Below are positions 1 to 64,000 of a stretch of DNA of 64,000 nucleotides, piece after piece (within the stretch, counting starts at the first letter, position 1; each line of letters opens with the position of its first letter). The position numbers and the translations under genes were made by a program. Below the pieces are notes generated by a model. That model worked only from the letters and a program-made list of their open reading frames with translations, was not told the origin of the DNA and ran no database searches. Origin of the DNA: Oscillospiraceae bacterium (GTDB taxonomy: Bacteria > Bacillota > Clostridia > Oscillospirales > CAG-272); the NCBI GenBank assembly GCA_015064155.1, contig SVST01000006.1, forward strand, positions 54,548-118,547, written 5' to 3'.

Positions 1-877
1 GCAATCTTTGCTGCAAATAGCGGTTCAACGACGTTTCCTTTTGGGAAATCGTTGCAAGACCGATGCGTTCCACGCATCTGATTCCCTCGCAAAGCCCCGC
101 AATCGCAGGGGTTGGCAGGGTTCCCGCCTCGTATCGTTCGGGGGGTTCCCCCGGCATACTTTTCTCCAAGGAATACACACCACTGCCGCCTTCCATCAAG
201 GTATCGGCGGTCAGGTTCTTCGAAAGCAGTAAAAGTCCGCTTCCCTGCGGTCCCAGAAGTCCCTTGTGCCCCGGCACGCACAACGCATCAATCTGCATCC
301 TCTCTACGTGAATCGGCAAATGTCCCGCAGATTGTGCCGCGTCCACCACGAACAGAATCCCGTGCTCCGCGCAGAGCCTTCCGAGTGCTTCCAAGGGAAG
401 CACCGACGAACAGATGTTGGACGCATGCGCCGCAATCAGCATCCGCGTGTTGGGTCGAATCAAGGCTCGAGTAGCGCGAAGAACCTCCTCTTTGGAGTGA
501 TCACGTCTGTGCACCAGCGTTGGAAAAACGTCGTATTCGATCAGCCCCTGTGCCGCCAGCTTGGCAATCGGACGCAAAACCGCGTTATGCTCCAGATCCG
601 AAATCAAAACGTGATCCCCGGTCTTTAAAAGTCCCTTGATTGCCAAATTCAACGACATAGTCGTATTCATCGTAAAAATCACCCGTTCCGGCGCGTCCGA
701 ACCAAAAAATTGTGCCGCCGCCTCGCGGCATTCATAGATTTTTTCTGCCGCAGCCGCAGCAAGCGCGTGCGAGCTTCTGCCGGGATTTCCGCAATACTCA
801 CGCATACAGCGTGCTTGCTCCTCAATTACCGAAAGCGGTTTTGGGAAGCTCGTTGCCGAATTATCCAAATATATCAT
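1..877 (-). CDS. Cysteine desulfurase family protein (class V aminotransferase), 3' end outside window
   Basis: A PLP enzyme that would remove sulfur from cysteine as an enzyme-bound persulfide for Fe-S, thio-cofactor or selenium-related chemistry. Reading from the ATG at 877, residues 1-10 give MIYLDNSATS, the usual opening of the family. DAAQSAGH lies at about 179-186 and the PLP-binding lysine sits in PGHKGLLGPQGSG (K205), typical of the EF2568-type branch of class V aminotransferases. 292 codons are visible; family members are about 380 residues, so the C-terminal part with the catalytic cysteine loop is beyond the edge and cannot be checked. The start lies 3 nt after the stop of the DUF3343 gene, so the two are co-transcribed. 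Whether the role is general Fe-S assembly or selenium metabolism is open. Confidence 0.9.
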   Translation of the reverse strand, partial: MIYLDNSATSFPKPLSVIEEQARCMREYCGNPGRSSHALAAAAAEKIYECREAAAQFFGSDAPERVIFTMNTTMSLNLAIKGLLKTGDHVLISDLEHNAVLRPIAKLAAQGLIEYDVFPTLVHRRDHSKEEVLRATRALIRPNTRMLIAAHASNICSSVLPLEALGRLCAEHGILFVVDAAQSAGHLPIHVERMQIDALCVPGHKGLLGPQGSGLLLLSKNLTADTLMEGGSGVYSLEKSMPGEPPERYEAGTLPTPAIAGLCEGIRCVERIGLATISQKETSLNRYLQQRL

Positions 878-880
878 ACG

Positions 881-1120
881 TCACCGCTTCTGCGTTTCAT
901 AAAAATCGCGGGGACGGATTCCCGCGCGCTCAAGAATTCTTCTCACGTTCGCATTCTGTACGCAGTCGTAAGAAAGCGCATACACGCATCCGCGGCTGCC
1001 CTTTGCCGAATCAGCCTTGATGACATCACACAGGATCGCCGCCCCGTTCAACACACGCTGTGCGCGCATTGCCTGCGTCACCGAGCCGATCACTGCCATA
1101 CATTCCTTGGCTTGTTGCAT
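881..1120 (-). CDS. DUF3343 family small protein
   Basis: A 79-residue protein beginning MQQAKECMAVIGSV. The pattern of an N-terminal beta strand, a helix, a Cys at the AILCDVI segment and a Gly/Cys-rich SRGCVYAL segment fits DUF3343, which is described as a putative sulfur or selenium carrier-like family. The ATG at 1120 is chosen because GAAGGGGG lies just upstream on the minus strand; a longer frame to 1273 lacks a ribosome-binding site. It is followed after 3 nt by the cysteine desulfurase gene, a pairing known from other Firmicutes, which suggests the small protein accepts sulfur or selenium from that enzyme. No experiment-level function can be claimed. Confidence 0.8.
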   Translation of the reverse strand: MQQAKECMAVIGSVTQAMRAQRVLNGAAILCDVIKADSAKGSRGCVYALSYDCVQNANVRRILERAGIRPRDFYETQKR

Positions 1121-1258
1121 ATTTGCACCCCCTTCAACGACAGAATATGCCAAAGTCCGACAACGCGTGCAAATCTTTTGCGGAATTGAATACAAGCCTC
1201 CCTCACAGTCGATACTCTTCACGTCAAATAAAAATACCCGATGAAAGGATCGAACGAT

Positions 1259-2554
1259 ATGAACAAACCGCAAATTCTGCGCTGCTGCGCACGTGAAATT
1301 TTAGACTCCAGAGGAAATCCGACCATTGAAGCCACCGTTTTTCTCTCCGACGGCTCGGTCGGTGTGGCAAGCGTCCCCTCGGGGGCGTCAACAGGGATAT
1401 ACGAAGCCCACGAGCTGCGCGACCAAAACCGCCAGCGATACGGAGGTCGCGGAGTTCAGGAAGCCGCGGTGCAGGTTGCCAAGGTGATCTCCCCTGCGCT
1501 TTCGGGGGCTTATGCCTCGGAGCAAACCGAAATTGACCGCATTCTGTGCGATCTGGACGCCACCGAAAACAAGAAAAATCTCGGTGCCAATACGTTGCTT
1601 GCCGTTTCTCTTGCCAATGCCAGATCGGCGGCAAATTACTATCACATGCCGCTTTACCGTTATCTCGGCGGTGCTTCTGCCGAGCGTCTGCCGGTTCCCA
1701 TGATGAACATCCTCAACGGCGGCGCACATGCCTCCAACAACCTTGATATTCAGGAATTTATGATCGCTCCCGTGGGTGCCACCTCCTTTGCTGAGGCACT
1801 TCGAATGGGGGCGGAAATCTACCGCATGCTGGGAAAGCTGTTGCGAGCAAGGGGACTTTCGACGTCGGTCGGGGACGAGGGCGGTTATGCCCCCGATCTT
1901 ACCGATGAAGAGGAGGCACTCGATTTGATCATGCGTGCCATTGAGGAAGCGGGCTACGACACGAGGCAAGTGAAGATTGCCCTGGATGTGGCAGCCGGAG
2001 AATGGTACAGCACCGAGGATCATACCTATCATCTTCCTAAGAAGGGCTTGGTCTTCTCTGACCGCGAATTGATCGCGCATTGGGACAAGCTGTCGCAAAA
2101 ATATCCGATTTTCTCGATTGAGGACGGCTTGGATCAACGCGATTTTGAAGCCTGGAGCAGAATGACGCAAGCACTTGGTGATCGCATTCGGTTGGTAGGT
2201 GACGACCTGTTTGTCACCAATGAAAAGCGTCTTCGCGCAGGCATCAAGCAAGGAGCCGCGAACGCCGTTTTGATAAAGCCCAATCAAATCGGTACGCTTT
2301 CCGAGGTGCTTTCCGTGATTGAAACCGCAAAGGCTGCGGGATACACGGTGATTCCCTCCCACCGAAGCGGCGAAACCGAAGACACGACGCTTGCCGATCT
2401 TGCCGTTGCCGTCAATGCTCCGTTTATCAAATCGGGAGCCCCCTGCCGTTCCGAACGAACCGCAAAATACAACCGACTGTTAAGGATTGAAGCATCTCTC
2501 GGTGCAAATGCGCGCTATACCTGCACCGAGGCGGATAAGGAATACAAAAAATAG
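1259..2554 (+). CDS. eno: Enolase (phosphopyruvate hydratase)
   Basis: Converts 2-phosphoglycerate to phosphoenolpyruvate in glycolysis; cytoplasmic and Mg2+-dependent. The 431 residues match the family length. Visible signatures are REILDSRGNPT near the N-terminus, GGAHASNN, SVGDEGGYAPDL with the catalytic Glu, the metal ligands in SIEDGLDQ and LVGDDLFVTN, the catalytic Lys in LIKPNQIGT, and the HRSGETED loop with GAPCRSER near the end. The ATG at 1259 is preferred over the in-frame ATG at 1241 because GAAAGGA lies just before 1259 and the protein then begins at the usual place. It is monocistronic and ends at a hairpin shared with the convergent radC operon. Confidence 0.97.
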   Translation: MNKPQILRCCAREILDSRGNPTIEATVFLSDGSVGVASVPSGASTGIYEAHELRDQNRQRYGGRGVQEAAVQVAKVISPALSGAYASEQTEIDRILCDLDATENKKNLGANTLLAVSLANARSAANYYHMPLYRYLGGASAERLPVPMMNILNGGAHASNNLDIQEFMIAPVGATSFAEALRMGAEIYRMLGKLLRARGLSTSVGDEGGYAPDLTDEEEALDLIMRAIEEAGYDTRQVKIALDVAAGEWYSTEDHTYHLPKKGLVFSDRELIAHWDKLSQKYPIFSIEDGLDQRDFEAWSRMTQALGDRIRLVGDDLFVTNEKRLRAGIKQGAANAVLIKPNQIGTLSEVLSVIETAKAAGYTVIPSHRSGETEDTTLADLAVAVNAPFIKSGAPCRSERTAKYNRLLRIEASLGANARYTCTEADKEYKK

Positions 2555-2563
2555 GAGAAAAAC

Positions 2564-2609
2564 AAAGAATAACCGTCCGCATCAACTGCACAGACGGTTA
2601 TTCTTTATT
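2564..2609. terminator. Bidirectional intrinsic terminator between eno and radC
   Basis: A 14-bp perfect inverted repeat (2564-2577 with 2593-2606, arm AAAGAATAACCGTC) with a 15-nt loop. It is A-rich on one flank and T-rich on the other, so it can end transcription from the convergent genes on both sides. Confidence 0.85.
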
Positions 2610-2621
2610 GTAGCCGTAGGA

Positions 2622-3422
2622 TTACTCTTCCACCTGACAGGATTGCGACAAGAACGGTTCAAATCTGCACGCGTTCTCTTCCACGTCGTAAAAGGTTTCG
2701 TAAAATCCGCATTCCAAGCGTTTGGAGATGGGAGAGCATCGGAACATTCCGCAATGCTGTCGCATAATGGGGAGATAATTCATTCCCGCAAAGATAAAAT
2801 GCTCGACCAGCGTAATTCCCAAGGTATTCAGATGAGAATTGATCTGATCGGTAAATTGCAGATCCTCCTGCGACGGAATCGCAAGCCCATCGGGATGATT
2901 ATGCGCCAGCAAGACGGCAGAAGCCTTTAAATTGAGTGACAGCTCGGTAATTTTTCGGAAGGAGGCTTGACTGCAGTTCACGTCCCCCTTTGCCAGCAAA
3001 ACGCAGTCGATCAGATGCATACTGTTGTTGAAAAGCATCAGATAGACGTGCTCCTCACCGATGCCGAGAAATTTGGGCTGTAAATACTGCGCGATGGTAC
3101 TCATACGGTCGTACATCTTTGTCGGCTTCAAATAAGACAGTTCGTATCGACGGAGAAGCTCGACCGCAAGTCGAATCAAAAGCGCACTGTTTTCTCCAAC
3201 TCCGTTCACGCGGCAGAGCTCGTCGGGTGACGCATTCAAGACACCCTTGATACCGCGAAACTCTTGCAGCAAGGCGTGCGCCGTTGGATTGGTATCCACA
3301 CGGGGAATCGAATAAAACAGCAGCAATTCCAAAAGCTCGTGATCCGCCAAAGAGGACAGCTCCGCTTTCTTTGCCTTTTCCCGCATTCTGTGGCGATGAT
3401 CCTTATGTATATTAGCGTCCAT
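2622..3422 (-). CDS. radC: RadC family protein (JAMM/MPN domain)
   Basis: A 266-residue RadC-like protein. The N-terminal half has a helix-hairpin-helix type region (SPDELCRVNGVGENSA), and the C-terminal half has the metalloprotease-like motif HNHPDGLAIPSQED (H-x-H-P-x(7)-S-x-x-D). The family was named for DNA repair but its biochemical role is unsettled. The ATG at 3422 follows AAAAAGGAC; the upstream in-frame TTG at 3446 is less likely. It is the second gene of a two-gene operon behind a LexA-like repressor, 26 nt downstream, which fits a DNA-damage or mobile-element response but does not prove one. Confidence 0.9.
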   Translation of the reverse strand: MDANIHKDHRHRMREKAKKAELSSLADHELLELLLFYSIPRVDTNPTAHALLQEFRGIKGVLNASPDELCRVNGVGENSALLIRLAVELLRRYELSYLKPTKMYDRMSTIAQYLQPKFLGIGEEHVYLMLFNNSMHLIDCVLLAKGDVNCSQASFRKITELSLNLKASAVLLAHNHPDGLAIPSQEDLQFTDQINSHLNTLGITLVEHFIFAGMNYLPIMRQHCGMFRCSPISKRLECGFYETFYDVEENACRFEPFLSQSCQVEE

Positions 3423-3448
3423 GTTGCCTATTGTCCTTTTTCGCAATC

Positions 3449-4273
3449 TTATTTCCGCTTCAATCTGCCGATCACTCTACCCCTGCACTGCACGCTTGTG
3501 TACTCCTTGAGCAGGATCGGCGCATACGTGGGATTCAAGGAAATCAATCGGTCGCCGCCGTATACCTTAAAGTATACGTCACCGTCCAACGTGAAGATGC
3601 CAAGCTCTCCGCTTTCGATCGAATCGGTATTCTGCACCAGCAGCGTATCTCCGCTATGATACTTCGGCTCCATACTGTTTCCGCTGATCCGCAAAGCATA
3701 GTTCGCATCGGCGGTTTTTTCGTTGTTCGGAATCTTAATCGTTTCAGCAACCGCGTTGTCCAAATAGAAGCCGGTACCTGCAGAGGCAGGGATATCGTAC
3801 AGCGGAATCGGACGCTTGCCCGTACGCGCGGTCGGTTCCCCCGCATAGCGGTTCACCGGCATCGGTGTGGGAAGAATCCTTGCAACCGATTGCTTTTCCC
3901 TATGGGCAGGAAGTGCCTCCTCCGACACCCCATCCGACAAGGAAGCCGTGCGTGCAACCTCCTTTTCCAGCACGGTATCGACCAGGCTTTTGCCCCACGA
4001 GTCCAGCGTTCGATAGTCTTCTATCAGCGCAATCTCATCCAGGGAAAGCGTATAGTTATGGTCGTTTTCGGGAGTGCCGCTTACAATATATTCCAAGGAG
4101 CATCCCAATGCGCCGCACAGCGCGATCATACTGGAAAGCTTGGGAGAATCACTCATTCCCGCCAAAATTTTGGAAAGCGTTCCCAAGGGGATTCCCGAAC
4201 GCTCGGCAAGCTGATCGTTGGTCAGCTTTTGTTCATTTTTTATTTTCTTAATTCGGTCCAAATAGGTTTCCAT
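3449..4273 (-). CDS. XRE-type helix-turn-helix regulator with S24 (LexA-like) autoprotease domain
   Basis: A 274-residue repressor. Residues 1-65 form an HTH_3 domain (LTNDQLAERSGIPLGTLSKI). The C-terminal part is a LexA/CI-type S24 peptidase: a likely Ala-Gly self-cleavage site in PASAGTGF, the nucleophile Ser in SGNSMEPKYHSGD and the general-base Lys in VYFKVYGGD. Such proteins cleave themselves after RecA activation and then release their target promoters. The start at 4273 has GGGAGG 6 nt upstream; a TTG two codons earlier would overlap that site. It heads the operon with radC and is divergent from the small membrane protein gene at 4443, so the shared intergenic region is a likely target. 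Confidence 0.92.
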   Translation of the reverse strand: METYLDRIKKIKNEQKLTNDQLAERSGIPLGTLSKILAGMSDSPKLSSMIALCGALGCSLEYIVSGTPENDHNYTLSLDEIALIEDYRTLDSWGKSLVDTVLEKEVARTASLSDGVSEEALPAHREKQSVARILPTPMPVNRYAGEPTARTGKRPIPLYDIPASAGTGFYLDNAVAETIKIPNNEKTADANYALRISGNSMEPKYHSGDTLLVQNTDSIESGELGIFTLDGDVYFKVYGGDRLISLNPTYAPILLKEYTSVQCRGRVIGRLKRK

Positions 4274-4302
4274 TTTCAACCTCCCGTTCCATTTACGGTC
4301 TT

Positions 4303-4331
4303 ATTATAGCACAGACTTCCCGTCTTGTAAA
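4303..4331 (-). promoter_or_regulatory. Sigma-A promoter of the S24 regulator-radC operon
   Basis: On the minus strand TTTACA (4331-4326), 17 nt, then TATAAT (4308-4303). The spacer holds AGACGGGAAGTCT, a short inverted repeat that could be an autoregulatory operator; that last point is only inference. Confidence 0.75.
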
Positions 4332-4371
4332 GAGGTTTTTGAAAAATTTTTCTTTTTTTGGAAAAAATCTA

Positions 4372-4400
4372 TTGACAAACCGAAAAAAGTATGGTATACT
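4372..4400 (+). promoter_or_regulatory. Strong sigma-A promoter, extended -10
   Basis: TTGACA at 4372-4377, 17 nt, then TATACT at 4395-4400 preceded by TGG. It drives the small membrane protein gene at 4443. The promoter before the T-box at 9829 is nearly identical. Confidence 0.85.
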
Positions 4401-4442
4401 ACGCTTGCAAGAGTTCCAATTATGGTATTTTAGGAGGTCGTT

Positions 4443-4769
4443 ATGAACCGTTATTTTGATAAAAACGAACAATTCAATTCCAATAGCAGAATTTTTGACG
4501 AATTTTACAGTGGTGCACAAAAGTCAAAAGAATTGAAAAGATCTGCCCCTTGCGACCTGCGCTCGCGTCTGGCGGACAAGCTTTCCGCGCTTGCCTGCTC
4601 CCGTATTTTGCGCGTTGCGAAGGCGGTTACCTTCTCGGTCGTACTGTTCTCCTTTTTGGGTGTCGTAGGTGCTATGGAGCACGGACGACTGGGAATCGGA
4701 AGCGGTCTTTTGATCTCGGCTGTTTTACTGGGGCTTGAGTATCTCTGCCTTTGCCGTCACGGCTCGTAA
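4443..4769 (+). CDS. Small membrane protein of unknown function
   Basis: 108 residues with a strong start (TAGGAGGTCGTT before the ATG). I do not recognise a family. Residues 1-55 are polar and charged, then two hydrophobic segments follow (about 60-80, with VTFSVVLFSFLGVVGAM, and 85-103, with LLISAVLLGLEYLCL), so a cytoplasmic head with two membrane helices is likely. It is transcribed from a strong promoter divergent from the LexA-like repressor, which may control it. Its last 13 bases overlap the end of the convergent spoIIP gene. Confidence 0.7.
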   Translation: MNRYFDKNEQFNSNSRIFDEFYSGAQKSKELKRSAPCDLRSRLADKLSALACSRILRVAKAVTFSVVLFSFLGVVGAMEHGRLGIGSGLLISAVLLGLEYLCLCRHGS

Positions 4770-5827
4770 AGCAATTCGGCAAGCGTTTCCCCCACCAATA
4801 CCGCGGCAAGCTTTGCCTCCTTGGGCGAGTTTGCCGCGGTTCCTATTTCTAAATGAAGAGAATACGGTGCAAGCTCCTGATTCAACGAGGTGGGAGCAAG
4901 CTTTACGGGGCGGCAAACCGTAGCGCCGTCAGCGTCCAACCGCGCTCTCAGCTGTAACGCGAGCGCAAGGTTTTTCTCCCACCACTCGCTTGACGACTCG
5001 GTTGCGTCGGTCCCGACCACCGCCCTGATCTGTGCAACCTCCTCTTCCCCGTAACACCCCTGCGAACGGATAACCGTGCCGTCGTCCTCGATGACAAGGT
5101 CGCGATGCAAATCGATCACGTAGCGGATGGTTGGATAAAGAGTGAGGTACCGACGGATGCTTTCCGCGGCTCGTTGGTAGGAGCCTCCCACCCCCGATGC
5201 ATCGTAAACCTCGCGGCAGTGAATCGCAACGATTCCAAAGCGGTTTAACGTTTCGCAGAGTGCCTCTCCGACAGCCAGCATATTTTGGGACTCGTCGTCA
5301 CTTCGGGCAAGATCCCCGAGCTCTCCCTCTGCACGCGCGGCGTCGGACGAAAAATAGCTCTCCGAGGTGTGCGTATGTAAAATCAGCACCAACGGGTCAC
5401 TGCCCGCCACCGTACCGTCCGGCTTCATTGCAAGCAACGACTGTACGTCGGGAGAAAAGACGCTCTCGTTTTGTAAATAGGCAATTCCCAAGGACGAGCA
5501 GGAAAGATCCTCCGTGCGAATCGAAACGATTTCCTCTGCGGAACCGTTCCCCGGCGAATCCTTTTCCGGTGGAACCGCCGTGCCGTCGGGATTCTCGCTC
5601 GTTTGTATTTGCGAGGGGGTTCCGTCAATTCCCGCGTGCTCACCAAACCAATCTGCACCGCCCTTGCGGATCCATAGCGTTCCCGCGGCAAATAGTGCCG
5701 TCAAAAGCGAAATTCCAATCAAAAGAGTGGCAAACCCACTCTTTTTCCTTTGAAATCCGCCTTCTATTTTGATTTTCTCTGACGTGCTGACGGGCAGAGA
5801 TTCCAATGAACGGTCTTCCCTTTCCAA
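4757..5827 (-). CDS. spoIIP: Stage II sporulation protein P (SpoIIP), peptidoglycan amidase/endopeptidase
   Basis: Part of the DMP machine (SpoIID-SpoIIM-SpoIIP) that remodels septal peptidoglycan during engulfment; it sits in the mother-cell membrane facing the intermembrane space. 356 residues: cytoplasmic N-terminus, one membrane helix at about 33-52 (FATLLIGISLLTALFAAGTL), a low-complexity linker, then the amidase_3-like domain with LILHTHTSESY, YVIDLHRD and LHLEIGTAANS. The start is TTG at 5827, chosen because AAGGAGG lies 7 nt upstream and no better ATG exists. It follows gpr on the same strand, the arrangement known from Bacillus. Confidence 0.95.
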   Translation of the reverse strand: MEREDRSLESLPVSTSEKIKIEGGFQRKKSGFATLLIGISLLTALFAAGTLWIRKGGADWFGEHAGIDGTPSQIQTSENPDGTAVPPEKDSPGNGSAEEIVSIRTEDLSCSSLGIAYLQNESVFSPDVQSLLAMKPDGTVAGSDPLVLILHTHTSESYFSSDAARAEGELGDLARSDDESQNMLAVGEALCETLNRFGIVAIHCREVYDASGVGGSYQRAAESIRRYLTLYPTIRYVIDLHRDLVIEDDGTVIRSQGCYGEEEVAQIRAVVGTDATESSSEWWEKNLALALQLRARLDADGATVCRPVKLAPTSLNQELAPYSLHLEIGTAANSPKEAKLAAVLVGETLAELLYEP

Positions 5828-5892
5828 AACAGCCCCTCCTTGATCGTTTGAATGGTTTTGCCCTATTTTATGCGAAAATACCGCCTTTTATG

Positions 5893-6798
5893 CTACTCGC
5901 AAAGCTCATGCAACGCTTCGGAAAACGCATAGCAGAGAGCGCGTGACAGAATCCGCGACGCTGCTTTCGTCACAAGATCGCTTTCTTTCAGCGACACAAA
6001 AAAGCCGTCCTCGGCAGCCAACACCTCTTGCAGCAATCGGTCCTCTTCCTTTAATCCAGCGCGGAAAAGCGCATCCAAAGCAAGACTCCCCGAATGCATC
6101 ACCGTAGGAATGCCAATAGAAATCACGGGAACCCCCATGCTTTCCCGATTGATTGCCGCGCGGTGATTCCCCACTCCCGAGCCCGGGCTGATGCCGGTGT
6201 CGCTGATCTGTACCGTTGCCGCCAACCGTTCGCGCTGACTTGCCGCCAATGCGTCGACGACCACCAAAACGTCGGGCTTTACCAGCTCCACGGCAACGCG
6301 CAAAAGCTCTGCGGTTTCAATTCCCGTCTGTCCCAGCACGCCGGGAGCCAGGATGGAAATCGACGCACATTCCAGCGTTCGGTACAGCTCCTGCTCCTCG
6401 TTGCGCAAGTGCCGCGTAGCCGTCAAGCGTTTCACCGTTTGCGGACCGATTGCATCGGCGGTTAAGCTCTCATTTCCAAGTCCCACTGCCAAAACCGAAA
6501 ATCGGGACGTGACCTCTTTTCCGGCAAGACGCGCCGAAAGCCCCTTTACCTCTCCCGCCAAAAGCCTCGTCAGGCAAAGCTCCGCGTCCTTCGACAGCCG
6601 AAAAAAGGGTGCCGAATGAAAAGTCACGTATTCACCGCACGGGCGACCTAACGCACTTGCCGCCGCTTCGGTAACCACCGACAATCGGTCGATTTTAACC
6701 GTTCCCACCTGCTCCGTCCGCAGCGTTGCCCCCTTGGGCAGCCGATCGGGCTCCTTGCAGGTTTCACATGCCAAATCGCTTCTTACGTAACAATTCAT
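5893..6798 (-). CDS. gpr: GPR endopeptidase (germination protease)
   Basis: The aspartic-type protease (family A25) that degrades small acid-soluble spore proteins at germination, made in the forespore as a zymogen. 301 residues. Signature segments are VGLGNESLTADAIGPQTV, TATRHL, PGVLGQTGIET, VVVDALAA and DTGISPGSGVGNHR, all in family order. ATG at 6798 has AGAGAGGAA upstream. It lies 65 bp upstream of spoIIP on the same strand. The length is somewhat shorter than the Bacillus protein (about 370), mainly at the N-terminus. Confidence 0.95.
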   Translation of the reverse strand: MNCYVRSDLACETCKEPDRLPKGATLRTEQVGTVKIDRLSVVTEAAASALGRPCGEYVTFHSAPFFRLSKDAELCLTRLLAGEVKGLSARLAGKEVTSRFSVLAVGLGNESLTADAIGPQTVKRLTATRHLRNEEQELYRTLECASISILAPGVLGQTGIETAELLRVAVELVKPDVLVVVDALAASQRERLAATVQISDTGISPGSGVGNHRAAINRESMGVPVISIGIPTVMHSGSLALDALFRAGLKEEDRLLQEVLAAEDGFFVSLKESDLVTKAASRILSRALCYAFSEALHELCE

Positions 6799-6894
6799 TT
6801 ATAAATTCCTCTCTTTCCGTACAAAAAGACACAATTCTGAACATATTTTGCTAAGAAAATTAACAAAATATACATCAAAAAAATCGGGAAGCTA

Positions 6895-6923
6895 TTGAAA
6901 TCGGAAAGAAAATAGTTTATAAT
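6895..6923 (+). promoter_or_regulatory. Sigma-A promoter of the solute-binding lipoprotein gene
   Basis: TTGAAA at 6895-6900, 17 nt, TATAAT at 6918-6923. The start codon is 68 nt further on. Confidence 0.8.
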
Positions 6924-6991
6924 ATAGGAGTACATTGGACGCTTTTTGCGTCAAATTCCGATTTTCTACTAAGAGGAGGATTTTTCACACT

Positions 6992-9730
6992 ATGTCAAAA
7001 CGGATGCTTGCACTTCTTTTGTGTGCCGTCATGCTCGTATCCAGCCTTGCCGGCTGTACGGCAAAGAAAGCCGACGCCAATGAAGATCCCGGTGCGTACA
7101 TCACCATGTACTTAACCGACGATATCTTTGACTTCGACCCGGCGAATGCGTACACGAATACCGACACGCTCAACGTTGTCAGCTTGATGTTCGATACGTT
7201 GTTCAAGATCGATTCCAACGGAAAGGTCACGAAATCTCTGGTTAAGGACTATAAGTTCAAAACCGATAAGGAAACCAAGGAAACCACCCTTGAGTTGGTT
7301 CTGAAGGAAACGTATTGGAGCAACGGTACGCGCTTGCAGGCAGAGGACGTTGTCTTCGCTTGGAAGCGTCTGCTTTCCTCTTCCAACGATTACGCCGCAG
7401 CTTCGTTGCTGTATGACATCAAGAATGCCCGTGCCGCAAAGGAAGACGACAATATGTCGATCGACAACGTCGGTATTGAGGCAATCAAGATGAACACCCT
7501 GAAGATCACCTTTGAGGGTAACGTTGACAAGGATCAGTTCCTTTTGAACCTGACCAGCGTTGCAACGGCTCCGCTTTTGGAAAGCTACGTAACCAAGAAC
7601 GAGGACTGGGCAAAGAAGCCCTCCACGATGGTTACCAGCGGTCCTTTCAAGCTCGGTAAGATCTACTACAACAAGATGCTCAACGGAAAAACCGAGCGCA
7701 AAGAAGAGGACGCTTATGCCAAGGATTCTACCGGAAACTTCAAAGCACCCGACGACAAAACCGGAAAATACTCGACCTACAGTCTTCGTGAGGTAACCTA
7801 CTTCTATCTGGAGCGCAATCTGTATTACTTCCGTGATCAGGAGCGCGACAGCCTGAAGGCATCGGTTTCCGCTTACCGTATTCTCGTTGACTGCTCTAAG
7901 GATGCCGATGAGATTTTGAATGACTACATCAACGGTAAAATCTTCTACATGGGCAGCATCCCACTTTCGCTCAGAGATGAGGATTACGTAAAGAGCCATC
8001 AACAGGTTTCCAACGCACTTTCTACTTTCATTCTGTACATGAACCAAAACGCGTTCATTTCGGAAGGCACCTACGAATGTAAGGCTTGCGGTGCAACGGT
8101 CAAGCTTTGCGAGCTTGACGATGAGAAGTGTCCAAAATGTAAGGATAAAGAAAAGAAGTTTGTCTTCCATGAAATGAGTGTGGGGAAACCTCTCTTCTCG
8201 AATGCGGTCGTTCGTCAATATCTCTCCGCTGTTATTAACCGCGAAGCAATTGCAAACTCGGTCGTTTACGCAGAAGCCGCAACCGGCTTGGTTTCGCCCG
8301 GTGTATTTGAAAACGGAAAGATCTCCAAAAAGACCGATTTCCGCACGACCGGCTCTGCTCTGCTCTCTACCTCAGCTATGGATCCGACAGAAGCAAGAAA
8401 CGTGCTTGTAGCGAACGGCATCGTTCCCGATAATTATCATTTCTCGATCAAGGTTGCCGAGGATGACGAGGTGAACGTAGCAATCGTTGAGCAGATTGCC
8501 GCAGCATGGTGTAAAATCGGCTTTGACGTTACCGTGAAAAAGGTACAGCCGATCGTTAACAACGACTACCTCAAGGAAATCCAAACGGAACCCGATGATG
8601 TTTGTGACGACCGTTTGCTGGAAGCATTGCAGAGAAACAATTACGAGGTTCTCGCAACCGATTACCTCGCGTTCACCGCAGGTGCCGATTCGGTATTGAT
8701 GAACTTTGCATCCTCTTTCTCGGGTATGGCTCTGGATATGGAAACCGGACGCTTGAAAACGCATACCACCGGTTACATGAGCGTTGAGTATAACACCCTG
8801 ATGGAAGCAATCTACTATCTCCCCTACTACGCAAGTCTGCAGTCCTATGACACCGACAGAAACCTGTACAGACGCGCATTCAATCAGCAGCCCTACGTAG
8901 AAGCAGGCTTGACGTACACCGAGAAAGCAATTCTCTACGTGTCCGACATCACCACCTCTACTCGCGCAGAGACGCAAATTGACAGCACCACGCTGCAAAA
9001 GGTAGCAACCGCTACGACAGCCGCTGCGGCATTGGATGAGCTGTTCGTTTCCATGAGAGAAGCGAATTTCGAGCTCTCTCGCGCATATTCCGTCATCGGC
9101 TCCGCATTCTTGAGTGAAGAGCGAGTAAACGCAGCACTTGCCGATGCAGAAGCCGCAAAAGATGCCGCTAAGGAAGCAATCATTAAGGCAAGCGAGGCTA
9201 CGGTTGAAGCCAACAAGGCAGCAAACAAAGCCAACGAAGTAATTCAGGCTCAGGCTGCTGCCGCTAAGGAAACCATGAATGCAGCACTTGCAACCTTGGT
9301 TGAAAAGGCTGAGGCATTGGAAAATCTCTTCCGCACCATTCAGGAAGAAGTAAAGACGCTTGCGCAAAGACAAAAGGGCAATACCTTGTACGAGCTGATG
9401 GGACAAATTTACGCACAGAACGGAATTACCCCCACGACCGATTCCTCCAAGTGGGCTGCACAAAAGGCAACTCTCTTGCACAAGGCAGAAGCGCTTTTGA
9501 TGACCGATCTGCCCGTAATTCCCGTTGTATTCAACAAGAATGCCGTTATGTACAGCGATCAGCTGTCCAGCGTAAACTACAAGTTTACTTCCTACTACAC
9601 CCCCTACTACTTCACCAAGACCTCTTTGAAGAACTATAAAGAGTACACCTACTACAGCGAATCGCAAAAAGCAACCGTTTCCCTGTTCTCCGACTTCCCC
9701 AACATCGACTGGTCGAAGATCGGTAAATAA
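6992..9730 (+). CDS. Oversized OppA-like ABC-transporter solute-binding lipoprotein with zinc-ribbon and helical insertions
   Basis: A 912-residue family 5 extracellular solute-binding protein (peptide or nickel type). ATG at 6992 follows AAGAGGAGGA. Residues 1-20 are a lipoprotein signal ending in SSLAGC. The SBP_bac_5 core is recognisable in DIFDFDPANAYTNTDTLNVV, YWSNGTRLQAEDVVFAWKR and SAVINREAIANSVV. Two features are unusual for the family: a CxxC...CxxC element at about 363-383 (CKACG then CPKCK), which looks like a rubredoxin-type zinc ribbon, and an Ala/Glu/Lys-rich helical stretch at about 707-800. Normal members have about 540 residues. No permease or ATPase genes adjoin it, so it either serves a distant transporter or acts alone. 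Substrate unknown. Confidence 0.85.
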   Translation: MSKRMLALLLCAVMLVSSLAGCTAKKADANEDPGAYITMYLTDDIFDFDPANAYTNTDTLNVVSLMFDTLFKIDSNGKVTKSLVKDYKFKTDKETKETTLELVLKETYWSNGTRLQAEDVVFAWKRLLSSSNDYAAASLLYDIKNARAAKEDDNMSIDNVGIEAIKMNTLKITFEGNVDKDQFLLNLTSVATAPLLESYVTKNEDWAKKPSTMVTSGPFKLGKIYYNKMLNGKTERKEEDAYAKDSTGNFKAPDDKTGKYSTYSLREVTYFYLERNLYYFRDQERDSLKASVSAYRILVDCSKDADEILNDYINGKIFYMGSIPLSLRDEDYVKSHQQVSNALSTFILYMNQNAFISEGTYECKACGATVKLCELDDEKCPKCKDKEKKFVFHEMSVGKPLFSNAVVRQYLSAVINREAIANSVVYAEAATGLVSPGVFENGKISKKTDFRTTGSALLSTSAMDPTEARNVLVANGIVPDNYHFSIKVAEDDEVNVAIVEQIAAAWCKIGFDVTVKKVQPIVNNDYLKEIQTEPDDVCDDRLLEALQRNNYEVLATDYLAFTAGADSVLMNFASSFSGMALDMETGRLKTHTTGYMSVEYNTLMEAIYYLPYYASLQSYDTDRNLYRRAFNQQPYVEAGLTYTEKAILYVSDITTSTRAETQIDSTTLQKVATATTAAAALDELFVSMREANFELSRAYSVIGSAFLSEERVNAALADAEAAKDAAKEAIIKASEATVEANKAANKANEVIQAQAAAAKETMNAALATLVEKAEALENLFRTIQEEVKTLAQRQKGNTLYELMGQIYAQNGITPTTDSSKWAAQKATLLHKAEALLMTDLPVIPVVFNKNAVMYSDQLSSVNYKFTSYYTPYYFTKTSLKNYKEYTYYSESQKATVSLFSDFPNIDWSKIGK

Positions 9731-9737
9731 GCTTTTG

Positions 9738-9769
9738 AGAGCAACCGCAAATCGCGGTTGCTCTTTTTT
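9738..9769 (+). terminator. Intrinsic terminator of the solute-binding protein gene
   Basis: An 11-bp stem (AGAGCAACCGC with GCGGTTGCTCT), loop AAATC, then a run of T. Confidence 0.93.
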
Positions 9770-9828
9770 GAGTTTTTCAAGTCTTTATAACTCTTATAAC
9801 TCTTTTTCGTTCTTTTTTATAAAAAAAC

Positions 9829-9857
9829 TTGACAAACAAAAAAAAGTATGGTATACT
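9829..9857 (+). promoter_or_regulatory. Strong sigma-A promoter of the pheST T-box transcript
   Basis: TTGACA at 9829-9834, 17 nt, TATACT at 9852-9857 with TGG before it (extended -10). Confidence 0.88.
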
Positions 9858-9864
9858 ATTTCGG

Positions 9865-10120
9865 TAAAGAAAATGCGATGAAAAAGTTCGCCACCAAAGA
9901 TCAGTATCACAGAGAGTGCCGCCTTGGCTGTAAGCGGTATATACAACTTTGCTTGGCATTTCGCTTTGGAGCAGATCGAATGAACACGTCGGCATGGCGC
10001 CAAGTTCGATACGGTGGGCACCGTTATATGCCGTCAAAGTGTTGGCTTTGAGCCGAAATTCGGGTGGTACCGCGGGTCGCATGCGTCTCGTCCTGATTAT
10101 GGACGGGCGTTTTTTTGTTG
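9865..10120 (+). promoter_or_regulatory. T-box riboswitch, predicted tRNA-Phe specific
   Basis: A leader that senses uncharged tRNA and controls transcription of pheST. Stem I contains the conserved AGAGAG and distal-loop elements (about 9910-9935). Aligned by eye with the glyQS leader, the specifier triplet falls at 9960-9962, reading TTC (Phe) and followed by GCTTTGGAGC. The T-box sequence GGGTGGTACCGCGG is at 10062-10075; its UGG-type bulge pairs with the tRNA acceptor end. The competing terminator follows at 10084-10118 (TCGTCC...GGACGG, then seven T). The specifier assignment is inference from that alignment; the T-box itself is certain. Confidence 0.93.
10084..10118 (+). terminator. T-box regulated terminator
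   Basis: Stem of TCTCGTCC with GGACGGGCG around the loop TGATTAT, followed by TTTTTTT. When uncharged tRNA binds, the 5' arm is expected to be sequestered by the antiterminator formed with the T-box sequence. Confidence 0.85.
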
Positions 10121-10170
10121 CCTCCATTCCCCCCTATTCCATCGAACAGCCAGAAAGGAAGTATATTAAA

Positions 10171-11184
10171 ATGAAAGAAAAACTGTCAAAAATTCTTGAT
10201 GAAGCATTGGCATTGGTGCAAGCTCCCGATGCCGATATTGAACAAATCAAGATCAAGTATTTAGGCAAAAAGGGAGAGCTGACCGCCGTTTTGCGCGGAA
10301 TGGGTGCCTTGTCCGCAGAGGAGCGTCCGATCGTCGGACAGCTTGCAAACGAGGTTCGTGCGCAGATCGAGGCTGCCATCGGAGAAAAAACCAAGCAGCT
10401 TCAAGCAAAAGCCCTGGAGGAAAAGCTCAAGGCAGAAAAGCTGGACGTCACAATGCCCGGAAAAGCGTTGCCGATGGGTCATATTCACCCCCTGACGCAG
10501 GTACAGCGCGAGCTGGAAGAAATCTTTATCGGCATGGGCTTTTCGATTGCCGAGGGTCCCGAGGTGGAATTGGATTACTACAATTTCCAAGCACTCAATA
10601 TTCCCGAAAACCACCCTGCACGCGATACGCAGGACACCTTCTACATTTCCGATAACGTCCTGCTGCGTTCGCAGACCTCTCCCGTTCAGGTTCGTACCAT
10701 GGAGCATCAGAAGCCTCCGATCCGCGTGATCTCGCCCGGTCGCGTATACCGTTCCGATGCGCTGGACGCAACCCACTCTCCCCTTTTCCATCAATTGGAG
10801 GGTCTTGTGGTAGACAAGGGGATTACAATGAGCGATCTGAAAGGAACCTTGGAGATTTTTGCGAAGAAAATGTTTGGAGAGGGCACGAAGATCCGCTTCC
10901 GTCCCCACCACTTCCCGTTCACCGAGCCTTCGGCTGAGGTTGACGTTTCCTGCTTCGTTTGCGGCGGAAAGGGCTGCAGACTTTGCAAGGGTGAGGGCTG
11001 GATCGAGATCCTCGGCGCAGGTATGGTACATCCCTTTGTTCTCTCGAACTGCAACATTGACCCCGAAGAATACTCGGGCTTTGCATTCGGTATGGGTATC
11101 GAACGTATTGCCATGACCAAATACGGTGTTGACGATATCCGTTTGTTCTACGAAAACGACGAACGCTTCCTCAAGCAGTTCTGA
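10171..11184 (+). CDS. pheS: Phenylalanyl-tRNA synthetase alpha subunit
   Basis: Catalytic subunit of the (alpha-beta)2 PheRS that charges tRNA-Phe. 337 residues, normal length. An N-terminal coiled coil (about 1-85) binds tRNA; the class II core follows, with [15 protein letters not shown] (motif 2 region), the [17 protein letters not shown] segment and the motif 3 [13 protein letters not shown]. The sequence also has the Cys-rich [17 protein letters not shown] loop. ATG at 10171 with AGAAAGGAAG upstream; the open frame extends back into the T-box but that part is leader RNA. It is followed 17 nt later by pheT. Confidence 0.98.
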
Positions 11185-11201
11185 TAGGAGGGAATTGAAC
11201 T

Positions 11202-13607
11202 ATGAATCTTTCAAGAAATTGGCTTTCGGATTTCGTCAACGTTGACGATATCGATAATAAAACCTACTGTGACAAGCTGACGCTGACCGGCTCCAAGGTA
11301 GAGGGCTTTGAGGTGCTTGGCGACGACATTGAAAACGTAGTCGTTGCAAAGGTAACAAGCATGGAAAAGCACCCCGATTCCGATCACCTTTGGATCTGCC
11401 GCTTGGATGCGGGCGAGAAAGCAGGTCACGACATTCAAATCGTAACCGGAGCGCAAAACGTGTTTGTCGGCGCGTTGGTTCCTGCTGCGATCCCGGTTGC
11501 AAAGCTTCCCGACGGCATTGTAATCAAGGACGGAAAGCTGCGCGGCGTTGAATCTCACGGTATGCTCTGCTCAATGGGCGAATTGAAGCTGACCACCCAT
11601 GAATGCCCCGGAAAAGAAGAGAACGGCATTCTGATTCTTGACGAGGAATTTGAAAACCGCGTCGGTGACGATATTCGCGACGTATTGATGCTGAAGGATA
11701 CCACCGTGGAGTTTGAGATCACCTCGAACCGCCCCGACTGTCTTTCCGTGATCGGTCTTGCAAGAGAAACCGCGGTCAGCTTTGACCGTGAAATGAACGT
11801 CCCCACCCCCGTTGTAAAGGGCTCCGGCGACGGTGATAGCATCAATAACTATATCAAGGTAGGAATTTCCGCGCCCGATCTCTGCTACCGTTATGCGGCA
11901 AGAGTGGTCAAGAACGTAAAAATCCAGCCCTCTCCCATGTGGATGCGGATGCGCCTCCGTGCCGCAGGCGTGCGCCCGATCAACAACATCGTTGACATCA
12001 CCAACTACGTCATGCTGGAGTACGGTCAGCCGATGCACGCTTTCGATTACACACAGCTCGAAGGGGCTGCAATCGACGTTCGCCGTGCCGCAAACGGAGA
12101 ATCGTTCCGTTCCTTGGACGATATCGATCACACGCTGGATTCTTCCATGCTGGTCATTGCAGACAGCAAAAAGGCTTGCGCGCTTGCCGGTGTTATGGGC
12201 GGTGCAAACTCCGAAATCAAGGATTCTACCAAAACGGTCGTGTTTGAATCGGCTTGCTTTAACGGTGCGTCGGTTCGTGTAACCGCCAAGAAAAACGGGA
12301 TGCGTACCGAATCCTCCGCACGCTTTGAAAAAGGCTTGGATCCCGAAAACTGTATGGCAGGCTTGGAGCGTGCATGCGAGCTGGTTGAGCTGCTCGGTGC
12401 AGGTGACGTGGTAAACGGCGTCATCGACGTATATCCCAATCCCGCAGAAGAAACCGTGCTTCCCTTTACCCCCGCGCGCTACAACCAATTCCTTGGCATG
12501 AAAATTCCCGAGGAGCACATGGTCACCACGCTGACCCGTCTTGGCTGTAAGATCGAAAACGGCAGCATTCGCGTGCCGTCCTTCCGTGCCGATCTTGGCT
12601 GTATGAACGATATTGCCGAGGAGGTTTGCCGTATCTACGGATACGATCAGATCGAATCCACGGGTATGACGGCAGAAACCACGCTTGGCGGCAGAACTGC
12701 CGTTCAGCAGTTTGAATTGGATACCGAAGCAGCAATGGTCGGTATGGGACTTTCGCAGATCCACACCTTCTCCTTTATCAGCCCCAAGTATTACGACAAT
12801 ATTCGCATGCCGGTCGACTCGCCCCTGCGCCGTTCGGTGGTGATCTCCAACCCCTTGGGCGAGGATACCAGCGTTATGCGTACCACGGCTCTCCCCTCTA
12901 TGATGGAGGTTTTGGCAAGAAACAATAATTTCAACAACGAAACGGCTCGTTTGTTTGAAATTGCTACCATCTACCTGCCCCGCGAATCGGCAAATGAACT
13001 GCCCGAAGAGAAAAAGGTTCTCACCGTCGGTCTTTACGGTGCCACCGATTTCTACGCCCTGAAAGGCATTTGCGAAAACATGCTGACCTTGGCAGGCATC
13101 AAGGACGCAACCTTTACGGCTTGCACCGAAAATCCCTCTTACCATCCCGGCCGCTGTGCCGTGATTTTGGATCAAACCGGAAAACAACTTGCCGTTTTCG
13201 GTCAGGCACACCCCCTGATGGCAGAAAATTATGGGCTTTCGATCCCCGTTTACGCAGCAGAAATTGATTTCGATGCAATTTTTGCGTGCGGAAATACCAA
13301 GAAAGCGTATCAACCCCTGCCGAAGTATCCCGCAACCACCCGCGACTTCTCTTTCGTTTGTCCCGAGGAGATGGAAGTGGGCGCGATTGAGGGTGTCATG
13401 GCAAAGGCAGGCGGAAAGCTGGTTGAAAACGTGGCTTTGTTTGATATCTACCGCGGTCCTCAGCTCGGCGAGGGCAAAAAGTCGGTTTCCTTGCGCGTTA
13501 CCCTGCGCGCGGCAGACCGTACGCTCACCGTTGAAGAGGCAGACAAGGTCAGCAAGAAGATTCTGAACGATTTGAAGTTCAAGATGGGACTGGAGCTGAG
13601 AGGCTGA
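11202..13607 (+). CDS. pheT: Phenylalanyl-tRNA synthetase beta subunit
   Basis: Structural and editing subunit of PheRS. 801 residues, full length. In order: N-terminal domain (MNLSRNWLSDFV), EMAP/tRNA-binding OB fold at about 40-150 (VTSMEKHPDSDHLWICRLDAG), the B3/B4 editing domain at about 205-370, the B5 domain at about 400-470, the catalytic-like core, and a C-terminal ferredoxin-fold anticodon-binding domain (YPATTRDFSFVCPEEM to the end). Start has TAGGAGGG upstream. It is in the T-box controlled operon with pheS, and the deacetylase-like gene starts 2 nt after its stop. Confidence 0.98.
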   Translation: MNLSRNWLSDFVNVDDIDNKTYCDKLTLTGSKVEGFEVLGDDIENVVVAKVTSMEKHPDSDHLWICRLDAGEKAGHDIQIVTGAQNVFVGALVPAAIPVAKLPDGIVIKDGKLRGVESHGMLCSMGELKLTTHECPGKEENGILILDEEFENRVGDDIRDVLMLKDTTVEFEITSNRPDCLSVIGLARETAVSFDREMNVPTPVVKGSGDGDSINNYIKVGISAPDLCYRYAARVVKNVKIQPSPMWMRMRLRAAGVRPINNIVDITNYVMLEYGQPMHAFDYTQLEGAAIDVRRAANGESFRSLDDIDHTLDSSMLVIADSKKACALAGVMGGANSEIKDSTKTVVFESACFNGASVRVTAKKNGMRTESSARFEKGLDPENCMAGLERACELVELLGAGDVVNGVIDVYPNPAEETVLPFTPARYNQFLGMKIPEEHMVTTLTRLGCKIENGSIRVPSFRADLGCMNDIAEEVCRIYGYDQIESTGMTAETTLGGRTAVQQFELDTEAAMVGMGLSQIHTFSFISPKYYDNIRMPVDSPLRRSVVISNPLGEDTSVMRTTALPSMMEVLARNNNFNNETARLFEIATIYLPRESANELPEEKKVLTVGLYGATDFYALKGICENMLTLAGIKDATFTACTENPSYHPGRCAVILDQTGKQLAVFGQAHPLMAENYGLSIPVYAAEIDFDAIFACGNTKKAYQPLPKYPATTRDFSFVCPEEMEVGAIEGVMAKAGGKLVENVALFDIYRGPQLGEGKKSVSLRVTLRAADRTLTVEEADKVSKKILNDLKFKMGLELRG

Positions 13608-13609
13608 TT

Positions 13610-14536
13610 ATGAAAGCTGTTGATACCAAGTTTTTCCCCGGTTGGGTCAGAAAATCGATCACCTTTACGATCGACGACGGAAACGTCCGCTTGGACCGCA
13701 AGTTTTTGGATATCACCGAGCCTGCGGGGCTGAGGGGTACGTTTAATCTGCATACGCCACTGAAACGGCTGGACGCACAAGGCTACCGCGATTTTTACCG
13801 CGGCTATGAGATCGCGAATCATTGCAAATACCATGCCTACGGAATGACCCCCGAAACAAAACGTCCGATCAAAAACGAGCCCTTTGACAGAGAAACCGCC
13901 GATAAAGCCTGCCTTTATCCCGATGAAAAAGAAGGTCTTTACCGCGTTTACACCTATAATTGGTGCTACGCTGCCACCAACGAGGTCTATATGGACTGCG
14001 TGCGCGCGGCTACAGAAGAGCTGGAGGACGTTTTCGGGAAAGGAACGGTCAAGGACTACGTTTGGCCGTGCGGTGAACAGCATAATGCCGCTTTAATCGA
14101 AAAGCTCAAGGTGGAGGGCGGCTTCCGTTCAATCCGCAAAACCGGTTGCATCGGTGCAGATTCCGGCTTTGCAATGCCTGCCGACCGTATGGCTTGGAGC
14201 TACAATGCCAACAATTCCAATCTTCGAGAGCTTTCCAAGGCTTTCGACGAATATCCAGATGACGGTCACCTGAAATTTTTCTGCTTCGGCGTTCACTCCC
14301 ACGACTTTGAAAATGCAAATTGTTGGGATGTGCTGGAGGATTTCTGCCGCGATCTCGGAAACCGCCCGAACGACTTCTGGTATGCCTCAGTTGGAGAAAT
14401 CTTTGATTACGAGGATGCCGTCAAGGCATTGACGGTCACCGAAACCGAGATCAAAAACGACTCCCCGATCGATCTGTACGTCAAGATCGACGGCGAGCCC
14501 GTGATGATCAAAGCAAATTCGGTTTATACACTTTAA
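13610..14536 (+). CDS. Polysaccharide deacetylase-like (NodB-type) protein
   Basis: 308 residues. The segment ITFTIDDGNVRLD near the start and the ANHCKYHAYG segment with two histidines match the NodB-type deacetylase Asp-Asp and His-x3-His metal site; YVWPCGE resembles motif 3. It carries no signal peptide, so it probably acts on a cytoplasmic or small sugar substrate rather than on the wall. It starts 2 nt after pheT and so shares the T-box controlled transcript, although no functional link to tRNA charging is apparent. It ends 67 bp before a bidirectional terminator. Substrate unknown. Confidence 0.75.
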   Translation: MKAVDTKFFPGWVRKSITFTIDDGNVRLDRKFLDITEPAGLRGTFNLHTPLKRLDAQGYRDFYRGYEIANHCKYHAYGMTPETKRPIKNEPFDRETADKACLYPDEKEGLYRVYTYNWCYAATNEVYMDCVRAATEELEDVFGKGTVKDYVWPCGEQHNAALIEKLKVEGGFRSIRKTGCIGADSGFAMPADRMAWSYNANNSNLRELSKAFDEYPDDGHLKFFCFGVHSHDFENANCWDVLEDFCRDLGNRPNDFWYASVGEIFDYEDAVKALTVTETEIKNDSPIDLYVKIDGEPVMIKANSVYTL

Positions 14537-14603
14537 AAAATTTACACTATGAGCGACCATTGATCATCCTGCGAATAATCAAAATTGCTACACAGCAAAC
14601 AAC

Positions 14604-14650
14604 AAATAACCCCGACAGATTGTAAAAAGGTCCGTCGGGGTTATTTTACG
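14604..14650. terminator. Bidirectional terminator after the pheST operon
   Basis: A 13-bp perfect stem (AAATAACCCCGAC at 14604-14616 with 14634-14646) and a 17-nt loop. Its right edge includes the first base of the stop codon of the convergent HAD gene, so it serves both directions. Confidence 0.88.
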
Positions 14651-15275
14651 AATGTAACAGAAGTGCGTTGTCCAACTCTTCGAATGAGTTAACCTGTTCT
14701 CCCGCATACTGTTCATTGTATCTATTAAAAAGAATAGCGTTTATTCCGAGCTTTTGAGCAGATAATATATTGTTTATGCTATCGTCAATAAACAAGCATT
14801 CATTGGCATTTGCTTGTATTTGTTTTAACGTGATGTCGTATATTTGCAAATCAGGCTTTCTACAATGTACTTCTCCGCTGACTATCTTGTGTTTGAAATA
14901 CTTATCCAATCCGAAAAATTTTGTTATATATTTACTCCATTCGGCAACATCTGTAGATAATAAAACAAAATCGTATCGCTTGTAATATTTCTCAGCAAAA
15001 GAGATAAAAAACTGATCAAAAGATAAATAGTTTTCAATGTAATTTTTCATATGGTATTCGGTATCTTTATAGCCCAATGCGGACAGAAAGTGGTGGGAAC
15101 TAATTTCTCCCAAGCCTGCTTTGGCAAACAATTTTTCCTTTTCAAGCAAAGTTTTTATTCTCTCATGTTCTGAAGCCTCAAAATGTTCATACGTATAGGG
15201 TATAAAAATTCCCGTTCTTTCCTTTAATATGACTCCGTACATATCAATTATTAAAGTTGTTATAGTATTAGACAT
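14646..15275 (-). CDS. HAD-superfamily hydrolase, variant motif I
   Basis: 209 residues with HAD order: motif I in IIDMYGVIL, motif II in VLLSTDV, the motif III lysine in RKPDLQIY and motif IV in FIDDSINN. The second Asp of the usual DxD motif I is replaced by Tyr (D-M-Y-G-V), which may alter or abolish phosphatase activity. ATG at 15275 has AAGGAG upstream. Codon use is AT-rich compared with the flanking core genes, and it lies directly downstream of a REP-associated transposase on the same strand, which suggests recent acquisition. Substrate unknown. Confidence 0.8.
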   Translation of the reverse strand: MSNTITTLIIDMYGVILKERTGIFIPYTYEHFEASEHERIKTLLEKEKLFAKAGLGEISSHHFLSALGYKDTEYHMKNYIENYLSFDQFFISFAEKYYKRYDFVLLSTDVAEWSKYITKFFGLDKYFKHKIVSGEVHCRKPDLQIYDITLKQIQANANECLFIDDSINNILSAQKLGINAILFNRYNEQYAGEQVNSFEELDNALLLHS

Positions 15276-15353
15276 AACATAAATGCTCCTTAATCAAATT
15301 GCTTTTTTATCGCCGATTCGCTTTTGCAAAGAAATTGGGTAAATCCCATACTC

Positions 15354-15860
15354 CTATTCCTCTGTGTGTAAATGGTCATATTGCCAACGAATCGGATTTT
15401 CATAGATATACTTTATGTGTTCTTCGTAATCCTTGCAATTCCTAATAACATGATCAATGAAACGTTTTTGCCAAATTGAAAAACCTATACGCTTTGTAAT
15501 ATATCCCTTTAATTGTTGAACCACCCTCGACATTGTAGGGGCGACCATCGGTCGTCCGTATTCATCGGCACGAATAATCAATAGCAAATGAATATGATCA
15601 GGCATTATCACATAATAATCGACATCTATTGCAGGATATGTTGAAGAAATATTGTTTATAGCTTCATCAACAATAATTCCATATGTTGATAAAGCAATAT
15701 CTTGCGGACGACTAATAGTCGTCCCTAGGTTTTCCCAAAAATAATTACGTCGTTCTGATGTGCATATTGTCAAGAAATATCCCCCCGGCGAACTATAGTC
15801 ATAATTTTTGAGCCGTATATCTTTTCTTTTCGGTAATTCTGTTTTGTTATCCATATTCAT
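15354..15860 (-). CDS. rayT: REP-associated tyrosine transposase (IS200-like, HUH/Y1 family)
   Basis: A 168-residue RAYT/TnpA-REP protein: KNYDYSSPGGYFLTICTSER at the start, the HUH motif in MPDHIHLLL, and the closing block HIKYIYENPIRW. Such proteins cut and join single-stranded REP hairpins and are usually domesticated. ATG at 15860; an alternative ATG two codons later (15854) fits equally well. A promoter lies at 15871-15899. Two REP-like palindromes occur inside the gene, at 15535-15557 and 15706-15728, both in frame; the first encodes GRPMVAPT. A tandem REP array lies just upstream at 15957-16209. The gene appears intact. Confidence 0.9.
   Translation of the reverse strand: MNMDNKTELPKRKDIRLKNYDYSSPGGYFLTICTSERRNYFWENLGTTISRPQDIALSTYGIIVDEAINNISSTYPAIDVDYYVIMPDHIHLLLIIRADEYGRPMVAPTMSRVVQQLKGYITKRIGFSIWQKRFIDHVIRNCKDYEEHIKYIYENPIRWQYDHLHTEE
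15535..15557. repeat. REP-like palindrome inside rayT, copy A
   Basis: GTAGGG tail at 15535-15540, then GGCGACC-ATC-GGTCGTCC. It matches the repeat unit of the neighbouring array (GGACGACC-GAT-GGTCGTCC reversed) except for one base. It lies in frame after the HUH motif codons. Confidence 0.9.
15706..15728. repeat. REP-like palindrome inside rayT, copy B
   Basis: GGACGACTA-A-TAGTCGTCC, a perfect 9-bp arm palindrome followed by CCCTAG. It is oriented opposite to copy A, so the GTAGGG-type ends point outward and the pair brackets 194 bp that include the HUH codons. Confidence 0.85.
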
Positions 15861-15870
15861 CACCCATACA

Positions 15871-15899
15871 ATTATAACACAAATCGGCAGAGAAAACAA
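15871..15899 (-). promoter_or_regulatory. Probable sigma-A promoter of rayT
   Basis: On the minus strand TTGTTT (15899-15894), 17 nt, TATAAT (15876-15871). A 9-bp perfect inverted repeat, CGGCAGAGA with TCTCTGCCG (15885-15910), overlaps the -35 region and could be an operator or a weak terminator of upstream transcription. Confidence 0.5.
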
Positions 15900-15956
15900 T
15901 ATCTCTGCCGAAAATTGTGGGTGTATAGGTTCTTCGTAAGACGTGCATGCACGTCC

Positions 15957-16209
15957 GCGGACGACCGATGGTCGTCCCACTTATAAAAAACGACTTAACC
16001 GAGAACAGACGACCGATGGTCGTCCCTACACTTATGAAAAACGACTTAACCGATAGCGGACGACCGATGGTCGTCCCTACACTTATGAAAAACGACTTAA
16101 CCGATAGCGGACGACCGATGGTCGTCCCTACACTTATGAAAAACGACTTAACCGATAGCGGACGACCGATGGTCGTCCCTACTTATGAAAAACGACTTAA
16201 CCGATAGCG
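15957..16209. repeat. Tandem REP array, 51-bp period, five palindromes
   Basis: GGACGACCGATGGTCGTCC-type palindromes start at 15959, 16007, 16058, 16109 and 16160: one 48-bp step, then three exact 51-bp steps. The spacer contains CTTATGAAAAACGACTTAAC. The first unit differs by a few bases and the last spacer lacks 2 bp, while the middle units are nearly identical, which points to recent amplification. The array lies between the GH4 gene and rayT, both on the minus strand. The palindrome is the same family as those inside rayT. Confidence 0.95.
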
Positions 16210-16221
16210 TTTTTGACCGGA

Positions 16222-17598
16222 TTAAAAATACATAGTAAGGTACTGCTTGGTATTCTCGATCATCTCGTCGAACATTTTGCGCGCGTCGGAAAGCGAGCAG
16301 GTTACCAGCGGATCGGCTGCAAATGCTGCAAAAGCAAGATTCAGATCGCGCTTTTCAACCGCCTCCAAAATCACCAGCTGCTCGTTGCAGATTCTCGAAA
16401 CCAGTTGATTGACAACGGGAGGAATCTCCCCACTCATAACGGGGGACACACGGTCACGCGTAAACTGTGCGTTGGTTTCTACTACGGCACCCAGGGGAAG
16501 ATTCGGAATCTGTCCCATATTGGGAATGTTTACGTTCGTCACCAAGTCGCCAAGCCCCAACAAGGCACGCATCTGGATCACGCCCTCTTCGCCCGTGACG
16601 CGGAGCTGAAGTGCTTCTTCCCCGCTGATCAGGCGCGCCGATTTTGCCAAACGCTCCTTCAGATCATTTTTTCTCCATGCAACGGTGGTCAAGCCGAATT
16701 TCATGTCCTTGACACGCTCGGGGCTTTCCAAGTACCATTTTCCGGGGCAAAATTCCGCCAGGTGACGGTCACCTGCCGCCGCAATGTATCCCGTTCTCAA
16801 GAAAAGATCCATTTTTACCATCTCGGCAGATTTAAAGGTGCTGTTCATCCAGTTTTTATCGGCAAGCACGGGATTTCCCTCTTTTGCGTGCTTCTCACAG
16901 TATGCGCGATAGATCGGAAGCAGATCAATATCGCGATAATGTGCAGCAGTCAACCATGTAAAATGGTTCACACCCACAACGTTGACCTTGATCTCCTTGT
17001 GATGTACGTTGGCAATTCCCATCTCGGAATTCAAAACCAGGGACAAGAACTTTTGCGTTCCAAACACCTCATGACAGCAGCCGAACGCCTTGATTTCGGG
17101 GAAAGTCTTGTAGAGCTGGCTGACACAAAGCGTCATGGGGTTGGTATAGTTGATGACCCACGCATTGGGCGCATACTCCTTGATTGCCAAAGCGATCTCT
17201 TCCATCATGGGAAGCGTGCGCAACGCACGAATGATGCCGCCGGGACCGGACGTATCACCAACCGACTGATAAATGCCGTATTTTTCGGGGACGTGTACGT
17301 CGGATTCCATCTCGTCAAAGGTTCCGGGCAGGATCGAGATTACTACGAAATCGGCGCCCGTTAAAGCCTCCCCAATCGTCTTCACTGCGCGATAGCTCCA
17401 TTTTGCAACTGCGCCCTCTACCTCATTGTATTTGTTTCCGATAATCTCGTTGTTTTTTGCCGCTTGAAAATCAATATCGTACAGATAAACGTCACCCGTC
17501 ATGTCGGGACAGGTTGCCAGATCCGACATGAGTCCCCACGCCCAACCGCGCGAGCCGCCTCCAATATAGGCAATTTTAATCTTCTTTACTTGTTCCAT
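16222..17598 (-). CDS. Glycoside hydrolase family 4, probable alpha-galacturonidase
   Basis: 458 residues. GH4 enzymes use NAD+ and Mn2+ and cleave by an oxidation-elimination route. The Rossmann motif IAYIGGGSRGWAWG is at residues 9-22, INYTNPM at 149-155, the metal-site motif CHEV at 175-178 and the metal-binding NH in GVNHFTW at 211-212. CHEV, in place of CHSV, CHGC or CHNV, is the signature reported for alpha-galacturonidases of the LplD type, so pectin or galacturonate oligomers are the likely substrate. AAGGAGGATG precedes the ATG. It is divergent from an AraC regulator that probably controls it. Confidence 0.88.
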   Translation of the reverse strand: MEQVKKIKIAYIGGGSRGWAWGLMSDLATCPDMTGDVYLYDIDFQAAKNNEIIGNKYNEVEGAVAKWSYRAVKTIGEALTGADFVVISILPGTFDEMESDVHVPEKYGIYQSVGDTSGPGGIIRALRTLPMMEEIALAIKEYAPNAWVINYTNPMTLCVSQLYKTFPEIKAFGCCHEVFGTQKFLSLVLNSEMGIANVHHKEIKVNVVGVNHFTWLTAAHYRDIDLLPIYRAYCEKHAKEGNPVLADKNWMNSTFKSAEMVKMDLFLRTGYIAAAGDRHLAEFCPGKWYLESPERVKDMKFGLTTVAWRKNDLKERLAKSARLISGEEALQLRVTGEEGVIQMRALLGLGDLVTNVNIPNMGQIPNLPLGAVVETNAQFTRDRVSPVMSGEIPPVVNQLVSRICNEQLVILEAVEKRDLNLAFAAFAADPLVTCSLSDARKMFDEMIENTKQYLTMYF

Positions 17599-17697
17599 TT
17601 TATCATCCTCCTTTTTTGTTCGCTAACAGTATACAGTATTTTTTTCTTTTTTTCTATTGATTTTTTGCTATATTTGTAAAAAAACAAGAATATTTTG

Positions 17698-17726
17698 TTG
17701 CGTTTTACAAAGAAATGTGTTATAAT
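17698..17726 (+). promoter_or_regulatory. Probable sigma-A promoter of the AraC regulator
   Basis: TTGCGT at 17698-17703, 17 nt, TATAAT at 17721-17726, 18 nt before the start codon. A TATACT at 17633-17628 on the minus strand may be the -10 of the divergent GH4 gene. Confidence 0.6.
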
Positions 17727-17743
17727 AGGGTGAGGTGAACCGT

Positions 17744-18559
17744 ATGAAGCAAAAAAAGAAACGACCGATCCCATTCTATGAAAAAACCGTGCGAAGCTCG
17801 CCACACAAAATGCTACACGCACACTTCCATGAGAAACACGAGCTTTATTACTTAGAAAAAGGAAAAACGAAATATTTTATTGAGAATGAGCTTTTCCTTT
17901 TGGAAGCGGGAGATATGATCTTTGTTCCCAAGCAAACCTTTCATAAGACCGATAACAGCGAAGACAGCGGAGTGGAACGAATCCTATTTACCTTTGACGA
18001 CGCGGATCTCGGAGAAGATATGCAAAAATATCTCTCGCTTTTGTACAAACAAAAGCTGATTCGCATGCCCCCCGACAAGCAATACGAGGTACAAAGCATT
18101 TTTCGGCAAATTTCGCAAGAGGAAGAAAAAAAACAAATTGATTATGCAAAAATGCAACAGCTTTATTTCAAGCAGTTGTTGATTTTGATCTCGCGTCACT
18201 GTGAAAAAGCTCCCGAAGCCTCGCAGGATCCCACCCTTATGCTGGTACAGGACATCGCAAAATACATCAGTGAGCACGTATCTGCCGATCTTTCGCTCTC
18301 CGCACTTTCTCGAAAATATGCCTTGAGTGCCTGCTACCTTTCCCGAACCTTTAAAGAAAATACCGGCATTGGATTGAACGAATATATTAACATTTCGCGT
18401 ATCACACTGGCGGAGCAGATGCTTTTATCCTCAAAAATGACGGTTACCGAGGTATCATTCGCCTGCGGCTACAACGACAGCAATTATTTTTCATCGGTCT
18501 TCAAAAAGCTCAAGGGAGTCACCCCGAAAAAATATATGCTGACGCAAGCAAAAAAATAA
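17744..18559 (+). CDS. AraC family transcriptional regulator with N-terminal cupin
   Basis: 271 residues. The first 90 form a cupin-like sugar-sensing fold (HFHEKHELYYLEKG, AGDMIFVPKQTFH). The last 100 carry two helix-turn-helix units: LSLSALSRKYALSACYLSRTF and VTEVSFACGYNDSNYFSSVF, followed by GVTPKKY. ATG at 17744 is preferred over the in-frame GTG at 17735 because GAGGTG lies 6 nt before it. Being divergent from the GH4 gene, it most likely activates that gene in response to a uronate-type sugar; this is inferred from gene order only. Confidence 0.9.
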   Translation: MKQKKKRPIPFYEKTVRSSPHKMLHAHFHEKHELYYLEKGKTKYFIENELFLLEAGDMIFVPKQTFHKTDNSEDSGVERILFTFDDADLGEDMQKYLSLLYKQKLIRMPPDKQYEVQSIFRQISQEEEKKQIDYAKMQQLYFKQLLILISRHCEKAPEASQDPTLMLVQDIAKYISEHVSADLSLSALSRKYALSACYLSRTFKENTGIGLNEYINISRITLAEQMLLSSKMTVTEVSFACGYNDSNYFSSVFKKLKGVTPKKYMLTQAKK

Positions 18560-18620
18560 AAAAGGTTCTGCATAGCACAGTATCCTGCAAGATACCGCGC
18601 CGTGCAGATCCTTTTTTTAT
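18560..18620 (+). terminator. Terminator after the AraC regulator
   Basis: AAAAAAGGTTCTGCA pairs with TGCAGATCCTTTTTT, with an inner GTATC/GATAC hairpin, and ends in seven T. The symmetric A/T flanks also let it serve the convergent DUF5662 gene. Confidence 0.85.
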
Positions 18621-19144
18621 TTGTTCGGTATTTTTTTCAGATAAGCAAAGGTTTCGGCTTCGCCCTTTTCGGCAAGCATCAACAGCCAAGATTCCAAAAG
18701 ATCCGCCGTTTCGGCATGCATCTTTTTGCGCGCGTTTCCCCGTTGAAAATAGGACAGCGGATGCGCGTCGGTATAGTTTTTCCCTTGGTAAATCTTGCTT
18801 GCCGCCACACGGTCGCAAAACATTTCCTTAACGTAGCGCACGGGCATGGGAACCGGCTCGTACATCTTGGTTGCGGGATTCAGATCGTTCCAATATTCAA
18901 AATGATGGCGGTTTCTGCCCTTATGATGCATCCACGCATAGGAAAACCCGTAGAGCTCGCGTTCGCGCTCGTTGGGACTGCGTGTTCCCTGATAGTATTT
19001 TGCGCCGGGGATAAATTCCGCGGGCGTGTATTTGGACAGATCGTGAAAAAGCCCCTGCCAGCCAATCCCTGCGCGGAAGCAGTGTGCAATCACGCGGTGA
19101 CGGTGCTTAGTGATCGTTTGAAAATGGCGAAACGGATGCGGCAT
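18617..19144 (-). CDS. DUF5662 family protein
   Basis: 175 residues. Rich in His and Asp arranged as in HD-like metal proteins: RHRVIAHCF, GLFHDLSKYTP and AWMHHKGRNRHHFEYW. This matches DUF5662, a family common in gut Firmicutes with no established activity; the HDxSK segment suggests a divergent HD-type phosphohydrolase fold, which is inference. It ends with a polar helix. It is convergent with the AraC gene and shares its terminator; nothing links it to the neighbours functionally. Confidence 0.75.
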   Translation of the reverse strand: MPHPFRHFQTITKHRHRVIAHCFRAGIGWQGLFHDLSKYTPAEFIPGAKYYQGTRSPNERERELYGFSYAWMHHKGRNRHHFEYWNDLNPATKMYEPVPMPVRYVKEMFCDRVAASKIYQGKNYTDAHPLSYFQRGNARKKMHAETADLLESWLLMLAEKGEAETFAYLKKIPNK

Positions 19145-19270
19145 ACTGTTCTCTCTCTTTTCCTGTTGATGTTACCTATTATAGCATTTTCGCACGCAAA
19201 AGTCAACAAAAATCGGTTCGTTATTCAAAAGTTTATGGAATCGTTAACAGAAAAAATATTTTGAAAAGAC

Positions 19271-19299
19271 TTTACAAAAATAGGAAAGTATGCTATAAT
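19271..19299 (+). promoter_or_regulatory. Strong sigma-A promoter of the structured RNA at 19306
   Basis: TTTACA at 19271-19276, 17 nt, TATAAT at 19294-19299 with TGC before it (extended -10). The predicted +1 (about 19306) coincides with the first base of the RNA closing stem. Confidence 0.85.
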
Positions 19300-19305
19300 G
19301 AAAGA

Positions 19306-19532
19306 GCCAAACAAATTTCATAAAGCAATCATAGGGATATTTTTATCTTTTTTCAAGGGGATAAATATGCCTTTTTTGGGCATGCCTATAACTAAGTGGA
19401 TTTTGAAAAAACGCAGATTCCATTCATGGTTATAGGTATGGCGAAATATCCGTATGCTTGCTTGAAATTTGTTTGGCGACAATCGGAGTTTGCGTTTTTC
19501 GGTGTGCTGACTTCGGTTGGCACGCCTTTTTT
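19306..19532 (+). ncRNA. Unassigned highly structured RNA (leader or free ncRNA), about 227 nt
   Basis: Bounded by its own promoter and an intrinsic terminator. The first 14 nt, GCCAAACAAATTTC (19306-19319), pair perfectly with GAAATTTGTTTGGC (19464-19477). The stem continues inward with AAGCAA/TTGCTT, CATA/TATG and GGATATTT/AAATATCC separated by 1-2 nt bulges. Inside are three hairpins: TTTATC/GATAAA, ATGCC/GGCAT and CCTATAAC/GTTATAGG. The terminator GGTGTGCTGAC-TTCG-GTTGGCACGCC plus T6 follows at 19501-19532. The motifs of the riboswitch classes I know are absent, as is the SRP GGAAGG core. It may regulate the lipoprotein gene at 19570, or be an independent RNA. Confidence 0.65.
19501..19532 (+). 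terminator. Intrinsic terminator ending the structured RNA
   Basis: An 11-bp GC-rich stem with a TTCG tetraloop and six T, 38 nt before the next start codon. No competing antiterminator pairing is obvious. Confidence 0.88.
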
Positions 19533-19569
19533 AATTTCACCGATAAAATACACCTTTAAGGAGAAAAAA

Positions 19570-20274
19570 ATGAAACATCAAAACAAACAATCAAGCAAGC
19601 TATTCGTCGTCACAGCCTTTTTCCTTTCTCTTATCATGATCCTTTCCTCTTGCTCGTTTTTCCACAAACACTCGTATGATGAATGGAAAACCTATATAGA
19701 ACCAACCTGTACCGGAGGCGGAAGACAATCAAGACAATGTAGTTGCGGAAATGTGGAAATGAGGAATATTCCTGAGCTTGGGCACAACATCGTAGAAGGT
19801 ATGTGCACAAATTGCAAAATGATTTTCGACGCTCAGCAAGCACTTATCCATTACGTAAAAACAAATGGCACAAAAAGCGATTCCGGTAACAAATACTCCA
19901 TAAGTATGAACGTTGCAGGAGATGATCACAAGCAAATTCTCCGTTTTGATGCCGACAGTTCAAATTTAGAATTTATTGAAACATCAGCATCCACAATCAC
20001 CCAAGTAATCGTAAATCCGAATGACAGCTACCAGACCATCGGGTTGGTCTTTACGGTAAGTGGTTCGGTCTATTATGCTTCTGCCTCTATCTATGCAAGT
20101 AGTTTTGACGTATATAATCCTATCATATTTAGTTATACCAGTGATGCCCCGATATCATTGCGTGAACTTTTAACAGCCACCACAGCAAGCTTGTTGCATA
20201 ACTTTATAACCGTTCTGGAGAAAACAGAAACCGGAATTACAATGGATATGCTCAACTTTAAATTGGTCGAATAA
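19570..20274 (+). CDS. Small lipoprotein of unknown function with Cys pairs
   Basis: 234 residues. ATG at 19570 has AAGGAG directly upstream; an open frame reaches further back but runs through the structured RNA. Residues 1-28 are a lipoprotein signal ending in ILSSC. Then HSYDEWKTYIEPTCTGGG, CSCGNVEMRNIPELGHN and CTNCKMIF follow, the CxC and CxxC repeats seen in many Clostridia surface lipoproteins (often written as HxH/CxxC zinc-binding or disulfide modules). The rest is beta-rich without a family I recognise. It lies behind a promoter, structured RNA and terminator, so its expression may depend on read-through. Confidence 0.7.
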   Translation: MKHQNKQSSKLFVVTAFFLSLIMILSSCSFFHKHSYDEWKTYIEPTCTGGGRQSRQCSCGNVEMRNIPELGHNIVEGMCTNCKMIFDAQQALIHYVKTNGTKSDSGNKYSISMNVAGDDHKQILRFDADSSNLEFIETSASTITQVIVNPNDSYQTIGLVFTVSGSVYYASASIYASSFDVYNPIIFSYTSDAPISLRELLTATTASLLHNFITVLEKTETGITMDMLNFKLVE

Positions 20275-20316
20275 TTTTAAAGCTCTATTTGACCGTACGA
20301 TATTTTATGAAAAGGC

Positions 20317-20360
20317 GTGGGGGAGAGGGTACTTTTTTCAAAAAGTACCCTCTCCCCCAC
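20317..20360. terminator. 21-bp perfect inverted repeat, bidirectional terminator after argF
   Basis: Arms 20317-20337 and 20340-20360 are perfect complements (GTGGGGGAGAGGGTAC plus five T, against the reverse) with a 2-nt loop. It ends the arginine operon on the minus strand and the lipoprotein gene on the plus strand. The GGGGGAGAGGG core resembles the outer arm of the palindrome at 28482. Confidence 0.8.
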
Positions 20361-20377
20361 AAACATATTCGTTATCC

Positions 20378-21361
20378 TTACAGCGTTGCCGCCATGACAG
20401 CCTTGATGGTGTGCATACGGTTTTCGGCTTCGTCGAAGACGATCGACTGTGCCGATTCGAACACCTCGTCGGTAACCTCCATGCAATCGATCCCAAACTG
20501 CTCGTAAATCTCCATTCCAATCTTGGTCTTGAGGTCATGGAACGCGGGCAGACAGTGCATAAAGCGGCACTGCTCTCCTGCGGTATCCATGAGAGTCTTG
20601 GTCACACGGTAAGGCGAAAGTGCTTCAATACGCTCCTTCCAAACCTCGGCAGGCTCGCCCATCGACACCCAAACGTCGGTGTAGATCACGTCAGCACCCT
20701 TGACCGCGGTCTTTGGGTCTTCATTCAGCTCGATCACAGCACCCGTTTCCTTAGCAATCTCGCGGCAGGTTGCCACCAGCTCGTCGTTCGGGAAATACGC
20801 CTTTGGTGCGCATGCTACAAAGTGCATGCCCATCTTTGCGCAACCAACCATCAAGGAGTTGCCCATGTTATAGAGTGCATCTCCCATATAGACCAGCTTT
20901 TTGCCATTGAGCGAACCAAAATGCTCACGAATCGTCAGAAAATCGGCAAGGATCTGCGTGGGATGGTATTCGTTGGTCAGACCGTTCCATACGGGAACGC
21001 CTGCGTTTGCCGCCAGCTCCTCTACGATCTCCTGACCGAAGCCGCGGTACTCGATGCCGTCAAACATTCTGCCAAGTACACGCGCGGTATCGGCAATGCT
21101 CTCCTTTTTTCCGATCTGCGAGCCCTGGGGATCGAGATATACGGGATGCATGCCAAGGTCTGCCGCTGCTACCTCAAAGGCGCAACGGGTACGCGTGCTG
21201 GTCTTTTCAAACACCAACGCAATATTTTTACCCTCGCAAAGACGGTGCGCTTCCCCGTTCTTCTTTTTTTGCTTGAGCTCTGCCGCAAAATCCAACAATG
21301 CCTCAATTTCGGCAGGCGTAAAGTCAAGCAGCTTCAAAAAATGACGATTTTTCAAAAACAT
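20378..21361 (-). CDS. argF: Ornithine carbamoyltransferase
   Basis: Makes citrulline from ornithine and carbamoyl phosphate. 327 residues. The carbamoyl-phosphate loop [15 protein letters not shown], the HPTQ motif and the ornithine-binding [10 protein letters not shown] are all present, as is the DVWVSMGE segment. It is the last gene of the arginine operon, 15 nt after argD, and is followed by the strong inverted repeat at 20317. Position in a biosynthetic operon argues for the anabolic role (argF) rather than the catabolic arcB. Confidence 0.95.
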
Positions 21362-21376
21362 AATCTTCTCCGTAAA

Positions 21377-22540
21377 TTAAACGCAAGCGCGTTTGATAAT
21401 TTCAACTGCCTCGGCAAGAATCTCCATCGGGATATTCAAGGCGGGCAACAGACGTACCTTATCCTTGGCGGTCAGGCACAAAACGCCGTTTTCCATGCAA
21501 GTCTTCAAAACCTCTGCGGCGGGCTTTTTGGTTTTGATACCAACCATCAACCCAAGTCCGCTGACACTCTCCACTCCCTCGGCATTCTTCAAGGAATCAA
21601 ACACAAATCGGCTCTTTTCCCGAACGTCTGCCAAAAAGGCATCGTCCATTCTCGAAAGGATGCTGACCGCCCCCGCGCAAGCCACGGGATTTCCGCCAAA
21701 GGTCGATCCGTGATCGCCAAAGCCCAAAACCGCCTCGGCTTTCTCGCCCAAGAGAGCCGCACCCAGCGGAAGACCTCCGCCGATTCCCTTTGCGGTCGTC
21801 ACCACGTCGGGGCTGATACCGTAATTCATATACGCATAAAGCTCACCCGTACGTCCGTTTCCGGTTTGCACCTCGTCGATCATCAGAAGAATATCCTCGC
21901 GCTTGGCAATGGCTTCCACTGCCTGCAAATACTCCTTGGAAAGCGCAATTACACCGCCCTCGCCTTGCACGCACTCCAAAAGGATGCCCGCAACGCGATG
22001 CTCACGAACAAGCGCCTCCAACGCTTCGATATCCTCTGCGGGCGCATGGACAAAGCCGGGTGTCAAGGGTTGGAACAGCTCGTGATAATGCTCCTGCCCC
22101 GTTGCGGCAAGCGTGGTCAGCGTTCTGCCGTGAAAGCTGTTAACAAGTGTGATGATCGTGGAATATTCGGGTCCCTTTTTCTCGGCGGCATATTTTCTCG
22201 CCACCTTGATGGCACATTCGTTGGCTTCCGCCCCCGAATTGCCGAAAAAGACCTTCTTCATACCGGTGCGCTCGCACAAAAGTTCTGCAAGACGAACGCA
22301 AGGCTCGGTATAATAGAGATTGGACATATGCTGTACGCGATCAAGCTGTGCGGTCACAGCCTGCTTCCACGCATCATCGGAAATACCAAACGAGGTAACA
22401 CCGATGCCCGATCCCATATCGATATAGCGTTTTCCCGCGGCATCAAAAACCTCTGACCCCTTGCCGGACACAATCTCCACGGGGAAACGGTTATAGGTAT
22501 TGGCAACGTATGCCTTGTCACGTGCAATCAGCTCGCTCAT
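21377..22540 (-). CDS. argD: Acetylornithine aminotransferase
   Basis: PLP enzyme that transaminates N-acetylglutamate semialdehyde to N-acetylornithine. 387 residues. GNSGAEANECAIK, NSFHGRT and LLMIDEVQTGNGRTG are visible, and the PLP lysine sits in TTAKGIGGGLPLGA. Its ATG overlaps the argB stop by 4 nt (ATGA), so translation is probably coupled. Confidence 0.96.
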   Translation of the reverse strand: MSELIARDKAYVANTYNRFPVEIVSGKGSEVFDAAGKRYIDMGSGIGVTSFGISDDAWKQAVTAQLDRVQHMSNLYYTEPCVRLAELLCERTGMKKVFFGNSGAEANECAIKVARKYAAEKKGPEYSTIITLVNSFHGRTLTTLAATGQEHYHELFQPLTPGFVHAPAEDIEALEALVREHRVAGILLECVQGEGGVIALSKEYLQAVEAIAKREDILLMIDEVQTGNGRTGELYAYMNYGISPDVVTTAKGIGGGLPLGAALLGEKAEAVLGFGDHGSTFGGNPVACAGAVSILSRMDDAFLADVREKSRFVFDSLKNAEGVESVSGLGLMVGIKTKKPAAEVLKTCMENGVLCLTAKDKVRLLPALNIPMEILAEAVEIIKRACV

Positions 22541-23406
22541 CTTGCGCCTCCCGTCACCATGGTACCGGCACCCTCATCGGTCAACAGCTCCATCAGGATG
22601 GAGTGTGGTACGCGTCCGTCCATAATAATGACATTTTGCACTCCCTTTTCAATTGCCTCAATACAGCAATCGATCTTCGGGATCATACCGCCCGAGATCA
22701 CACCGCTTGCCTTCAGGGCATTCGCCTCGGCAACCGTGATATTTGGAATCAGCGTGGTAGGATCATCCTTGTCGCGCAAAAGTCCCTCGATATCGGTCAT
22801 CATAATCAAACGCTCTGCCTGCAAAGCACCCGCAACGTATGCGGCGGCGGTATCACCGTTGATGTTGTATGCATTGCCCTCTCGGTCACAGCCAACGGTG
22901 GAAATCACGGGAATATAGCCCTTTTCCAAAAGGTCTTCCACGGGAGAGATGTTGATATTCGTGATTTTTCCAACGTAACCCAGACGGGGATCCTTCATTT
23001 GGGATTCGATCAGACAACCGTCCATTCCCGAAATTCCCATTGCCTTGCCGCCCTTCATCTCCAAAAGATTGACGAGCGTTTTATTGACCTTTCCCGCCAG
23101 AACCATTTGCACGATGTCAACGGTTTCCTTGTCGGTTACACGCAATCCGTCCACAAATTCGGGCTTCTTGCCAAGCTTCTGCATCAGCTCCGAGATTTCG
23201 GGACCTCCACCGTGAACCAGCACGATCTTGACACCGATCAGCCACAGAAGCACGATGTCCTCCATGACCTGCTGCTTGATCTGCTCGTTTACCATGGCAT
23301 TTCCGCCGTATTTCACAACGACGATCTTTCCTGTATAACGCTTAATGTGCGGCAGAGCCTCGGTTAACACCTGGGCGCGCTGTGCGTTTGAAAAAAGATT
23401 TCCCAT
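22537..23406 (-). CDS. argB: N-acetylglutamate kinase
   Basis: Phosphorylates N-acetylglutamate, the usual feedback-controlled step of cyclic arginine synthesis. 289 residues of the amino acid kinase fold: VVVKYGGNAM at the start, VLVHGGGPEI, GISGMDGCLI, and the ATP-side segments YNINGDTAAAYVA and SGGMIPKI. The N-terminal helix present before the kinase core is the type found in arginine-inhibited hexameric enzymes, so feedback inhibition by arginine is likely. It lies 21 nt after argJ. Confidence 0.96.
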   Translation of the reverse strand: MGNLFSNAQRAQVLTEALPHIKRYTGKIVVVKYGGNAMVNEQIKQQVMEDIVLLWLIGVKIVLVHGGGPEISELMQKLGKKPEFVDGLRVTDKETVDIVQMVLAGKVNKTLVNLLEMKGGKAMGISGMDGCLIESQMKDPRLGYVGKITNINISPVEDLLEKGYIPVISTVGCDREGNAYNINGDTAAAYVAGALQAERLIMMTDIEGLLRDKDDPTTLIPNITVAEANALKASGVISGGMIPKIDCCIEAIEKGVQNVIIMDGRVPHSILMELLTDEGAGTMVTGGAR

Positions 23407-23427
23407 TCTAACTCCTCTTATTCGGCA

Positions 23428-24642
23428 TTACGTGCGGTAATCGCCGTTAATCTTCACGTAATCGTAGGTCAGGTCGCAGCCCCAAGCCGTAGCGGCATAC
23501 GCACCTTTACCAAGAGATACCAAAATTTCGATTTCGGATTCCAGCAAAATCTCCTTTGCCTTTTCCTCGGAGAAATCAACGCCGGCTCCGTTTTTGCAAA
23601 CGGCGATCTCACCCTTTGCACTGCGGAAGGATACGTCAACCGCCCCCACGTCAACCGACGCGCCGCTGTAACCGATCGCGCACAACACGCGACCCCAGTT
23701 TGCATCGGAGCCAAACATTGCCGCCTTCACAAGACTGGAGCAAATGACGCTCTTTGCAACCGTCTTCGCGGTCTGCAAGGTGTCCGCCCCCGATACGTGG
23801 CACTCCAGCAGCTTGGTTGCACCCTCGCCGTCACCCGCGATCATGCGGCACAGATGAACGGTAATGGTGTTCAATGCCTTCATGAAGGCATCAAAATCGG
23901 CACTTTCCTCACAAATTTCCTTGTTGCCTGCCTCTCCGTTTGCAAGAACGGTTACCATATCGTTGGTGGAGGTATCGCCGTCGATGCTGATCATGTTAAA
24001 GGTTTCGGTGATATCCGAGGACAGTGCCCGGGACAGCATCTCGGAGGAAATTGCCGCGTCGGTGGTAATGAACACCAGCATGGTTGCCATGTTGGGATGG
24101 ATCATACCGCTTCCCTTTGCAATACCGCCCATGTGGCAAATCTTTCCGCCAATCTCAAATTCCACCGCGATCTCTTTTTTCGCAACGTCGGTGGTCATAA
24201 TGCCCTCTGCCGCCGCTTCACCACCCTCGGTGGAAAGACCTGCAACCAACGCGGGAATACCGTTCACGATCGGCTCAAGATTCAAGGGCTGACCGATCAC
24301 ACCCGTGGAGGCAACCACAACGTCGTTTGCATCGATCTTCAGCTCGCTTGCAAGAGCGTCGCACATTTTTTCGGCAATTTCAATACCGTTTGCATTGCAG
24401 GTATTTGCGTTTCCGCTGTTGCAGATCACAGCCTGTGCCTGACCGTTTGCAAGATGTGCTTTGGTCACGATCAGAGGCGCGCCCTTTACCAGATTGGTGG
24501 TATATACAGCTGCCGCGTTTGCCATCTTTTCGCTGTAAATCAACGTAATATCACGTTTGGTACGGTTCTTGCGGATTCCGCAATGGATTCCGTTTGCCAA
24601 AAATCCTTTTGCGGCACAAACGCCGCCATTTATCAACTTCAT
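23428..24642 (-). CDS. argJ: Bifunctional glutamate N-acetyltransferase / ornithine acetyltransferase
   Basis: Moves the acetyl group from N-acetylornithine to glutamate, so arginine synthesis runs as a cycle; bifunctional members can also use acetyl-CoA. 404 residues. The self-cleavage site is seen in HPNMATMLVF, where the chain splits before the Thr to give alpha and beta subunits. GVCAAKGFLANGIHCG at the N-terminus and ANWGRVLCAIGYSG near the end match the family. No argA or argE is in the operon, as expected when argJ is present. Confidence 0.96.
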   Translation of the reverse strand: MKLINGGVCAAKGFLANGIHCGIRKNRTKRDITLIYSEKMANAAAVYTTNLVKGAPLIVTKAHLANGQAQAVICNSGNANTCNANGIEIAEKMCDALASELKIDANDVVVASTGVIGQPLNLEPIVNGIPALVAGLSTEGGEAAAEGIMTTDVAKKEIAVEFEIGGKICHMGGIAKGSGMIHPNMATMLVFITTDAAISSEMLSRALSSDITETFNMISIDGDTSTNDMVTVLANGEAGNKEICEESADFDAFMKALNTITVHLCRMIAGDGEGATKLLECHVSGADTLQTAKTVAKSVICSSLVKAAMFGSDANWGRVLCAIGYSGASVDVGAVDVSFRSAKGEIAVCKNGAGVDFSEEKAKEILLESEIEILVSLGKGAYAATAWGCDLTYDYVKINGDYRT

Positions 24643-24658
24643 ACGTCGTATTCCTTTC

Positions 24659-25585
24659 TTAACCGATGCTCAAGCCTGCGGTTTCATCCGCACCGAGCAA
24701 AATATTCATGTTCTGGATCGCTGCGCCCGATGCGCCCTTTCCGAGATTGTCAAAGCGTGCCACCAGCAACAAACGCTCAGCATTTCCGTGTACGCTGATT
24801 TCCATATCGTCACGTCCCTCGTACGCGTTGGCGGATAAGAAGCCTCCCTCATCCCCCTCCGTTACAAATCGAACCAATCCGCCTTGGTAATAGTCACGGT
24901 ACACCGCACAAACATCCTCGGCGGTTCCCTTGATCTGATCGGCAAACAGAGGTACGGTGACCTCCATGCCCGCGTAATACGGAGCCACGACGGGACAAAA
25001 GATCGGTGCATGCTCGATTCCGCAAACGACTCCCATCTCGGGAAGATGCTTATGCGACTGCGACAGCCCGTACATTCTGGGAGCATCCAGCAGTACGTCG
25101 CGCTCTGCGCCCTCGTACTCGGCAATCATTTTCTTGCCGCCGCCCGAATATCCCGTCAAGGAGTATGCCGTCAAGCGCACATCCTTTGAAAGCAGCCCAT
25201 TGCGCACCAACGGCTCGACCAACGCAACGAATCCGCTGGCATGACAGCCGGGATTTGCGATGCGCTTGGATGCCGCGATTCGTTCGCGTCGACCTCTCAA
25301 TTCGGGAAATCCGTATTCCCACGCGGGGTTGGTACGGTGTGCCGTGGAGGTATCGATCACGGCGGTATTGGGATTGGAAATCAAAGAAACCGCCTCGATT
25401 GCCGCCGCATCGGGCAAGCAAAGGAAAGCAACGTCGGCCTCGTTAAGTGCCTCGCGTCTTGCATTGATATCCTTGCGAAGCTCCTCGGGAAGAACAATGA
25501 GCGAAAGATCGCTTCTTTCCGCCAACCGTTCACGGATTCTCAAGCCCGTCGTTCCCGCACTGCCGTCAATAAAAATCTTAGCCAT
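24659..25585 (-). CDS. argC: N-acetyl-gamma-glutamyl-phosphate reductase, type 2
   Basis: Reduces N-acetylglutamyl phosphate with NADPH. 308 residues, the shorter type 2 form (about 310, against 345 for type 1). IFIDGSAGTTGLRIRERL opens the NADP fold and the catalytic Cys is in NPGCHASGF. The ATG at 25585 follows GAGGAGGTTTTACAGA and overlaps the end of argH by 8 nt; an upstream in-frame start at 25621 lies inside argH and has no ribosome-binding site. Confidence 0.95.
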   Translation of the reverse strand: MAKIFIDGSAGTTGLRIRERLAERSDLSLIVLPEELRKDINARREALNEADVAFLCLPDAAAIEAVSLISNPNTAVIDTSTAHRTNPAWEYGFPELRGRRERIAASKRIANPGCHASGFVALVEPLVRNGLLSKDVRLTAYSLTGYSGGGKKMIAEYEGAERDVLLDAPRMYGLSQSHKHLPEMGVVCGIEHAPIFCPVVAPYYAGMEVTVPLFADQIKGTAEDVCAVYRDYYQGGLVRFVTEGDEGGFLSANAYEGRDDMEISVHGNAERLLLVARFDNLGKGASGAAIQNMNILLGADETAGLSIG

Positions 25586-26957
25586 TCTGTAAAACCTCCT
25601 CAACGTAAGCAATCTGCGCATCGGTAGATTCGGGAGAGGTTCCTCCCTCGGAAATGCGTTTTTTCACGCAAACCGTCAAGTCGATGTCCTCGTACAAATC
25701 CTCGTCAAACAGCTCGCTGTAGCCGCGATAGACCGAAAGCGGCAGCGTTTCCAAAACCTCTCCGTTTTGGATGCAGTAGGACACCAGCTGTCCCGAAATT
25801 TTGTATGCCGAACGGAACGGCATTCCCTTTTTCACCAAATAATCGGCAAGGTCGGTAGCGTTGATAAAGCCCTTTTGCGCCGCCGCCTTCATGTTTTCGG
25901 GCAAAGCTTTCATGGTTTCGATCATCGGGATCATCACGTCAAGGCACATTTTCAGTGTATCGACTGCGTCGAACACGCTTTCCTTGTCCTCCTGCATGTC
26001 CTTATTGTAGGCAAGCGGAAGTCCCTTGAGCGTGGTCAGCATTGCCATAAGGTCACCGTAAACGCGACCCGTCTTTCCGCGAATCAGCTCCGCCATATCG
26101 GGGTTCTTTTTCTGCGGCATGATCGAAGAGCCCGTGGTATACGCATCGGAAAGCTCCACAAACTTGAACTCCCAGCTCGACCACAAAATCAACTCCTCGG
26201 AGAACCGGGAAAGATGCATCATCAGGGTTGCGGCACTCGACAAAAATTCCACGCAGAAATCTCTGTCGGATACACCGTCGATACTGTTTCTTGCGATGTT
26301 GTCAAACTTCAATTCCCTCGCTTCAAACCAACGGTCGGTTTCGTAGGTGGTTCCCGCCAAGGCGCAGGAGCCGATCGGCGACACGTTCATGCGCTTGCGC
26401 GCGTCCGAAAAACGGTCGATATCGCGCAAAAGCATCATGGCATACGCCAGCAAGTGATGGGCAAAGGTAATGGGCTGTGCGCGTTGCAGATGTGTGTAGC
26501 CCGGCATAATCACGTCGCGATTTGCTTTTGCCTGCACAAGCAATGCACCGATCAGCGCGCGAAGCCGTGCAATCACCCCGTCAACCTCGTCACGCAGATA
26601 CATTCTCATGTCAAGCGCAACCTGATCGTTTCTGCTGCGCGCGGTGTGCAACTTTTTGCCAACGTCGCCGAGTCTTGCGGTCAGCACCTCTTCCACAAAC
26701 ATGTGGATATCCTCGCAGGAAAGATCGATCTCCAGCTTGCCGCTGTTCAGATCCTCCAAAATTCCCCCAAGTCCCTCGATCAAAATCTCGGCTTCCTTGG
26801 GAGCAATAATGCCCTGCTTTGCCAGCATTGCGGCATGCGCCATGCTTCCCGTGATATCCTGACGGTACATCCGACAGTCAAATCCGATCGAAGAATTGAA
26901 ATCATCAGCCAAGCGATCGGTTTCGCCTGCAGTTCTACCTGCCCACATTTTCGCCAT
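25578..26957 (-). CDS. argH: Argininosuccinate lyase
   Basis: Splits argininosuccinate into arginine and fumarate. 459 residues, full length. KMWAGRTAGETD at the N-terminus, HTARSRNDQVALDMR, YTHLQRAQPITFAHH, and the fumarase-superfamily signature GSSIMPQKKNPD are all present. ATG at 26957 has AAAGGAA upstream. An intercistronic hairpin lies between argG and this gene. Confidence 0.97.
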   Translation of the reverse strand: MAKMWAGRTAGETDRLADDFNSSIGFDCRMYRQDITGSMAHAAMLAKQGIIAPKEAEILIEGLGGILEDLNSGKLEIDLSCEDIHMFVEEVLTARLGDVGKKLHTARSRNDQVALDMRMYLRDEVDGVIARLRALIGALLVQAKANRDVIMPGYTHLQRAQPITFAHHLLAYAMMLLRDIDRFSDARKRMNVSPIGSCALAGTTYETDRWFEARELKFDNIARNSIDGVSDRDFCVEFLSSAATLMMHLSRFSEELILWSSWEFKFVELSDAYTTGSSIMPQKKNPDMAELIRGKTGRVYGDLMAMLTTLKGLPLAYNKDMQEDKESVFDAVDTLKMCLDVMIPMIETMKALPENMKAAAQKGFINATDLADYLVKKGMPFRSAYKISGQLVSYCIQNGEVLETLPLSVYRGYSELFDEDLYEDIDLTVCVKKRISEGGTSPESTDAQIAYVEEVLQNG

Positions 26958-27032
26958 TTTGCAAAATTCCTTTCTATTTATCCGCTTTCCGTGAATCTTT
27001 ATTCAAATTTATTCAAAAAATTCACAAAAGCC

Positions 27033-27060
27033 GTCCTGCGGGGATCGCTCCCGGCAGGAC
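27033..27060 (-). other. Intercistronic hairpin between argG and argH
   Basis: GTCCTGC and GCAGGAC (7 bp) enclose a further GGGA/TCCC pairing in the 116-bp gap. On the minus strand it is followed by only a weak T stretch (GGCTTTTG), so it looks like a partial terminator or RNA-processing site that lowers expression of argH and later genes relative to argG. Confidence 0.5.
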
Positions 27061-27073
27061 AGCGTCGTTATTC

Positions 27074-28294
27074 TTATTTGTTCTGCTCGTCAACCATTGC
27101 CTGAACCTTGATCGGAAGTCCAAACAGGTTGATAAAGCCCTCTGCATCTTTCTGATTGTAGTCGCTCTCACCAAAGGTTGCGATCTCTTCGCTGTACAGA
27201 GAGTACTTCGACCATACGCCTGCGTTGATCATATTGCCCTTGTAGAGCTTCAGGCGAACCTTACCGGTAACCGTTTCCTGCGTTTTGTCAACGAATGCGG
27301 ACAGAGCCTCACGCAAGGGAGTGAACCACTGACCGTTGTAAACCAGCTCTGCGAAGGTAATGGAAAGCTTCTGCTTCTCGTGCAGGGTCAGCTTATCAAG
27401 GCAAATGCTTTCAAGCACGCTGTGCGCCTTGTAAAGAATAGTTCCGCCGGGAGTTTCGTAAACACCGCGACACTTCATGCCGACCAAACGGTTCTCCACG
27501 ATATCCAGAATACCGATACCGTTCTTACCGCCGATCTCGTTGAGTGCAAGGATAATCTCCTTTGCAGACATCTTCTTGCCGTCAAGAGCCACGGGAGCAC
27601 CCTGCTCGAAGTCGATTTCCACGTAGGTGGGGACGTCGGGAGCCTTAATGGGAGATACGCCCATTTCCAGGAAGCCGTCCTTTTCGTACATCGGCTCATT
27701 GCCGGTATCCTCCAGGTCAAGACCCTCGTGGGACAGATGCCACAGGTTCTTATCCTTGGAGTAGTTGGTTTCGCGGTTGATTTTCAGCGGTACGTTGTGT
27801 GCCTCTGCATAGTCGATCTCTTCCTCACGGGACTTGATATCCCACTCACGCCAAGGAGCAATGATGGGCATATTGGGAGCAAAGCGCTTGATGGTCAGCT
27901 CGAAACGCACCTGGTCGTTGCCCTTACCGGTGCAGCCGTGGCAGATTGCGTCCGCGCCCTCTTTGATTGCAATGTCAACCAAAGCCTTTGCAATGCAAGG
28001 ACGTGCGTGGCTGGTGCCGAGCAGGTATTCCTCGTAGATTGCGCCTGCCTTCATAGTGGGGATGATATATTCATCCACGTATACATCGGTGAGGTCCAAA
28101 ACGTAGAGCTTGGAAGCACCGGTTTTCAGTGCCTTTTCCTCAAGGCCCTCCAGCTCGTCTGCCTGTCCGACGTTACCCGAAACAGCCACAACCTCACAAT
28201 TATTATAATTCTCTTTCAGCCACGGGATGATGATGGACGTATCCAAGCCGCCCGAATAAGCCAAAACTACCTTTTTGATGTTCTCTTTGTTCAT
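27074..28294 (-). CDS. argG: Argininosuccinate synthase
   Basis: Joins citrulline and aspartate with ATP. 406 residues. The P-loop-like [16 protein letters not shown] is at the start; [13 protein letters not shown] and [14 protein letters not shown] are typical. The ATG at 28294 follows GGAGGATATC; longer frames run back through the leader. It heads the operon argG-H-C-J-B-D-F, which contains every step from N-acetylglutamate to arginine. Confidence 0.97.
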
Positions 28295-28306
28295 GATATC
28301 CTCCAT

Positions 28307-28322
28307 GCATGAAAATTCATGC
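28307..28322. promoter_or_regulatory. Candidate ArgR operator in the arg leader
   Basis: GCATGAAAATTCATGC is a perfect palindrome in the 5' leader just upstream of the argG ribosome-binding site. Its CATGAA half-sites resemble arginine-repressor boxes. An RNA hairpin acting on translation is an alternative. No argR gene is in the window. Confidence 0.45.
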
Positions 28323-28342
28323 GAATTTGTTTTTATGCACCA

Positions 28343-28371
28343 ATTATACACTCTTTCTTGGCAAAAGTCAA
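28343..28371 (-). promoter_or_regulatory. Sigma-A promoter of the arginine operon
   Basis: On the minus strand TTGACT (28371-28366), 17 nt, TATAAT (28348-28343), about 50 nt before the argG start. Confidence 0.85.
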
Positions 28372-28481
28372 GTGTTTTTTTGCATTTTTTTGCCTAAAAA
28401 CGCTTCTTTTTTACTTTTTGGATAAATGTACAAACAAACCGAAAGCGACCTCTTTGGTTTGTGCATTTTGACAAGAGGGTT

Positions 28482-28560
28482 GGAGAGAGGATGATTTGGA
28501 GGGGGGCTGTTGCAAATAGAAAATTGCAGCAGCCCCCCTCCATAAAACAATCCTCTCTCC
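28482..28560. repeat. Nested palindrome after the GH43/32-like gene
   Basis: The outer arms GGAGAGAGGAT (28482-28492) and ATCCTCTCTCC (28550-28560) enclose an inner 18-bp hairpin (28498-28515 with 28524-28541, one G-T pair, loop ATAGAAAA). It lies just past the stop of the minus-strand gene at 28564 and upstream of the arginine promoter. It lacks a clear T run, so it may be a terminator or a mobile intergenic palindrome. Confidence 0.6.
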
Positions 28561-28563
28561 CAA

Positions 28564-30018
28564 TCAAACCAACTCCAGCGAAAACAACTCGGCGTCGCTC
28601 ATATCGAAGTGCAGACGAATCGGCTGCCCCGCGAGTTCGGATAAGGGACGGTCAAATACAATCTCCCGATGCAAGGAATCTCCAAAATATTCGCAGGAAC
28701 GGTAACCGTCCCGTGGAGTTCCCTTTTCGTCCAAAACCGTGACGTAAACGTAACCGCGCGCAGAGGTGCGGAAATTCATGAAAAGTCGGTTGACAGAATC
28801 CAAACGAAAGGGCTTGGTCGTCAAGGCTTGCGGACGGTAGGTCGCTTTGTACGAGGCAAACCCGTCCTTCCGATACGTATAGCGCACGATCTCGGTCACC
28901 GTTTCGTCCTTGGGAGATCGCGTGCGAACGTACAAGGAAAGCTCGCGCGGCTCCCCCTCTACCGAGGATGGCGTTTCGAGCAGCGCCCCCGATGCCGGAT
29001 AACAATCGCCGTAAAGCCAGTTGAATCCCCCCTCGGGTCCCGCCGTCATGGTCGCTTCGTCAAACCGATGCCAACGGTAGCCGTCAAACGACGACATAAA
29101 CACGCAGTCGGTGGTCGCAAGCCCCAAGCGCGGCTTCATCTGGTACCGCTTGCGTCGCAATTCGGGAGCCGCTTGCTGTGCAAAATTGGCATTCCACTCG
29201 GTTCGCTCCACGTAGCGCGTTGGAAATCCGATAAAATACCGATTGTCAAACGGGTATTTCATCACGCAGTTGGTATACATGGGATACTCCTCACCGCCCA
29301 TATACTCCAACAGCACGGGATCACTCCAATGCACGCAATCGGTCGATTCCATCACCCGAATCGCACGGACGGGAGAATCCTTCCACGCGGCATTCGGAGA
29401 AAACTCCTTTTTCAGCGTATCGCGAAAATAGCAGTAGTACTTCCCCGTGTACCCGTCCCAATGCAACGTGTTCTGTGAATCATAGGGGTAGCCCTTGGAA
29501 ATCTCGCGCGGCTCGCTGAAATGAAACCCGTCGGGGGACGTCATCAGCACCAGCTTGTAGGGGGGCTTGCCGTCGGGAAAATCCTTAGAAAAGCCGCCCT
29601 CCAGCACCGCTTTATAGCGTTCGCTTGGCGGACACGCGGGATTTTCGTCAAGCATCATTGAAAAATTGTCGTTTATCCCCAACAAAACAATGTTGTTTTC
29701 TCGACTGCCGTTCCACTCGCACAAGCCCAACGAGGGTGTTTCCCAAGAAATGCCGTCGCGGCTTTCGGCATAGCAAACGTGGATCTGCGGAATGCGCTCG
29801 TCGGCGGTGAGGATACAGGTTTGATAATACATCCGATATAGGTCACCGTCCCGAATCACGCAGGAATAGGTTCCGCCGTTTCCCTCCCACGGACGGTCAA
29901 GCGTGAGTACCCGTTCGCGACGGACAGCACGGTTGACCGAAAGCGCAACGTTGCTCCGTTCCGTATCGGTAAAAGCTTCGCTCCAAAACGGAATCAGTCC
30001 CTTTGTCAATTGCATCAT
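28564..30018 (-). CDS. Five-bladed beta-propeller glycosidase-like protein (GH43/GH32 type)
   Basis: 484 residues with no signal peptide. The repeats of D-G-x-x-W type strands (YAESRDGISWETPSLGL, TSPDGFHFSEP, ESTDCVHWSDPVLL, SSFDGYRWHRF) are those of family 43/32 beta-propeller enzymes, which release sucrose-, xylose- or arabinose-type sugars. I cannot place the catalytic carboxylates with confidence, so the substrate is open. The ATG at 30018 follows GGAGGGTGTGAC. It lies downstream of the TIM-barrel and DUF4838 genes on the same strand but behind a terminator, so it probably has its own promoter. Confidence 0.65.
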   Translation of the reverse strand: MMQLTKGLIPFWSEAFTDTERSNVALSVNRAVRRERVLTLDRPWEGNGGTYSCVIRDGDLYRMYYQTCILTADERIPQIHVCYAESRDGISWETPSLGLCEWNGSRENNIVLLGINDNFSMMLDENPACPPSERYKAVLEGGFSKDFPDGKPPYKLVLMTSPDGFHFSEPREISKGYPYDSQNTLHWDGYTGKYYCYFRDTLKKEFSPNAAWKDSPVRAIRVMESTDCVHWSDPVLLEYMGGEEYPMYTNCVMKYPFDNRYFIGFPTRYVERTEWNANFAQQAAPELRRKRYQMKPRLGLATTDCVFMSSFDGYRWHRFDEATMTAGPEGGFNWLYGDCYPASGALLETPSSVEGEPRELSLYVRTRSPKDETVTEIVRYTYRKDGFASYKATYRPQALTTKPFRLDSVNRLFMNFRTSARGYVYVTVLDEKGTPRDGYRSCEYFGDSLHREIVFDRPLSELAGQPIRLHFDMSDAELFSLELV

Positions 30019-30120
30019 GTCACACCCTCCATGTTTCTTTTCTTGATGCTATTATACCAAACAACCCCGACGTTGTAAATAAAAAAAGTGAACTTCCTTT
30101 CCATAAAACGTCCTTTTATT

Positions 30121-30152
30121 AGAAAAAACCGCTTTTGCAAGCGGCTTTTTCT
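30121..30152. terminator. Terminator after the TIM-barrel glycosidase-like gene
   Basis: AAACCGCTT-TTGC-AAGCGGCTT with A-rich and T-rich flanks, 9 nt from the stop codon at 30161; works for minus-strand transcription. Confidence 0.8.
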
Positions 30153-30160
30153 GTATTTTC

Positions 30161-31399
30161 TCATGCAAACGTCAGCAGCACGCCGTGACTTGCGGGAAGC
30201 GTAAAGGAAATTTTTTCGCCGTCACGCTGTAACACGACCGGTTCTGCACCCGAAATTGCCTGCACGTTGGCACGGGGCGATGTCAAACAAACGGTTGCAA
30301 CACGCGCGTGCTCGTCCTCGGGATCGGATGCATTGCAAATCAGCAGAGCGTGCCGATCGGCATCCTCTCGGTGGATCATCTCTCCCACCACAAGTGCGGC
30401 TCCGTCAGAGCATAAGTCGCGCACGAACCCAACAGACAGTGATTGCGTTGTAACCAACTCGGGAAAATCGCGAAGCATTTCGGCATCAAACCCAACCAAA
30501 TGGGTGGAAACGGTTTTGTACTGCATATACGCATCGCCAATGGCATGCAATTCGCGGTTCATTGCCTGCAGTTTTTCGTACTGCTCGGTCTTTTCGCCGT
30601 TTTGATCCAGCACGTTATGATTCCACCAGCCCGCGCAATAGCAGCCCCACGTGATCACCGTAGCACCGTAGCACAGCGCGTGGTAGCCTTGATAGCGCAG
30701 CATATTCAGGCTTGGTGCGTGATCCTCTCTTCTGTCGTTGACCTGCGGAATAAACCAAAAATCCTTGCCTGATTTTCTGCAAGCATCCGACACGATGCGG
30801 AAGTTTTCCAGCATTTTTGCCACGTTGTGATTGGCGGTTTGCGGATACAGATAGAAATCGTAGCTGATATACGGCAGATCGACCGTTGCAAGATAGCGTT
30901 CGATATGCTCGGCATAGGTGGCGGTTCCCAATTGGTTGACCGTTTCGGTGGAGTTGTTTTGAGAAACTGCCGCATAATTGGGATACAGATTGAGATACGG
31001 CATCCCACACGCAAAGCGGTTCTTGACCAACCGTGCAATCTCATCAAGGAACGGAAAATCCAGTGCCGACGGCTCGTCCCCGATGTCAATGCCCCATACG
31101 GCGGGATGATCGCAAAATTCTTCCGCTGCCTTTTGGTAAAGCTCGAACGGCTGTAGCTCGTGCATTCTGCCGGCTTTTGAACCGTCACCGCCCCACCATG
31201 CGGGAAACACACCCGAAAGAATTGCGCCAACTCCGTATTTTTCAAGCAGATCCAGCACGGATCGGTCGTTCGGGCGCAGGCAAACGACCAACTCTACACC
31301 ACACTCTGCAAGCTCCTTGATATGCCGTTCGGTTTGTGCGTTGGGCTGTAAAATATACGCGCCGATTACCAAACGGTCCTTTGGCATTCTTTGATTCAT
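30161..31399 (-). CDS. TIM-barrel protein resembling glycoside hydrolases (unassigned family)
   Basis: 412 residues. Alternating strand-helix pattern and the segments LVVCLRPNDRSVLDLLEKYGV, WGIDIGDEPSALDF, YISYDFYLYPQ and ITWGCYCAGWW resemble beta-galactosidase or GH42-like barrels; the Glu of GDEP is a candidate acid/base. The last 90 residues form a beta-sandwich tail. No signal peptide. It follows the DUF4838 gene by 43 nt on the same strand and is thus in the same operon, suggesting joint action on a complex glycan. No family assigned with confidence. Confidence 0.6.
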   Translation of the reverse strand: MNQRMPKDRLVIGAYILQPNAQTERHIKELAECGVELVVCLRPNDRSVLDLLEKYGVGAILSGVFPAWWGGDGSKAGRMHELQPFELYQKAAEEFCDHPAVWGIDIGDEPSALDFPFLDEIARLVKNRFACGMPYLNLYPNYAAVSQNNSTETVNQLGTATYAEHIERYLATVDLPYISYDFYLYPQTANHNVAKMLENFRIVSDACRKSGKDFWFIPQVNDRREDHAPSLNMLRYQGYHALCYGATVITWGCYCAGWWNHNVLDQNGEKTEQYEKLQAMNRELHAIGDAYMQYKTVSTHLVGFDAEMLRDFPELVTTQSLSVGFVRDLCSDGAALVVGEMIHREDADRHALLICNASDPEDEHARVATVCLTSPRANVQAISGAEPVVLQRDGEKISFTLPASHGVLLTFA

Positions 31400-31442
31400 C
31401 AGTCATGCTCGCTTTCATGAGTATTCTCTAAAACGTGTAAAA

Positions 31443-33392
31443 TCAAAGCCCCGGAATGTTCTCCTTGAAGCGTTTGAACATTCTGCTAAACGAAGCACCT
31501 GCCATGTAGTGATCGTAATACTGCTGCATTTCCAGCTCGTATTTGCCAAAATCGTCCCAGAATGCAGCGAACAGTCGCTCCGCCTCATCGGAGGCACCAA
31601 AGCACTTGACCGCCAAAATCTCACTCAGTCGGCTGCAATACTCTAAGTATCTGTACATCAGATGCATCGAAATCGTTTGCGCGCGGTACGGCATATTCAG
31701 ATGCGCCTCGACAAAGGTTCTGAACGACTCAACGTGTGCGGGAATCTGTCTGAGGTTTTGTACGTGTGGCGGATTGTAGAATTTTCCGATTTCGGGATTT
31801 GCGGAAAGACTTCCGTCCATGTAACGGGGATCGAACAACTCTCCCAGCTTTTCCAAAAAGGCAACCACTTCCCTCCAATCCTCGCCGTATGCGTGGCTGA
31901 AATAGTCTTCTTTCAGATCCTCAAAGTCAAGAGAGGTATCAAACAGCGTGTTGCCGTATACGTAGAAGGAAAATCCGTTCGGGAAGAAGCTGCGCTGCGA
32001 GCCGTCCTCGATGATACCGCCAAAGCCGTTTGCACGGTAGCCCTTGACGTCATTGTATACGACCTTTGCAAATTCGATCGTACCCGGATCGTGATATTGC
32101 TTGATCCAGAAGTGATATTCGTAAACCATCGAATTGGTCTTTTGACGATTGAGCCATTCTTTTCCGTAAGAAACGAATTCGTTGATGTCACGCGGTTGCT
32201 CGATCTGATTGCGCTTGTATTTTTTCAGCTCGATCGGCGTGATCTTCTCCTCCACCGCAATGGTATAAGAGCGTGTGATCGGTGCAAACAGCATTGAGAA
32301 ACGGTCGGGATTGTTCAGCTTTTCGGTTTCCGCGGGATAGATCGTATCGTAATAACAAATGTAAACGATGCGGGTTTGCAGTCCTTCCGCCGTCAACGCC
32401 GCGTCGATCTCGTTCATCAAAATGATGTACCAATCCGACGTGATCTTCTTTTGACACGCTTCGCATTCGCAGTGGTTGTTGCTCGCATCGGCAAGCCAAA
32501 TATGCAGATAATCCACGTTTTCATGCATTTTTGCATAGGAAACCACACGCTTGACCACCAACGCGCGCGCATCGGGATTGGACATGCAGAAGTTGGTATT
32601 CAGCGCAACACCCTTATAGAGCTTTCTTTCACCGTCAAGCAACGCAAGATATTGCTCCATGCCCTCGGGAATGGGATTATCCTCGTCTGCTTTCCAACCG
32701 TCGGTAGAGGAAATACCGAAGGACTCCGCCGTCCAGCCGTGTCCCATATCATGGAACTGCAAGCCGCGCTTTGCCATCTCGGTTTCGCACTGACGCTTCC
32801 ACTGCAAGGTGATCTCGGCATTGATGGGCTCGGGCAAACGAACTTGGGTATTGTACTTGTGATTGTAGTAGGTATCGTAATAGCATTTCGGGTTATCAAA
32901 CTCGAGCATAAACACGTTAAGACCGATCTTTGGCGCAAAATCAATGGCATCCATCATGCTTTGCTGATATTCCGCGCCTTCGTTACATTCTCCGCGATAA
33001 CGGCAATCGGCAAGCTTATGATACTTGACCCCCTGAACCGCCTTGACGGGAATATACTCTCCGTCCACACCGGGGTAAAGCCATCTGCAGCCGTTCAAAT
33101 ACAAAAAACGGTAAACAGCCAACAGCACGCTGCGTGGGTTGCTGCCCGCAATGATGCCGCCCTCACAATCGGTATCAATGTGCAGAATATCGTCCAAGAC
33201 GATATCCGACGCCTCGGAAGTGTCCAATCCAAAATCCGACATCAAGCCCAAGCGGTATCCGGTCGTTGCTTGCGGATCATAGGCAATGGTGACGTCACCG
33301 TCGTTCGGCATCATCATGCGCAGATACTTTTTCAGTTCCTCTGCCGCGAAATCCACAACATGGTCCGACGTGATTTTATAAATTGCGTACAT
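31443..33392 (-). CDS. DUF4838 domain-containing protein (alpha-glucuronidase-like)
   Basis: 649 residues. The N-terminal 130 residues resemble the GH67 N-terminal domain (AAEELKKYLRMM, GSNPRSVLLAVYRFLYLNGCRWLYPG). The following barrel has DYLHIWLADASNNHCECEACQ, the hallmark of DUF4838, a family tied to uronate or host-glycan breakdown. ATG at 33392 follows AAGGGGA. No signal peptide. It heads the operon with the TIM-barrel gene and has a strong sigma-A promoter. Substrate unknown; uronic-acid-containing glycans are the best guess. Confidence 0.8.
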   Translation of the reverse strand: MYAIYKITSDHVVDFAAEELKKYLRMMMPNDGDVTIAYDPQATTGYRLGLMSDFGLDTSEASDIVLDDILHIDTDCEGGIIAGSNPRSVLLAVYRFLYLNGCRWLYPGVDGEYIPVKAVQGVKYHKLADCRYRGECNEGAEYQQSMMDAIDFAPKIGLNVFMLEFDNPKCYYDTYYNHKYNTQVRLPEPINAEITLQWKRQCETEMAKRGLQFHDMGHGWTAESFGISSTDGWKADEDNPIPEGMEQYLALLDGERKLYKGVALNTNFCMSNPDARALVVKRVVSYAKMHENVDYLHIWLADASNNHCECEACQKKITSDWYIILMNEIDAALTAEGLQTRIVYICYYDTIYPAETEKLNNPDRFSMLFAPITRSYTIAVEEKITPIELKKYKRNQIEQPRDINEFVSYGKEWLNRQKTNSMVYEYHFWIKQYHDPGTIEFAKVVYNDVKGYRANGFGGIIEDGSQRSFFPNGFSFYVYGNTLFDTSLDFEDLKEDYFSHAYGEDWREVVAFLEKLGELFDPRYMDGSLSANPEIGKFYNPPHVQNLRQIPAHVESFRTFVEAHLNMPYRAQTISMHLMYRYLEYCSRLSEILAVKCFGASDEAERLFAAFWDDFGKYELEMQQYYDHYMAGASFSRMFKRFKENIPGL

Positions 33393-33455
33393 AAGAAAAT
33401 CCCCTTTCGGTGTTTGTTTTGCAGAGGATTCTGTCCCCCCTGCACTTTTGTTTTT

Positions 33456-33484
33456 ATTATACAATGTTCTCAAACAAAAGTCAA
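33456..33484 (-). promoter_or_regulatory. Sigma-A promoter of the DUF4838 operon
   Basis: On the minus strand TTGACT (33484-33479), 17 nt, TATAAT (33461-33456). It lies close to, and divergent from, the phosphatase promoter. Confidence 0.85.
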
Positions 33485-33539
33485 TAGAAAACCGAACAAA
33501 AGATGAACAAAAGAATTTGTTTCCGATTCGACGTCAAAT

Positions 33540-33589
33540 TTAACATTTAACAACATATTCACATTTTTTCTTTTCCATCATGTTATAAT
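33540..33589 (+). promoter_or_regulatory. Promoter of the alkaline phosphatase gene with candidate PhoP box
   Basis: TATAAT at 33584-33589 has no -35 hexamer at the right distance. Upstream are TTAACA (33540), TTAACA (33547) and TTCACA (33558); the last two start 11 bp apart, the period of PhoP-binding repeats in Bacillus Pho promoters, which also lack a -35. This fits induction on phosphate starvation but rests on a short match. Confidence 0.45.
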
Positions 33590-33622
33590 GAAACCATCCT
33601 ACTAATGTAAAGGAGTACAACA

Positions 33623-36106
33623 ATGAAAAAGATGACATTTCGCGCCCTTCTTTTCCTGTTGACCGTTTGTCTGATTTTGACGGGCTGCTCAACCAACGAA
33701 AAGAAAGCCCCTGAAACAACCGATAACGGAATGACCGAGGTTCCAAGCAGTTCTGCTTTTGAAACGATAGCCTCTTCCGCGGAAGACCCCGCGACTTCCG
33801 AGGTAGAACCGGAAACTTCTATAGAAGAACCTGAAACGTCCGAGGAAGAGCCTGAAACGTCCGTAGAAGAACCCGAAACTTCCGAGGAAGAGCCTGAAAC
33901 TTCCGTAGAAGAACCCGAAACTTCCGAAGAAGAGCCTGAAACTTCCGAAGAAGAGCCTGAAACTTCCGTGGAAGAGCCTGAAACTTCCGTTGAAGAGACT
34001 GAAACTTCCGAGGAAGAGCCTGAAACTTCCGAAGAAGAGCCTGAAACTTCCGAAGAAGAGCCTGAAACTTCCGAAGAAGAGCCTGAAACGTCCGTAGAAG
34101 AACCCGAAACTTCCGAAGAAGAGCCTGAAACGTCCGTGGAAGAGCCTGAAACTTCCGTTGAAGAGACTGAAACGTCCGTAGAAGAACCCGAAACTTCCGA
34201 AGAAGAGCCTGAAACGTCCGTAGAAGAACCCGAAACTTCCGAAGAAGAGCCTGAAACTTCCGTGGAAGAACCTGAAACTTCAGAGGAAGAGCCTGAGACT
34301 TCCGAGGAAGAGCCTGAAACTTCTGTAGAAGAGCCTGAAACTTCCGTGGAAGAGCCTGAATCCTCCGACGAAGAACCCGAAACAGACCCCGAACCGATCG
34401 ATCATGTGATCACTCCCAAAAATGCGGCTGAATACCAAATCGTTTACCCGTCTGCCTCCAAATACCTCAAGCACAAGGAAAAAGCAGAGGAATTCTGTTC
34501 CGCATACAATGCAAAGTTCGGAACCAAGCTGTCCCCCGTGGCGGATACCGATGCAGTTGACGGAATGAAAACCATTGTCGTGGGATTCGTAAGCGATGCC
34601 GAAATCAAATCTCTGCTTGCCCCCTTGCACGATGCCGACAGCCTGATTGCAACGAGTGGCAACCGCATCCTCTTGATTTCCGCAAGTGAAAACGGCTTGC
34701 AGGATGCTATCGACCGTTTTTGGGATACGTATTACACAAAATCCCCCAGAGCCATCCAAATTGCAGCCGAAACATGGGATCCCCATACCGAATTTTTGCT
34801 TTCCGATAATCTTGCGATCAACGGAGTCAGCATTACCAAATACCGCATCGTATTCCCTGCCTATGAAAACGAAATTTACCGTTACATCGCGTTTGCTTTG
34901 TACGATTATTTTGCCCGGAATGCGGGGGTCACGCCTCTGCATCCCGTTACCGACAATCAACGCGAAATCGAATATGAAATTCTGATTGGCCCGACGAACA
35001 GAGAAGCGTCTAAAAAGCTCTCCACGATTTCTTTTGGTAATGCCGAATATATTTTCTGCGCAGACGGCAACAACAAGCTGGTATTCCAAGGGCTTGATAT
35101 GTATGCAGGCTCGGCAGTGTACGAGTTTATCAGCAAGTACTTCCCCGATGATGGTTCGCTTGATCCCTTGGCATACGTGGATGCAACAGGCTTCCCCACC
35201 GAGCCCGAGGTAAAAAGCTTTACCTTCCCCGAGGCAACCTCGGTGATTATGATGATCGGTGACGGAATGGGATCCAATCACATTGAATCCGCACTGCAAG
35301 CCGGAACCATCAGCCACTTCTTCGGCTATGATCTTCCGTATCAAACCTGGTGCAAAACCTATTCGGTTTCGGGTACTACCGACAGTGCGGCTTCCGCAAC
35401 CGCACTTGCCACCGGATATAAGACTATAAACGGATACGTTGGCAAAAATTCTTCCGGCTCGAACGTGGTAAACGTCAGCGAGGTTGCTGCGTCGGTCGGT
35501 GCAAACGTTGCCGTCATCACAACCGATCTTTTGGACGGTGCAACTCCATCCGGCTTTAACGTACACTCCATCAGCCGCACCAATTCGGCTGAAATTTTGG
35601 AGCAGTTCAGCGCAAAGCTCAAAAAAGGCAGCCTGATGATTGCGAAAGGCAAGGACGAGGGCGTTACGGGACTTTTCCTGGAAACGCGAAAAGCACTGCA
35701 AACCATCTCCGAGAAGAACAGCCGTTTCTTCATCATGATTGAGGAAGCGTATACCGATAAGGGCTCGCACAGCAACAATCTTTCGCAGTCCAATAACGCG
35801 GTCAAGAATCTCAACGAGGCGATTGGCTACTCGATCGCATTCGTCATGCTCCATCCCGACACGGCACTGATTATCACGGCTGACCACGAAACCGGAGGCT
35901 TGACCAAGGCAAGTGACGGAACCTTCTATTACACCACAACCGGCCATACCAATACCAACGTTCCCTACTTCGCATTGGGTGGCAAGGACGTTGCCGATTT
36001 CATCAACACCGATGAAACGCTGGAGAACGTATGGAACGCCATGTTCATCGCGTCCGTATACGGAAGAGAAAACTTTGGCGACCCCAACTACCGTTACAAC
36101 AAATAA
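33623..36106 (+). CDS. Surface-anchored alkaline phosphatase lipoprotein with acidic heptad repeats
   Basis: 827 residues. Residues 1-22 are a lipoprotein signal ending in ILTGC. About 60-255 is a linker of 28 heptads of the form EEPETS(V/E). Two related alpha/beta modules follow at about 265-400 and 405-530 (YQIVYPSASKYL and YRIVFPAYENEI). The C-terminal PhoA-type domain has MMIGDGMG (metal site), the phosphorylated Ser in TDSAASATALATGYKT, IEEAYTDKGSHSNN, ADHETGG and GHTNTNVP. It would release phosphate from organic esters outside the cell, held off the membrane by the linker. AAAGGAG precedes the ATG. Monocistronic. Confidence 0.92.
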   Translation: MKKMTFRALLFLLTVCLILTGCSTNEKKAPETTDNGMTEVPSSSAFETIASSAEDPATSEVEPETSIEEPETSEEEPETSVEEPETSEEEPETSVEEPETSEEEPETSEEEPETSVEEPETSVEETETSEEEPETSEEEPETSEEEPETSEEEPETSVEEPETSEEEPETSVEEPETSVEETETSVEEPETSEEEPETSVEEPETSEEEPETSVEEPETSEEEPETSEEEPETSVEEPETSVEEPESSDEEPETDPEPIDHVITPKNAAEYQIVYPSASKYLKHKEKAEEFCSAYNAKFGTKLSPVADTDAVDGMKTIVVGFVSDAEIKSLLAPLHDADSLIATSGNRILLISASENGLQDAIDRFWDTYYTKSPRAIQIAAETWDPHTEFLLSDNLAINGVSITKYRIVFPAYENEIYRYIAFALYDYFARNAGVTPLHPVTDNQREIEYEILIGPTNREASKKLSTISFGNAEYIFCADGNNKLVFQGLDMYAGSAVYEFISKYFPDDGSLDPLAYVDATGFPTEPEVKSFTFPEATSVIMMIGDGMGSNHIESALQAGTISHFFGYDLPYQTWCKTYSVSGTTDSAASATALATGYKTINGYVGKNSSGSNVVNVSEVAASVGANVAVITTDLLDGATPSGFNVHSISRTNSAEILEQFSAKLKKGSLMIAKGKDEGVTGLFLETRKALQTISEKNSRFFIMIEEAYTDKGSHSNNLSQSNNAVKNLNEAIGYSIAFVMLHPDTALIITADHETGGLTKASDGTFYYTTTGHTNTNVPYFALGGKDVADFINTDETLENVWNAMFIASVYGRENFGDPNYRYNK
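33805..34392 (+). repeat. 21-bp tandem repeat coding 28 acidic heptads
   Basis: Twenty-eight consecutive 21-bp units such as GAAGAGCCTGAAACTTCCG, differing mostly at synonymous sites and at the V/E position. Near-identity of units makes length change by slippage or recombination likely. Confidence 0.95.
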
Positions 36107-36119
36107 ATCAAACAACAAA

Positions 36120-36153
36120 AACCGCCCCAAATCGCGTTTGATTTGGGGCGGTT
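36120..36153. terminator. Bidirectional terminator between phosphatase and Mrp genes
   Basis: A 14-bp perfect stem, AACCGCCCCAAATC with GATTTGGGGCGGTT, loop GCGTTT. Confidence 0.9.
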
Positions 36154-36157
36154 CCGT

Positions 36158-36997
36158 TTATGCCTTTTTCTCTTGTATTTTGGAAAGGATCGTTTCGGCA
36201 GCCTGATCCAGATACTCCACGTCAAGCTTTTCGATAAGACCTGCGTCCACGTGTGCTGAGATCTGCGGATCCATGGGAAGTCTTGCCAACAGATCATATC
36301 CGAACGATGCGGCAATCTCTTCGATGTGGCTATCCCCGAACACGCGGATCTCCTTGCCGCAATCGGGACATTTCACGTAGCTCATGTTTTCCACCAAGCC
36401 AAGCACCGGAATGTTCATCATATCCGCCATGTTTGCCGCCTTGCTGACGATCATGGAAACCAATTCCTGCGGGCTGGATACGATTACGATACCGTCAAGC
36501 GGCATGGTTTGAAAAACGGTCAGGGGCACGTCACCGGTTCCGGGAGGGCAATCCACCAAAAGAATCTCGGCATCCCACACGGTATCCTTCCAAAATTGCT
36601 GCACCGTGTTGGAAATAATCGAGCCTCGCCATACCACGGGCTTGGTTTCGTCGCCCAGCATCAAATTCACCGACATCACCTGTATCCCCGTTTCGCTGGC
36701 GGGCGGCAGCATTCCCGTTTCATCACCAAACACCTCGGCATCGCGCATACCGAACGCCTTCGGGATCGAAGGACCCGTAATATCGGCATCCAAAATACCC
36801 ACGCGATATCCCTTGCGTTGCAAAAGCACGGCAAGCATAGAGGTCACGAGCGATTTTCCGACTCCGCCCTTTCCGCTGACCACACCGATCACGTGCTTGA
36901 CACTGCTTTTTTCGTGTGCGGGAATCAAAAAGCTTGTTTTTTCTCTTGACGAGCAGTTTTGAGAACAGCTCGAGCAATCATGCGTACATTCTGACAT
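36158..36997 (-). CDS. Mrp/NBP35-type ATPase, Fe-S cluster carrier
   Basis: 279 residues. Carries and transfers [4Fe-4S] clusters to target proteins in an ATP-dependent way. The deviant Walker A GKGGVGKS is at 42-49, VDCPPGTGD at about 148-156, and the cluster-binding CPDC at 210-213. The N-terminus is Cys-rich (CTHDCSSCSQNC), a second possible metal site seen in Clostridia members. The ATG at 36997 follows GAGAGGATACGG; longer frames lack a ribosome-binding site. Monocistronic. Confidence 0.93.
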   Translation of the reverse strand: MSECTHDCSSCSQNCSSREKTSFLIPAHEKSSVKHVIGVVSGKGGVGKSLVTSMLAVLLQRKGYRVGILDADITGPSIPKAFGMRDAEVFGDETGMLPPASETGIQVMSVNLMLGDETKPVVWRGSIISNTVQQFWKDTVWDAEILLVDCPPGTGDVPLTVFQTMPLDGIVIVSSPQELVSMIVSKAANMADMMNIPVLGLVENMSYVKCPDCGKEIRVFGDSHIEEIAASFGYDLLARLPMDPQISAHVDAGLIEKLDVEYLDQAAETILSKIQEKKA

Positions 36998-37088
36998 TTT
37001 CCGTATCCTCTCGTTTCTGTATATGATAGCCTTGTTATTATACACCCATTGTGTCTAAAAAACAAGGGCTATTTCATATTTTCCAAAT

Positions 37089-37469
37089 CTAAAAAATTTC
37101 AACGTAAGACGTGTGATAACGCTCCTGAAAATCAACCGCCGCAAGAATCTCTTCTTTCGTAAAGCGCATTCCCCGGGGCGCGCCTACCAGCTTATCCTCT
37201 ACGTCGTCGGTACGAAACACGATGCCGATGATCTGCGCGTCGTAGGCGGTCACGGGAGTATCAATTCCCAACAGATAAACGTCCAGCTCCTCCGCATCGC
37301 CTCCCAAAACACCGGGGATATATCCGTAATTGATGGGGTAAATCAAGTCATACCCCTTTTTGTGATGCACGTATCCGATCGGACGGTCGATCTCGATATG
37401 AACGGTTTTTCCAAGATAAGACTCGGCTTGCGCGCGCCGTTCCTCTACGGTCATAAAGCCAGCTTCCAT
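37089..37469 (-). CDS. Short inorganic pyrophosphatase-like protein
   Basis: 126 residues. IEIDRPIGYVHHKKGYD, YPINYGYIPGVLGGDAEELDVYLLG and the following acidic residues match the core of family I soluble pyrophosphatases, but the protein is about 50 residues shorter than the E. coli enzyme. Some catalytic residues of the C-terminal region may be missing, so activity on PPi is likely but not certain. The start could be 37469 or the Met at 37454 (MTVEERR); neither has a clearly better ribosome-binding site. Confidence 0.8.
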   Translation of the reverse strand: MEAGFMTVEERRAQAESYLGKTVHIEIDRPIGYVHHKKGYDLIYPINYGYIPGVLGGDAEELDVYLLGIDTPVTAYDAQIIGIVFRTDDVEDKLVGAPRGMRFTKEEILAAVDFQERYHTSYVEIF

Positions 37470-37600
37470 TTCCCTTTGTTTCCTTCATTTGGATTTTTCC
37501 CATTATAGCATATTTTCACAAAAAAAGCAAGAGCATTCCCTCTTTTTGCGATTTTTGGACAAAATTTGAAAAAACCGCGAAAAACATATCCGTTTTCCCT

Positions 37601-37628
37601 TGCATTTTTTTGGATTTGCGGTATAATA
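37601..37628 (+). promoter_or_regulatory. Probable sigma-A promoter of gpmI
   Basis: TTGCAT at 37601-37606, 16 nt, TATAAT at 37623-37628. Confidence 0.65.
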
Positions 37629-37691
37629 GTAGTTGTGAAAATATGGGCTTTTCCATTTTGGGAAGCCAATTCAAAAACGGAGGAATCTAAC

Positions 37692-39350
37692 ATGAAGAAG
37701 CAATTACAAAAGCTGGAGCAATTTCAGGGTGTACGGGGTCCCGTGCTGACCATCGTCATGGATGGTGTCGGTCTTGCCCCCGATACGGTATCCAATGCCG
37801 TAGCAGGTGCATATACGCCCAACCTTGACGCGCTGATGAAAAACTATCCCATGGTTTCCCTGAAGGCACACGGAACCGCAGTCGGTCTTCCCTCCGACGA
37901 TGATATGGGTAACAGCGAAGTAGGACATAATGCACTGGGTGCCGGTCAGGTCTTCGCGCAGGGTGCCAAGCTGGTTTCCAACTCGATTGAAAGCGGCAAG
38001 ATGTTCGCATCGGCAACCTGGCAGGAGCTGGTTGCCAACGTAAAGGCAAACGGCTCTACCTTGCACTTCCTCGGACTCTTCTCCGACGGGAACGTTCACT
38101 CCCATATTGACCACCTCAAGGCAATGCTGGCGCAGGCAAAGACAGAGGGCGTTTCCCGCGTACGCGTACACATCCTCTTGGACGGTCGTGACGTTGGCGA
38201 AACCTCTGCGCTCGACTATATCAATCCCTTTGAAGCCTATCTCGACGGTCTGCGCGACGCAAGCTACGACGTCAAGATTGCATCGGGCGGCGGACGTATG
38301 ACCATCACCATGGACCGCTACGAGGCAAACTGGGCAATGGTTGAAGCCGGCTGGAAAACGCACGTACTGGGTGAGGGCAGACAGTTTGCAAGCGCAGCGG
38401 AGGCTGTACAGACCTATCGCGACGAGCTGAAGGTCATCGACCAGGATCTCCCCGCCTTCGTCATTGCAGAAAACGGCAAGCCCGTTGGTACCGTAGAAGA
38501 CGGTGACAGCGTCATCTTCTTCAACTTCCGCGGTGACCGTTCCATCGAAATCTCCCGCACCTTTGAGGCAGGCAGCGACTTCGATAAGTTTGACCGCGTT
38601 CGCGTTCCCTCCGTGGTTTATGCCGGTATGCTCGAATACGACGGTGACCTGCACATTCCCTCCAAGTACCTCGTATCTCCCCCCGAAATCACCAATACCA
38701 TGAGCGAATACATGGCAAACACCAAGATTCCCGTATTGGCAATCTCCGAAACCCAGAAATACGGTCACGTAACCTACTTCTGGAACGGTAACAAGTCGGG
38801 AAAGTTCGACGATGCTTTGGAAACCTATATTGAAATTCCCTCCGACGTCGTTCCCTTTGAGCAAAGACCTTGGATGAAGTGTGCGGAGATCACCGACGCG
38901 CTCCTGGAATGCCTCAAGAGTGGCAAGTATCAGTATCTGCGCGTCAACTTCCCCAACGGTGATATGGTCGGTCACACCGGCTCCTTGGCGGCAACCCGTT
39001 GCTCGATGGAGGCACTTGACCTACAGCTTGGCAGAATCCTGCCCGTTCTGGATTCGCTCGGCGGCGTTGCGCTGATCACCGCTGACCACGGAAACGCAGA
39101 CGAAATGTACGAAATGGACAAGAAGTCGGGTCAGCCCAAGGCAGACAAGAACGGCAACTACAAATCCAAGACCAGCCATACCCTCAACCCCGTTCCCTGC
39201 ATCATCTACGACAACACCGATGCAAAGAACAGCTACACGGTCAAAAAGGACGGCAGCTACGGTCTTTCCAACGTCGCGGCAACCACTGTTAACCTGATGG
39301 GCTACAAAGCTCCCGAGATGTGGGACGAGTCGATCATCGAAGTAAAATAA
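37692..39350 (+). CDS. gpmI: 2,3-bisphosphoglycerate-independent phosphoglycerate mutase
   Basis: Interconverts 3- and 2-phosphoglycerate with two metal ions. 552 residues. VLTIVMDGVGLAPD carries the first metal Asp, DDMGNSEVGHNALGAG the phosphorylated Ser, LLDGRDVGETSA the substrate loop, and ITADHGNADEM with KTSHTLNPVP the last metal ligands. It is longer than the Bacillus form (about 510), with extra residues between ADHGNADEM and TSHT. CGGAGGAATCTAAC precedes the ATG at 37692. The PHP gene starts 2 nt after its stop. Confidence 0.95.
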   Translation: MKKQLQKLEQFQGVRGPVLTIVMDGVGLAPDTVSNAVAGAYTPNLDALMKNYPMVSLKAHGTAVGLPSDDDMGNSEVGHNALGAGQVFAQGAKLVSNSIESGKMFASATWQELVANVKANGSTLHFLGLFSDGNVHSHIDHLKAMLAQAKTEGVSRVRVHILLDGRDVGETSALDYINPFEAYLDGLRDASYDVKIASGGGRMTITMDRYEANWAMVEAGWKTHVLGEGRQFASAAEAVQTYRDELKVIDQDLPAFVIAENGKPVGTVEDGDSVIFFNFRGDRSIEISRTFEAGSDFDKFDRVRVPSVVYAGMLEYDGDLHIPSKYLVSPPEITNTMSEYMANTKIPVLAISETQKYGHVTYFWNGNKSGKFDDALETYIEIPSDVVPFEQRPWMKCAEITDALLECLKSGKYQYLRVNFPNGDMVGHTGSLAATRCSMEALDLQLGRILPVLDSLGGVALITADHGNADEMYEMDKKSGQPKADKNGNYKSKTSHTLNPVPCIIYDNTDAKNSYTVKKDGSYGLSNVAATTVNLMGYKAPEMWDESIIEVK

Positions 39351-39352
39351 TC

Positions 39353-40066
39353 ATGACACAGTACAAAACAGAGCTACACGCGCATACCAGAGAAGCCAGT
39401 GCCTGTGCCGATTTTTCGGCACAGGACGTTGCAGACAAGTATATCGCGGCAGGATACACCACGTTGGTGCTCACCAACCATTACTCCCAAACGAGAATGA
39501 AAAAGGATCTGGAGGCAAACGGCATCAGCTGGGTTGAACATTTTATCGGGGCTTACCGTAAAATGCGCGACTATGCCAAGGGAAAGCTGAACGTCCTGCT
39601 TGGCTGCGAGATCCGTTTTCCGGAAAACGACAACGACTATCTGATCTTCGGTCTTACCGAGGAGCTGTTGCGTAAGTATCCCGATATGCACATGATGAGC
39701 CACAAGACCTTTTCGACCTTTGCGCGCGAAAACGGGCTTCTCTTCGTACAAGCACATCCTTTCCGTAACAATATGGTGGTCGTCAACCCCAAATATCTGG
39801 ACGGTATGGAGGTCTATAACGGACACTTCAAGCACGATTCGCGCAATCACCTTGCAAACGAGCACGCGCTTCGAAACGGTTTGATCCGCACCTCGGGCGG
39901 TGATTTTCATCATCCCGAGCACGTACCGGGAGATGCGGGAATTCTCACCGACTTCCCCATCACGTCGATGGAGGAGCTGGTACAAACGCTCAAAAGCGGT
40001 CAGTATACCCTGATGTGCCGCGGCAAGGCGGCACAGCGCGACGGTATGTCTGATTTTCACGCGTAA
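39353..40066 (+). CDS. PHP-domain phosphoesterase-like protein
   Basis: 237 residues. ELHAHTREASACADFS opens with the H-x-H metal motif; LTNHYS, GCEIRF, QAHPFRN and SGGDFHHPEH supply the later metal ligands of the PHP fold (relatives of histidinol phosphatase and the DNA polymerase III PHP domain). It is translationally close to gpmI (2-nt gap). Likely a trinuclear-metal phosphatase or nuclease; substrate unknown. Confidence 0.85.
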   Translation: MTQYKTELHAHTREASACADFSAQDVADKYIAAGYTTLVLTNHYSQTRMKKDLEANGISWVEHFIGAYRKMRDYAKGKLNVLLGCEIRFPENDNDYLIFGLTEELLRKYPDMHMMSHKTFSTFARENGLLFVQAHPFRNNMVVVNPKYLDGMEVYNGHFKHDSRNHLANEHALRNGLIRTSGGDFHHPEHVPGDAGILTDFPITSMEELVQTLKSGQYTLMCRGKAAQRDGMSDFHA

Positions 40067-40098
40067 TCCGTAAATCCCATTGAAAAAGGAGTAACACC

Positions 40099-40665
40099 AT
40101 GGAACAGAGCTTGGATACCTTAAAAATACAATGCGAAAGCTGCCAAAAATGTTCTTTGGGCGCAACTCGCACGAACCTTGTGTTTGGAACCGGTAACGCG
40201 AATGCCAAGCTCATGTTCGTGGGCGAAGCCCCCGGAGAACAAGAGGATCTTTCGGGCATTCCCTTTGTCGGTCGTGCGGGACAGCTGTTGGACAAATTCC
40301 TGTATGCGGTCGATATCGAACGAAAAGACGTTTACATTGCCAATATTCTCAAGTGCCGTCCGCCGAAAAACCGCGATCCTCTCCCCGAAGAGGAGGATGC
40401 TTGCATCGGATATTTGCGGGAGCAGGTACGCTTGATCCGTCCGCAGGTCATCGTTTGTTTGGGTAGAATCTCTGCTATGCGCATGATTAAGCCGGATTAC
40501 AAAATCACCAAGGAACACGGACAATGGGTGCAAAAAGGCAACTTTTGGATGACCGCCGTGTACCATCCCGCCGCGCTTTTGCGCGATCCGCGAAAAAAAG
40601 AGGAAATGCTTGAGGACATGAAACGCATTGCAGAAAAGCTTTCCGAGCTGAACCCCAAGGAGTAA
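40099..40665 (+). CDS. Family 4 uracil-DNA glycosylase with [4Fe-4S] cluster
   Basis: 188 residues. Removes uracil from DNA in base excision repair. Cluster ligands are C15, C18, C86 and C102 (CQKCSL, LKCRPPKNRDP, DACIGYL). Motif A is GEAPGEQED (43-51) and motif B is HPAALLR. AAAAAGGAGTAACACC precedes the ATG. Same strand as the PHP gene (32-nt gap) and the AEC gene (4-nt gap), so one operon with gpmI is possible. Confidence 0.94.
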   Translation: MEQSLDTLKIQCESCQKCSLGATRTNLVFGTGNANAKLMFVGEAPGEQEDLSGIPFVGRAGQLLDKFLYAVDIERKDVYIANILKCRPPKNRDPLPEEEDACIGYLREQVRLIRPQVIVCLGRISAMRMIKPDYKITKEHGQWVQKGNFWMTAVYHPAALLRDPRKKEEMLEDMKRIAEKLSELNPKE

Positions 40666-40669
40666 CCGC

Positions 40670-41641
40670 ATGAATTTTTCCGCTTTACTTTCCATCATCC
40701 TGACCCTCTTTCTTCTGTTGGTTTGCGGCTTGGTCGCACGCAAGGTCGGCGTGATAAACGACGCGTCCTCAAAGGGGCTGTCGCGCCTGATTATTTCGAT
40801 CGGTCAGCCGGCTATGATCATTGCCGCGCTGGCAAGCGCGGAATATACAAAGGAAAATCTGACCGTTGCATGGCAGGTGACCTTGATCAGCTTTGCAATG
40901 CACTCGCTCCTTGCCCTTTTGGCGTTCGGCATCTGCCGATTGCTCAAAAAGAATCCCGATCAGATCAAAATTTTTGAATTTTCTTTGGTATTCGGAAATT
41001 GCGGCTTTATCGGATTCCCCATTTTGGATTCGATTTTTGAAAAATCGCTCGGTCCCGGTGCGGGCAGCTTCATGGGTGCGTTCTACGTCATCAGCTTCCA
41101 CTTGTTTCTGTGGACGTGGGGCATCATCATCCTGGCGCGCGGACGCGAGGATATCCGCATGACCCCCAAGAAAGCGATTTTCAACTACGGTACGATTCCC
41201 TGCGCCATCGGTGTGGCGATGTATCTTTTCAAGCCGATTTTTGACATTACGGCAGAATTTGATTTTCTCGGAAAATCGCTGAACTATCTGGGCAATCTCT
41301 GCACACCGATTTCGGTATTGATTACCGGTGCCTTGCTTGCAACGCTCCCCTTGCAAAAAATCTTTACCAACAAACGCATTTATCTGCACGCAGCAATCAA
41401 GCTTTTGGCACTTCCCGTGATCTTTTGCTTTCTTGCCAAGCTTTGCGGACTCTCGGATACGTACCTGTTGATGGTGGTTGCCATGGCAGGTGTTCCGAGT
41501 GCCGCAACCATTACCATGCTTGCCGAGCTTTACGACATCGAGCCCGCCTACGCATCGCAAACGGTTGGAATGACCTCGGTCCTCTCCACCGCTACGCTCC
41601 CCGTGGTGATGCTCTTGGCAGAGTGGGTTTGTACGATTTAA
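40670..41641 (+). CDS. AEC family transporter (auxin efflux carrier type)
   Basis: 323 residues with about ten membrane helices in the 5+5 inverted-repeat layout of the AEC (bile/arsenite/riboflavin) superfamily. RLIISIGQPAMIIAALAS and FGNCGFIGFPILDSIF are typical first-half segments, and MAGVPSAATITMLAELY belongs to the second half. Bacterial members export or import organic acids such as malate; the substrate here is not evident. It begins 4 nt after the glycosylase gene and ends at a terminator. Confidence 0.9.
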   Translation: MNFSALLSIILTLFLLLVCGLVARKVGVINDASSKGLSRLIISIGQPAMIIAALASAEYTKENLTVAWQVTLISFAMHSLLALLAFGICRLLKKNPDQIKIFEFSLVFGNCGFIGFPILDSIFEKSLGPGAGSFMGAFYVISFHLFLWTWGIIILARGREDIRMTPKKAIFNYGTIPCAIGVAMYLFKPIFDITAEFDFLGKSLNYLGNLCTPISVLITGALLATLPLQKIFTNKRIYLHAAIKLLALPVIFCFLAKLCGLSDTYLLMVVAMAGVPSAATITMLAELYDIEPAYASQTVGMTSVLSTATLPVVMLLAEWVCTI

Positions 41642-41660
41642 AAGAAAAACAAAATATACA

Positions 41661-41695
41661 AAAAAACACGATGGACGAAATCCATCGTGTTTTTT
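41661..41695. terminator. Terminator after the AEC transporter gene
   Basis: AAAACACGATGGA-CGAAA-TCCATCGTGTTTT with A and T runs on the flanks; bidirectional with the convergent DUF5694 gene. Confidence 0.93.
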
Positions 41696-41705
41696 GATAG
41701 TAAAA

Positions 41706-42443
41706 TCATATATATTCTCTTACATCAACCAACTTTAAATTATTGTCTGCCTCAATCAACTGCTTTAAAAGTTTCAAATGTCCCGCACCATATATGATAA
41801 ACAGCCGCTTGCTGTTCATCGCTAACCGTTGAATATTTGCAAAAATTCTCAAATTTCTCTCATACCATGCCGCTACCATTTGGGTTCCCGAATATGTCCG
41901 GTCTGCCTGAACAGCATTTGCCTGTATGTAGGTACCATGATGCAAATTGATCCATTTTTCATCATTCAAATATTTTATAAGTTCGGTAATTGAAGCCTTG
42001 GGCTCTGTTGCCGAATACTCCTTAAATCGTTTTTTTGCTTCCAACAGATGTGCATCATTTGATCTCATTGGAGTCATATCCAACCGTGCATAGGAATCTA
42101 TCGCGTAAATTTTCGAATGCGCAAGCATTTTCCCCAAACGGTAACCGATTTGTACTGTTTCATTGTGATATACGATTGGATAAACTTTATCGTGTATGTA
42201 GATTTCTCCAAGCGTCTCTCGTTTCATCTTTTCGATATCACTCAGATCTTTCAAACAAAACTTTTCATACGAGCTATCAATGTATTGTTGGGACGAGTGC
42301 TCCGCTTCAACGGCAATGGTATCAGGATTAAATTTTTGTAGTTTATTCGATAACTTTTGTAATTCCTTTTGTGCTTCAAGAGAATAGAAATCAATTGGTT
42401 CTTCCATAAAATGAAATGTACCCAGAAGTAAAATTTCGGTCAT
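41706..42443 (-). CDS. DUF5694 domain-containing protein
   Basis: 245 residues. ILLLGTFHFMEEP, PDTIAVEAEHSSQQY and RLFIIYGAGHLKLL match DUF5694, which resembles the TraB/EreA fold with conserved His and Glu; its activity is unknown. The ATG at 42443 is preferred to a TTG seven codons upstream because AAAGGAGATGAG lies before it. It is AT-rich compared with core genes and sits directly downstream of a broken REP-associated transposase, as does the HAD gene at 14646 relative to the intact one. Confidence 0.8.
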   Translation of the reverse strand: MTEILLLGTFHFMEEPIDFYSLEAQKELQKLSNKLQKFNPDTIAVEAEHSSQQYIDSSYEKFCLKDLSDIEKMKRETLGEIYIHDKVYPIVYHNETVQIGYRLGKMLAHSKIYAIDSYARLDMTPMRSNDAHLLEAKKRFKEYSATEPKASITELIKYLNDEKWINLHHGTYIQANAVQADRTYSGTQMVAAWYERNLRIFANIQRLAMNSKRLFIIYGAGHLKLLKQLIEADNNLKLVDVREYI

Positions 42444-42686
42444 TGATGACTCATCTCCTTTCAATCAATTGATCAATCTATTTTTCCGGTTCAATCTACC
42501 ATATATAACACATCTTGAGTCCAATATAGTGGATTTTCAGATATATATTTTATATGTGTTTCATAGTCTCGCAAGTTACGGATAATATGATCGTGTGATC
42601 GATATTGCCAAATGTTTTCCCCAAATTCTTTATTACAAAATCTTTTAAAAGTTGAAATAAAACGCGATACAGCTGAATTTTGCGCT

Positions 42687-42712
42687 GTAGGGACCGGCGT
42701 CCTCGACGGTCC
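42687..42712. repeat. REP-like palindrome inside rayT pseudogene, copy A
   Basis: GTAGGG tail at 42687, then GGACCG-N10-CGGTCC. Encodes the NGPSRTPVPT segment after the HUH motif, the same place where the intact gene has its copy A. Confidence 0.85.
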
Positions 42713-42857
42713 GTTTTCAGTTGAAGTTATGCTTAATAAAATGTGAAGATGATTCGGCATAATCACATAATCATCTATTGATATCTCGTTGTAAAAATCA
42801 TTCAGTTGATTGAGGTACTTCTCCGCGATTTTACCATAGGACGTTAATTCTATAAAC

Positions 42858-42883
42858 GGACCGTCGGGGACGCCGGTCCCTAC
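42858..42883. repeat. REP-like palindrome inside rayT pseudogene, copy B
   Basis: GGACCG-N10-CGGTCC followed by CCCTAC, inverted relative to copy A. Encodes VGTGVPDGP, aligned with LGTTISRP of the intact gene. Confidence 0.85.
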
Positions 42884-43014
42884 AATGGAGGATAGCATAC
42901 ATCTTTTGTTTTTCGTACAGATCGTTTAAAAATATATGCCTTCCCCATTGTAATCCGCCCCTGGCAATCGTGTGGTTTTTCGTTTTTTTAATTCTTCCAT
43001 TGCTCGCTCAAACT

Positions 43015-43752
43015 TTACATCCGCCCAAGAACGGTCAAAAGTGGCACAGGCTCGTTTGCCGTGATCAATGCTGCACCGTGCTCAATTGCGTAGCGCACAT
43101 CAATCTCATTGTCCGCACAATACATGTGCATCGGGAGTTTTTTTGCCGCATAGATTGGAAAGACCTCGGAACGCATCACGCGCATGTTGATGCCGATCTC
43201 ATCGTAGTAGTTATAGGAATCGGGTTCAAATTCCTGCATCAGAAAATCGGGATAACCCATCGTGCGCCCGTTGTATTTCGTTTTGATGTACTTGATGATT
43301 CTGGCATTGAACGCATAAAACCAGCAGGTATCGAAAAAGCCGTATTTTTTGAGCAAAGCAACGGTCAGATCCACCGTTTCTTCGGTGTATTCCTTGATCT
43401 CAACACCAAGTTTGAGATTGGGACACTCCTTGGAAAACAACTCCAGCGCTTGCTCCAAGGTAGGAACGCCTACTCCTTGCCAACGAAAGGCATCTCCGAA
43501 TTTTTCGGAATAGCAAGCTTCCAATGTTTGTACTTCTGCATACGTCATGTCGCGCAAATGGCGATCTACCCCGCAGGTACGACGGCAGTTTCCGTCGTGC
43601 ATCAGCACGGGAACCTTGTCCGAGGTCAACCAAACGTCAAATTCCACAGCGTCCACGCCAAGCTCCATTGCGGCACGATAAGAAATCAGCGTATTTTCGG
43701 GATAACGCGCACAGTAGCCGCGGTGTCCTTCTACAACGATTGATGAATTCAT
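43015..43752 (-). CDS. Glycerophosphodiester phosphodiesterase
   Basis: 245 residues. Hydrolyses glycerophosphodiesters to glycerol 3-phosphate and an alcohol. VVEGHRGYCARYPENTL carries the catalytic His-Arg-Gly and Glu-Asn, AVEFDVWLTSDKVPVLMHDG the metal Glu/Asp and second His, and LGVEIKEY the third Glu. No signal peptide, so cytoplasmic. The ATG at 43752 follows GGAGGGG; a TTG four codons earlier overlaps that site. It lies 29 nt downstream of the GH2 gene on the same strand and is likely co-transcribed with it. Confidence 0.93.
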   Translation of the reverse strand: MNSSIVVEGHRGYCARYPENTLISYRAAMELGVDAVEFDVWLTSDKVPVLMHDGNCRRTCGVDRHLRDMTYAEVQTLEACYSEKFGDAFRWQGVGVPTLEQALELFSKECPNLKLGVEIKEYTEETVDLTVALLKKYGFFDTCWFYAFNARIIKYIKTKYNGRTMGYPDFLMQEFEPDSYNYYDEIGINMRVMRSEVFPIYAAKKLPMHMYCADNEIDVRYAIEHGAALITANEPVPLLTVLGRM

Positions 43753-43781
43753 TTTCCCCTCCAATTGACAAAAAGTTGGCT

Positions 43782-45935
43782 TCAGACAAATGCACCGTAC
43801 AGCAGGATGGGCGTGTCACCCAACGCAACAAGGCGAACCGTTTTTACCGTTTTTTCGGGATTGACGGCAAGCTCCAAGCGATTCATCAAATATACGTCGA
43901 AGTTTTTATCGCGTCCGAAGGTGGCAAAACGCGCAGCGTTTTTCGCGATCGGGTTGATGCGCGAGGAAAAATTGAGTCCGTACGCTGTGGTGATATCCTC
44001 GCCGTTCTTCAACGTGCGGACATCGGTCGTACCGTCGGCATACGCGATCTCGACCTGTACCAAAGCTTCGCCGTATACACTTCCGCGCAACGGATACCCG
44101 CCGGGGAATGCCGTCATACCGATCAGCGTGATCTTGTCGGTGCTTCCCTTGCCTGTCAGCACAACCGCCGCATCCTTGGAGATTACCTTGGGCGTACCGT
44201 AAAGGAACGGCACGTTTTCCGCCACGGGTCCGGTTTTCAGCTTGCGCTTGCGCATCGAAAGAGGCACCTGCAAGGCATCCTCCTTGACCTGCTCAAAGAG
44301 TGCAGCAAAATCGGCTCCGCCCTCTGCGTCCATACGCGTAGAGGGATCAAGCACTTCATATCCTTCGTCTGCTTCAAGGAAGAACGGAGGTTTTTCGGGT
44401 TCTCCGTCAAAGAGCTTCAAGCCTTCGCAAAAGGTTTCATAGATCAGGGTTGGGTTTCGATATTTGTCCACCAGACTCTCGCACAAAACGCCGTCCACAC
44501 AAAAATGCTCTCTCCGTTTGTTCGAGCCGCGATTAAAATCGTTCAAAGCTGCAAAATACCACAAAAATCCTCCCGCCAGCGCACCTTCATCGGAGTTAGC
44601 TTGATACAAATCGTTCATCTGCTCCATATAATCACGTAAAAAATGAGGATTTCCATAGACATGATATCCTCCCCATTCGGTAAACACCAGGGGCTTATCG
44701 TGCAAGATTTCCGCGCTGGTCTTCGCACGGTCAAAGCTACGCGAATACGGGTGCATGGTGTAAAAATCAAAGCCGCACTTGTTGTAGTAAATCAGCGTAT
44801 CCTCATCACTCATGCAGTTCGCGCCAGAAACCATGCGAGTGGGATCGTACGCGCGGCAGGTATTGGCACTGTCCACCAGATATTTCTCGGTGAAGCGGCA
44901 CTCGTTAAAGGAGAGCCAAAAGGCAATTGAGGCATGATTGCGGTCACGCATGATGGTGCGCTTGAGCACCTCAATACTGCCGCCCGCCACGTCGGGGTCG
45001 GAGGTATCGGACCACCAAAGTCCCGGCTCCTCGGACACCATAAGACCCAGGCGGTCGGCAATCTCCACCGTCTTTTTATGGTGCGGATAATGCACGAGGC
45101 GCACGAAATTACAGCCCATTTTTTTGATCAGGCGCAGATCGGATTCGATCTGTTCTTCCGTAGGACAGTGTCCGCTGTCCCCCACCATCTCGTGCTTGCA
45201 AACGCCCTTGAAAAAGAGTGGCTTTCCGTTGACGAGAAAACGGTGACGGTCATGCGAAATTTCACGGAAGCCAACCATGCAGGTATAGCTGTCGAGCAAG
45301 TCTTCACCGTCGTACAACGCGACCTCCAAGCGGTAAAGATTTGGAGTATCGGGTGACCACAGCTTGACGTTGGAAACGGTCTGAACCTGCGTATCTCCCG
45401 CTTTCTGCGTGTACGAATGGATCAGCGAATCTTCCTCGTACAGCGAAACTGCAAACGTGCCGCGCCCTTCGCTCGCCTTGGTTTCCACCGTCATTTCGGC
45501 ATCGACATAGTCGTTTTTCAGCGTGGAATGGAAGAAAACGTCCTCGATGTAATTGGCGGGTGCGTACAAAATCGAAACGTCACGGATGATACCGCCAAAA
45601 TTCTCCCATCCCTCGGTGGGTCCGAATTTCGGTTCGATATCCTCAAGCTCTACGAGAAGCTCGTTTTTCGTCGGACGCACCAGCTCGGTCACGTCAAAGC
45701 GGTATTCGGCATACGCCAAGAGGTCGCCAAGGACTTGTCCGTTCAAAGTCACGCGCGCACCGTAGGTAATACCGTCGAACTGCAAAAAGATCTTTTCGGC
45801 GGTTTGTTCAAGATCAAAGGTGCGGAAGCACTCCGAATGTCCCACGGGCAAGCGCGAAAACGGAACGATGATTTTCTCCCATTCGCCTCTTCCGATTCTG
45901 TAGCTCCAAGTACCGTTTAAAGTCGTTTTTTGCAT
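43782..45935 (-). CDS. Glycoside hydrolase family 2 (beta-galactosidase/beta-glucuronidase type)
   Basis: 717 residues: sugar-binding jelly roll (1-170), immunoglobulin-like domain, TIM barrel from about 260, and a C-terminal beta domain. The acid/base Glu is in AFWLSFNECRF and the nucleophile Glu in LVFTEWGGY. The barrel begins FLVNGKPLFFKGVCKHE. No signal peptide, so it acts on imported oligosaccharides. GAGGATG precedes the ATG. Substrate (galactoside, glucuronide or mannoside) cannot be read from the sequence. Confidence 0.9.
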   Translation of the reverse strand: MQKTTLNGTWSYRIGRGEWEKIIVPFSRLPVGHSECFRTFDLEQTAEKIFLQFDGITYGARVTLNGQVLGDLLAYAEYRFDVTELVRPTKNELLVELEDIEPKFGPTEGWENFGGIIRDVSILYAPANYIEDVFFHSTLKNDYVDAEMTVETKASEGRGTFAVSLYEEDSLIHSYTQKAGDTQVQTVSNVKLWSPDTPNLYRLEVALYDGEDLLDSYTCMVGFREISHDRHRFLVNGKPLFFKGVCKHEMVGDSGHCPTEEQIESDLRLIKKMGCNFVRLVHYPHHKKTVEIADRLGLMVSEEPGLWWSDTSDPDVAGGSIEVLKRTIMRDRNHASIAFWLSFNECRFTEKYLVDSANTCRAYDPTRMVSGANCMSDEDTLIYYNKCGFDFYTMHPYSRSFDRAKTSAEILHDKPLVFTEWGGYHVYGNPHFLRDYMEQMNDLYQANSDEGALAGGFLWYFAALNDFNRGSNKRREHFCVDGVLCESLVDKYRNPTLIYETFCEGLKLFDGEPEKPPFFLEADEGYEVLDPSTRMDAEGGADFAALFEQVKEDALQVPLSMRKRKLKTGPVAENVPFLYGTPKVISKDAAVVLTGKGSTDKITLIGMTAFPGGYPLRGSVYGEALVQVEIAYADGTTDVRTLKNGEDITTAYGLNFSSRINPIAKNAARFATFGRDKNFDVYLMNRLELAVNPEKTVKTVRLVALGDTPILLYGAFV

Positions 45936-45956
45936 GATTCATCCTCTTTTCGTGTT

Positions 45957-47408
45957 TTAATTGATTTCCAAGCGCAAAAAGCTCGGAGGATTTTTATGTT
46001 CGTGAATAGAAAAATCAAGTGCCAGCATCCGCACAAGCTCTTCTTCGGGCAAAGACGGAACCGCCTCCTTTGCATACTGCAAAAAATAGCGAAAAACGTC
46101 GGGCTGAGAGATCTTTTGCAAGGGACGGGGATCAACCATTTTGAAATAGTCGGTCAAGCCCTCGAAAAAAGCAAAGGGGGATTCTACGTGCGCCCGCAAA
46201 AGGTACAGCGCGTGTGAAAAGCGTCCGCTTTCCACAACCCTTTCCAGTGTTTCCGCAATGTGGGAAAGGCGTGTCATCTCTTCATAGGACATCCACTTGC
46301 TCGCAAGCACCGTGTAGGGAGGATTGGGAAGACACCGATAACCGTACTCCTCTTGTCGGCGGCGCAGCTCGGTTCCGTGCAAGAGCTTCAAAAAGCCAAG
46401 TTGCAACAGATCGCACGAGCCGTATGCATCGTCGAAGGACCTTGCAAACCGCGTATAACTCTCGTAGGGCAAGCCTGCGATCAAATCCAAATGCACGTGG
46501 ATGTTTCCCATCTCGTGAATCCGCCGTACCGCCGCGATCACGGCATGGGGATCGATATGCCGCGAACTCGCGCGAAGCGTTTCTTCATTGGTGCTTTGCA
46601 GACCGATCTCCAGCTGAATCTTCCCTTTCGGAAATTGAGCGAGAATTTCAAAGCTTTCCTCGTTCAAGAGCGACGCACAGATCTCAAAATGATACCGCTT
46701 GGTATAGGACGGGTCAAGCAAGGCGCGCCAAATCGCGTTTGCACGACCCACGTCGGCATTAAAGGTGCGGTCTACGAACTTGATAATGCTGCCGCTTCCC
46801 TCCAGTTCTTCAAATGCCCGGAGATCGGAAAGCGTCTGCGCAACGCTCTTGAAGCGAACTCCTTGGGTCAAAGAGGAAAGACAGTAGGCGCAACGAAAAG
46901 GACAACCGCGAGAGGATTCGTAATACAAAATACTTGCCCGTGCATCGTCCTTTCGGTAAAGGATCCCCTCGTCGGTCATCACATTGGCAGTGGCGGCATG
47001 GACAACCCGTGCATAGGGTGCGCCGTCCAAAAATGCTTGGCACAATTCGGGAAGTGCCTCCTCCCCCTCGCCGCAAATCACCGCATCTACGTAAGGAAGC
47101 GTGGCAAAGCGTTCCTCGCCGAACGAAACTTCGGGACCTCCGAGTACGATTTTTGCATCGGGCAAAATTTGACGGAGCGATTGCGCCAATTCCAACATGG
47201 AAGTAAGATTCCAAATGTAGCAAGAAAAGCTGTACACGTCGGCATGGGCACGGTAAAGCTGCTCGAGCACGTGACTTGTGCGGTCACGAAGACTGTATTC
47301 CAGCAGCTCTACCGAAAATCCCGCACGTTCCAAGGGACGGCGCAAGCATCGAAGCGCCAAGCTCGTATGCGACCACGACCCATTCAGCGTAAAAAGTGCG
47401 ACCTTCAA
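45957..47408 (-). CDS. B12-binding radical SAM protein (DUF4080 type)
   Basis: 483 residues. The first 140 form a cobalamin-binding Rossmann fold (KVALFTLNGSW, KIVLGGPEVSF, DAVICGEGEEALPEL). The radical SAM core has the cluster motif CPFRCAYC, followed by FVDRTFN and LEIGLQSTNEETL. A C-terminal region of the DUF4080 type follows (FEGLTDYFKMVDP). Function unknown; such proteins catalyse methylation or rearrangement. It lies 21 nt upstream of the GH2 gene on the same strand. Confidence 0.92.
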   Translation of the reverse strand: MKVALFTLNGSWSHTSLALRCLRRPLERAGFSVELLEYSLRDRTSHVLEQLYRAHADVYSFSCYIWNLTSMLELAQSLRQILPDAKIVLGGPEVSFGEERFATLPYVDAVICGEGEEALPELCQAFLDGAPYARVVHAATANVMTDEGILYRKDDARASILYYESSRGCPFRCAYCLSSLTQGVRFKSVAQTLSDLRAFEELEGSGSIIKFVDRTFNADVGRANAIWRALLDPSYTKRYHFEICASLLNEESFEILAQFPKGKIQLEIGLQSTNEETLRASSRHIDPHAVIAAVRRIHEMGNIHVHLDLIAGLPYESYTRFARSFDDAYGSCDLLQLGFLKLLHGTELRRRQEEYGYRCLPNPPYTVLASKWMSYEEMTRLSHIAETLERVVESGRFSHALYLLRAHVESPFAFFEGLTDYFKMVDPRPLQKISQPDVFRYFLQYAKEAVPSLPEEELVRMLALDFSIHEHKNPPSFLRLEIN

Positions 47409-47459
47409 AAATTGCGCCTCCTTTTCTTTATACTTCCTCCATATTATAGCACAGTTCTT

Positions 47460-48539
47460 TTATTTTTTCAAGTCAAATAGAACATCACAGAAGTTTTTTG
47501 TAAAACGCTCCTTTGCCGCGAAATCCATCGCAGACGTATAGCAGGCTTCCAAGGCAAAATGTGCCTCCTGCACGTCGCGCAAAGCCTCCAGAGCACCGGC
47601 TCGCATTGCTTTTCGCATTCGCTCGGCAAACAGAAGCTTCCCGCGAATCGGTTTCATTGCACCAACCTGCACGAACCGCCGCAAAGACACGCGTTTACAC
47701 TCGGTTGGTGCCACTGTGCGGGGCACGCAGACGAATGCGCGTCGGCTTTCGGTGAAAAAGATACCGTCCAAGCGATCGGGAAAAACGGGGTCATGCGATA
47801 CGCGAATCTGCAGCTTCTTTTTTACGGCAAGCTCTCCGATCGCCTCCAAAAAAAGCTGTGCGCTTCCGTAGCAATCCTCCAGGAGAATGCTTTTTTGAGC
47901 ACTTGCAAAATACGTATCGAAGATGACCTCTCCGCGCATGCCCACCGAACGAACCAATGCCGGGCGCGCACCGTACAAGTTGCCGTTTGGAATATCACGC
48001 ATCTGCTTTTCGGCATATGCGCGAATCGCTTGGCTCTTCATATAGGGAGAAACGAGCTGATCGCGAATGCGCAAAAGCTGTCCCTCGGAATGCAAATATC
48101 GGTAAGCGCGGCGATATGCCTCGCTTTTTTTTCGGGTTAAGCTCTCGATTCGCTCAACGCGCTCCAAAAGTTGCGAACGATCCCAAAACGCACCGAGATC
48201 GATCAGCTCCTCGCGCACACCGGGCCGACTCGGCTCGTATACGTGCGGTGCCGTCGCGTCCAACAGCGCAATTGCCGTGTCCCCCTTGGATAAGATGATG
48301 CCGTCAAGTGAGTCGGCATCCGAGGAACAATACACGTACTCCACGTGCCAACCGCACGCACGTCCTCGGTCGGCAACCGTTCGCATAAAGTGGCTCTTGC
48401 CGGTTCCGGGTCCTCCCTTGATGGCAAAGACCCTTTGAATATGCGCCGCATCAAAGCACTCCCGATAATAACTGAAAAACCCTTTTTCGCTGTTGGATGC
48501 GGCAAAGTAGGCATCCTCGCCCGTTTTTCTGAGCTCCAT
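47460..48539 (-). CDS. P-loop ATPase of the PRK06851 type
   Basis: 359 residues. The Walker A motif IKGGPGTGKSHFM lies at about 41-53, and CSSDADSLDGI and IALLDATAPHVYEP look like the Walker B region. I relate it by overall pattern to the PRK06851 ATPases of spore formers, whose job is not known. It is divergent from the spoIIIA operon, which may hint at a sporulation role, but that is inference from position. No membrane segment. Confidence 0.7.
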   Translation of the reverse strand: MELRKTGEDAYFAASNSEKGFFSYYRECFDAAHIQRVFAIKGGPGTGKSHFMRTVADRGRACGWHVEYVYCSSDADSLDGIILSKGDTAIALLDATAPHVYEPSRPGVREELIDLGAFWDRSQLLERVERIESLTRKKSEAYRRAYRYLHSEGQLLRIRDQLVSPYMKSQAIRAYAEKQMRDIPNGNLYGARPALVRSVGMRGEVIFDTYFASAQKSILLEDCYGSAQLFLEAIGELAVKKKLQIRVSHDPVFPDRLDGIFFTESRRAFVCVPRTVAPTECKRVSLRRFVQVGAMKPIRGKLLFAERMRKAMRAGALEALRDVQEAHFALEACYTSAMDFAAKERFTKNFCDVLFDLKK

Positions 48540-48595
48540 GGCTGTATCCCCCTCCCATGATTTGTTACCATCCTATGCACAAATTTGAAAAAAGG

Positions 48596-48624
48596 TTCTA
48601 TTTTTTTGCAAAGCGGCATATAGT
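48596..48624 (+). promoter_or_regulatory. Candidate sigma-E promoter of spoIIIA
   Basis: TTCTATT, 14 nt, CATATAGT, compared with the sigma-E consensus kmATATT-14/15-CATACAnT (5/7 and 6/7 matches). Expected because spoIIIA is mother-cell expressed; unproven. Confidence 0.4.
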
Positions 48625-48676
48625 AGAGCAACACGGATACCAAATCTTCGTATCGGAAAGAAAAAGGAGGTTTCAA

Positions 48677-49576
48677 ATGCAAACAACACCGAGAAAACAC
48701 ACGTCCTGCAAGCTCCCTCTCTCCCTGCAGGAGCTTCTGTCGGCACCTATTTGTGAAGCAATTCGAGAATGCGGTGCCCCGAGAGTAGAGGAAATTCGAC
48801 TTTTCAGCCGTCGTTACGCAACCGTTTCCTGCGAATCCAAAAACTATCGGACCAATCTTTTGTTGGACGAGCAGGCAATCCGCGAAATCCTTTTGCGAAT
48901 GTGCAAGGGCTCACTGTATGCCTACAGCCAAACCATCCATCAAGGATACCTCTCGCTTTCGGGAGGGATTCGAGTTGGTGTTTGCGGAACTGCCGCCACC
49001 GAAGAAAATCGGATCATCGGGGTCAGCTCAATCAGCGGACTGATGATTCGGATTCCAAGGCGCGTCTTTGCGGACGCCTCACCGATCGTTAAGCGTTTGA
49101 GCGCGGACCGAACGGGCGGTATGCTGATCTATGCGCCACCTACCGTTGGAAAAACCACGCTTCTGCGCTCGGTTGCCGCGCTTGCCGCCTCGTCGGAGTT
49201 TGGATTCCGCACCGTGGTCGTCGATACCCGTTCGGAGCTGAAATACACGTTGGACGATACCGAGCTGAATTTATACGTATTGGACGGTTATCCGCGCAAC
49301 GTCGGGATCGAAATTGCGGTACGCAGCCTTGGCGCACAGCTTGTGATCTGCGACGAGATCGGCAGTGACGAGGATGCACGTTCGATTCTGGAGCTTGCCA
49401 ACTGCGGGGTTCCCCTCGTTGCCTCCACACACGGATTGAAGCTGGATCTATTATTGAAGCGTCCCGCCTTCTCCCGTCTGCACAGTGCGAAGATCTTTCA
49501 CACCTACGTGGGACTGTCCAGACAAAGTGACCGCTTTCTCTATCATTTCACGTCACACGGAGAGATCTCCGTATGA
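48677..49576 (+). CDS. spoIIIAA: Stage III sporulation protein AA (ATPase)
   Basis: Secretion-type ATPase that powers the SpoIIIA-SpoIIQ feeding-tube channel between mother cell and forespore. 299 residues. Walker A is APPTVGKTTLLR, Walker B is LVICDEIGSDED, and VASTHG follows as in the family. The ATG at 48677 follows AAAAAGGAGG. Its stop overlaps the spoIIIAB start (ATGA), so the two are translationally coupled. First gene of the complete eight-gene operon. Confidence 0.96.
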   Translation: MQTTPRKHTSCKLPLSLQELLSAPICEAIRECGAPRVEEIRLFSRRYATVSCESKNYRTNLLLDEQAIREILLRMCKGSLYAYSQTIHQGYLSLSGGIRVGVCGTAATEENRIIGVSSISGLMIRIPRRVFADASPIVKRLSADRTGGMLIYAPPTVGKTTLLRSVAALAASSEFGFRTVVVDTRSELKYTLDDTELNLYVLDGYPRNVGIEIAVRSLGAQLVICDEIGSDEDARSILELANCGVPLVASTHGLKLDLLLKRPAFSRLHSAKIFHTYVGLSRQSDRFLYHFTSHGEISV

Positions 49577-50049
49577 CGCTTGCAAAACCGATCGGAGCCA
49601 CGATTCTTCTTCTCATCGGAATCGTGCTGTCCCGACGGGGTGTACAAGCCGAAAAAAGGCGGCTGGAGGTATTGGAGGCATGGATTCGTCTTTTGTACGA
49701 AATCCGCACGCAGATCGATTGCTTTTCCTTGCCGATACAAGACGTTTTAAAGGATACCGACCAAAGCCTTTTGGCGCTTCTCGGCGCAAAGCAGCCTCCC
49801 ACCTCGCTGGCTTCCCTCTTGCAGGCATCGCGGGAGAACGTGGACAAGGAGTGCGCACGTCTCTTGTCTGGAATGGTAAAAGAGATCGGAACGCACTCCA
49901 GAACCGAACAGGTCAAAAGGTGCGATTACTATCTGACGCAATTAGAAAAAGCACGGGACGTACGGCGCGCACAGCTGCCCGGAAGAATCAGGCTTTGCCT
50001 GACACTCCATTTATGTGTGTGCCTTGGCAGCGTGATTTTGCTATGGTAA
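49573..50049 (+). CDS. spoIIIAB: Stage III sporulation protein AB
   Basis: 158 residues, an inner-membrane component resembling GspF-type secretion platform proteins. It has one helix near the N-terminus (IGATILLLIGIVLS) and one at the C-terminus (CLTLHLCVCLGSVILL), with a helical cytoplasmic part in between. Identified mainly by operon position and size. Confidence 0.92.
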   Translation: MTLAKPIGATILLLIGIVLSRRGVQAEKRRLEVLEAWIRLLYEIRTQIDCFSLPIQDVLKDTDQSLLALLGAKQPPTSLASLLQASRENVDKECARLLSGMVKEIGTHSRTEQVKRCDYYLTQLEKARDVRRAQLPGRIRLCLTLHLCVCLGSVILLW

Positions 50050-50065
50050 AAAAGGAGGATGAAAA

Positions 50066-50260
50066 ATGGACATCTCGTTGATTATTAAGATTGCCGGAAT
50101 CGGCATTCTCGTAGCGGTTGCATCGCAGGTACTATCCAAATCGGGACGCGACGAGCAGGCAACCTTTGTGACCATCGCGGGGATTTTGGTTGCTTTGATG
50201 CTATTGATTACCGAGATCCGTGATCTGTTCGACCTGATTTTATCGCTGTTTGAGATGTAA
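50066..50260 (+). CDS. spoIIIAC: Stage III sporulation protein AC
   Basis: 64 residues with two membrane helices (IIKIAGIGILVAVASQVL and FVTIAGILVALMLLI), separated by SGRDEQAT, which is the family pattern. AAAGGAGGATGAAAA precedes the ATG. Confidence 0.95.
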   Translation: MDISLIIKIAGIGILVAVASQVLSKSGRDEQATFVTIAGILVALMLLITEIRDLFDLILSLFEM

Positions 50261-50261
50261 G

Positions 50262-50657
50262 ATGGATAGCTTAAAGATCTGTATGCTTGCAGTGCTCGGC
50301 TTGTTTTCGCTCAGCGTAATCAAGCAGTGGAAGGCAGAGTTTTCGCCGCTTTTACGGGTAGCCCTCGTTCTGCTGTGCGGCGGTGTTGCACTGGGCGCGA
50401 TCTCGCCCGTCCTTTCCTATCTTGCGGACCTGATCGGCAAGGAAAACGGGACCTACTTCGAGGTCTTACTCAAAGCACTCGGTATTGCCTTTTTGACACA
50501 GTATGCCGCAGAGCTGTGCCGCGCGTGCGGTGAGGGCGGACTTGCTCACAGCGTCGAGCTGGTTGGCAAGATCGAAATCTTACTGCTTTGCATCCCGCTG
50601 ATGGAAAAGATTCTTCATACTGCCGAATCGTTGCTATCGGTTGGAGGTGCCTCGTGA
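50262..50657 (+). CDS. spoIIIAD: Stage III sporulation protein AD
   Basis: 131 residues with four hydrophobic segments; YAAELCRACGEGGLAHSVEL is the typical late segment. The ATG at 50262 comes one base after the spoIIIAC stop; a TTG at 50250 inside spoIIIAC is the alternative. Its stop overlaps the GTG start of spoIIIAE by 4 nt. Confidence 0.93.
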   Translation: MDSLKICMLAVLGLFSLSVIKQWKAEFSPLLRVALVLLCGGVALGAISPVLSYLADLIGKENGTYFEVLLKALGIAFLTQYAAELCRACGEGGLAHSVELVGKIEILLLCIPLMEKILHTAESLLSVGGAS

Positions 50658-51820
50658 TACGCGCGAAGACAAAAAGGGGCGTCCTGCTTTGTTTGCCGCT
50701 ATGGGTAGCACTCTGCTTGATGCTTCCGATCACGGCACAAGCCGCAGAAGCAACCGAGCAAAGTGACACGATGCCCTCGGAATACCATGCATGGATCGAC
50801 TCGCTGCCTCCCGAGCTTTTCTCACTCGTCCCGCAAGAATTATTCTCCAACGACATGGAAGACGTGGGACATGCCGTGGAAGAAATGAGTGATTTCTCCT
50901 ATCTTCTGAGAACGCTCGGAAGCCTCATCGGTGCGGAAATCGACGGTTGCGTCAGGGTATTGGCAAGCGTTTGCGGTCTTTTGCTGTTATCCGCCGTTTT
51001 TTCCGCCTTGGAGTCATCCTTCCGATCCGCCGGAATCAAACGCGCCTTTGGCTTTTGTACGGCATTGATTATTACGCTGTCACTTCTTGCCGAAAGTTCC
51101 TTTTGCTTGGAGGAGGTCAGCCGATATTTTCACAATCTCAACGCACTCACCGCAACCTTTCTCCCCTTGAACGGTGCGTTGTACGCGATGGGCGGAAATA
51201 CCGGCACTGCCGTGGCATCTTCGGCAGGACTCTCCGTCTATATGACGGTGATGGAGGAGTTGATCGGCAAAACCATTCTGCCCTTTTGCGGAATTTGTAT
51301 GGCACTCGCTTTGATGGGATCGATTGATTCCTCGCTTCGTACATCCGGGTTGCTGGGAACCGTAAAAAAGAATTATACCACTGCCCTCTCCTTTTTGATG
51401 ATGCTGCTTCTGGCGATGCTTGCCGCGCAAAACACGCTCGGCACGCGCAGTGACACGCTGGCAATGCGAAGTCTGAAATTCGCGGCGGGCAGTTGGATCC
51501 CCGTGGTTGGAGGCTCGGTGGCGGAGGTACTGCGCACGGTGAGTGCCGGCATGGGATATCTGCGCGGTGCAGTGGGAATTTGCGGTGTTTTATTGGTTCT
51601 GCTGTTATTGCTTCCCACGCTGGTCAAGCTCTTTCTTTTGCGCTTGACCTGGCAGCTTTGTGCCTCCGCCGCCGATTTGCTTGGTTGTGACCGCGAAAAA
51701 AAGCTGCTTGAGGAGTTCGCATCGATCCTTGGCTATCTGATTGCGGCGGTAAGCATCTGTTCCTCGGTTCTGTTGCTGTCCATGATTCTTCTGGCGCGCT
51801 GTGCGTCTGCCATCGGATAG
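50654..51820 (+). CDS. spoIIIAE: Stage III sporulation protein AE
   Basis: 388 residues, the large multi-spanning membrane component of the channel, with a signal-peptide-like start (LCLPLWVALCLMLPITAQA) and about eight membrane helices. KNYTTALSFLMMLLLAMLA is characteristic. The start is GTG at 50654 in a GTGA overlap with spoIIIAD, with GGAGGTGCCTC before it. Confidence 0.94.
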   Translation: MIRAKTKRGVLLCLPLWVALCLMLPITAQAAEATEQSDTMPSEYHAWIDSLPPELFSLVPQELFSNDMEDVGHAVEEMSDFSYLLRTLGSLIGAEIDGCVRVLASVCGLLLLSAVFSALESSFRSAGIKRAFGFCTALIITLSLLAESSFCLEEVSRYFHNLNALTATFLPLNGALYAMGGNTGTAVASSAGLSVYMTVMEELIGKTILPFCGICMALALMGSIDSSLRTSGLLGTVKKNYTTALSFLMMLLLAMLAAQNTLGTRSDTLAMRSLKFAAGSWIPVVGGSVAEVLRTVSAGMGYLRGAVGICGVLLVLLLLLPTLVKLFLLRLTWQLCASAADLLGCDREKKLLEEFASILGYLIAAVSICSSVLLLSMILLARCASAIG

Positions 51821-51836
51821 GGGGTGTCATCATCGC

Positions 51837-52331
51837 ATGAAAGCGTATTTCATATCCTTGCTGGCGGCAGCTCTTGCATTGGCAGCGGTTGGAATTCTTT
51901 TCCCCGAGGGGGACGGCGGCGGAATCTCCAAGCATTTGCGTCTTACTGCCGCGCTGGTATGGCTCTGCGTGCTGATTTCCCCCGTCTGCGGTGCGATACA
52001 AAGCGTAAGGGATCGTTGGAACAACCTATTTTCACTGTCCTTTTCCAAGGAGGAAGCAAAAAAAGACTACCAAGACCGCTTTGATGAAGCACTCCAAAAT
52101 GCCTCTGCCGAGTATTTTTGCGACATGCTTACCCAAACGCTGGAAGCCGAATTCGAAATTACCCCCGGAGAGCTTCGTTGCCACGTTTCGTGGGAAACCG
52201 AAAACGGTGAGCTTACCCCCTCAAAAATCACGCTTCTGCTGTCGGGAAAGGCAATTTGGAAATCCCCTCATGAATTAGAGGACTTTGTAACAAATCTCGT
52301 GGGATGCAACTGCGTCACCGCAATCGAATAG
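51837..52331 (+). CDS. spoIIIAF: Stage III sporulation protein AF
   Basis: 164 residues: two N-terminal helices (FISLLAAALALAAVGILF and AALVWLCVLISPVCGAI) and a soluble ring-forming-like domain with no strong motif. Assignment rests on order in the operon, size and layout. GGGGGTGTCATCATCGC precedes the ATG. Confidence 0.9.
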   Translation: MKAYFISLLAAALALAAVGILFPEGDGGGISKHLRLTAALVWLCVLISPVCGAIQSVRDRWNNLFSLSFSKEEAKKDYQDRFDEALQNASAEYFCDMLTQTLEAEFEITPGELRCHVSWETENGELTPSKITLLLSGKAIWKSPHELEDFVTNLVGCNCVTAIE

Positions 52332-52341
52332 GGAGGAATTT

Positions 52342-52845
52342 ATGCTTTCTTTTTTCAAAAAAGGGACGAAAGAAAAAGACGGCAAGCTTCAAACAATCAT
52401 TCTGCTCCTGGGAGCCGCGCTCGGCATCACACTGTTGCTGTTTGGAGGCTTCAGGGGAAAACAACAATCAAACGACACGCAAGAAACAGCATCGGTTGCC
52501 GAGGAAGCATTGATTCGTTATCAGGACTATTTGGAATCCCGCATCCGCGCGCTATGCGAATCCATGGGCTATGGAAGCGTTTTTGCCATCGTCACGCTGG
52601 AGGGAGATTTTGAAGAGGTCTACGCTACCGAATGGGTGGACGGCAACGAGGCATACGTCACGGTTGGGAAAGGCTCTTCCGCAGAAGCCCTGCCGCTTTC
52701 GCGGAAAGCTCCCGAAATCATGGGCATCGGAATCGTCTTTCGTGCGCCCATCTCGGATGCGCGACATGCCGAGCTGCTCTCTTTGATCTCTTCTGCCTTT
52801 CACACGTCTACAAATCGCATCTACATTACCTCGTCATCCCCGTAA
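52342..52845 (+). CDS. spoIIIAG: Stage III sporulation protein AG
   Basis: 167 residues: a short cytoplasmic part, one helix (TIILLLGAALGITLLLFGG), then the ring-building motif domain that forms a large multimer in the intermembrane space. IGIVFRAPISDARHAELLSLISSAF near the end matches the conserved family segment. GGGAGGAATTT precedes the ATG. Confidence 0.94.
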   Translation: MLSFFKKGTKEKDGKLQTIILLLGAALGITLLLFGGFRGKQQSNDTQETASVAEEALIRYQDYLESRIRALCESMGYGSVFAIVTLEGDFEEVYATEWVDGNEAYVTVGKGSSAEALPLSRKAPEIMGIGIVFRAPISDARHAELLSLISSAFHTSTNRIYITSSSP

Positions 52846-52934
52846 AAATCAAGAACAAAATCGATCGGCTCGGCATATTCTGTTTCTCTTACGCATATGC
52901 TGTAGCGAACAAAAACACAGGAGGAACTCTACCG

Positions 52935-53534
52935 ATGAAAACACAATCCACCGCACTTTGCGAAATCAAGAAGCCCGCTAAATTCAGAACCTTTGTACTC
53001 AAGCTTGGAAAACGTAACATTGCCATTGCCTGCTCCGTTTTGCTGATCGGCATTGCGGTGCTTCTCAACTGGGTACTGTTTACCGGCAACAAAACAGACG
53101 GCTACGACGGCTATGATCAGCCCAGCGGAAACATTTCCGACAACCTGACACCCGGCGACGGAAGCACCGGCTCCGACACCGGCACCTCCAATTCCTATTT
53201 TTCGGCAACGCAGATCAGCCGCCAAAGAGCACGTGACGAAGCACTTGAGGTATTGCAAGCGGTTGTAGACAACACGGCATCGTCCGAAAGTGCAAAAACC
53301 GAGGCGTTGGAAAGCATTGCAGCCATTGCAGACGAAATTCAAAAGGAAGCCAATATCGAATCGTTGATTACCGCAAAGGGCTTCGATCAGTGCGTGACGG
53401 TACTCAACGGTGACACCGCAACCGTAATTGTCAGCGCAGATACCTTGCAGGTGGCACAGATTGCACAGATCAATGCCATCGTATACGAGCAAACCGGTAT
53501 TCTGCCAAGCGGCGTGACCATCATCAACAAATAA
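52935..53534 (+). CDS. spoIIIAH: Stage III sporulation protein AH
   Basis: 199 residues: one membrane helix at about 30-48 (IAIACSVLLIGIAVLLNW), a Gly/Ser/Asp-rich linker and the YscJ/FliF-like ring domain (SRQRARDEALEVLQ, AIADEIQKEANIESLI, VSADTLQVAQIAQIN). It binds SpoIIQ from the forespore. AGGAGGAACTCTACCG precedes the ATG at 52935. The 89-bp gap after spoIIIAG could hold a second promoter. It ends at a terminator. Confidence 0.95.
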   Translation: MKTQSTALCEIKKPAKFRTFVLKLGKRNIAIACSVLLIGIAVLLNWVLFTGNKTDGYDGYDQPSGNISDNLTPGDGSTGSDTGTSNSYFSATQISRQRARDEALEVLQAVVDNTASSESAKTEALESIAAIADEIQKEANIESLITAKGFDQCVTVLNGDTATVIVSADTLQVAQIAQINAIVYEQTGILPSGVTIINK

Positions 53535-53544
53535 CTGCAAAAGC

Positions 53545-53596
53545 AAAAACAGACTGTTCTCTCTTGCGTTCGGCAAAGCGGAAACAGTCTGTTTTT
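53545..53596. terminator. Terminator after the spoIIIA operon
   Basis: A 14-bp perfect stem (AAAAACAGACTGTT with its complement at 53583-53596), 24-nt loop; serves the convergent LRR gene as well. Confidence 0.88.
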
Positions 53597-53617
53597 CTAT
53601 TTTCTTATCATGGTACG

Positions 53618-54991
53618 TCAGTCGCGGTCTTCAAATGCGGGACACCCGTGAAAGGCATTTTTGTCAATTTTGGTCACCGACTCCAAATTGATGCTTGCCA
53701 GCTTCACACAGCCCGCAAAGGAGGAGGAAGGCAGAGTCGTGAGCGTATCGGGAAGCACCACGGCGGTGAGCCCGTCGCAAAAATAAAACGTATTCACACC
53801 GAGTTCGTTCAATTTCGTTGCACTGAAATCCAACGCGGTAAGACTTCTGCACCCAAAGAAAGCGGCATCTCCAACCGTAGTCAGGTCGCGCGGCAGCGAC
53901 ACCTCGGACAGATACAAGCATCCCGAAAAGGCTCTTGCGCCAATGGATTTCACCGCATCGGGAAGCTTCAATGTGGTGAGCATGTGGCACTCGTAAAGCG
54001 CGTAATCATCGATTTTTTCACAACCGGGGAGGATCTCGATTTGTGTCAGATATTGCGGATAGTAGCCGGCGGAAAGATCAAACACCTTTGCGCCGAAAAT
54101 ATACCCGAGATAGGTATTGCTCTCGGCACTTCCGCCAAGGAACGGAAGCGTCAGATTGCGAATAGCACTGCATCCCTCCAAGGCTGCGATTTCAATCGTA
54201 GTCAGCTCCTTGCCAAAGCGCAGAACGGTCAACGCGCGGCATTCGGACAAGGCATACTCGCCAACGGAGGTTAACGAATCGACGTTGACGGACAGCAACG
54301 ACTCGCATCCGAACAGCGAGAAATCTCCCAGGTGCTTCAAGCTCTCGGGAAGCTTCACCAGCTCCAGCCGACGGCACTCAAACAAGGCAAACTCGTCCAA
54401 TGACGTGCAAGAACCGCCCAACTCCAGATATTTCAGCGTTGCGGGCACGTCGCGCGGATTGTCCTCATAACGCTCCGCACCGAACAAGGAGCCGATAAAG
54501 AAGGTGTTCTCTGCCCCGTCCTCGGTTTGCGTCAACGGCAGATGCAACGCCTTCAGCGCGGTACAGCCGCGAAGCAAATTTTTACCGAGTGTCGTAACGC
54601 TGTCGGGAATATACAGGACCTGTAAAATTTCATCGTCGGCAAACAGCTCGTCGCCAAGTGCCGTCACCGAGGCTCCCGCAATCGTATCGGGAATCCGCAC
54701 GGTAGTGCTTACGCCATTGTATTTTGTGACGGTACAGGTGCCGTTTTCGACGGTATATTCAAAATCTCCCACGGGAGAATCGTACACTGCGAAAAAGCTG
54801 TCCTCAAGCTCCGCCAAATACGCGACCGTTTGTTCGTCGGCAGTATAATCGTTACGCTTGGTCAGATCCAACGGTGCCAGAGGTGCCAAGGTTTCAGCGG
54901 CGGTATCCTCGCGTTTGTTTCCGCACGAAGCCAAAACCGACGCACATATCACAACCGCCAAAAGCAGCACTGCAATTTTTTTGATCGTCAT
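53618..54991 (-). CDS. BspA-type leucine-rich repeat lipoprotein
   Basis: 457 residues. The signal ends in SVLASC (lipobox). Residues from about 75 on are LRR_5 units with the pattern IPDSVTTLGKNLLRGCTAL, LPESLKHLGDFSLFGCESL and LPRDLTTVGDAAFFGCRSL, about a dozen copies, interrupted by a longer loop after each fifth or so repeat. Such proteins are surface binding scaffolds in gut bacteria; the ligand is not predictable. Confidence 0.93.
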   Translation of the reverse strand: MTIKKIAVLLLAVVICASVLASCGNKREDTAAETLAPLAPLDLTKRNDYTADEQTVAYLAELEDSFFAVYDSPVGDFEYTVENGTCTVTKYNGVSTTVRIPDTIAGASVTALGDELFADDEILQVLYIPDSVTTLGKNLLRGCTALKALHLPLTQTEDGAENTFFIGSLFGAERYEDNPRDVPATLKYLELGGSCTSLDEFALFECRRLELVKLPESLKHLGDFSLFGCESLLSVNVDSLTSVGEYALSECRALTVLRFGKELTTIEIAALEGCSAIRNLTLPFLGGSAESNTYLGYIFGAKVFDLSAGYYPQYLTQIEILPGCEKIDDYALYECHMLTTLKLPDAVKSIGARAFSGCLYLSEVSLPRDLTTVGDAAFFGCRSLTALDFSATKLNELGVNTFYFCDGLTAVVLPDTLTTLPSSSFAGCVKLASINLESVTKIDKNAFHGCPAFEDRD

Positions 54992-55165
54992 ATCGTTTTC
55001 TGCCCTTTCCTTTACTTTTCCCCTTTATTGTACCATATTTTTGAAAATTTGCAAGGTCTTCCGGCACAAATTCATAATTATTTCAATTCTGTCACACAAA
55101 AACGGCTTGTATTCCAAAAGGAAAAATGGTATACTAAGAGAAAAGGACGGAAAGGAGAATTTCAA

Positions 55166-56092
55166 ATGCAGCTGACGGTAAAAAAAGAGCAGAACGGCAT
55201 CACGGTATTACAGCTTTTACGAAAAGAATTGGGCTTTTCTTCCAAGCTCATCAAGCATTTGAAATTTTCGGAGGACGGCATTGCGGTCAACGGGGAGCGT
55301 GTCACGGTGCGCAAGGTCTTGCACGCAGGGGATCTCGTTTTGCTCGCGCTTGAGGACAACGATGCCGCCGATATTGCGCCCGTTGATCTGCCGATCCAAA
55401 TCTTATACGAGGACGGTGACGTGGTGGTTCCCGCAAAGCCCTCAAATATGCCAACGCATCCCTCGCACGACCATCACTACGACACCGTGGCAAACGCGCT
55501 TGCCTATCGCTATACCCAAAAGGGGATTCCCTTTGTATTCCGCCCGATCAACCGCCTGGACCGAAACACCAGCGGACTGTTACTGATCGCGCGCAATCGA
55601 GTTTCGGCGGGAAAGCTCAGCAACGCCATGAAAAACGGTGAGATTCAAAAAAGCTACTTAGCTGTATTGGATGGAGAAATGACGCAAGCCGAGGGTCGCG
55701 TGGAAGCCCCCTTACATCGCACGGCGGAAAGCATTATCGTACGCGAGGTCTGCGAGCCGGATGCCCCCGATGCCGATTGGGCGTTGACCGAATATCGCGT
55801 GCTGGCAGTGGCAAACGGGCATACCTTAGTAGAAGCCCGACCGATTACGGGAAGAACACACCAGCTGCGCGTCCACTTTGCGTACTTGGGCTTTCCCATC
55901 ACGGGAGATGACCTTTACGGAACGGCTTCCGCCGAGATTTCCCGTCACGCGTTGCACGCATATACCCTGACCTTTCCGCATCCCGTCACCCAAGAATCGA
56001 TCTTCCTCAAAGCCCCTCTTCCCGCGGATATGTCCTCTTTGATCGACCGCTTTTTCCAAAACATACAAGCAAACCGAAAGGAGCTGCCATGA
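55166..56092 (+). CDS. RluA family pseudouridine synthase
   Basis: 308 residues: an N-terminal S4 domain (1-65) and the RluA catalytic domain. The catalytic Asp is in PINRLDRNTSGLLLIAR; the usual His before Arg is Asn here. GRTHQLRVHFAYLGFPITGDDLYG follows as in the family. The ATG at 55166 follows AAAGGAGAATTTCAA. Its stop overlaps the DUF3810 start by 4 nt. Target RNA position unknown. Confidence 0.94.
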   Translation: MQLTVKKEQNGITVLQLLRKELGFSSKLIKHLKFSEDGIAVNGERVTVRKVLHAGDLVLLALEDNDAADIAPVDLPIQILYEDGDVVVPAKPSNMPTHPSHDHHYDTVANALAYRYTQKGIPFVFRPINRLDRNTSGLLLIARNRVSAGKLSNAMKNGEIQKSYLAVLDGEMTQAEGRVEAPLHRTAESIIVREVCEPDAPDADWALTEYRVLAVANGHTLVEARPITGRTHQLRVHFAYLGFPITGDDLYGTASAEISRHALHAYTLTFPHPVTQESIFLKAPLPADMSSLIDRFFQNIQANRKELP

Positions 56093-57216
56093 ACGAAGCC
56101 CCCAATATGCACGCAGTCGAAAAATCGGAACGCAAAAGGCTTCCGCTTGCTTGCAAAATCATTTATTTATTGACTGCCGTCAGCGCGGTGCTGTATGCCG
56201 TCTTTATGAACAGCACCTCCTTTGCCGATTGGTTTAACCGCTACGTTTCCGCGTGGGGTCGCTTTGCACTGGCAAAGCTGACCGACTTTTTGCCATTTTC
56301 GGTGGCGGAGCTTTTGATTTTACTGATTCCCTTTTTCCTGGGACTCCTGATTACGATCGGCATCAAGCATTTTTGCGACAGCAACCGTTCCATGCTCGTT
56401 TATATCGGAATATTGCTATCGGGTGTTTGTGTCATTGGCATTCTGTTCGTTTGGAACTTCGCTGCAGGCTACTACGGAACGCCGCTTGAGCAAAAGCTGC
56501 AATTGGAACGCAAAAAAAGCACTGCGGAGGAGTTGGCGCAAACCGCCTCCATGCTGGCGTCTGAGATCAGCGAGCTTTCCGAAGAGATCGTGTTTTTGGA
56601 AAACGGAAGATCGATCATGCCCTATTCCTACGATACCATGAACGAAAAGCTGATTGAAAGCTACGATATTCTTTGCCAAAAATACGATTTTCTGCACACC
56701 TTCAAAAGCCGAACCAAGCCCGTGATGCTCAGCGAACCCATGTCATATACGCATATCACGGGAGTGTATTCCTTCTTTACGGGAGAAGCCAACATCAACG
56801 TCAACTTCCCCGACTACACCATTCCCTACACGGCGGCGCACGAGCTGGCGCATCAGCGCGGCATTGCGCGCGAGGACGAGGCAAATTTCATTGCGTTTTT
56901 GGTTTGCATGGAGTCGAACGACCCCTATATCCGCTACAGCGGATACTTGAATCTATACGAATACGTCGCATCGGCACTCTACTCGGCAAGCCCACAAAAG
57001 TATTGGGAGGTTCACAAGACTCTCCCCTCCGAAATTCACGCGGAGCAACAGGCGTACAGTCTGTTTTTCGATAAATATCGCGACAACGTCGCAGCCGATA
57101 TCAGCGAGGCTACCAACAATGCCTACCTGCAATCGCAGGGAGCCTCCGCGGGAACACGCAGCTACGGCTTGGTGGTCGATCTTGCGGTTGCGTACTACCG
57201 CCCCTTTTTCGGCTGA
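56089..57216 (+). CDS. DUF3810 membrane protein with metalloprotease-like motif
   Basis: 375 residues. Three hydrophobic helices at about 22-42, 68-92 and 102-125, then a soluble domain with AAHELAHQRGIAREDEANFIA, an HExxH-type zinc site with a downstream acidic residue. This is the DUF3810 pattern; protease activity is inferred from the motif. ATGA overlap with the RluA gene implies co-translation. Confidence 0.85.
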   Translation: MNEAPNMHAVEKSERKRLPLACKIIYLLTAVSAVLYAVFMNSTSFADWFNRYVSAWGRFALAKLTDFLPFSVAELLILLIPFFLGLLITIGIKHFCDSNRSMLVYIGILLSGVCVIGILFVWNFAAGYYGTPLEQKLQLERKKSTAEELAQTASMLASEISELSEEIVFLENGRSIMPYSYDTMNEKLIESYDILCQKYDFLHTFKSRTKPVMLSEPMSYTHITGVYSFFTGEANINVNFPDYTIPYTAAHELAHQRGIAREDEANFIAFLVCMESNDPYIRYSGYLNLYEYVASALYSASPQKYWEVHKTLPSEIHAEQQAYSLFFDKYRDNVAADISEATNNAYLQSQGASAGTRSYGLVVDLAVAYYRPFFG

Positions 57217-57376
57217 CGTCGGCACATCCCCAAAGGCGGCTGCATATCCTATCACCGAAGGACCCCTTTGAGCGATCGCAATCGGCGCATCCTTTTATGT
57301 GATTTTATCCCAAAAAAATCCAAAAATTATCCCTAAAAAATCAAAAAAAGGGCTTCCCTTTTTTTATTTGGTATGT

Positions 57377-57382
57377 TATAAT
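57377..57382 (+). promoter_or_regulatory. Probable -10 element of the murA promoter
   Basis: TATAAT preceded by TGT (extended -10) at 57374; the -35 region (TTCCCT) is poor. It leaves a leader of about 105 nt. Confidence 0.5.
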
Positions 57383-57462
57383 AGTTATAGTATTTGCAAA
57401 ACCGTCGAAAACGCTTTCTTCACACAGATCAAAGGGTCTCTGAAAATCGCAGCAAAGGAATG

Positions 57463-57479
57463 GAACGCTCGCGGCGTTC
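57463..57479 (+). other. Hairpin just before the murA start
   Basis: GAACGC-TCGCG-GCGTTC directly follows AAAGGA (57455-57460) and precedes the start codon by 12 nt. Folding would bring the distant AAAGGA nearer the ATG, which has no closer ribosome-binding site. Confidence 0.45.
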
Positions 57480-57491
57480 TCGGGCAGCAGA

Positions 57492-58784
57492 ATGGCAACA
57501 AAAATTATCATTGAGGGTGGTAGACCCCTGCGCGGCAGTATCGCGATCAGCGGCATGAAAAACGCGGCTCTCCCTATTCTTTTTGCCACCGTTTTGGTTG
57601 GTGACGTTTGCGTTTTGGAGAACATTCCGCAAGTCAGCGATATTGCAACCTCTTTGGAAATTTTAGAGGAAATGGGCGCACGCATATCGCTGCGCAAAAA
57701 GAATACCGTACACATCGACACCTCGAATATCCGTCAGGGCACGTCCCCCATGGATCTGGTCAAAAAGCTGCGCGGCTCCACCTATCTTTTGGGTGCTGAG
57801 CTTGGCAGATTCGGAAAAGCCACCGTGGGTTGGCCCGGCGGCTGTGATTTCGGCTCGCGTCCGCTTGATTTGCACATGAAGGGCTTTGAAGCACTTGGTG
57901 CAACCGTTTCCAACGAAAACGGCTATTTTCATCTGTCCGCGCCAAACGGGTTGCACGGCAGCTCGATCTATTTTGACGTGGCATCGGTGGGCGCAACCGT
58001 AAACGTCATTCTTGCCGCGGTTTTGGTAGAGGGTACCACCGTGATCGACAATGCCGCGCGAGAGCCGCATATCGTTGATCTTGCCAACTTTTTGAACTCC
58101 TGCGGTGCAAACATCACCGGTGCGGGAACGCCCGTCATCAAGATTCGCGGAGTACAGAAGCTTCACGGCTGCTCTTACACCATCATCCCCGATATGATCG
58201 AAGCAGGAACCTATATGGTTGCGGCTGCTGCAACCGGCGGATCGGTGCATATTCAATCAATCATTCCCAAGCACGTGGAAACCATTACCGCAAAGCTGTT
58301 GGAAATGGGTGTAGAGGTTCGTGAAATGGACGAATCGGTGTTGGTGCAAGGCACGGGGGAGTTGCGAAACGTCAATATCAGAACGCTGTACTATCCCGGC
58401 TTCCCTACCGATATGCATCCCCAGTTCGCGCCGCTTTTGTGCTTGGCGAACGGTGTCAGCTGCATTCAGGAAAACATTTGGGAAAACCGATTCCGTTACG
58501 TTGACGAGCTACGCAAGATGGGGGCAACCGTCATGCTGGATACGCGAACGGCAACTTTCGTTGGTGTTGATAAATTGGTGGGCGCACCGGTTGAGGCATA
58601 CGACCTTCGTGCAGGTGCTGCAATGGTCATTGCGGGCTTGGTTGCCGAAGGAACCACCGAAATCACGGGCGTGCGCTACATCAAGCGCGGATACGACGAT
58701 ATCGTCGGCAAGCTTCGTGAGCTGGGCGCGTCGATCGAGGAGGTTACCGTCCCCGATCCCGAATTGATCCAAAAAGCAAATTAA
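57492..58784 (+). CDS. murA: UDP-N-acetylglucosamine 1-carboxyvinyltransferase
   Basis: First committed step of peptidoglycan synthesis. 430 residues. GGRPLRGSIAISGMKNAALPIL opens with the family's Lys-Asn; the catalytic Cys, target of fosfomycin, is present in WPGGCDFGSRPLDLHMKG; TDMHPQFAPLL, ENIWENRFRYVDEL and RAGAAMVIAGL follow. The ATG at 57492 is the only start in frame before a stop, but has no close ribosome-binding site (see the hairpin at 57463). Confidence 0.96.
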   Translation: MATKIIIEGGRPLRGSIAISGMKNAALPILFATVLVGDVCVLENIPQVSDIATSLEILEEMGARISLRKKNTVHIDTSNIRQGTSPMDLVKKLRGSTYLLGAELGRFGKATVGWPGGCDFGSRPLDLHMKGFEALGATVSNENGYFHLSAPNGLHGSSIYFDVASVGATVNVILAAVLVEGTTVIDNAAREPHIVDLANFLNSCGANITGAGTPVIKIRGVQKLHGCSYTIIPDMIEAGTYMVAAAATGGSVHIQSIIPKHVETITAKLLEMGVEVREMDESVLVQGTGELRNVNIRTLYYPGFPTDMHPQFAPLLCLANGVSCIQENIWENRFRYVDELRKMGATVMLDTRTATFVGVDKLVGAPVEAYDLRAGAAMVIAGLVAEGTTEITGVRYIKRGYDDIVGKLRELGASIEEVTVPDPELIQKAN

Positions 58785-58790
58785 CCATGC

Positions 58791-58838
58791 AAAAACAAGA
58801 GGAAGACCGCTTTTTACACGGTCTTCCCTTTTTGTTTT
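58791..58838 (+). terminator. Terminator after murA
   Basis: GGAAGACCG (58801-58809) pairs with CGGTCTTCC (58819-58827), followed by a T-rich tract. Confidence 0.9.
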
Positions 58839-58899
58839 GCACACGTTTTTCGCTCTTTTCATATACTGTCAGTGATAAATGGGAATCGAGGAAACGTCT

Positions 58900-59478
58900 A
58901 TGCTGTTAATCAAGCCCTATAACCGAGAGCGCGCCGTGGAATATGCCCTGCGATGGGCACTTGACCGCAATCCCTTGTTTGTTGATTTTACGGGAATCGG
59001 CGGCAACTGTACCAATTTTGTTTCTCAGTGCATCCTGGCAGGAAGCTGCACCATGAACTACACACCCGATTTCGGCTGGTACTACGTTTCTGCCGAGGAT
59101 CGCGCTCCCGCGTGGAGCAGTGTGGAATACTTCTACGATTTCATGACCGGTGCCCCCACATTTGCCGAGCAAAACGGAGGAATCGGTCCGTTTGCACGCG
59201 AGGTGGGACGGGAAGAGGTTCTCCTCGGGGACGTCGTTCAGCTTGCCAATTCGGACGGAGATTGGTATCATACGCTTTTGGTATGCGGCTTTGACGGAGA
59301 AGAAATTCTTGTCTGTGCACAATCGAACGATGCCCGAAACCGTCCCCTCTCTACCTATACCAATGCCGCCGCGTTTCGTTTTTTGCATATCGACGGAGTT
59401 CGCATTGAAATCAACGACGATCTATGCTATCAAACGCTCCTCAACGGCGCGCCAATCGATGCTCCGCCCTCTGCGTAA
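58900..59478 (+). CDS. Amidase_6-type putative cysteine amidase
   Basis: 192 residues. YNRERAVEYALRWALDRNP and GGNCTNFVSQCIL (catalytic Cys), then DVVQLANSDGDWYHTLLVCG with the His, match the amidase_6 domain related to NlpC/P60-type cysteine peptidases. No signal peptide, unlike many relatives. The ATG at 58900 follows CGAGGAAACGTCT; an ATG at 58879 in the same frame has no ribosome-binding site. Substrate unknown. Confidence 0.8.
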   Translation: MLLIKPYNRERAVEYALRWALDRNPLFVDFTGIGGNCTNFVSQCILAGSCTMNYTPDFGWYYVSAEDRAPAWSSVEYFYDFMTGAPTFAEQNGGIGPFAREVGREEVLLGDVVQLANSDGDWYHTLLVCGFDGEEILVCAQSNDARNRPLSTYTNAAAFRFLHIDGVRIEINDDLCYQTLLNGAPIDAPPSA

Positions 59479-59568
59479 AGCCCGTTTTGACAGTTGCCTG
59501 AAAAGAATTGGCGTTATTTGATTGAACGCTCAAAAAAGCTTGCAATTTTATCAAAATTTACGCAAGGA

Positions 59569-59597
59569 TTGACAATCCGAAAAAAGTAGAGTATAAT
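59569..59597 (+). promoter_or_regulatory. Strong sigma-A promoter of the propeller-like gene
   Basis: TTGACA at 59569-59574, 17 nt, TATAAT at 59592-59597. Confidence 0.88.
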
Positions 59598-59630
59598 GAG
59601 TGGTAAGCAAAAGGAAAGGAACGTTTACTT

Positions 59631-60701
59631 ATGGAAGTATTGCCAAACCGTCTCTTCAGCGGTGAATGGAAGGAAGGACACGTCCAAGGCATCGCGGTGG
59701 ATACCGAGCGCGGATTCGTCTACTATTCCTTCACCACCATTCTGCTCAAAACCGACCTTGCCGGAAATCCTTTGGGCAGCGTGGAAAACTTGGTGGGACA
59801 TCTCGGATGCATTCAATTTGATCCTACGTGTAATCGGCTTTACGGCTCTTTGGAATTGAAGCACGACGCCATTGGAAGCAGCATCGTCAACCGAACGGGA
59901 AAGGCACTGGCGGATGAGGATTCCTTTTATCTTGTCAGTTTCGATCTTTCTGCGATCGACCGCATGGGAATGGACGCGGAAAAGGACGGTGTTATGCGTG
60001 CCGTCTATCTTGCCGACGTTGTAACCGACTATCTGCAAGACGACGAAGCCTCCGAAAAAAAGCACCGCTACGGCTGCAGCGGCATCGACGGAACCGCACT
60101 GGGTCCCGTGTTCGGAGAAGCCAAGGATTCCCCCAAAAAGATCATGGTAGCCTACGGTGTTTACGGAGATACCGAACGAAAGGACAACGATTATCAGGTC
60201 ATTTTGCAGTACGACCCCTCGGTAATCGACACCTATGCCCTGCCCCTTGACCAATCGGCTCCGCATCACAACGGACCGAGAAAGGCAGAAGCACGGTACT
60301 TCTTCTTTACGGGAAATACACGCTACGGCATTCAAAACTTGGAGTATGACCCCTATAGCGGAAACTGGTTGGTTGCCGTATACTGCGGTGCAAAGGAAAC
60401 CTACTCCAATTTTCCCCTCTTCGTAATCGACGGCACGAAGCCGCCCGTGGAAAGCTCCTTGTGGGGTCGCGGCGGTGAACGGGGATTGACCCTGACCTCG
60501 GCAAGGCTTGGAGAAATCGATCTTTCCGCAAAGGTCTACGGCTCGCGCTTCCCATACGGACAAACCGGCATGATGTCACTCGGAAACGGTGAATTTTATT
60601 TTTCTCAACCTCACAGCATCAAGGAAGAAAAGAAATATTCCTCCACCGTGGTCAAATACCGCTTTGATCCCGATTGTCCCGAGTTGTTCAAAGAAATATA
60701 G
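59631..60701 (+). CDS. Beta-propeller-like protein of unknown function
   Basis: 356 residues, cytoplasmic by lack of a signal. Repeated strand patterns such as GIAVDTERGFVYYSF, CIQFDPTCNRLYGSL, NLEYDPYSGNWLVAVY and MMSLGNGEFYFSQP suggest a beta-propeller of six or so blades. I do not recognise a family with confidence. GGAAAGGAACGTTTACTT precedes the ATG and a strong promoter drives it. It ends at a terminator shared with the convergent carboxypeptidase gene. Confidence 0.65.
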   Translation: MEVLPNRLFSGEWKEGHVQGIAVDTERGFVYYSFTTILLKTDLAGNPLGSVENLVGHLGCIQFDPTCNRLYGSLELKHDAIGSSIVNRTGKALADEDSFYLVSFDLSAIDRMGMDAEKDGVMRAVYLADVVTDYLQDDEASEKKHRYGCSGIDGTALGPVFGEAKDSPKKIMVAYGVYGDTERKDNDYQVILQYDPSVIDTYALPLDQSAPHHNGPRKAEARYFFFTGNTRYGIQNLEYDPYSGNWLVAVYCGAKETYSNFPLFVIDGTKPPVESSLWGRGGERGLTLTSARLGEIDLSAKVYGSRFPYGQTGMMSLGNGEFYFSQPHSIKEEKKYSSTVVKYRFDPDCPELFKEI

Positions 60702-60710
60702 GATACGTAA

Positions 60711-60747
60711 CAAACGGGAGAAGATCCACACAATCTTCTCCCGTTTG
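60711..60747. terminator. Bidirectional terminator, propeller-like and carboxypeptidase genes
   Basis: A 15-bp perfect stem, CAAACGGGAGAAGAT with ATCTTCTCCCGTTTG, loop CCACACA. Confidence 0.9.
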
Positions 60748-60755
60748 TTTTCCTA

Positions 60756-61748
60756 TTAAGAAACATACGCATTGCAAATGGTTTCGACGTCAATCATCGT
60801 ATCCTTGAATTTTGCCGACTGCGATGCTGCGGGCACGTCCGCCTCTCCCAAAATCAAAACGTATCGCTTGCCGGAAAGAGTCCCGGTCACCGTGCAAGCA
60901 AGATAGGATTGCTCGGTATAGCCTGTTTTGGTTGCCTCCAAAGACGAGTTTGTCAGCGTGCAGTCATAGTATTTCGTACGGTATGTAATCGAGGGGGTAA
61001 GTCCGACGTTGTACGAGGTTTCTTCTCCGTTCTTGGTGTAATACCCACGAATAACGTACTTCTCGGTTCGCACAGCCAAAATATCGGCAATCAGCTCGTT
61101 TTGCATGGCTTTTGCCATAATGACCGCCATATCGCTCGCCGTGGTGCAATTCTCTGCACTGTCAAAGCCAACCGCGTTATTGAATTTCGTGTCCTTCAAG
61201 CCCAATGCAGCAGCCTTTTCGTTCATCATCTCCACAAAAGCCGACTCCGAGCCCGCAATCTCCTTGACCACCATATAGGTACAATCCGAGGCAGAGGACA
61301 CCCCGATCCCATACAGCAAATCTCGGATTTTAAAGCGGTCGCCAATATAGTTCGCTTCCCGCGGCAAGGAAAAGGACGTTCCCTCATAATCACCGGAGGT
61401 TACGTAGTCAATGATCTCCTGCGAATGCACCAGCATACGGTCAAGATCCGCCGCCGTCAGCTTTTCGCAAGCAACCAACAGCGTCATCACCTTGGTCAAG
61501 GAAGCGGGCGAAAATGTTACCGTGGCATTCTTTTGCGCAACGATCTCCCACGACTCGGCGTCCATCAACAGCACGTATTTTGATTTGATCGCGGAATCTC
61601 CACCGAGATTTTTGGTTTGAGCAGTAGCGGTTGGGAGTTTGGGCGCGGGAACATCCTCGGTTTCGTCCTCCCCCTCTTGTTGGTCGCCACACGCCACCAA
61701 AGAAAACAGCAGCACAACCGCAAGTAACAATGCAAGCAATCTTTTCAT
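60756..61748 (-). CDS. D-alanyl-D-alanine carboxypeptidase (S11), lipoprotein
   Basis: 330 residues. Trims the stem peptide of peptidoglycan. The signal ends in SLVAC. Active-site motifs: SPASLTK (S-x-x-K), SSASDC in place of the usual S-x-N (S-A-S), and KTGYT (K-T-G). The altered second motif is worth checking. The protein is shorter than DacA (about 390), without the C-terminal beta domain and anchor helix, since the lipid anchor replaces them. Confidence 0.92.
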   Translation of the reverse strand: MKRLLALLLAVVLLFSLVACGDQQEGEDETEDVPAPKLPTATAQTKNLGGDSAIKSKYVLLMDAESWEIVAQKNATVTFSPASLTKVMTLLVACEKLTAADLDRMLVHSQEIIDYVTSGDYEGTSFSLPREANYIGDRFKIRDLLYGIGVSSASDCTYMVVKEIAGSESAFVEMMNEKAAALGLKDTKFNNAVGFDSAENCTTASDMAVIMAKAMQNELIADILAVRTEKYVIRGYYTKNGEETSYNVGLTPSITYRTKYYDCTLTNSSLEATKTGYTEQSYLACTVTGTLSGKRYVLILGEADVPAASQSAKFKDTMIDVETICNAYVS

Positions 61749-61861
61749 TTACAAAATGTTTCCCTTTCTTACTCTCTTTGTTCTGCTCTCCATTATACCC
61801 GAAATTCACTTCCGTGTCAATTTGTTTTTCAAAGATTTATAAAAAAACTCAAATAATCCAC

Positions 61862-61891
61862 TTGAAAAAGCGTTTTGCATTATGATATAAT
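61862..61891 (+). promoter_or_regulatory. Probable sigma-A promoter of the sugar isomerase gene
   Basis: TTGAAA at 61862-61867, 18 nt, TATAAT at 61886-61891. Confidence 0.65.
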
Positions 61892-61939
61892 AAAGTGAAC
61901 GATTTCCATCTCAAATTTACAGAAACGGAGAACAAATCC

Positions 61940-62773
61940 ATGAAACTCGGATCAATGCAATCAACCTTTGCCTGCTACGGCGATCACTGTTATAAAAAAA
62001 TGAAAGAACTTGGCTTCGAAGCCGTAGATTTTAATATCAACGGTGAATTGAACGGGCGCACCGAGGACGAATACGATGCAGCCATCCTTTTGGAAAAGGA
62101 GCGTATGGAAAAGGCAGGTGTATATGCACATCAGGTACACGGTCCTTGGCGATTCCCGCCTCGCGATGATACCGAGGAAGCGCGTGCCGAGCGCATGGAA
62201 GCCATGAAGCGCAGTCTGCGTTGCACGGCACTCCTCGGCTGCCGCTATTGGGTCATTCACCCTCTGATGCCGTTCGGTCACCGCAACGACGGTGATTTTG
62301 AGGAATTTTGGCAGATCAATCTCAACTTCTTCAAGGCACTCCTGCCAACAGCCAAGCAGTACGACATCGTGATCTGCTTCGAAAATATGCCCATGCGCTC
62401 GCTGTCTATCTCCCCCGTTTCCAAAACACTGGAGTTTATCCGTGCGATCAACGACGAAAGCTTTCAATTGTGTCTTGATACGGGACACGGCTGGATCAGA
62501 GGCACGACTCCCGGGGACGCGGTTCGCATGGCTGGCTCGACGTTAAAGGTCTTGCACGTTCACGATAATATGCAGCTGCCCGATCCGCATTTGGTTCCCG
62601 GCATGGGTACCATCGATTGGGACGACTTTATGGCAGCATTGCATGAAACGAAGTTTGACGGTGTTCTCTCATTAGAGTGTGAATTAGACGAGTTTTTGCC
62701 CGAATCTGACCAAGACGCGCGGTTTGAAGCCTTGAAAAAGGTCGCAAACGATCTCATATCTCGTATTCCCTAA
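61940..62773 (+). CDS. Sugar phosphate isomerase/epimerase-type TIM barrel
   Basis: 277 residues of the AP endonuclease 2 superfamily. QVHGPWRFPP, RYWVIHPLMP, VICFENMPMR, LCLDTGHGW, VLHVHDNMQLPDPHLVPGMG and SLECELDEF supply the usual His, Glu and Asp metal ligands. Relatives include hydroxypyruvate isomerase, xylose-isomerase-like proteins and epimerases; the substrate is not readable. ATG at 61940 follows ACGGAGAACAAATCC. Monocistronic. Confidence 0.88.
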   Translation: MKLGSMQSTFACYGDHCYKKMKELGFEAVDFNINGELNGRTEDEYDAAILLEKERMEKAGVYAHQVHGPWRFPPRDDTEEARAERMEAMKRSLRCTALLGCRYWVIHPLMPFGHRNDGDFEEFWQINLNFFKALLPTAKQYDIVICFENMPMRSLSISPVSKTLEFIRAINDESFQLCLDTGHGWIRGTTPGDAVRMAGSTLKVLHVHDNMQLPDPHLVPGMGTIDWDDFMAALHETKFDGVLSLECELDEFLPESDQDARFEALKKVANDLISRIP

Positions 62774-62803
62774 AAAATTTTTCAACTTTTTTTGAAAAAG
62801 TTA

Positions 62804-62832
62804 TTGACATATGTTAAAAACCGTGTTATAAT
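62804..62832 (+). promoter_or_regulatory. Strong sigma-A promoter of the DUF134-rubrerythrin operon
   Basis: TTGACA at 62804-62809, 17 nt, TATAAT at 62827-62832. Confidence 0.88.
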
Positions 62833-62883
62833 ATGGGCGTCAAAGGAAGTTATCCGATGACAAAACGACGAAAGGAGTTCTTT

Positions 62884-63270
62884 ATGGCAAGACCTAAGAA
62901 AGAACGCGTAATCTGTTCAGCTCCAAGACACCGTCGTTTTGCTCCGATCCCAGAAGAAGCAGAAAACGAGATCATCCTGCAAGCCGATGAATACGAGGTC
63001 TTGAGATTGCACGATCTGGAGCATTTAACACAGTCCGAGGTTGCCGCACAAATGCTGGTTTCCCGCCCCACCGTAACGATTTTGCTAAATGCAGCACACC
63101 AAAAGCTGGCAGACGCCTTGGTAAACGGCAGGATGCTGGTAGTCGAAGACGGAAACTGCGCAGTCTGCGAGATCGGCTGCGCCTGCCCCACCGAAAAGAA
63201 GGAAACCTGCGAAAACAAACAACGCTGTAAAGCCTCGTGCAGGCTGGCACTGCAAACAAAGAATCAATAA
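62884..63270 (+). CDS. DUF134 (UPF0251) HTH protein with Cys-rich tail
   Basis: 128 residues. MARPKKERVICSAPRHRRFAP is the family opening; residues 40-85 form a sigma-70 region 4-like HTH (LTQSEVAAQMLVSRPTVTILL). The tail has Cys residues in CAVCEIGCACP and CENKQRCKASC, fit for binding a metal or Fe-S cluster, so it may be a redox- or metal-sensing regulator. AAAGGAGTTCTTT precedes the ATG at 62884. Co-transcribed with the reverse rubrerythrin 28 nt downstream, which it may regulate. Confidence 0.85.
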   Translation: MARPKKERVICSAPRHRRFAPIPEEAENEIILQADEYEVLRLHDLEHLTQSEVAAQMLVSRPTVTILLNAAHQKLADALVNGRMLVVEDGNCAVCEIGCACPTEKKETCENKQRCKASCRLALQTKNQ

Positions 63271-63298
63271 ACTATCATAATAAAAGGAGAACACAAAC

Positions 63299-63847
63299 AT
63301 GAAAAAATGGAGATGCACTATCTGCGGAGAAATCGTTGAATCCGACGTAAGACCCGACAAATGCCCCCTTTGCAAGGCTCCCGGCGAAAAATTCGAGGAG
63401 ATCGTTGAAACCGCTGAAATGACTTGGGCTGCTGAACACGTAGTAGGCGTGGCTAAGGATGCTCCCGCTGAGATCATCGAGGGTCTGCGCGCAAACTTCC
63501 AGGGCGAATGCACCGAGGTTGGTATGTACCTGGCAATGTCCCGCGTTGCAGCAAGAGAGGGTTACCCCGAGATCGCACTGTACTGGAAGGAAGCAGCATT
63601 GGAAGAAGCTGAGCATGCCGCTAAATTTGCAGAGCTTTTGGGTGAGTGCGTAAGCACATCCACCAAGGAGAACCTGACCGTTCGTGTTGAGGCTGAAAAC
63701 GGCGCAACCGCAGGCAAATTCGAGCTTGCGAAGATGGCAAAGCAGCTCAACCTCGACGCTATCCACGACACCGTTCACGAGATGGCTCGCGACGAGGCTC
63801 GCCACGGCAGAGCTTTCAAAGGTCTCTTGGAGAGATACTTCGGTTAA
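63299..63847 (+). CDS. Reverse rubrerythrin (peroxide reductase)
   Basis: 182 residues. A rubredoxin domain comes first (C6-x2-C9, C22-x2-C25: CTICG and CPLCK), then a ferritin-like diiron domain ([31 protein letters not shown]). This domain order is the reverse of classical rubrerythrin and is typical of oxygen-stress defence in Clostridium, reducing H2O2 and O2 with NADH through partner proteins. AAAAGGAGAACACAAAC precedes the ATG. Confidence 0.95.
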
Positions 63848-63882
63848 TCAAAAAAATCCTTACCACACAAGGAAAATATTTT

Positions 63883-63915
63883 GAAGGGCGACTATTTTGG
63901 TCGTCCTTCTTTTTG
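63883..63915 (+). terminator. Terminator after the reverse rubrerythrin gene
   Basis: GAAGGGCGAC and GTCGTCCTTC with loop TATTTTG, then a T run. I see nothing further in the remaining 85 bases of the window. Confidence 0.9.
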
Positions 63916-64000
63916 CGCTGTTCGGCTTCATTTTGAGGCTTTTGGGGTGTATTTCCCAAGACTATTTTGGAAACTTATTGGAACTTTTGCTTCTTCTCTT

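Follow-up and report, generated by a model that had tools for sequence, protein, structure and literature searches.

The closest described systems are those in which a RAYT (TnpAREP) protein is associated with REP palindromes (REPtron). According to the portion of Nunvar 2010 available to us (PMC2817692), every rayt gene has two inverted REPs at its flanks; the accessible part of Di Nocera 2013 (PMC3733652) likewise describes RAYT genes as REP-flanked, with some of the flanking repeats overlapping the gene ends, and reports REPs inside various genes. As stated in the available sections of PMC8266576, TnpAREP acts on the folded single strand of a REP, which it binds and processes, but not on the inverse strand, and α-3 of the enzyme contacts the REP. 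Together with excerpts of PMC6006769 and PMC8049555, these constitute the literature with which the present locus was compared. Among the matches listed from the open literature, at the level of titles and the beginnings of abstracts, no description was found of an inverted pair of palindromes inside the transposase gene itself, which is the arrangement found in the clostridial genes considered here.

The window (the whole stretch of 64,000 nucleotides that was analysed, from an Oscillospiraceae bacterium) contains a gene of this kind, with the following parts.

15354-15860, minus strand: RAYT-like HUH/Tyr transposase gene, 168 aa, recognised by its open reading frame, NF047646 and PDB 4er8
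15408-15410, minus strand: codon of the predicted catalytic Tyr151, outside the bracket formed by the palindromes; invariant in A1
15486-15533, minus strand: codons of helix 110-125 of the predicted model, the expected α-3, which co-varies with the REP family
15535-15557, plus strand: site A, GTAG and a 19-bp REP-like palindrome, in frame (codons GRPMVAPT)
15588-15605, minus strand: HUH-motif codons (MPDHIH), flanked by the palindromes of sites A and B
15706-15728, minus strand: site B, a 19-bp REP-like palindrome (15706-15724) with the decayed tag CTAG (15725-15728), in frame (codons LGTTISRP)
15884-15911, minus strand: leader hairpin TCGGCAGAG...CTCTGCCGA, directly upstream of the start codon
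15957-16183, minus strand: array of five REP-like palindromes with a 51-bp period, upstream of the gene, in the orientation of site B

The encoded protein matches NF047646 (REP_Tyr_transpos) with an E value of 1.7e-18, at 66.9 bits against a curated cut-off of 80 bits. Its best solved relative by sequence is PDB 4er8, TnpArep bound to a REP hairpin (E 2.4e-10), which is also the top fold match of its predicted model. H89, H91 and Y151 are invariant in A1, giving the HUH motif and one tyrosine of an IS200-like fold. Tyr151, which we take to be the catalytic tyrosine, is aligned with a tyrosine of 4er8. An Rfam search gave no more than two matches, both below threshold (E 0.16 and 0.9). The gene is called RAYT-like because the inverted pair is inside it, the five upstream REPs have a single orientation, and no REP was found within 900 bp downstream.

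According to the preliminary description, the HUH codons are bracketed by two in-frame palindromes (15535-15557 and 15706-15728) with GTAG-type ends outward, and an array of the same family lies just upstream. The sequence bears out the two in-frame palindromes. The GTAG end of copy A points away from the HUH codons as claimed, but that of copy B does not stand, its tag being CTAG; the array does consist of five copies of the family, which resemble site A (23/25) more than site B. A pattern covering both sites occurs eight times in the window, site B in reverse reading accounting for one of these occurrences, whereas 100 shuffles give an expectation of 0.00. The outer span of the pair is 194 bp, with 148 bp between the palindromes, and B matches the reverse complement of A at 19/23 positions. 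Since the tag of B is CTAG and the stem of A has one unpaired position, this pair is degenerate; A fails the strict hairpin rule, and the inverted-repeat score of 11 is the lowest among the genes whose two sites align. A search of the whole genome allowing up to 3 mismatches yields 11 members of the family (a twelfth match is B backwards): two lie at the in-gene sites, five make up the array and four are located elsewhere. In the predicted model site A corresponds to loop 102-109, which leads from the HUH strand to helix 110-125, and site B to the low-confidence loop 46-52. The gene looks like a decayed, hybrid case of the in-gene pair, in which the upstream array likely takes the place of the decayed inner site B. 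Hairpins like that of the leader, which may shield the gene from read-through, are found near the same place in L014, L015, L018, L091, L110 and L115. The 86-aa ORF at 15947-16207 on the plus strand consists of the REP array (GRPMVVPTLMKNDLTD repeats) and is likely not a gene.

The window also contains a second gene of the same type, which the preliminary description did not mention.

42503-42997, minus strand: second RAYT-like gene, with one in-frame TAA
42687-42712, plus strand: its site A palindrome
42858-42883, minus strand: its site B palindrome

The pair in this second gene is near-perfect (30/31 across the aligned stretch), cleaner than that of the first gene, and belongs to another palindrome family, with 12 matches in its own genome at up to 2 mismatches, two of them within the gene.

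Homologues were gathered from three sources: 60 relatives, with matches in 15; contigs of named genomes, from which 80 of 540 relatives were kept; and 297 genomes of the order, with matches in 75. The resulting 156 distinct open RAYT-like genes were reduced to 138 by clustering at 80% protein identity; interrupted or partial reading frames and exact duplicates were left out, as were L073 and L203, in which no HUH motif is recognisable. A second sample, from the class, comprised 44 genes out of 47 loci and was not clustered. Because A1, the seed of the searches, has rows with peptides encoded by the palindromes, genes of a similar kind may be over-represented; for the named contigs, two peptide patterns from outside the palindromes were used. 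In the later definition of a pair, B had to match the reverse complement of A with a score of at least 12 and a tag was needed.

Whether paired in-frame palindromes recur at these two codons in Clostridia, the check proposed in the preliminary description, is answered strongly in the affirmative by both samples: a GTAG-tagged, outward-facing inverted pair occupies the same two sites in 116 of the 138 genes, and in 27 of the 44 genes of the second sample. Measured from the HUH codons, hairpin centres peak in the bins -140 to -101 (70) and +40 to +79 (75), all other 20-base bins holding at most 4 from up to 138 genes. Under the strict hairpin rule, both hairpins are present in 66 of the 138 genes, B alone in 9, A alone in 13 and none in 50; many of the genes that fall short of both have a mismatch in the stem yet a long inverted repeat between the sites. 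The tags are strictly oriented, with GTAG at the 5' outer end of B in 72 of 75 genes, CTAC at the 3' outer end of A in 77 of 79, and no GTAG tag at the inner end of either site in the same sets (B, n=75; A, n=79). B matches the reverse complement of A with a score of at least 14 in 114 of the 138 genes, often exactly across 23-31 bp with the loop included. Pairings across genes attain that score in 6.3% of cases and synonymous shuffles in 2.6%; for the direct orientation the figure is 15/138. The unit is the pair rather than the single palindrome. In a distant control, the best 30 hits in the phylum of NF047646, a distant Y1 group, neither an in-gene pair (0/30; top score 9) nor a GTAG hairpin was found; the HUH motif was recognised there in 8/30 loci by the first pattern and in 30/30 by a wider one. 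On a tree built without the two sites, presence and absence of the pair switch 20 times, from which it follows that most of the 22 pair-less genes arose separately. Among cultured bacteria, the pair is carried by Gemmiger formicilis DFI.6.10 (L114), in which two RAYT-like genes lie side by side, each with an in-gene family of its own, and, more weakly, by Fonticella tunisiensis (L080).

The two sites change together. Under the clustering used there are 35 palindrome families. Of 116 genes, 105 have B and A from the same one, where shuffling gives 20.4 on average and at most 33; in 46 of the 116 the two sites are identical. When 41 disjoint pairs of nearest genes were compared, both sites kept the same family in 30 pairs, both differed in 10, and only one pair was discordant. 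The encoded peptides vary with the family (GRPMVAPT and LRAIRESPLRG, for example). Constraint is also visible at the level of DNA. Between genes of 60-90% identity, residues that are shared use the same codon at a fraction of 0.89 in the palindromes (n=4195) versus 0.49 elsewhere (n=28996), these being counts over overlapping, non-independent gene pairs, uncorrected for phylogeny; for valine, the same codon is used in 100% versus 34%.

The family also follows the enzyme. From its place after the HUH strand of the predicted model, helix 110-125 should be α-3 of TnpAREP. Across 139 genes, the similarity of site-B palindromes is related to α-3 identity with r 0.59 and a regression value of 0.52, the other segments giving 0.195 (inner), 0.005 (N-terminus) and -0.03 (C-terminus), and the permutation maxima of the segment regression being 0.066-0.107; a simple rule set the boundaries of the protein segments, and phylogeny entered only through the other segments. 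Physical linkage is a poor explanation, because site B is about 170 bases from the α-3 codons in the window gene and the N-terminal segment that adjoins it is unrelated. This coupling is the best evidence that the in-gene palindrome may be the enzyme's own substrate, and the earlier presumption that the hairpins are its substrate gains support from it.

Genes with and without the pair differ in their surroundings. In the 166 of 182 genes that have 900 bp on each side, REPs are found within this distance of 26 of 33 genes without the pair, versus 33 of 133 genes with it (Fisher p 1.6e-8 without correction for relatedness; the samples taken separately give 2e-5 and 0.001). The exceptions are these 33 pair genes that are also flanked, and 7 of the 33 pair-less genes that have no REP within 900 bp. 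Seventeen genes are tagged only at site A, 12 with an upstream REP and five without; the nearest upstream REP faces outward in 11 of the 12, completing the bracket. It is the reverse complement of A at 25/25 bases in L016, L069, L246, L249 and L288, three of which (L069, L246 and L249) belong to one family. The first window gene fits this A-only pattern, its B tag being decayed and its upstream array facing the same way. Three genes are tagged only at B (L079, L170, L201), with mixed flanks. In L016, where site B is decayed, the REP that is the reverse complement of A is near -249 from the HUH codons, and this N-terminal REP is in frame and read as GRPQRKK. L067, L181 and L279 have no tagged in-gene palindrome and carry REPs on both sides, the nearest of which face inward, unlike the internal pairs.

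The best reading of these sequence patterns is that known RAYT genes and the present ones share the same type of REP pair, flanking in the former and intragenic in the latter. The outward inverted palindromes probably serve as the enzyme's own REP substrates, tying the transposase and its REP family into one heritable unit. In this scheme each DNA strand would expose one GTAG hairpin that the enzyme could bind and cut as single-stranded DNA, and the gene would always be its own possible substrate. A change of specificity in α-3 would be matched by both in-gene palindromes, and the pair, as a resident copy in cis, would likely hold the REP family and the enzyme together; it may also seed dispersed REPs elsewhere. 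A further step, that the coding sequence is itself a REPIN, a self-contained seed that on reaching a new genome gives rise to a new REP family from its in-gene copies, while specificity and substrate co-evolve, is put forward tentatively, with a likelihood somewhat short of even.

The main rival to own-substrate REPs is autoregulation, in which the protein binds the hairpins of its own gene or mRNA, or B pairs with A in the mRNA, to limit expression. As expected for a role at the level of RNA, the minimum-energy structure of the segment from B to A has the two sites paired with each other in 111 of 114 genes; a hairpin precedes the start codon in the window gene and several homologues, and flanking REPs could act in a similar way. 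However, the orientation of A is equally strict (77/79), though only B yields a GTAG hairpin in the mRNA, and the partner of A-only palindromes, where one was found, is mostly upstream of the reading frame. The differences between the two copies point the same way. Among 1015 stem pairs from 116 genes, 25 have changed on both sides between B and A, and all 25 still pair, while the number of doubly changed pairs under random placement has a mean of 2.4 and a maximum of 8; in a further 18 the difference affects a single side, and 72 lack pairing in B and A alike. The choice of the stem for maximal pairing favours this result. Since the doubly changed pairs preserve each hairpin and break the B:A duplex, the individual hairpins seem to be what is maintained. 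The strict orientation of A and these hairpin-preserving differences disfavour autoregulation as the sole reason for the pair, and we regard it as unlikely.

Passive insertion is less probable still, perhaps one chance in many. Here REPs would have entered two tolerant surface loops and been maintained solely by conversion from plentiful genomic copies, in the manner of the Rickettsia palindromic elements. Both sites are indeed loops in the predicted model, one with pLDDT <50, and REPs within unrelated genes are reported in the accessible part of PMC3733652. On the other hand, the fixed orientation, the joint switching of the two sites and the coupling to α-3 demand more than tolerance, and genome counts, made with exact patterns on draft genomes with the in-gene copies included, suggest that pairs persist where other genomic copies have gone. 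Thus, in G231, G215 and G320 the sole two matches of the CTTG type are the in-gene ones, as are the sole two matches to the 19-bp class pattern in G249, and in G134 none of the 26 other class-pattern matches is of the in-gene type; an in-gene pair can, it follows, persist without further matching copies in the genome. By the same counts, REPs of the GTCCTCGAC type have matches (4-176) in 10/10 genomes with an in-gene pair versus 4/17 in which none was found, those of the CTTG type in 6/6 versus 8/21, and those of the GATTCACGAATC type in 3/3 versus 6/24; CTTG-type matches number 49 in G030, 66 in G302 and 63 in G141. A strict rule of one gene for one family was rejected, as some families occur in genomes without a found gene (the 4/17, 8/21 and 6/24 above).

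Dispersed doublets are a separate matter. G001 has 176 matches to the GTCCTCGAC-type REP, with several outward doublets about 100 bp apart, and outward GTAG doublets were seen in G030, G001, G302, G012 and G022, in regions chosen for that arrangement; inward doublets also occur, in G134. When the gene's inner segment was set against 13 doublet spacers, 11 scored below the maximum of 100 shuffles; the spacer of L300 equals the maximum (13) and that of L302 exceeds it (14 versus 12, in G302), possibly by chance. That the doublets are deletion derivatives of the gene was rejected, their spacers being mostly unrelated to it, with G302 less clear.

The preliminary description had also raised an exchange of the catalytic cassette, in which the pair would let recombination swap the HUH segment between genes. 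L177 and L147, whose outer parts are alike (0.65 at the N-terminus, 0.57 at the C-terminus) and whose inner parts share 0.23, could be read in this way; the bracket is not the unit here, because the helix after site A differs as well. In 12,880 comparisons no gene pair combined high inner with low outer identity, the largest gap being 0.64 versus 0.34, and the idea is left with very little probability. The weakest alternative, already envisaged in the preliminary description, that the peptide is conserved by protein or codon constraint with the palindrome as a by-product, could appeal to the recurrence of GRPMVAPT-like peptides in related genes but has practically no chance of being right, ruled out by the synonymous shuffles (2.6% against 114/138) and by codons frozen beyond the amino acid, the peptides themselves differing between families.

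Own-substrate REPs within the gene would bear on the continued match between REP families and their transposase, and on the origin of such families. With the enzyme and its presumed substrate on the same DNA, the sequence of a gene reveals its probable cognate REP, many natural pairs become available for tracing specificity to residues of a single helix, and seeding is made accessible to testing. One stretch of DNA is under an unusual double constraint, as protein loop and as hairpin, and enzyme and predicted target would be inherited as one piece in many Clostridia.

Among known systems, IS200/IS605 elements also employ an HUH Y1 transposase that acts on hairpins; their hairpins are subterminal element ends, according to the excerpt of PMC6006769, whereas those described here are within the reading frame. 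The Rickettsia palindromic elements and other intragenic REPs, as far as the consulted part of PMC3733652 describes them, resemble the present palindromes in being translated in frame and occur in many unrelated genes, in contrast to the inverted pairs considered here, which occupy two fixed sites of one gene family and are coupled to an enzyme helix. Group 3 REPs (S. maltophilia type) share the short perfect palindrome with a small loop right after GTAG, and the available sections of PMC8266576 make no mention of an in-gene pair for them. The in-gene pair resembles the REPIN/BIME in consisting of two GTAG REPs with outward tags (degenerate in the window gene), but it has a coding spacer of about 145 bp with the HUH codons and one pair per gene, whereas the REPIN/BIME is a non-coding unit with a short spacer and many copies, features that this pair does not show. 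The RAYT/TnpAREP system (REPtron) is nearest, with its HUH and tyrosine protein, the fold of 4er8, inverted GTAG palindromes, and REP families common to gene and genome; the window protein scores below the NF047646 cut-off, and the pair is placed not beside the gene but in its reading frame, in two fixed loops around the HUH codons.
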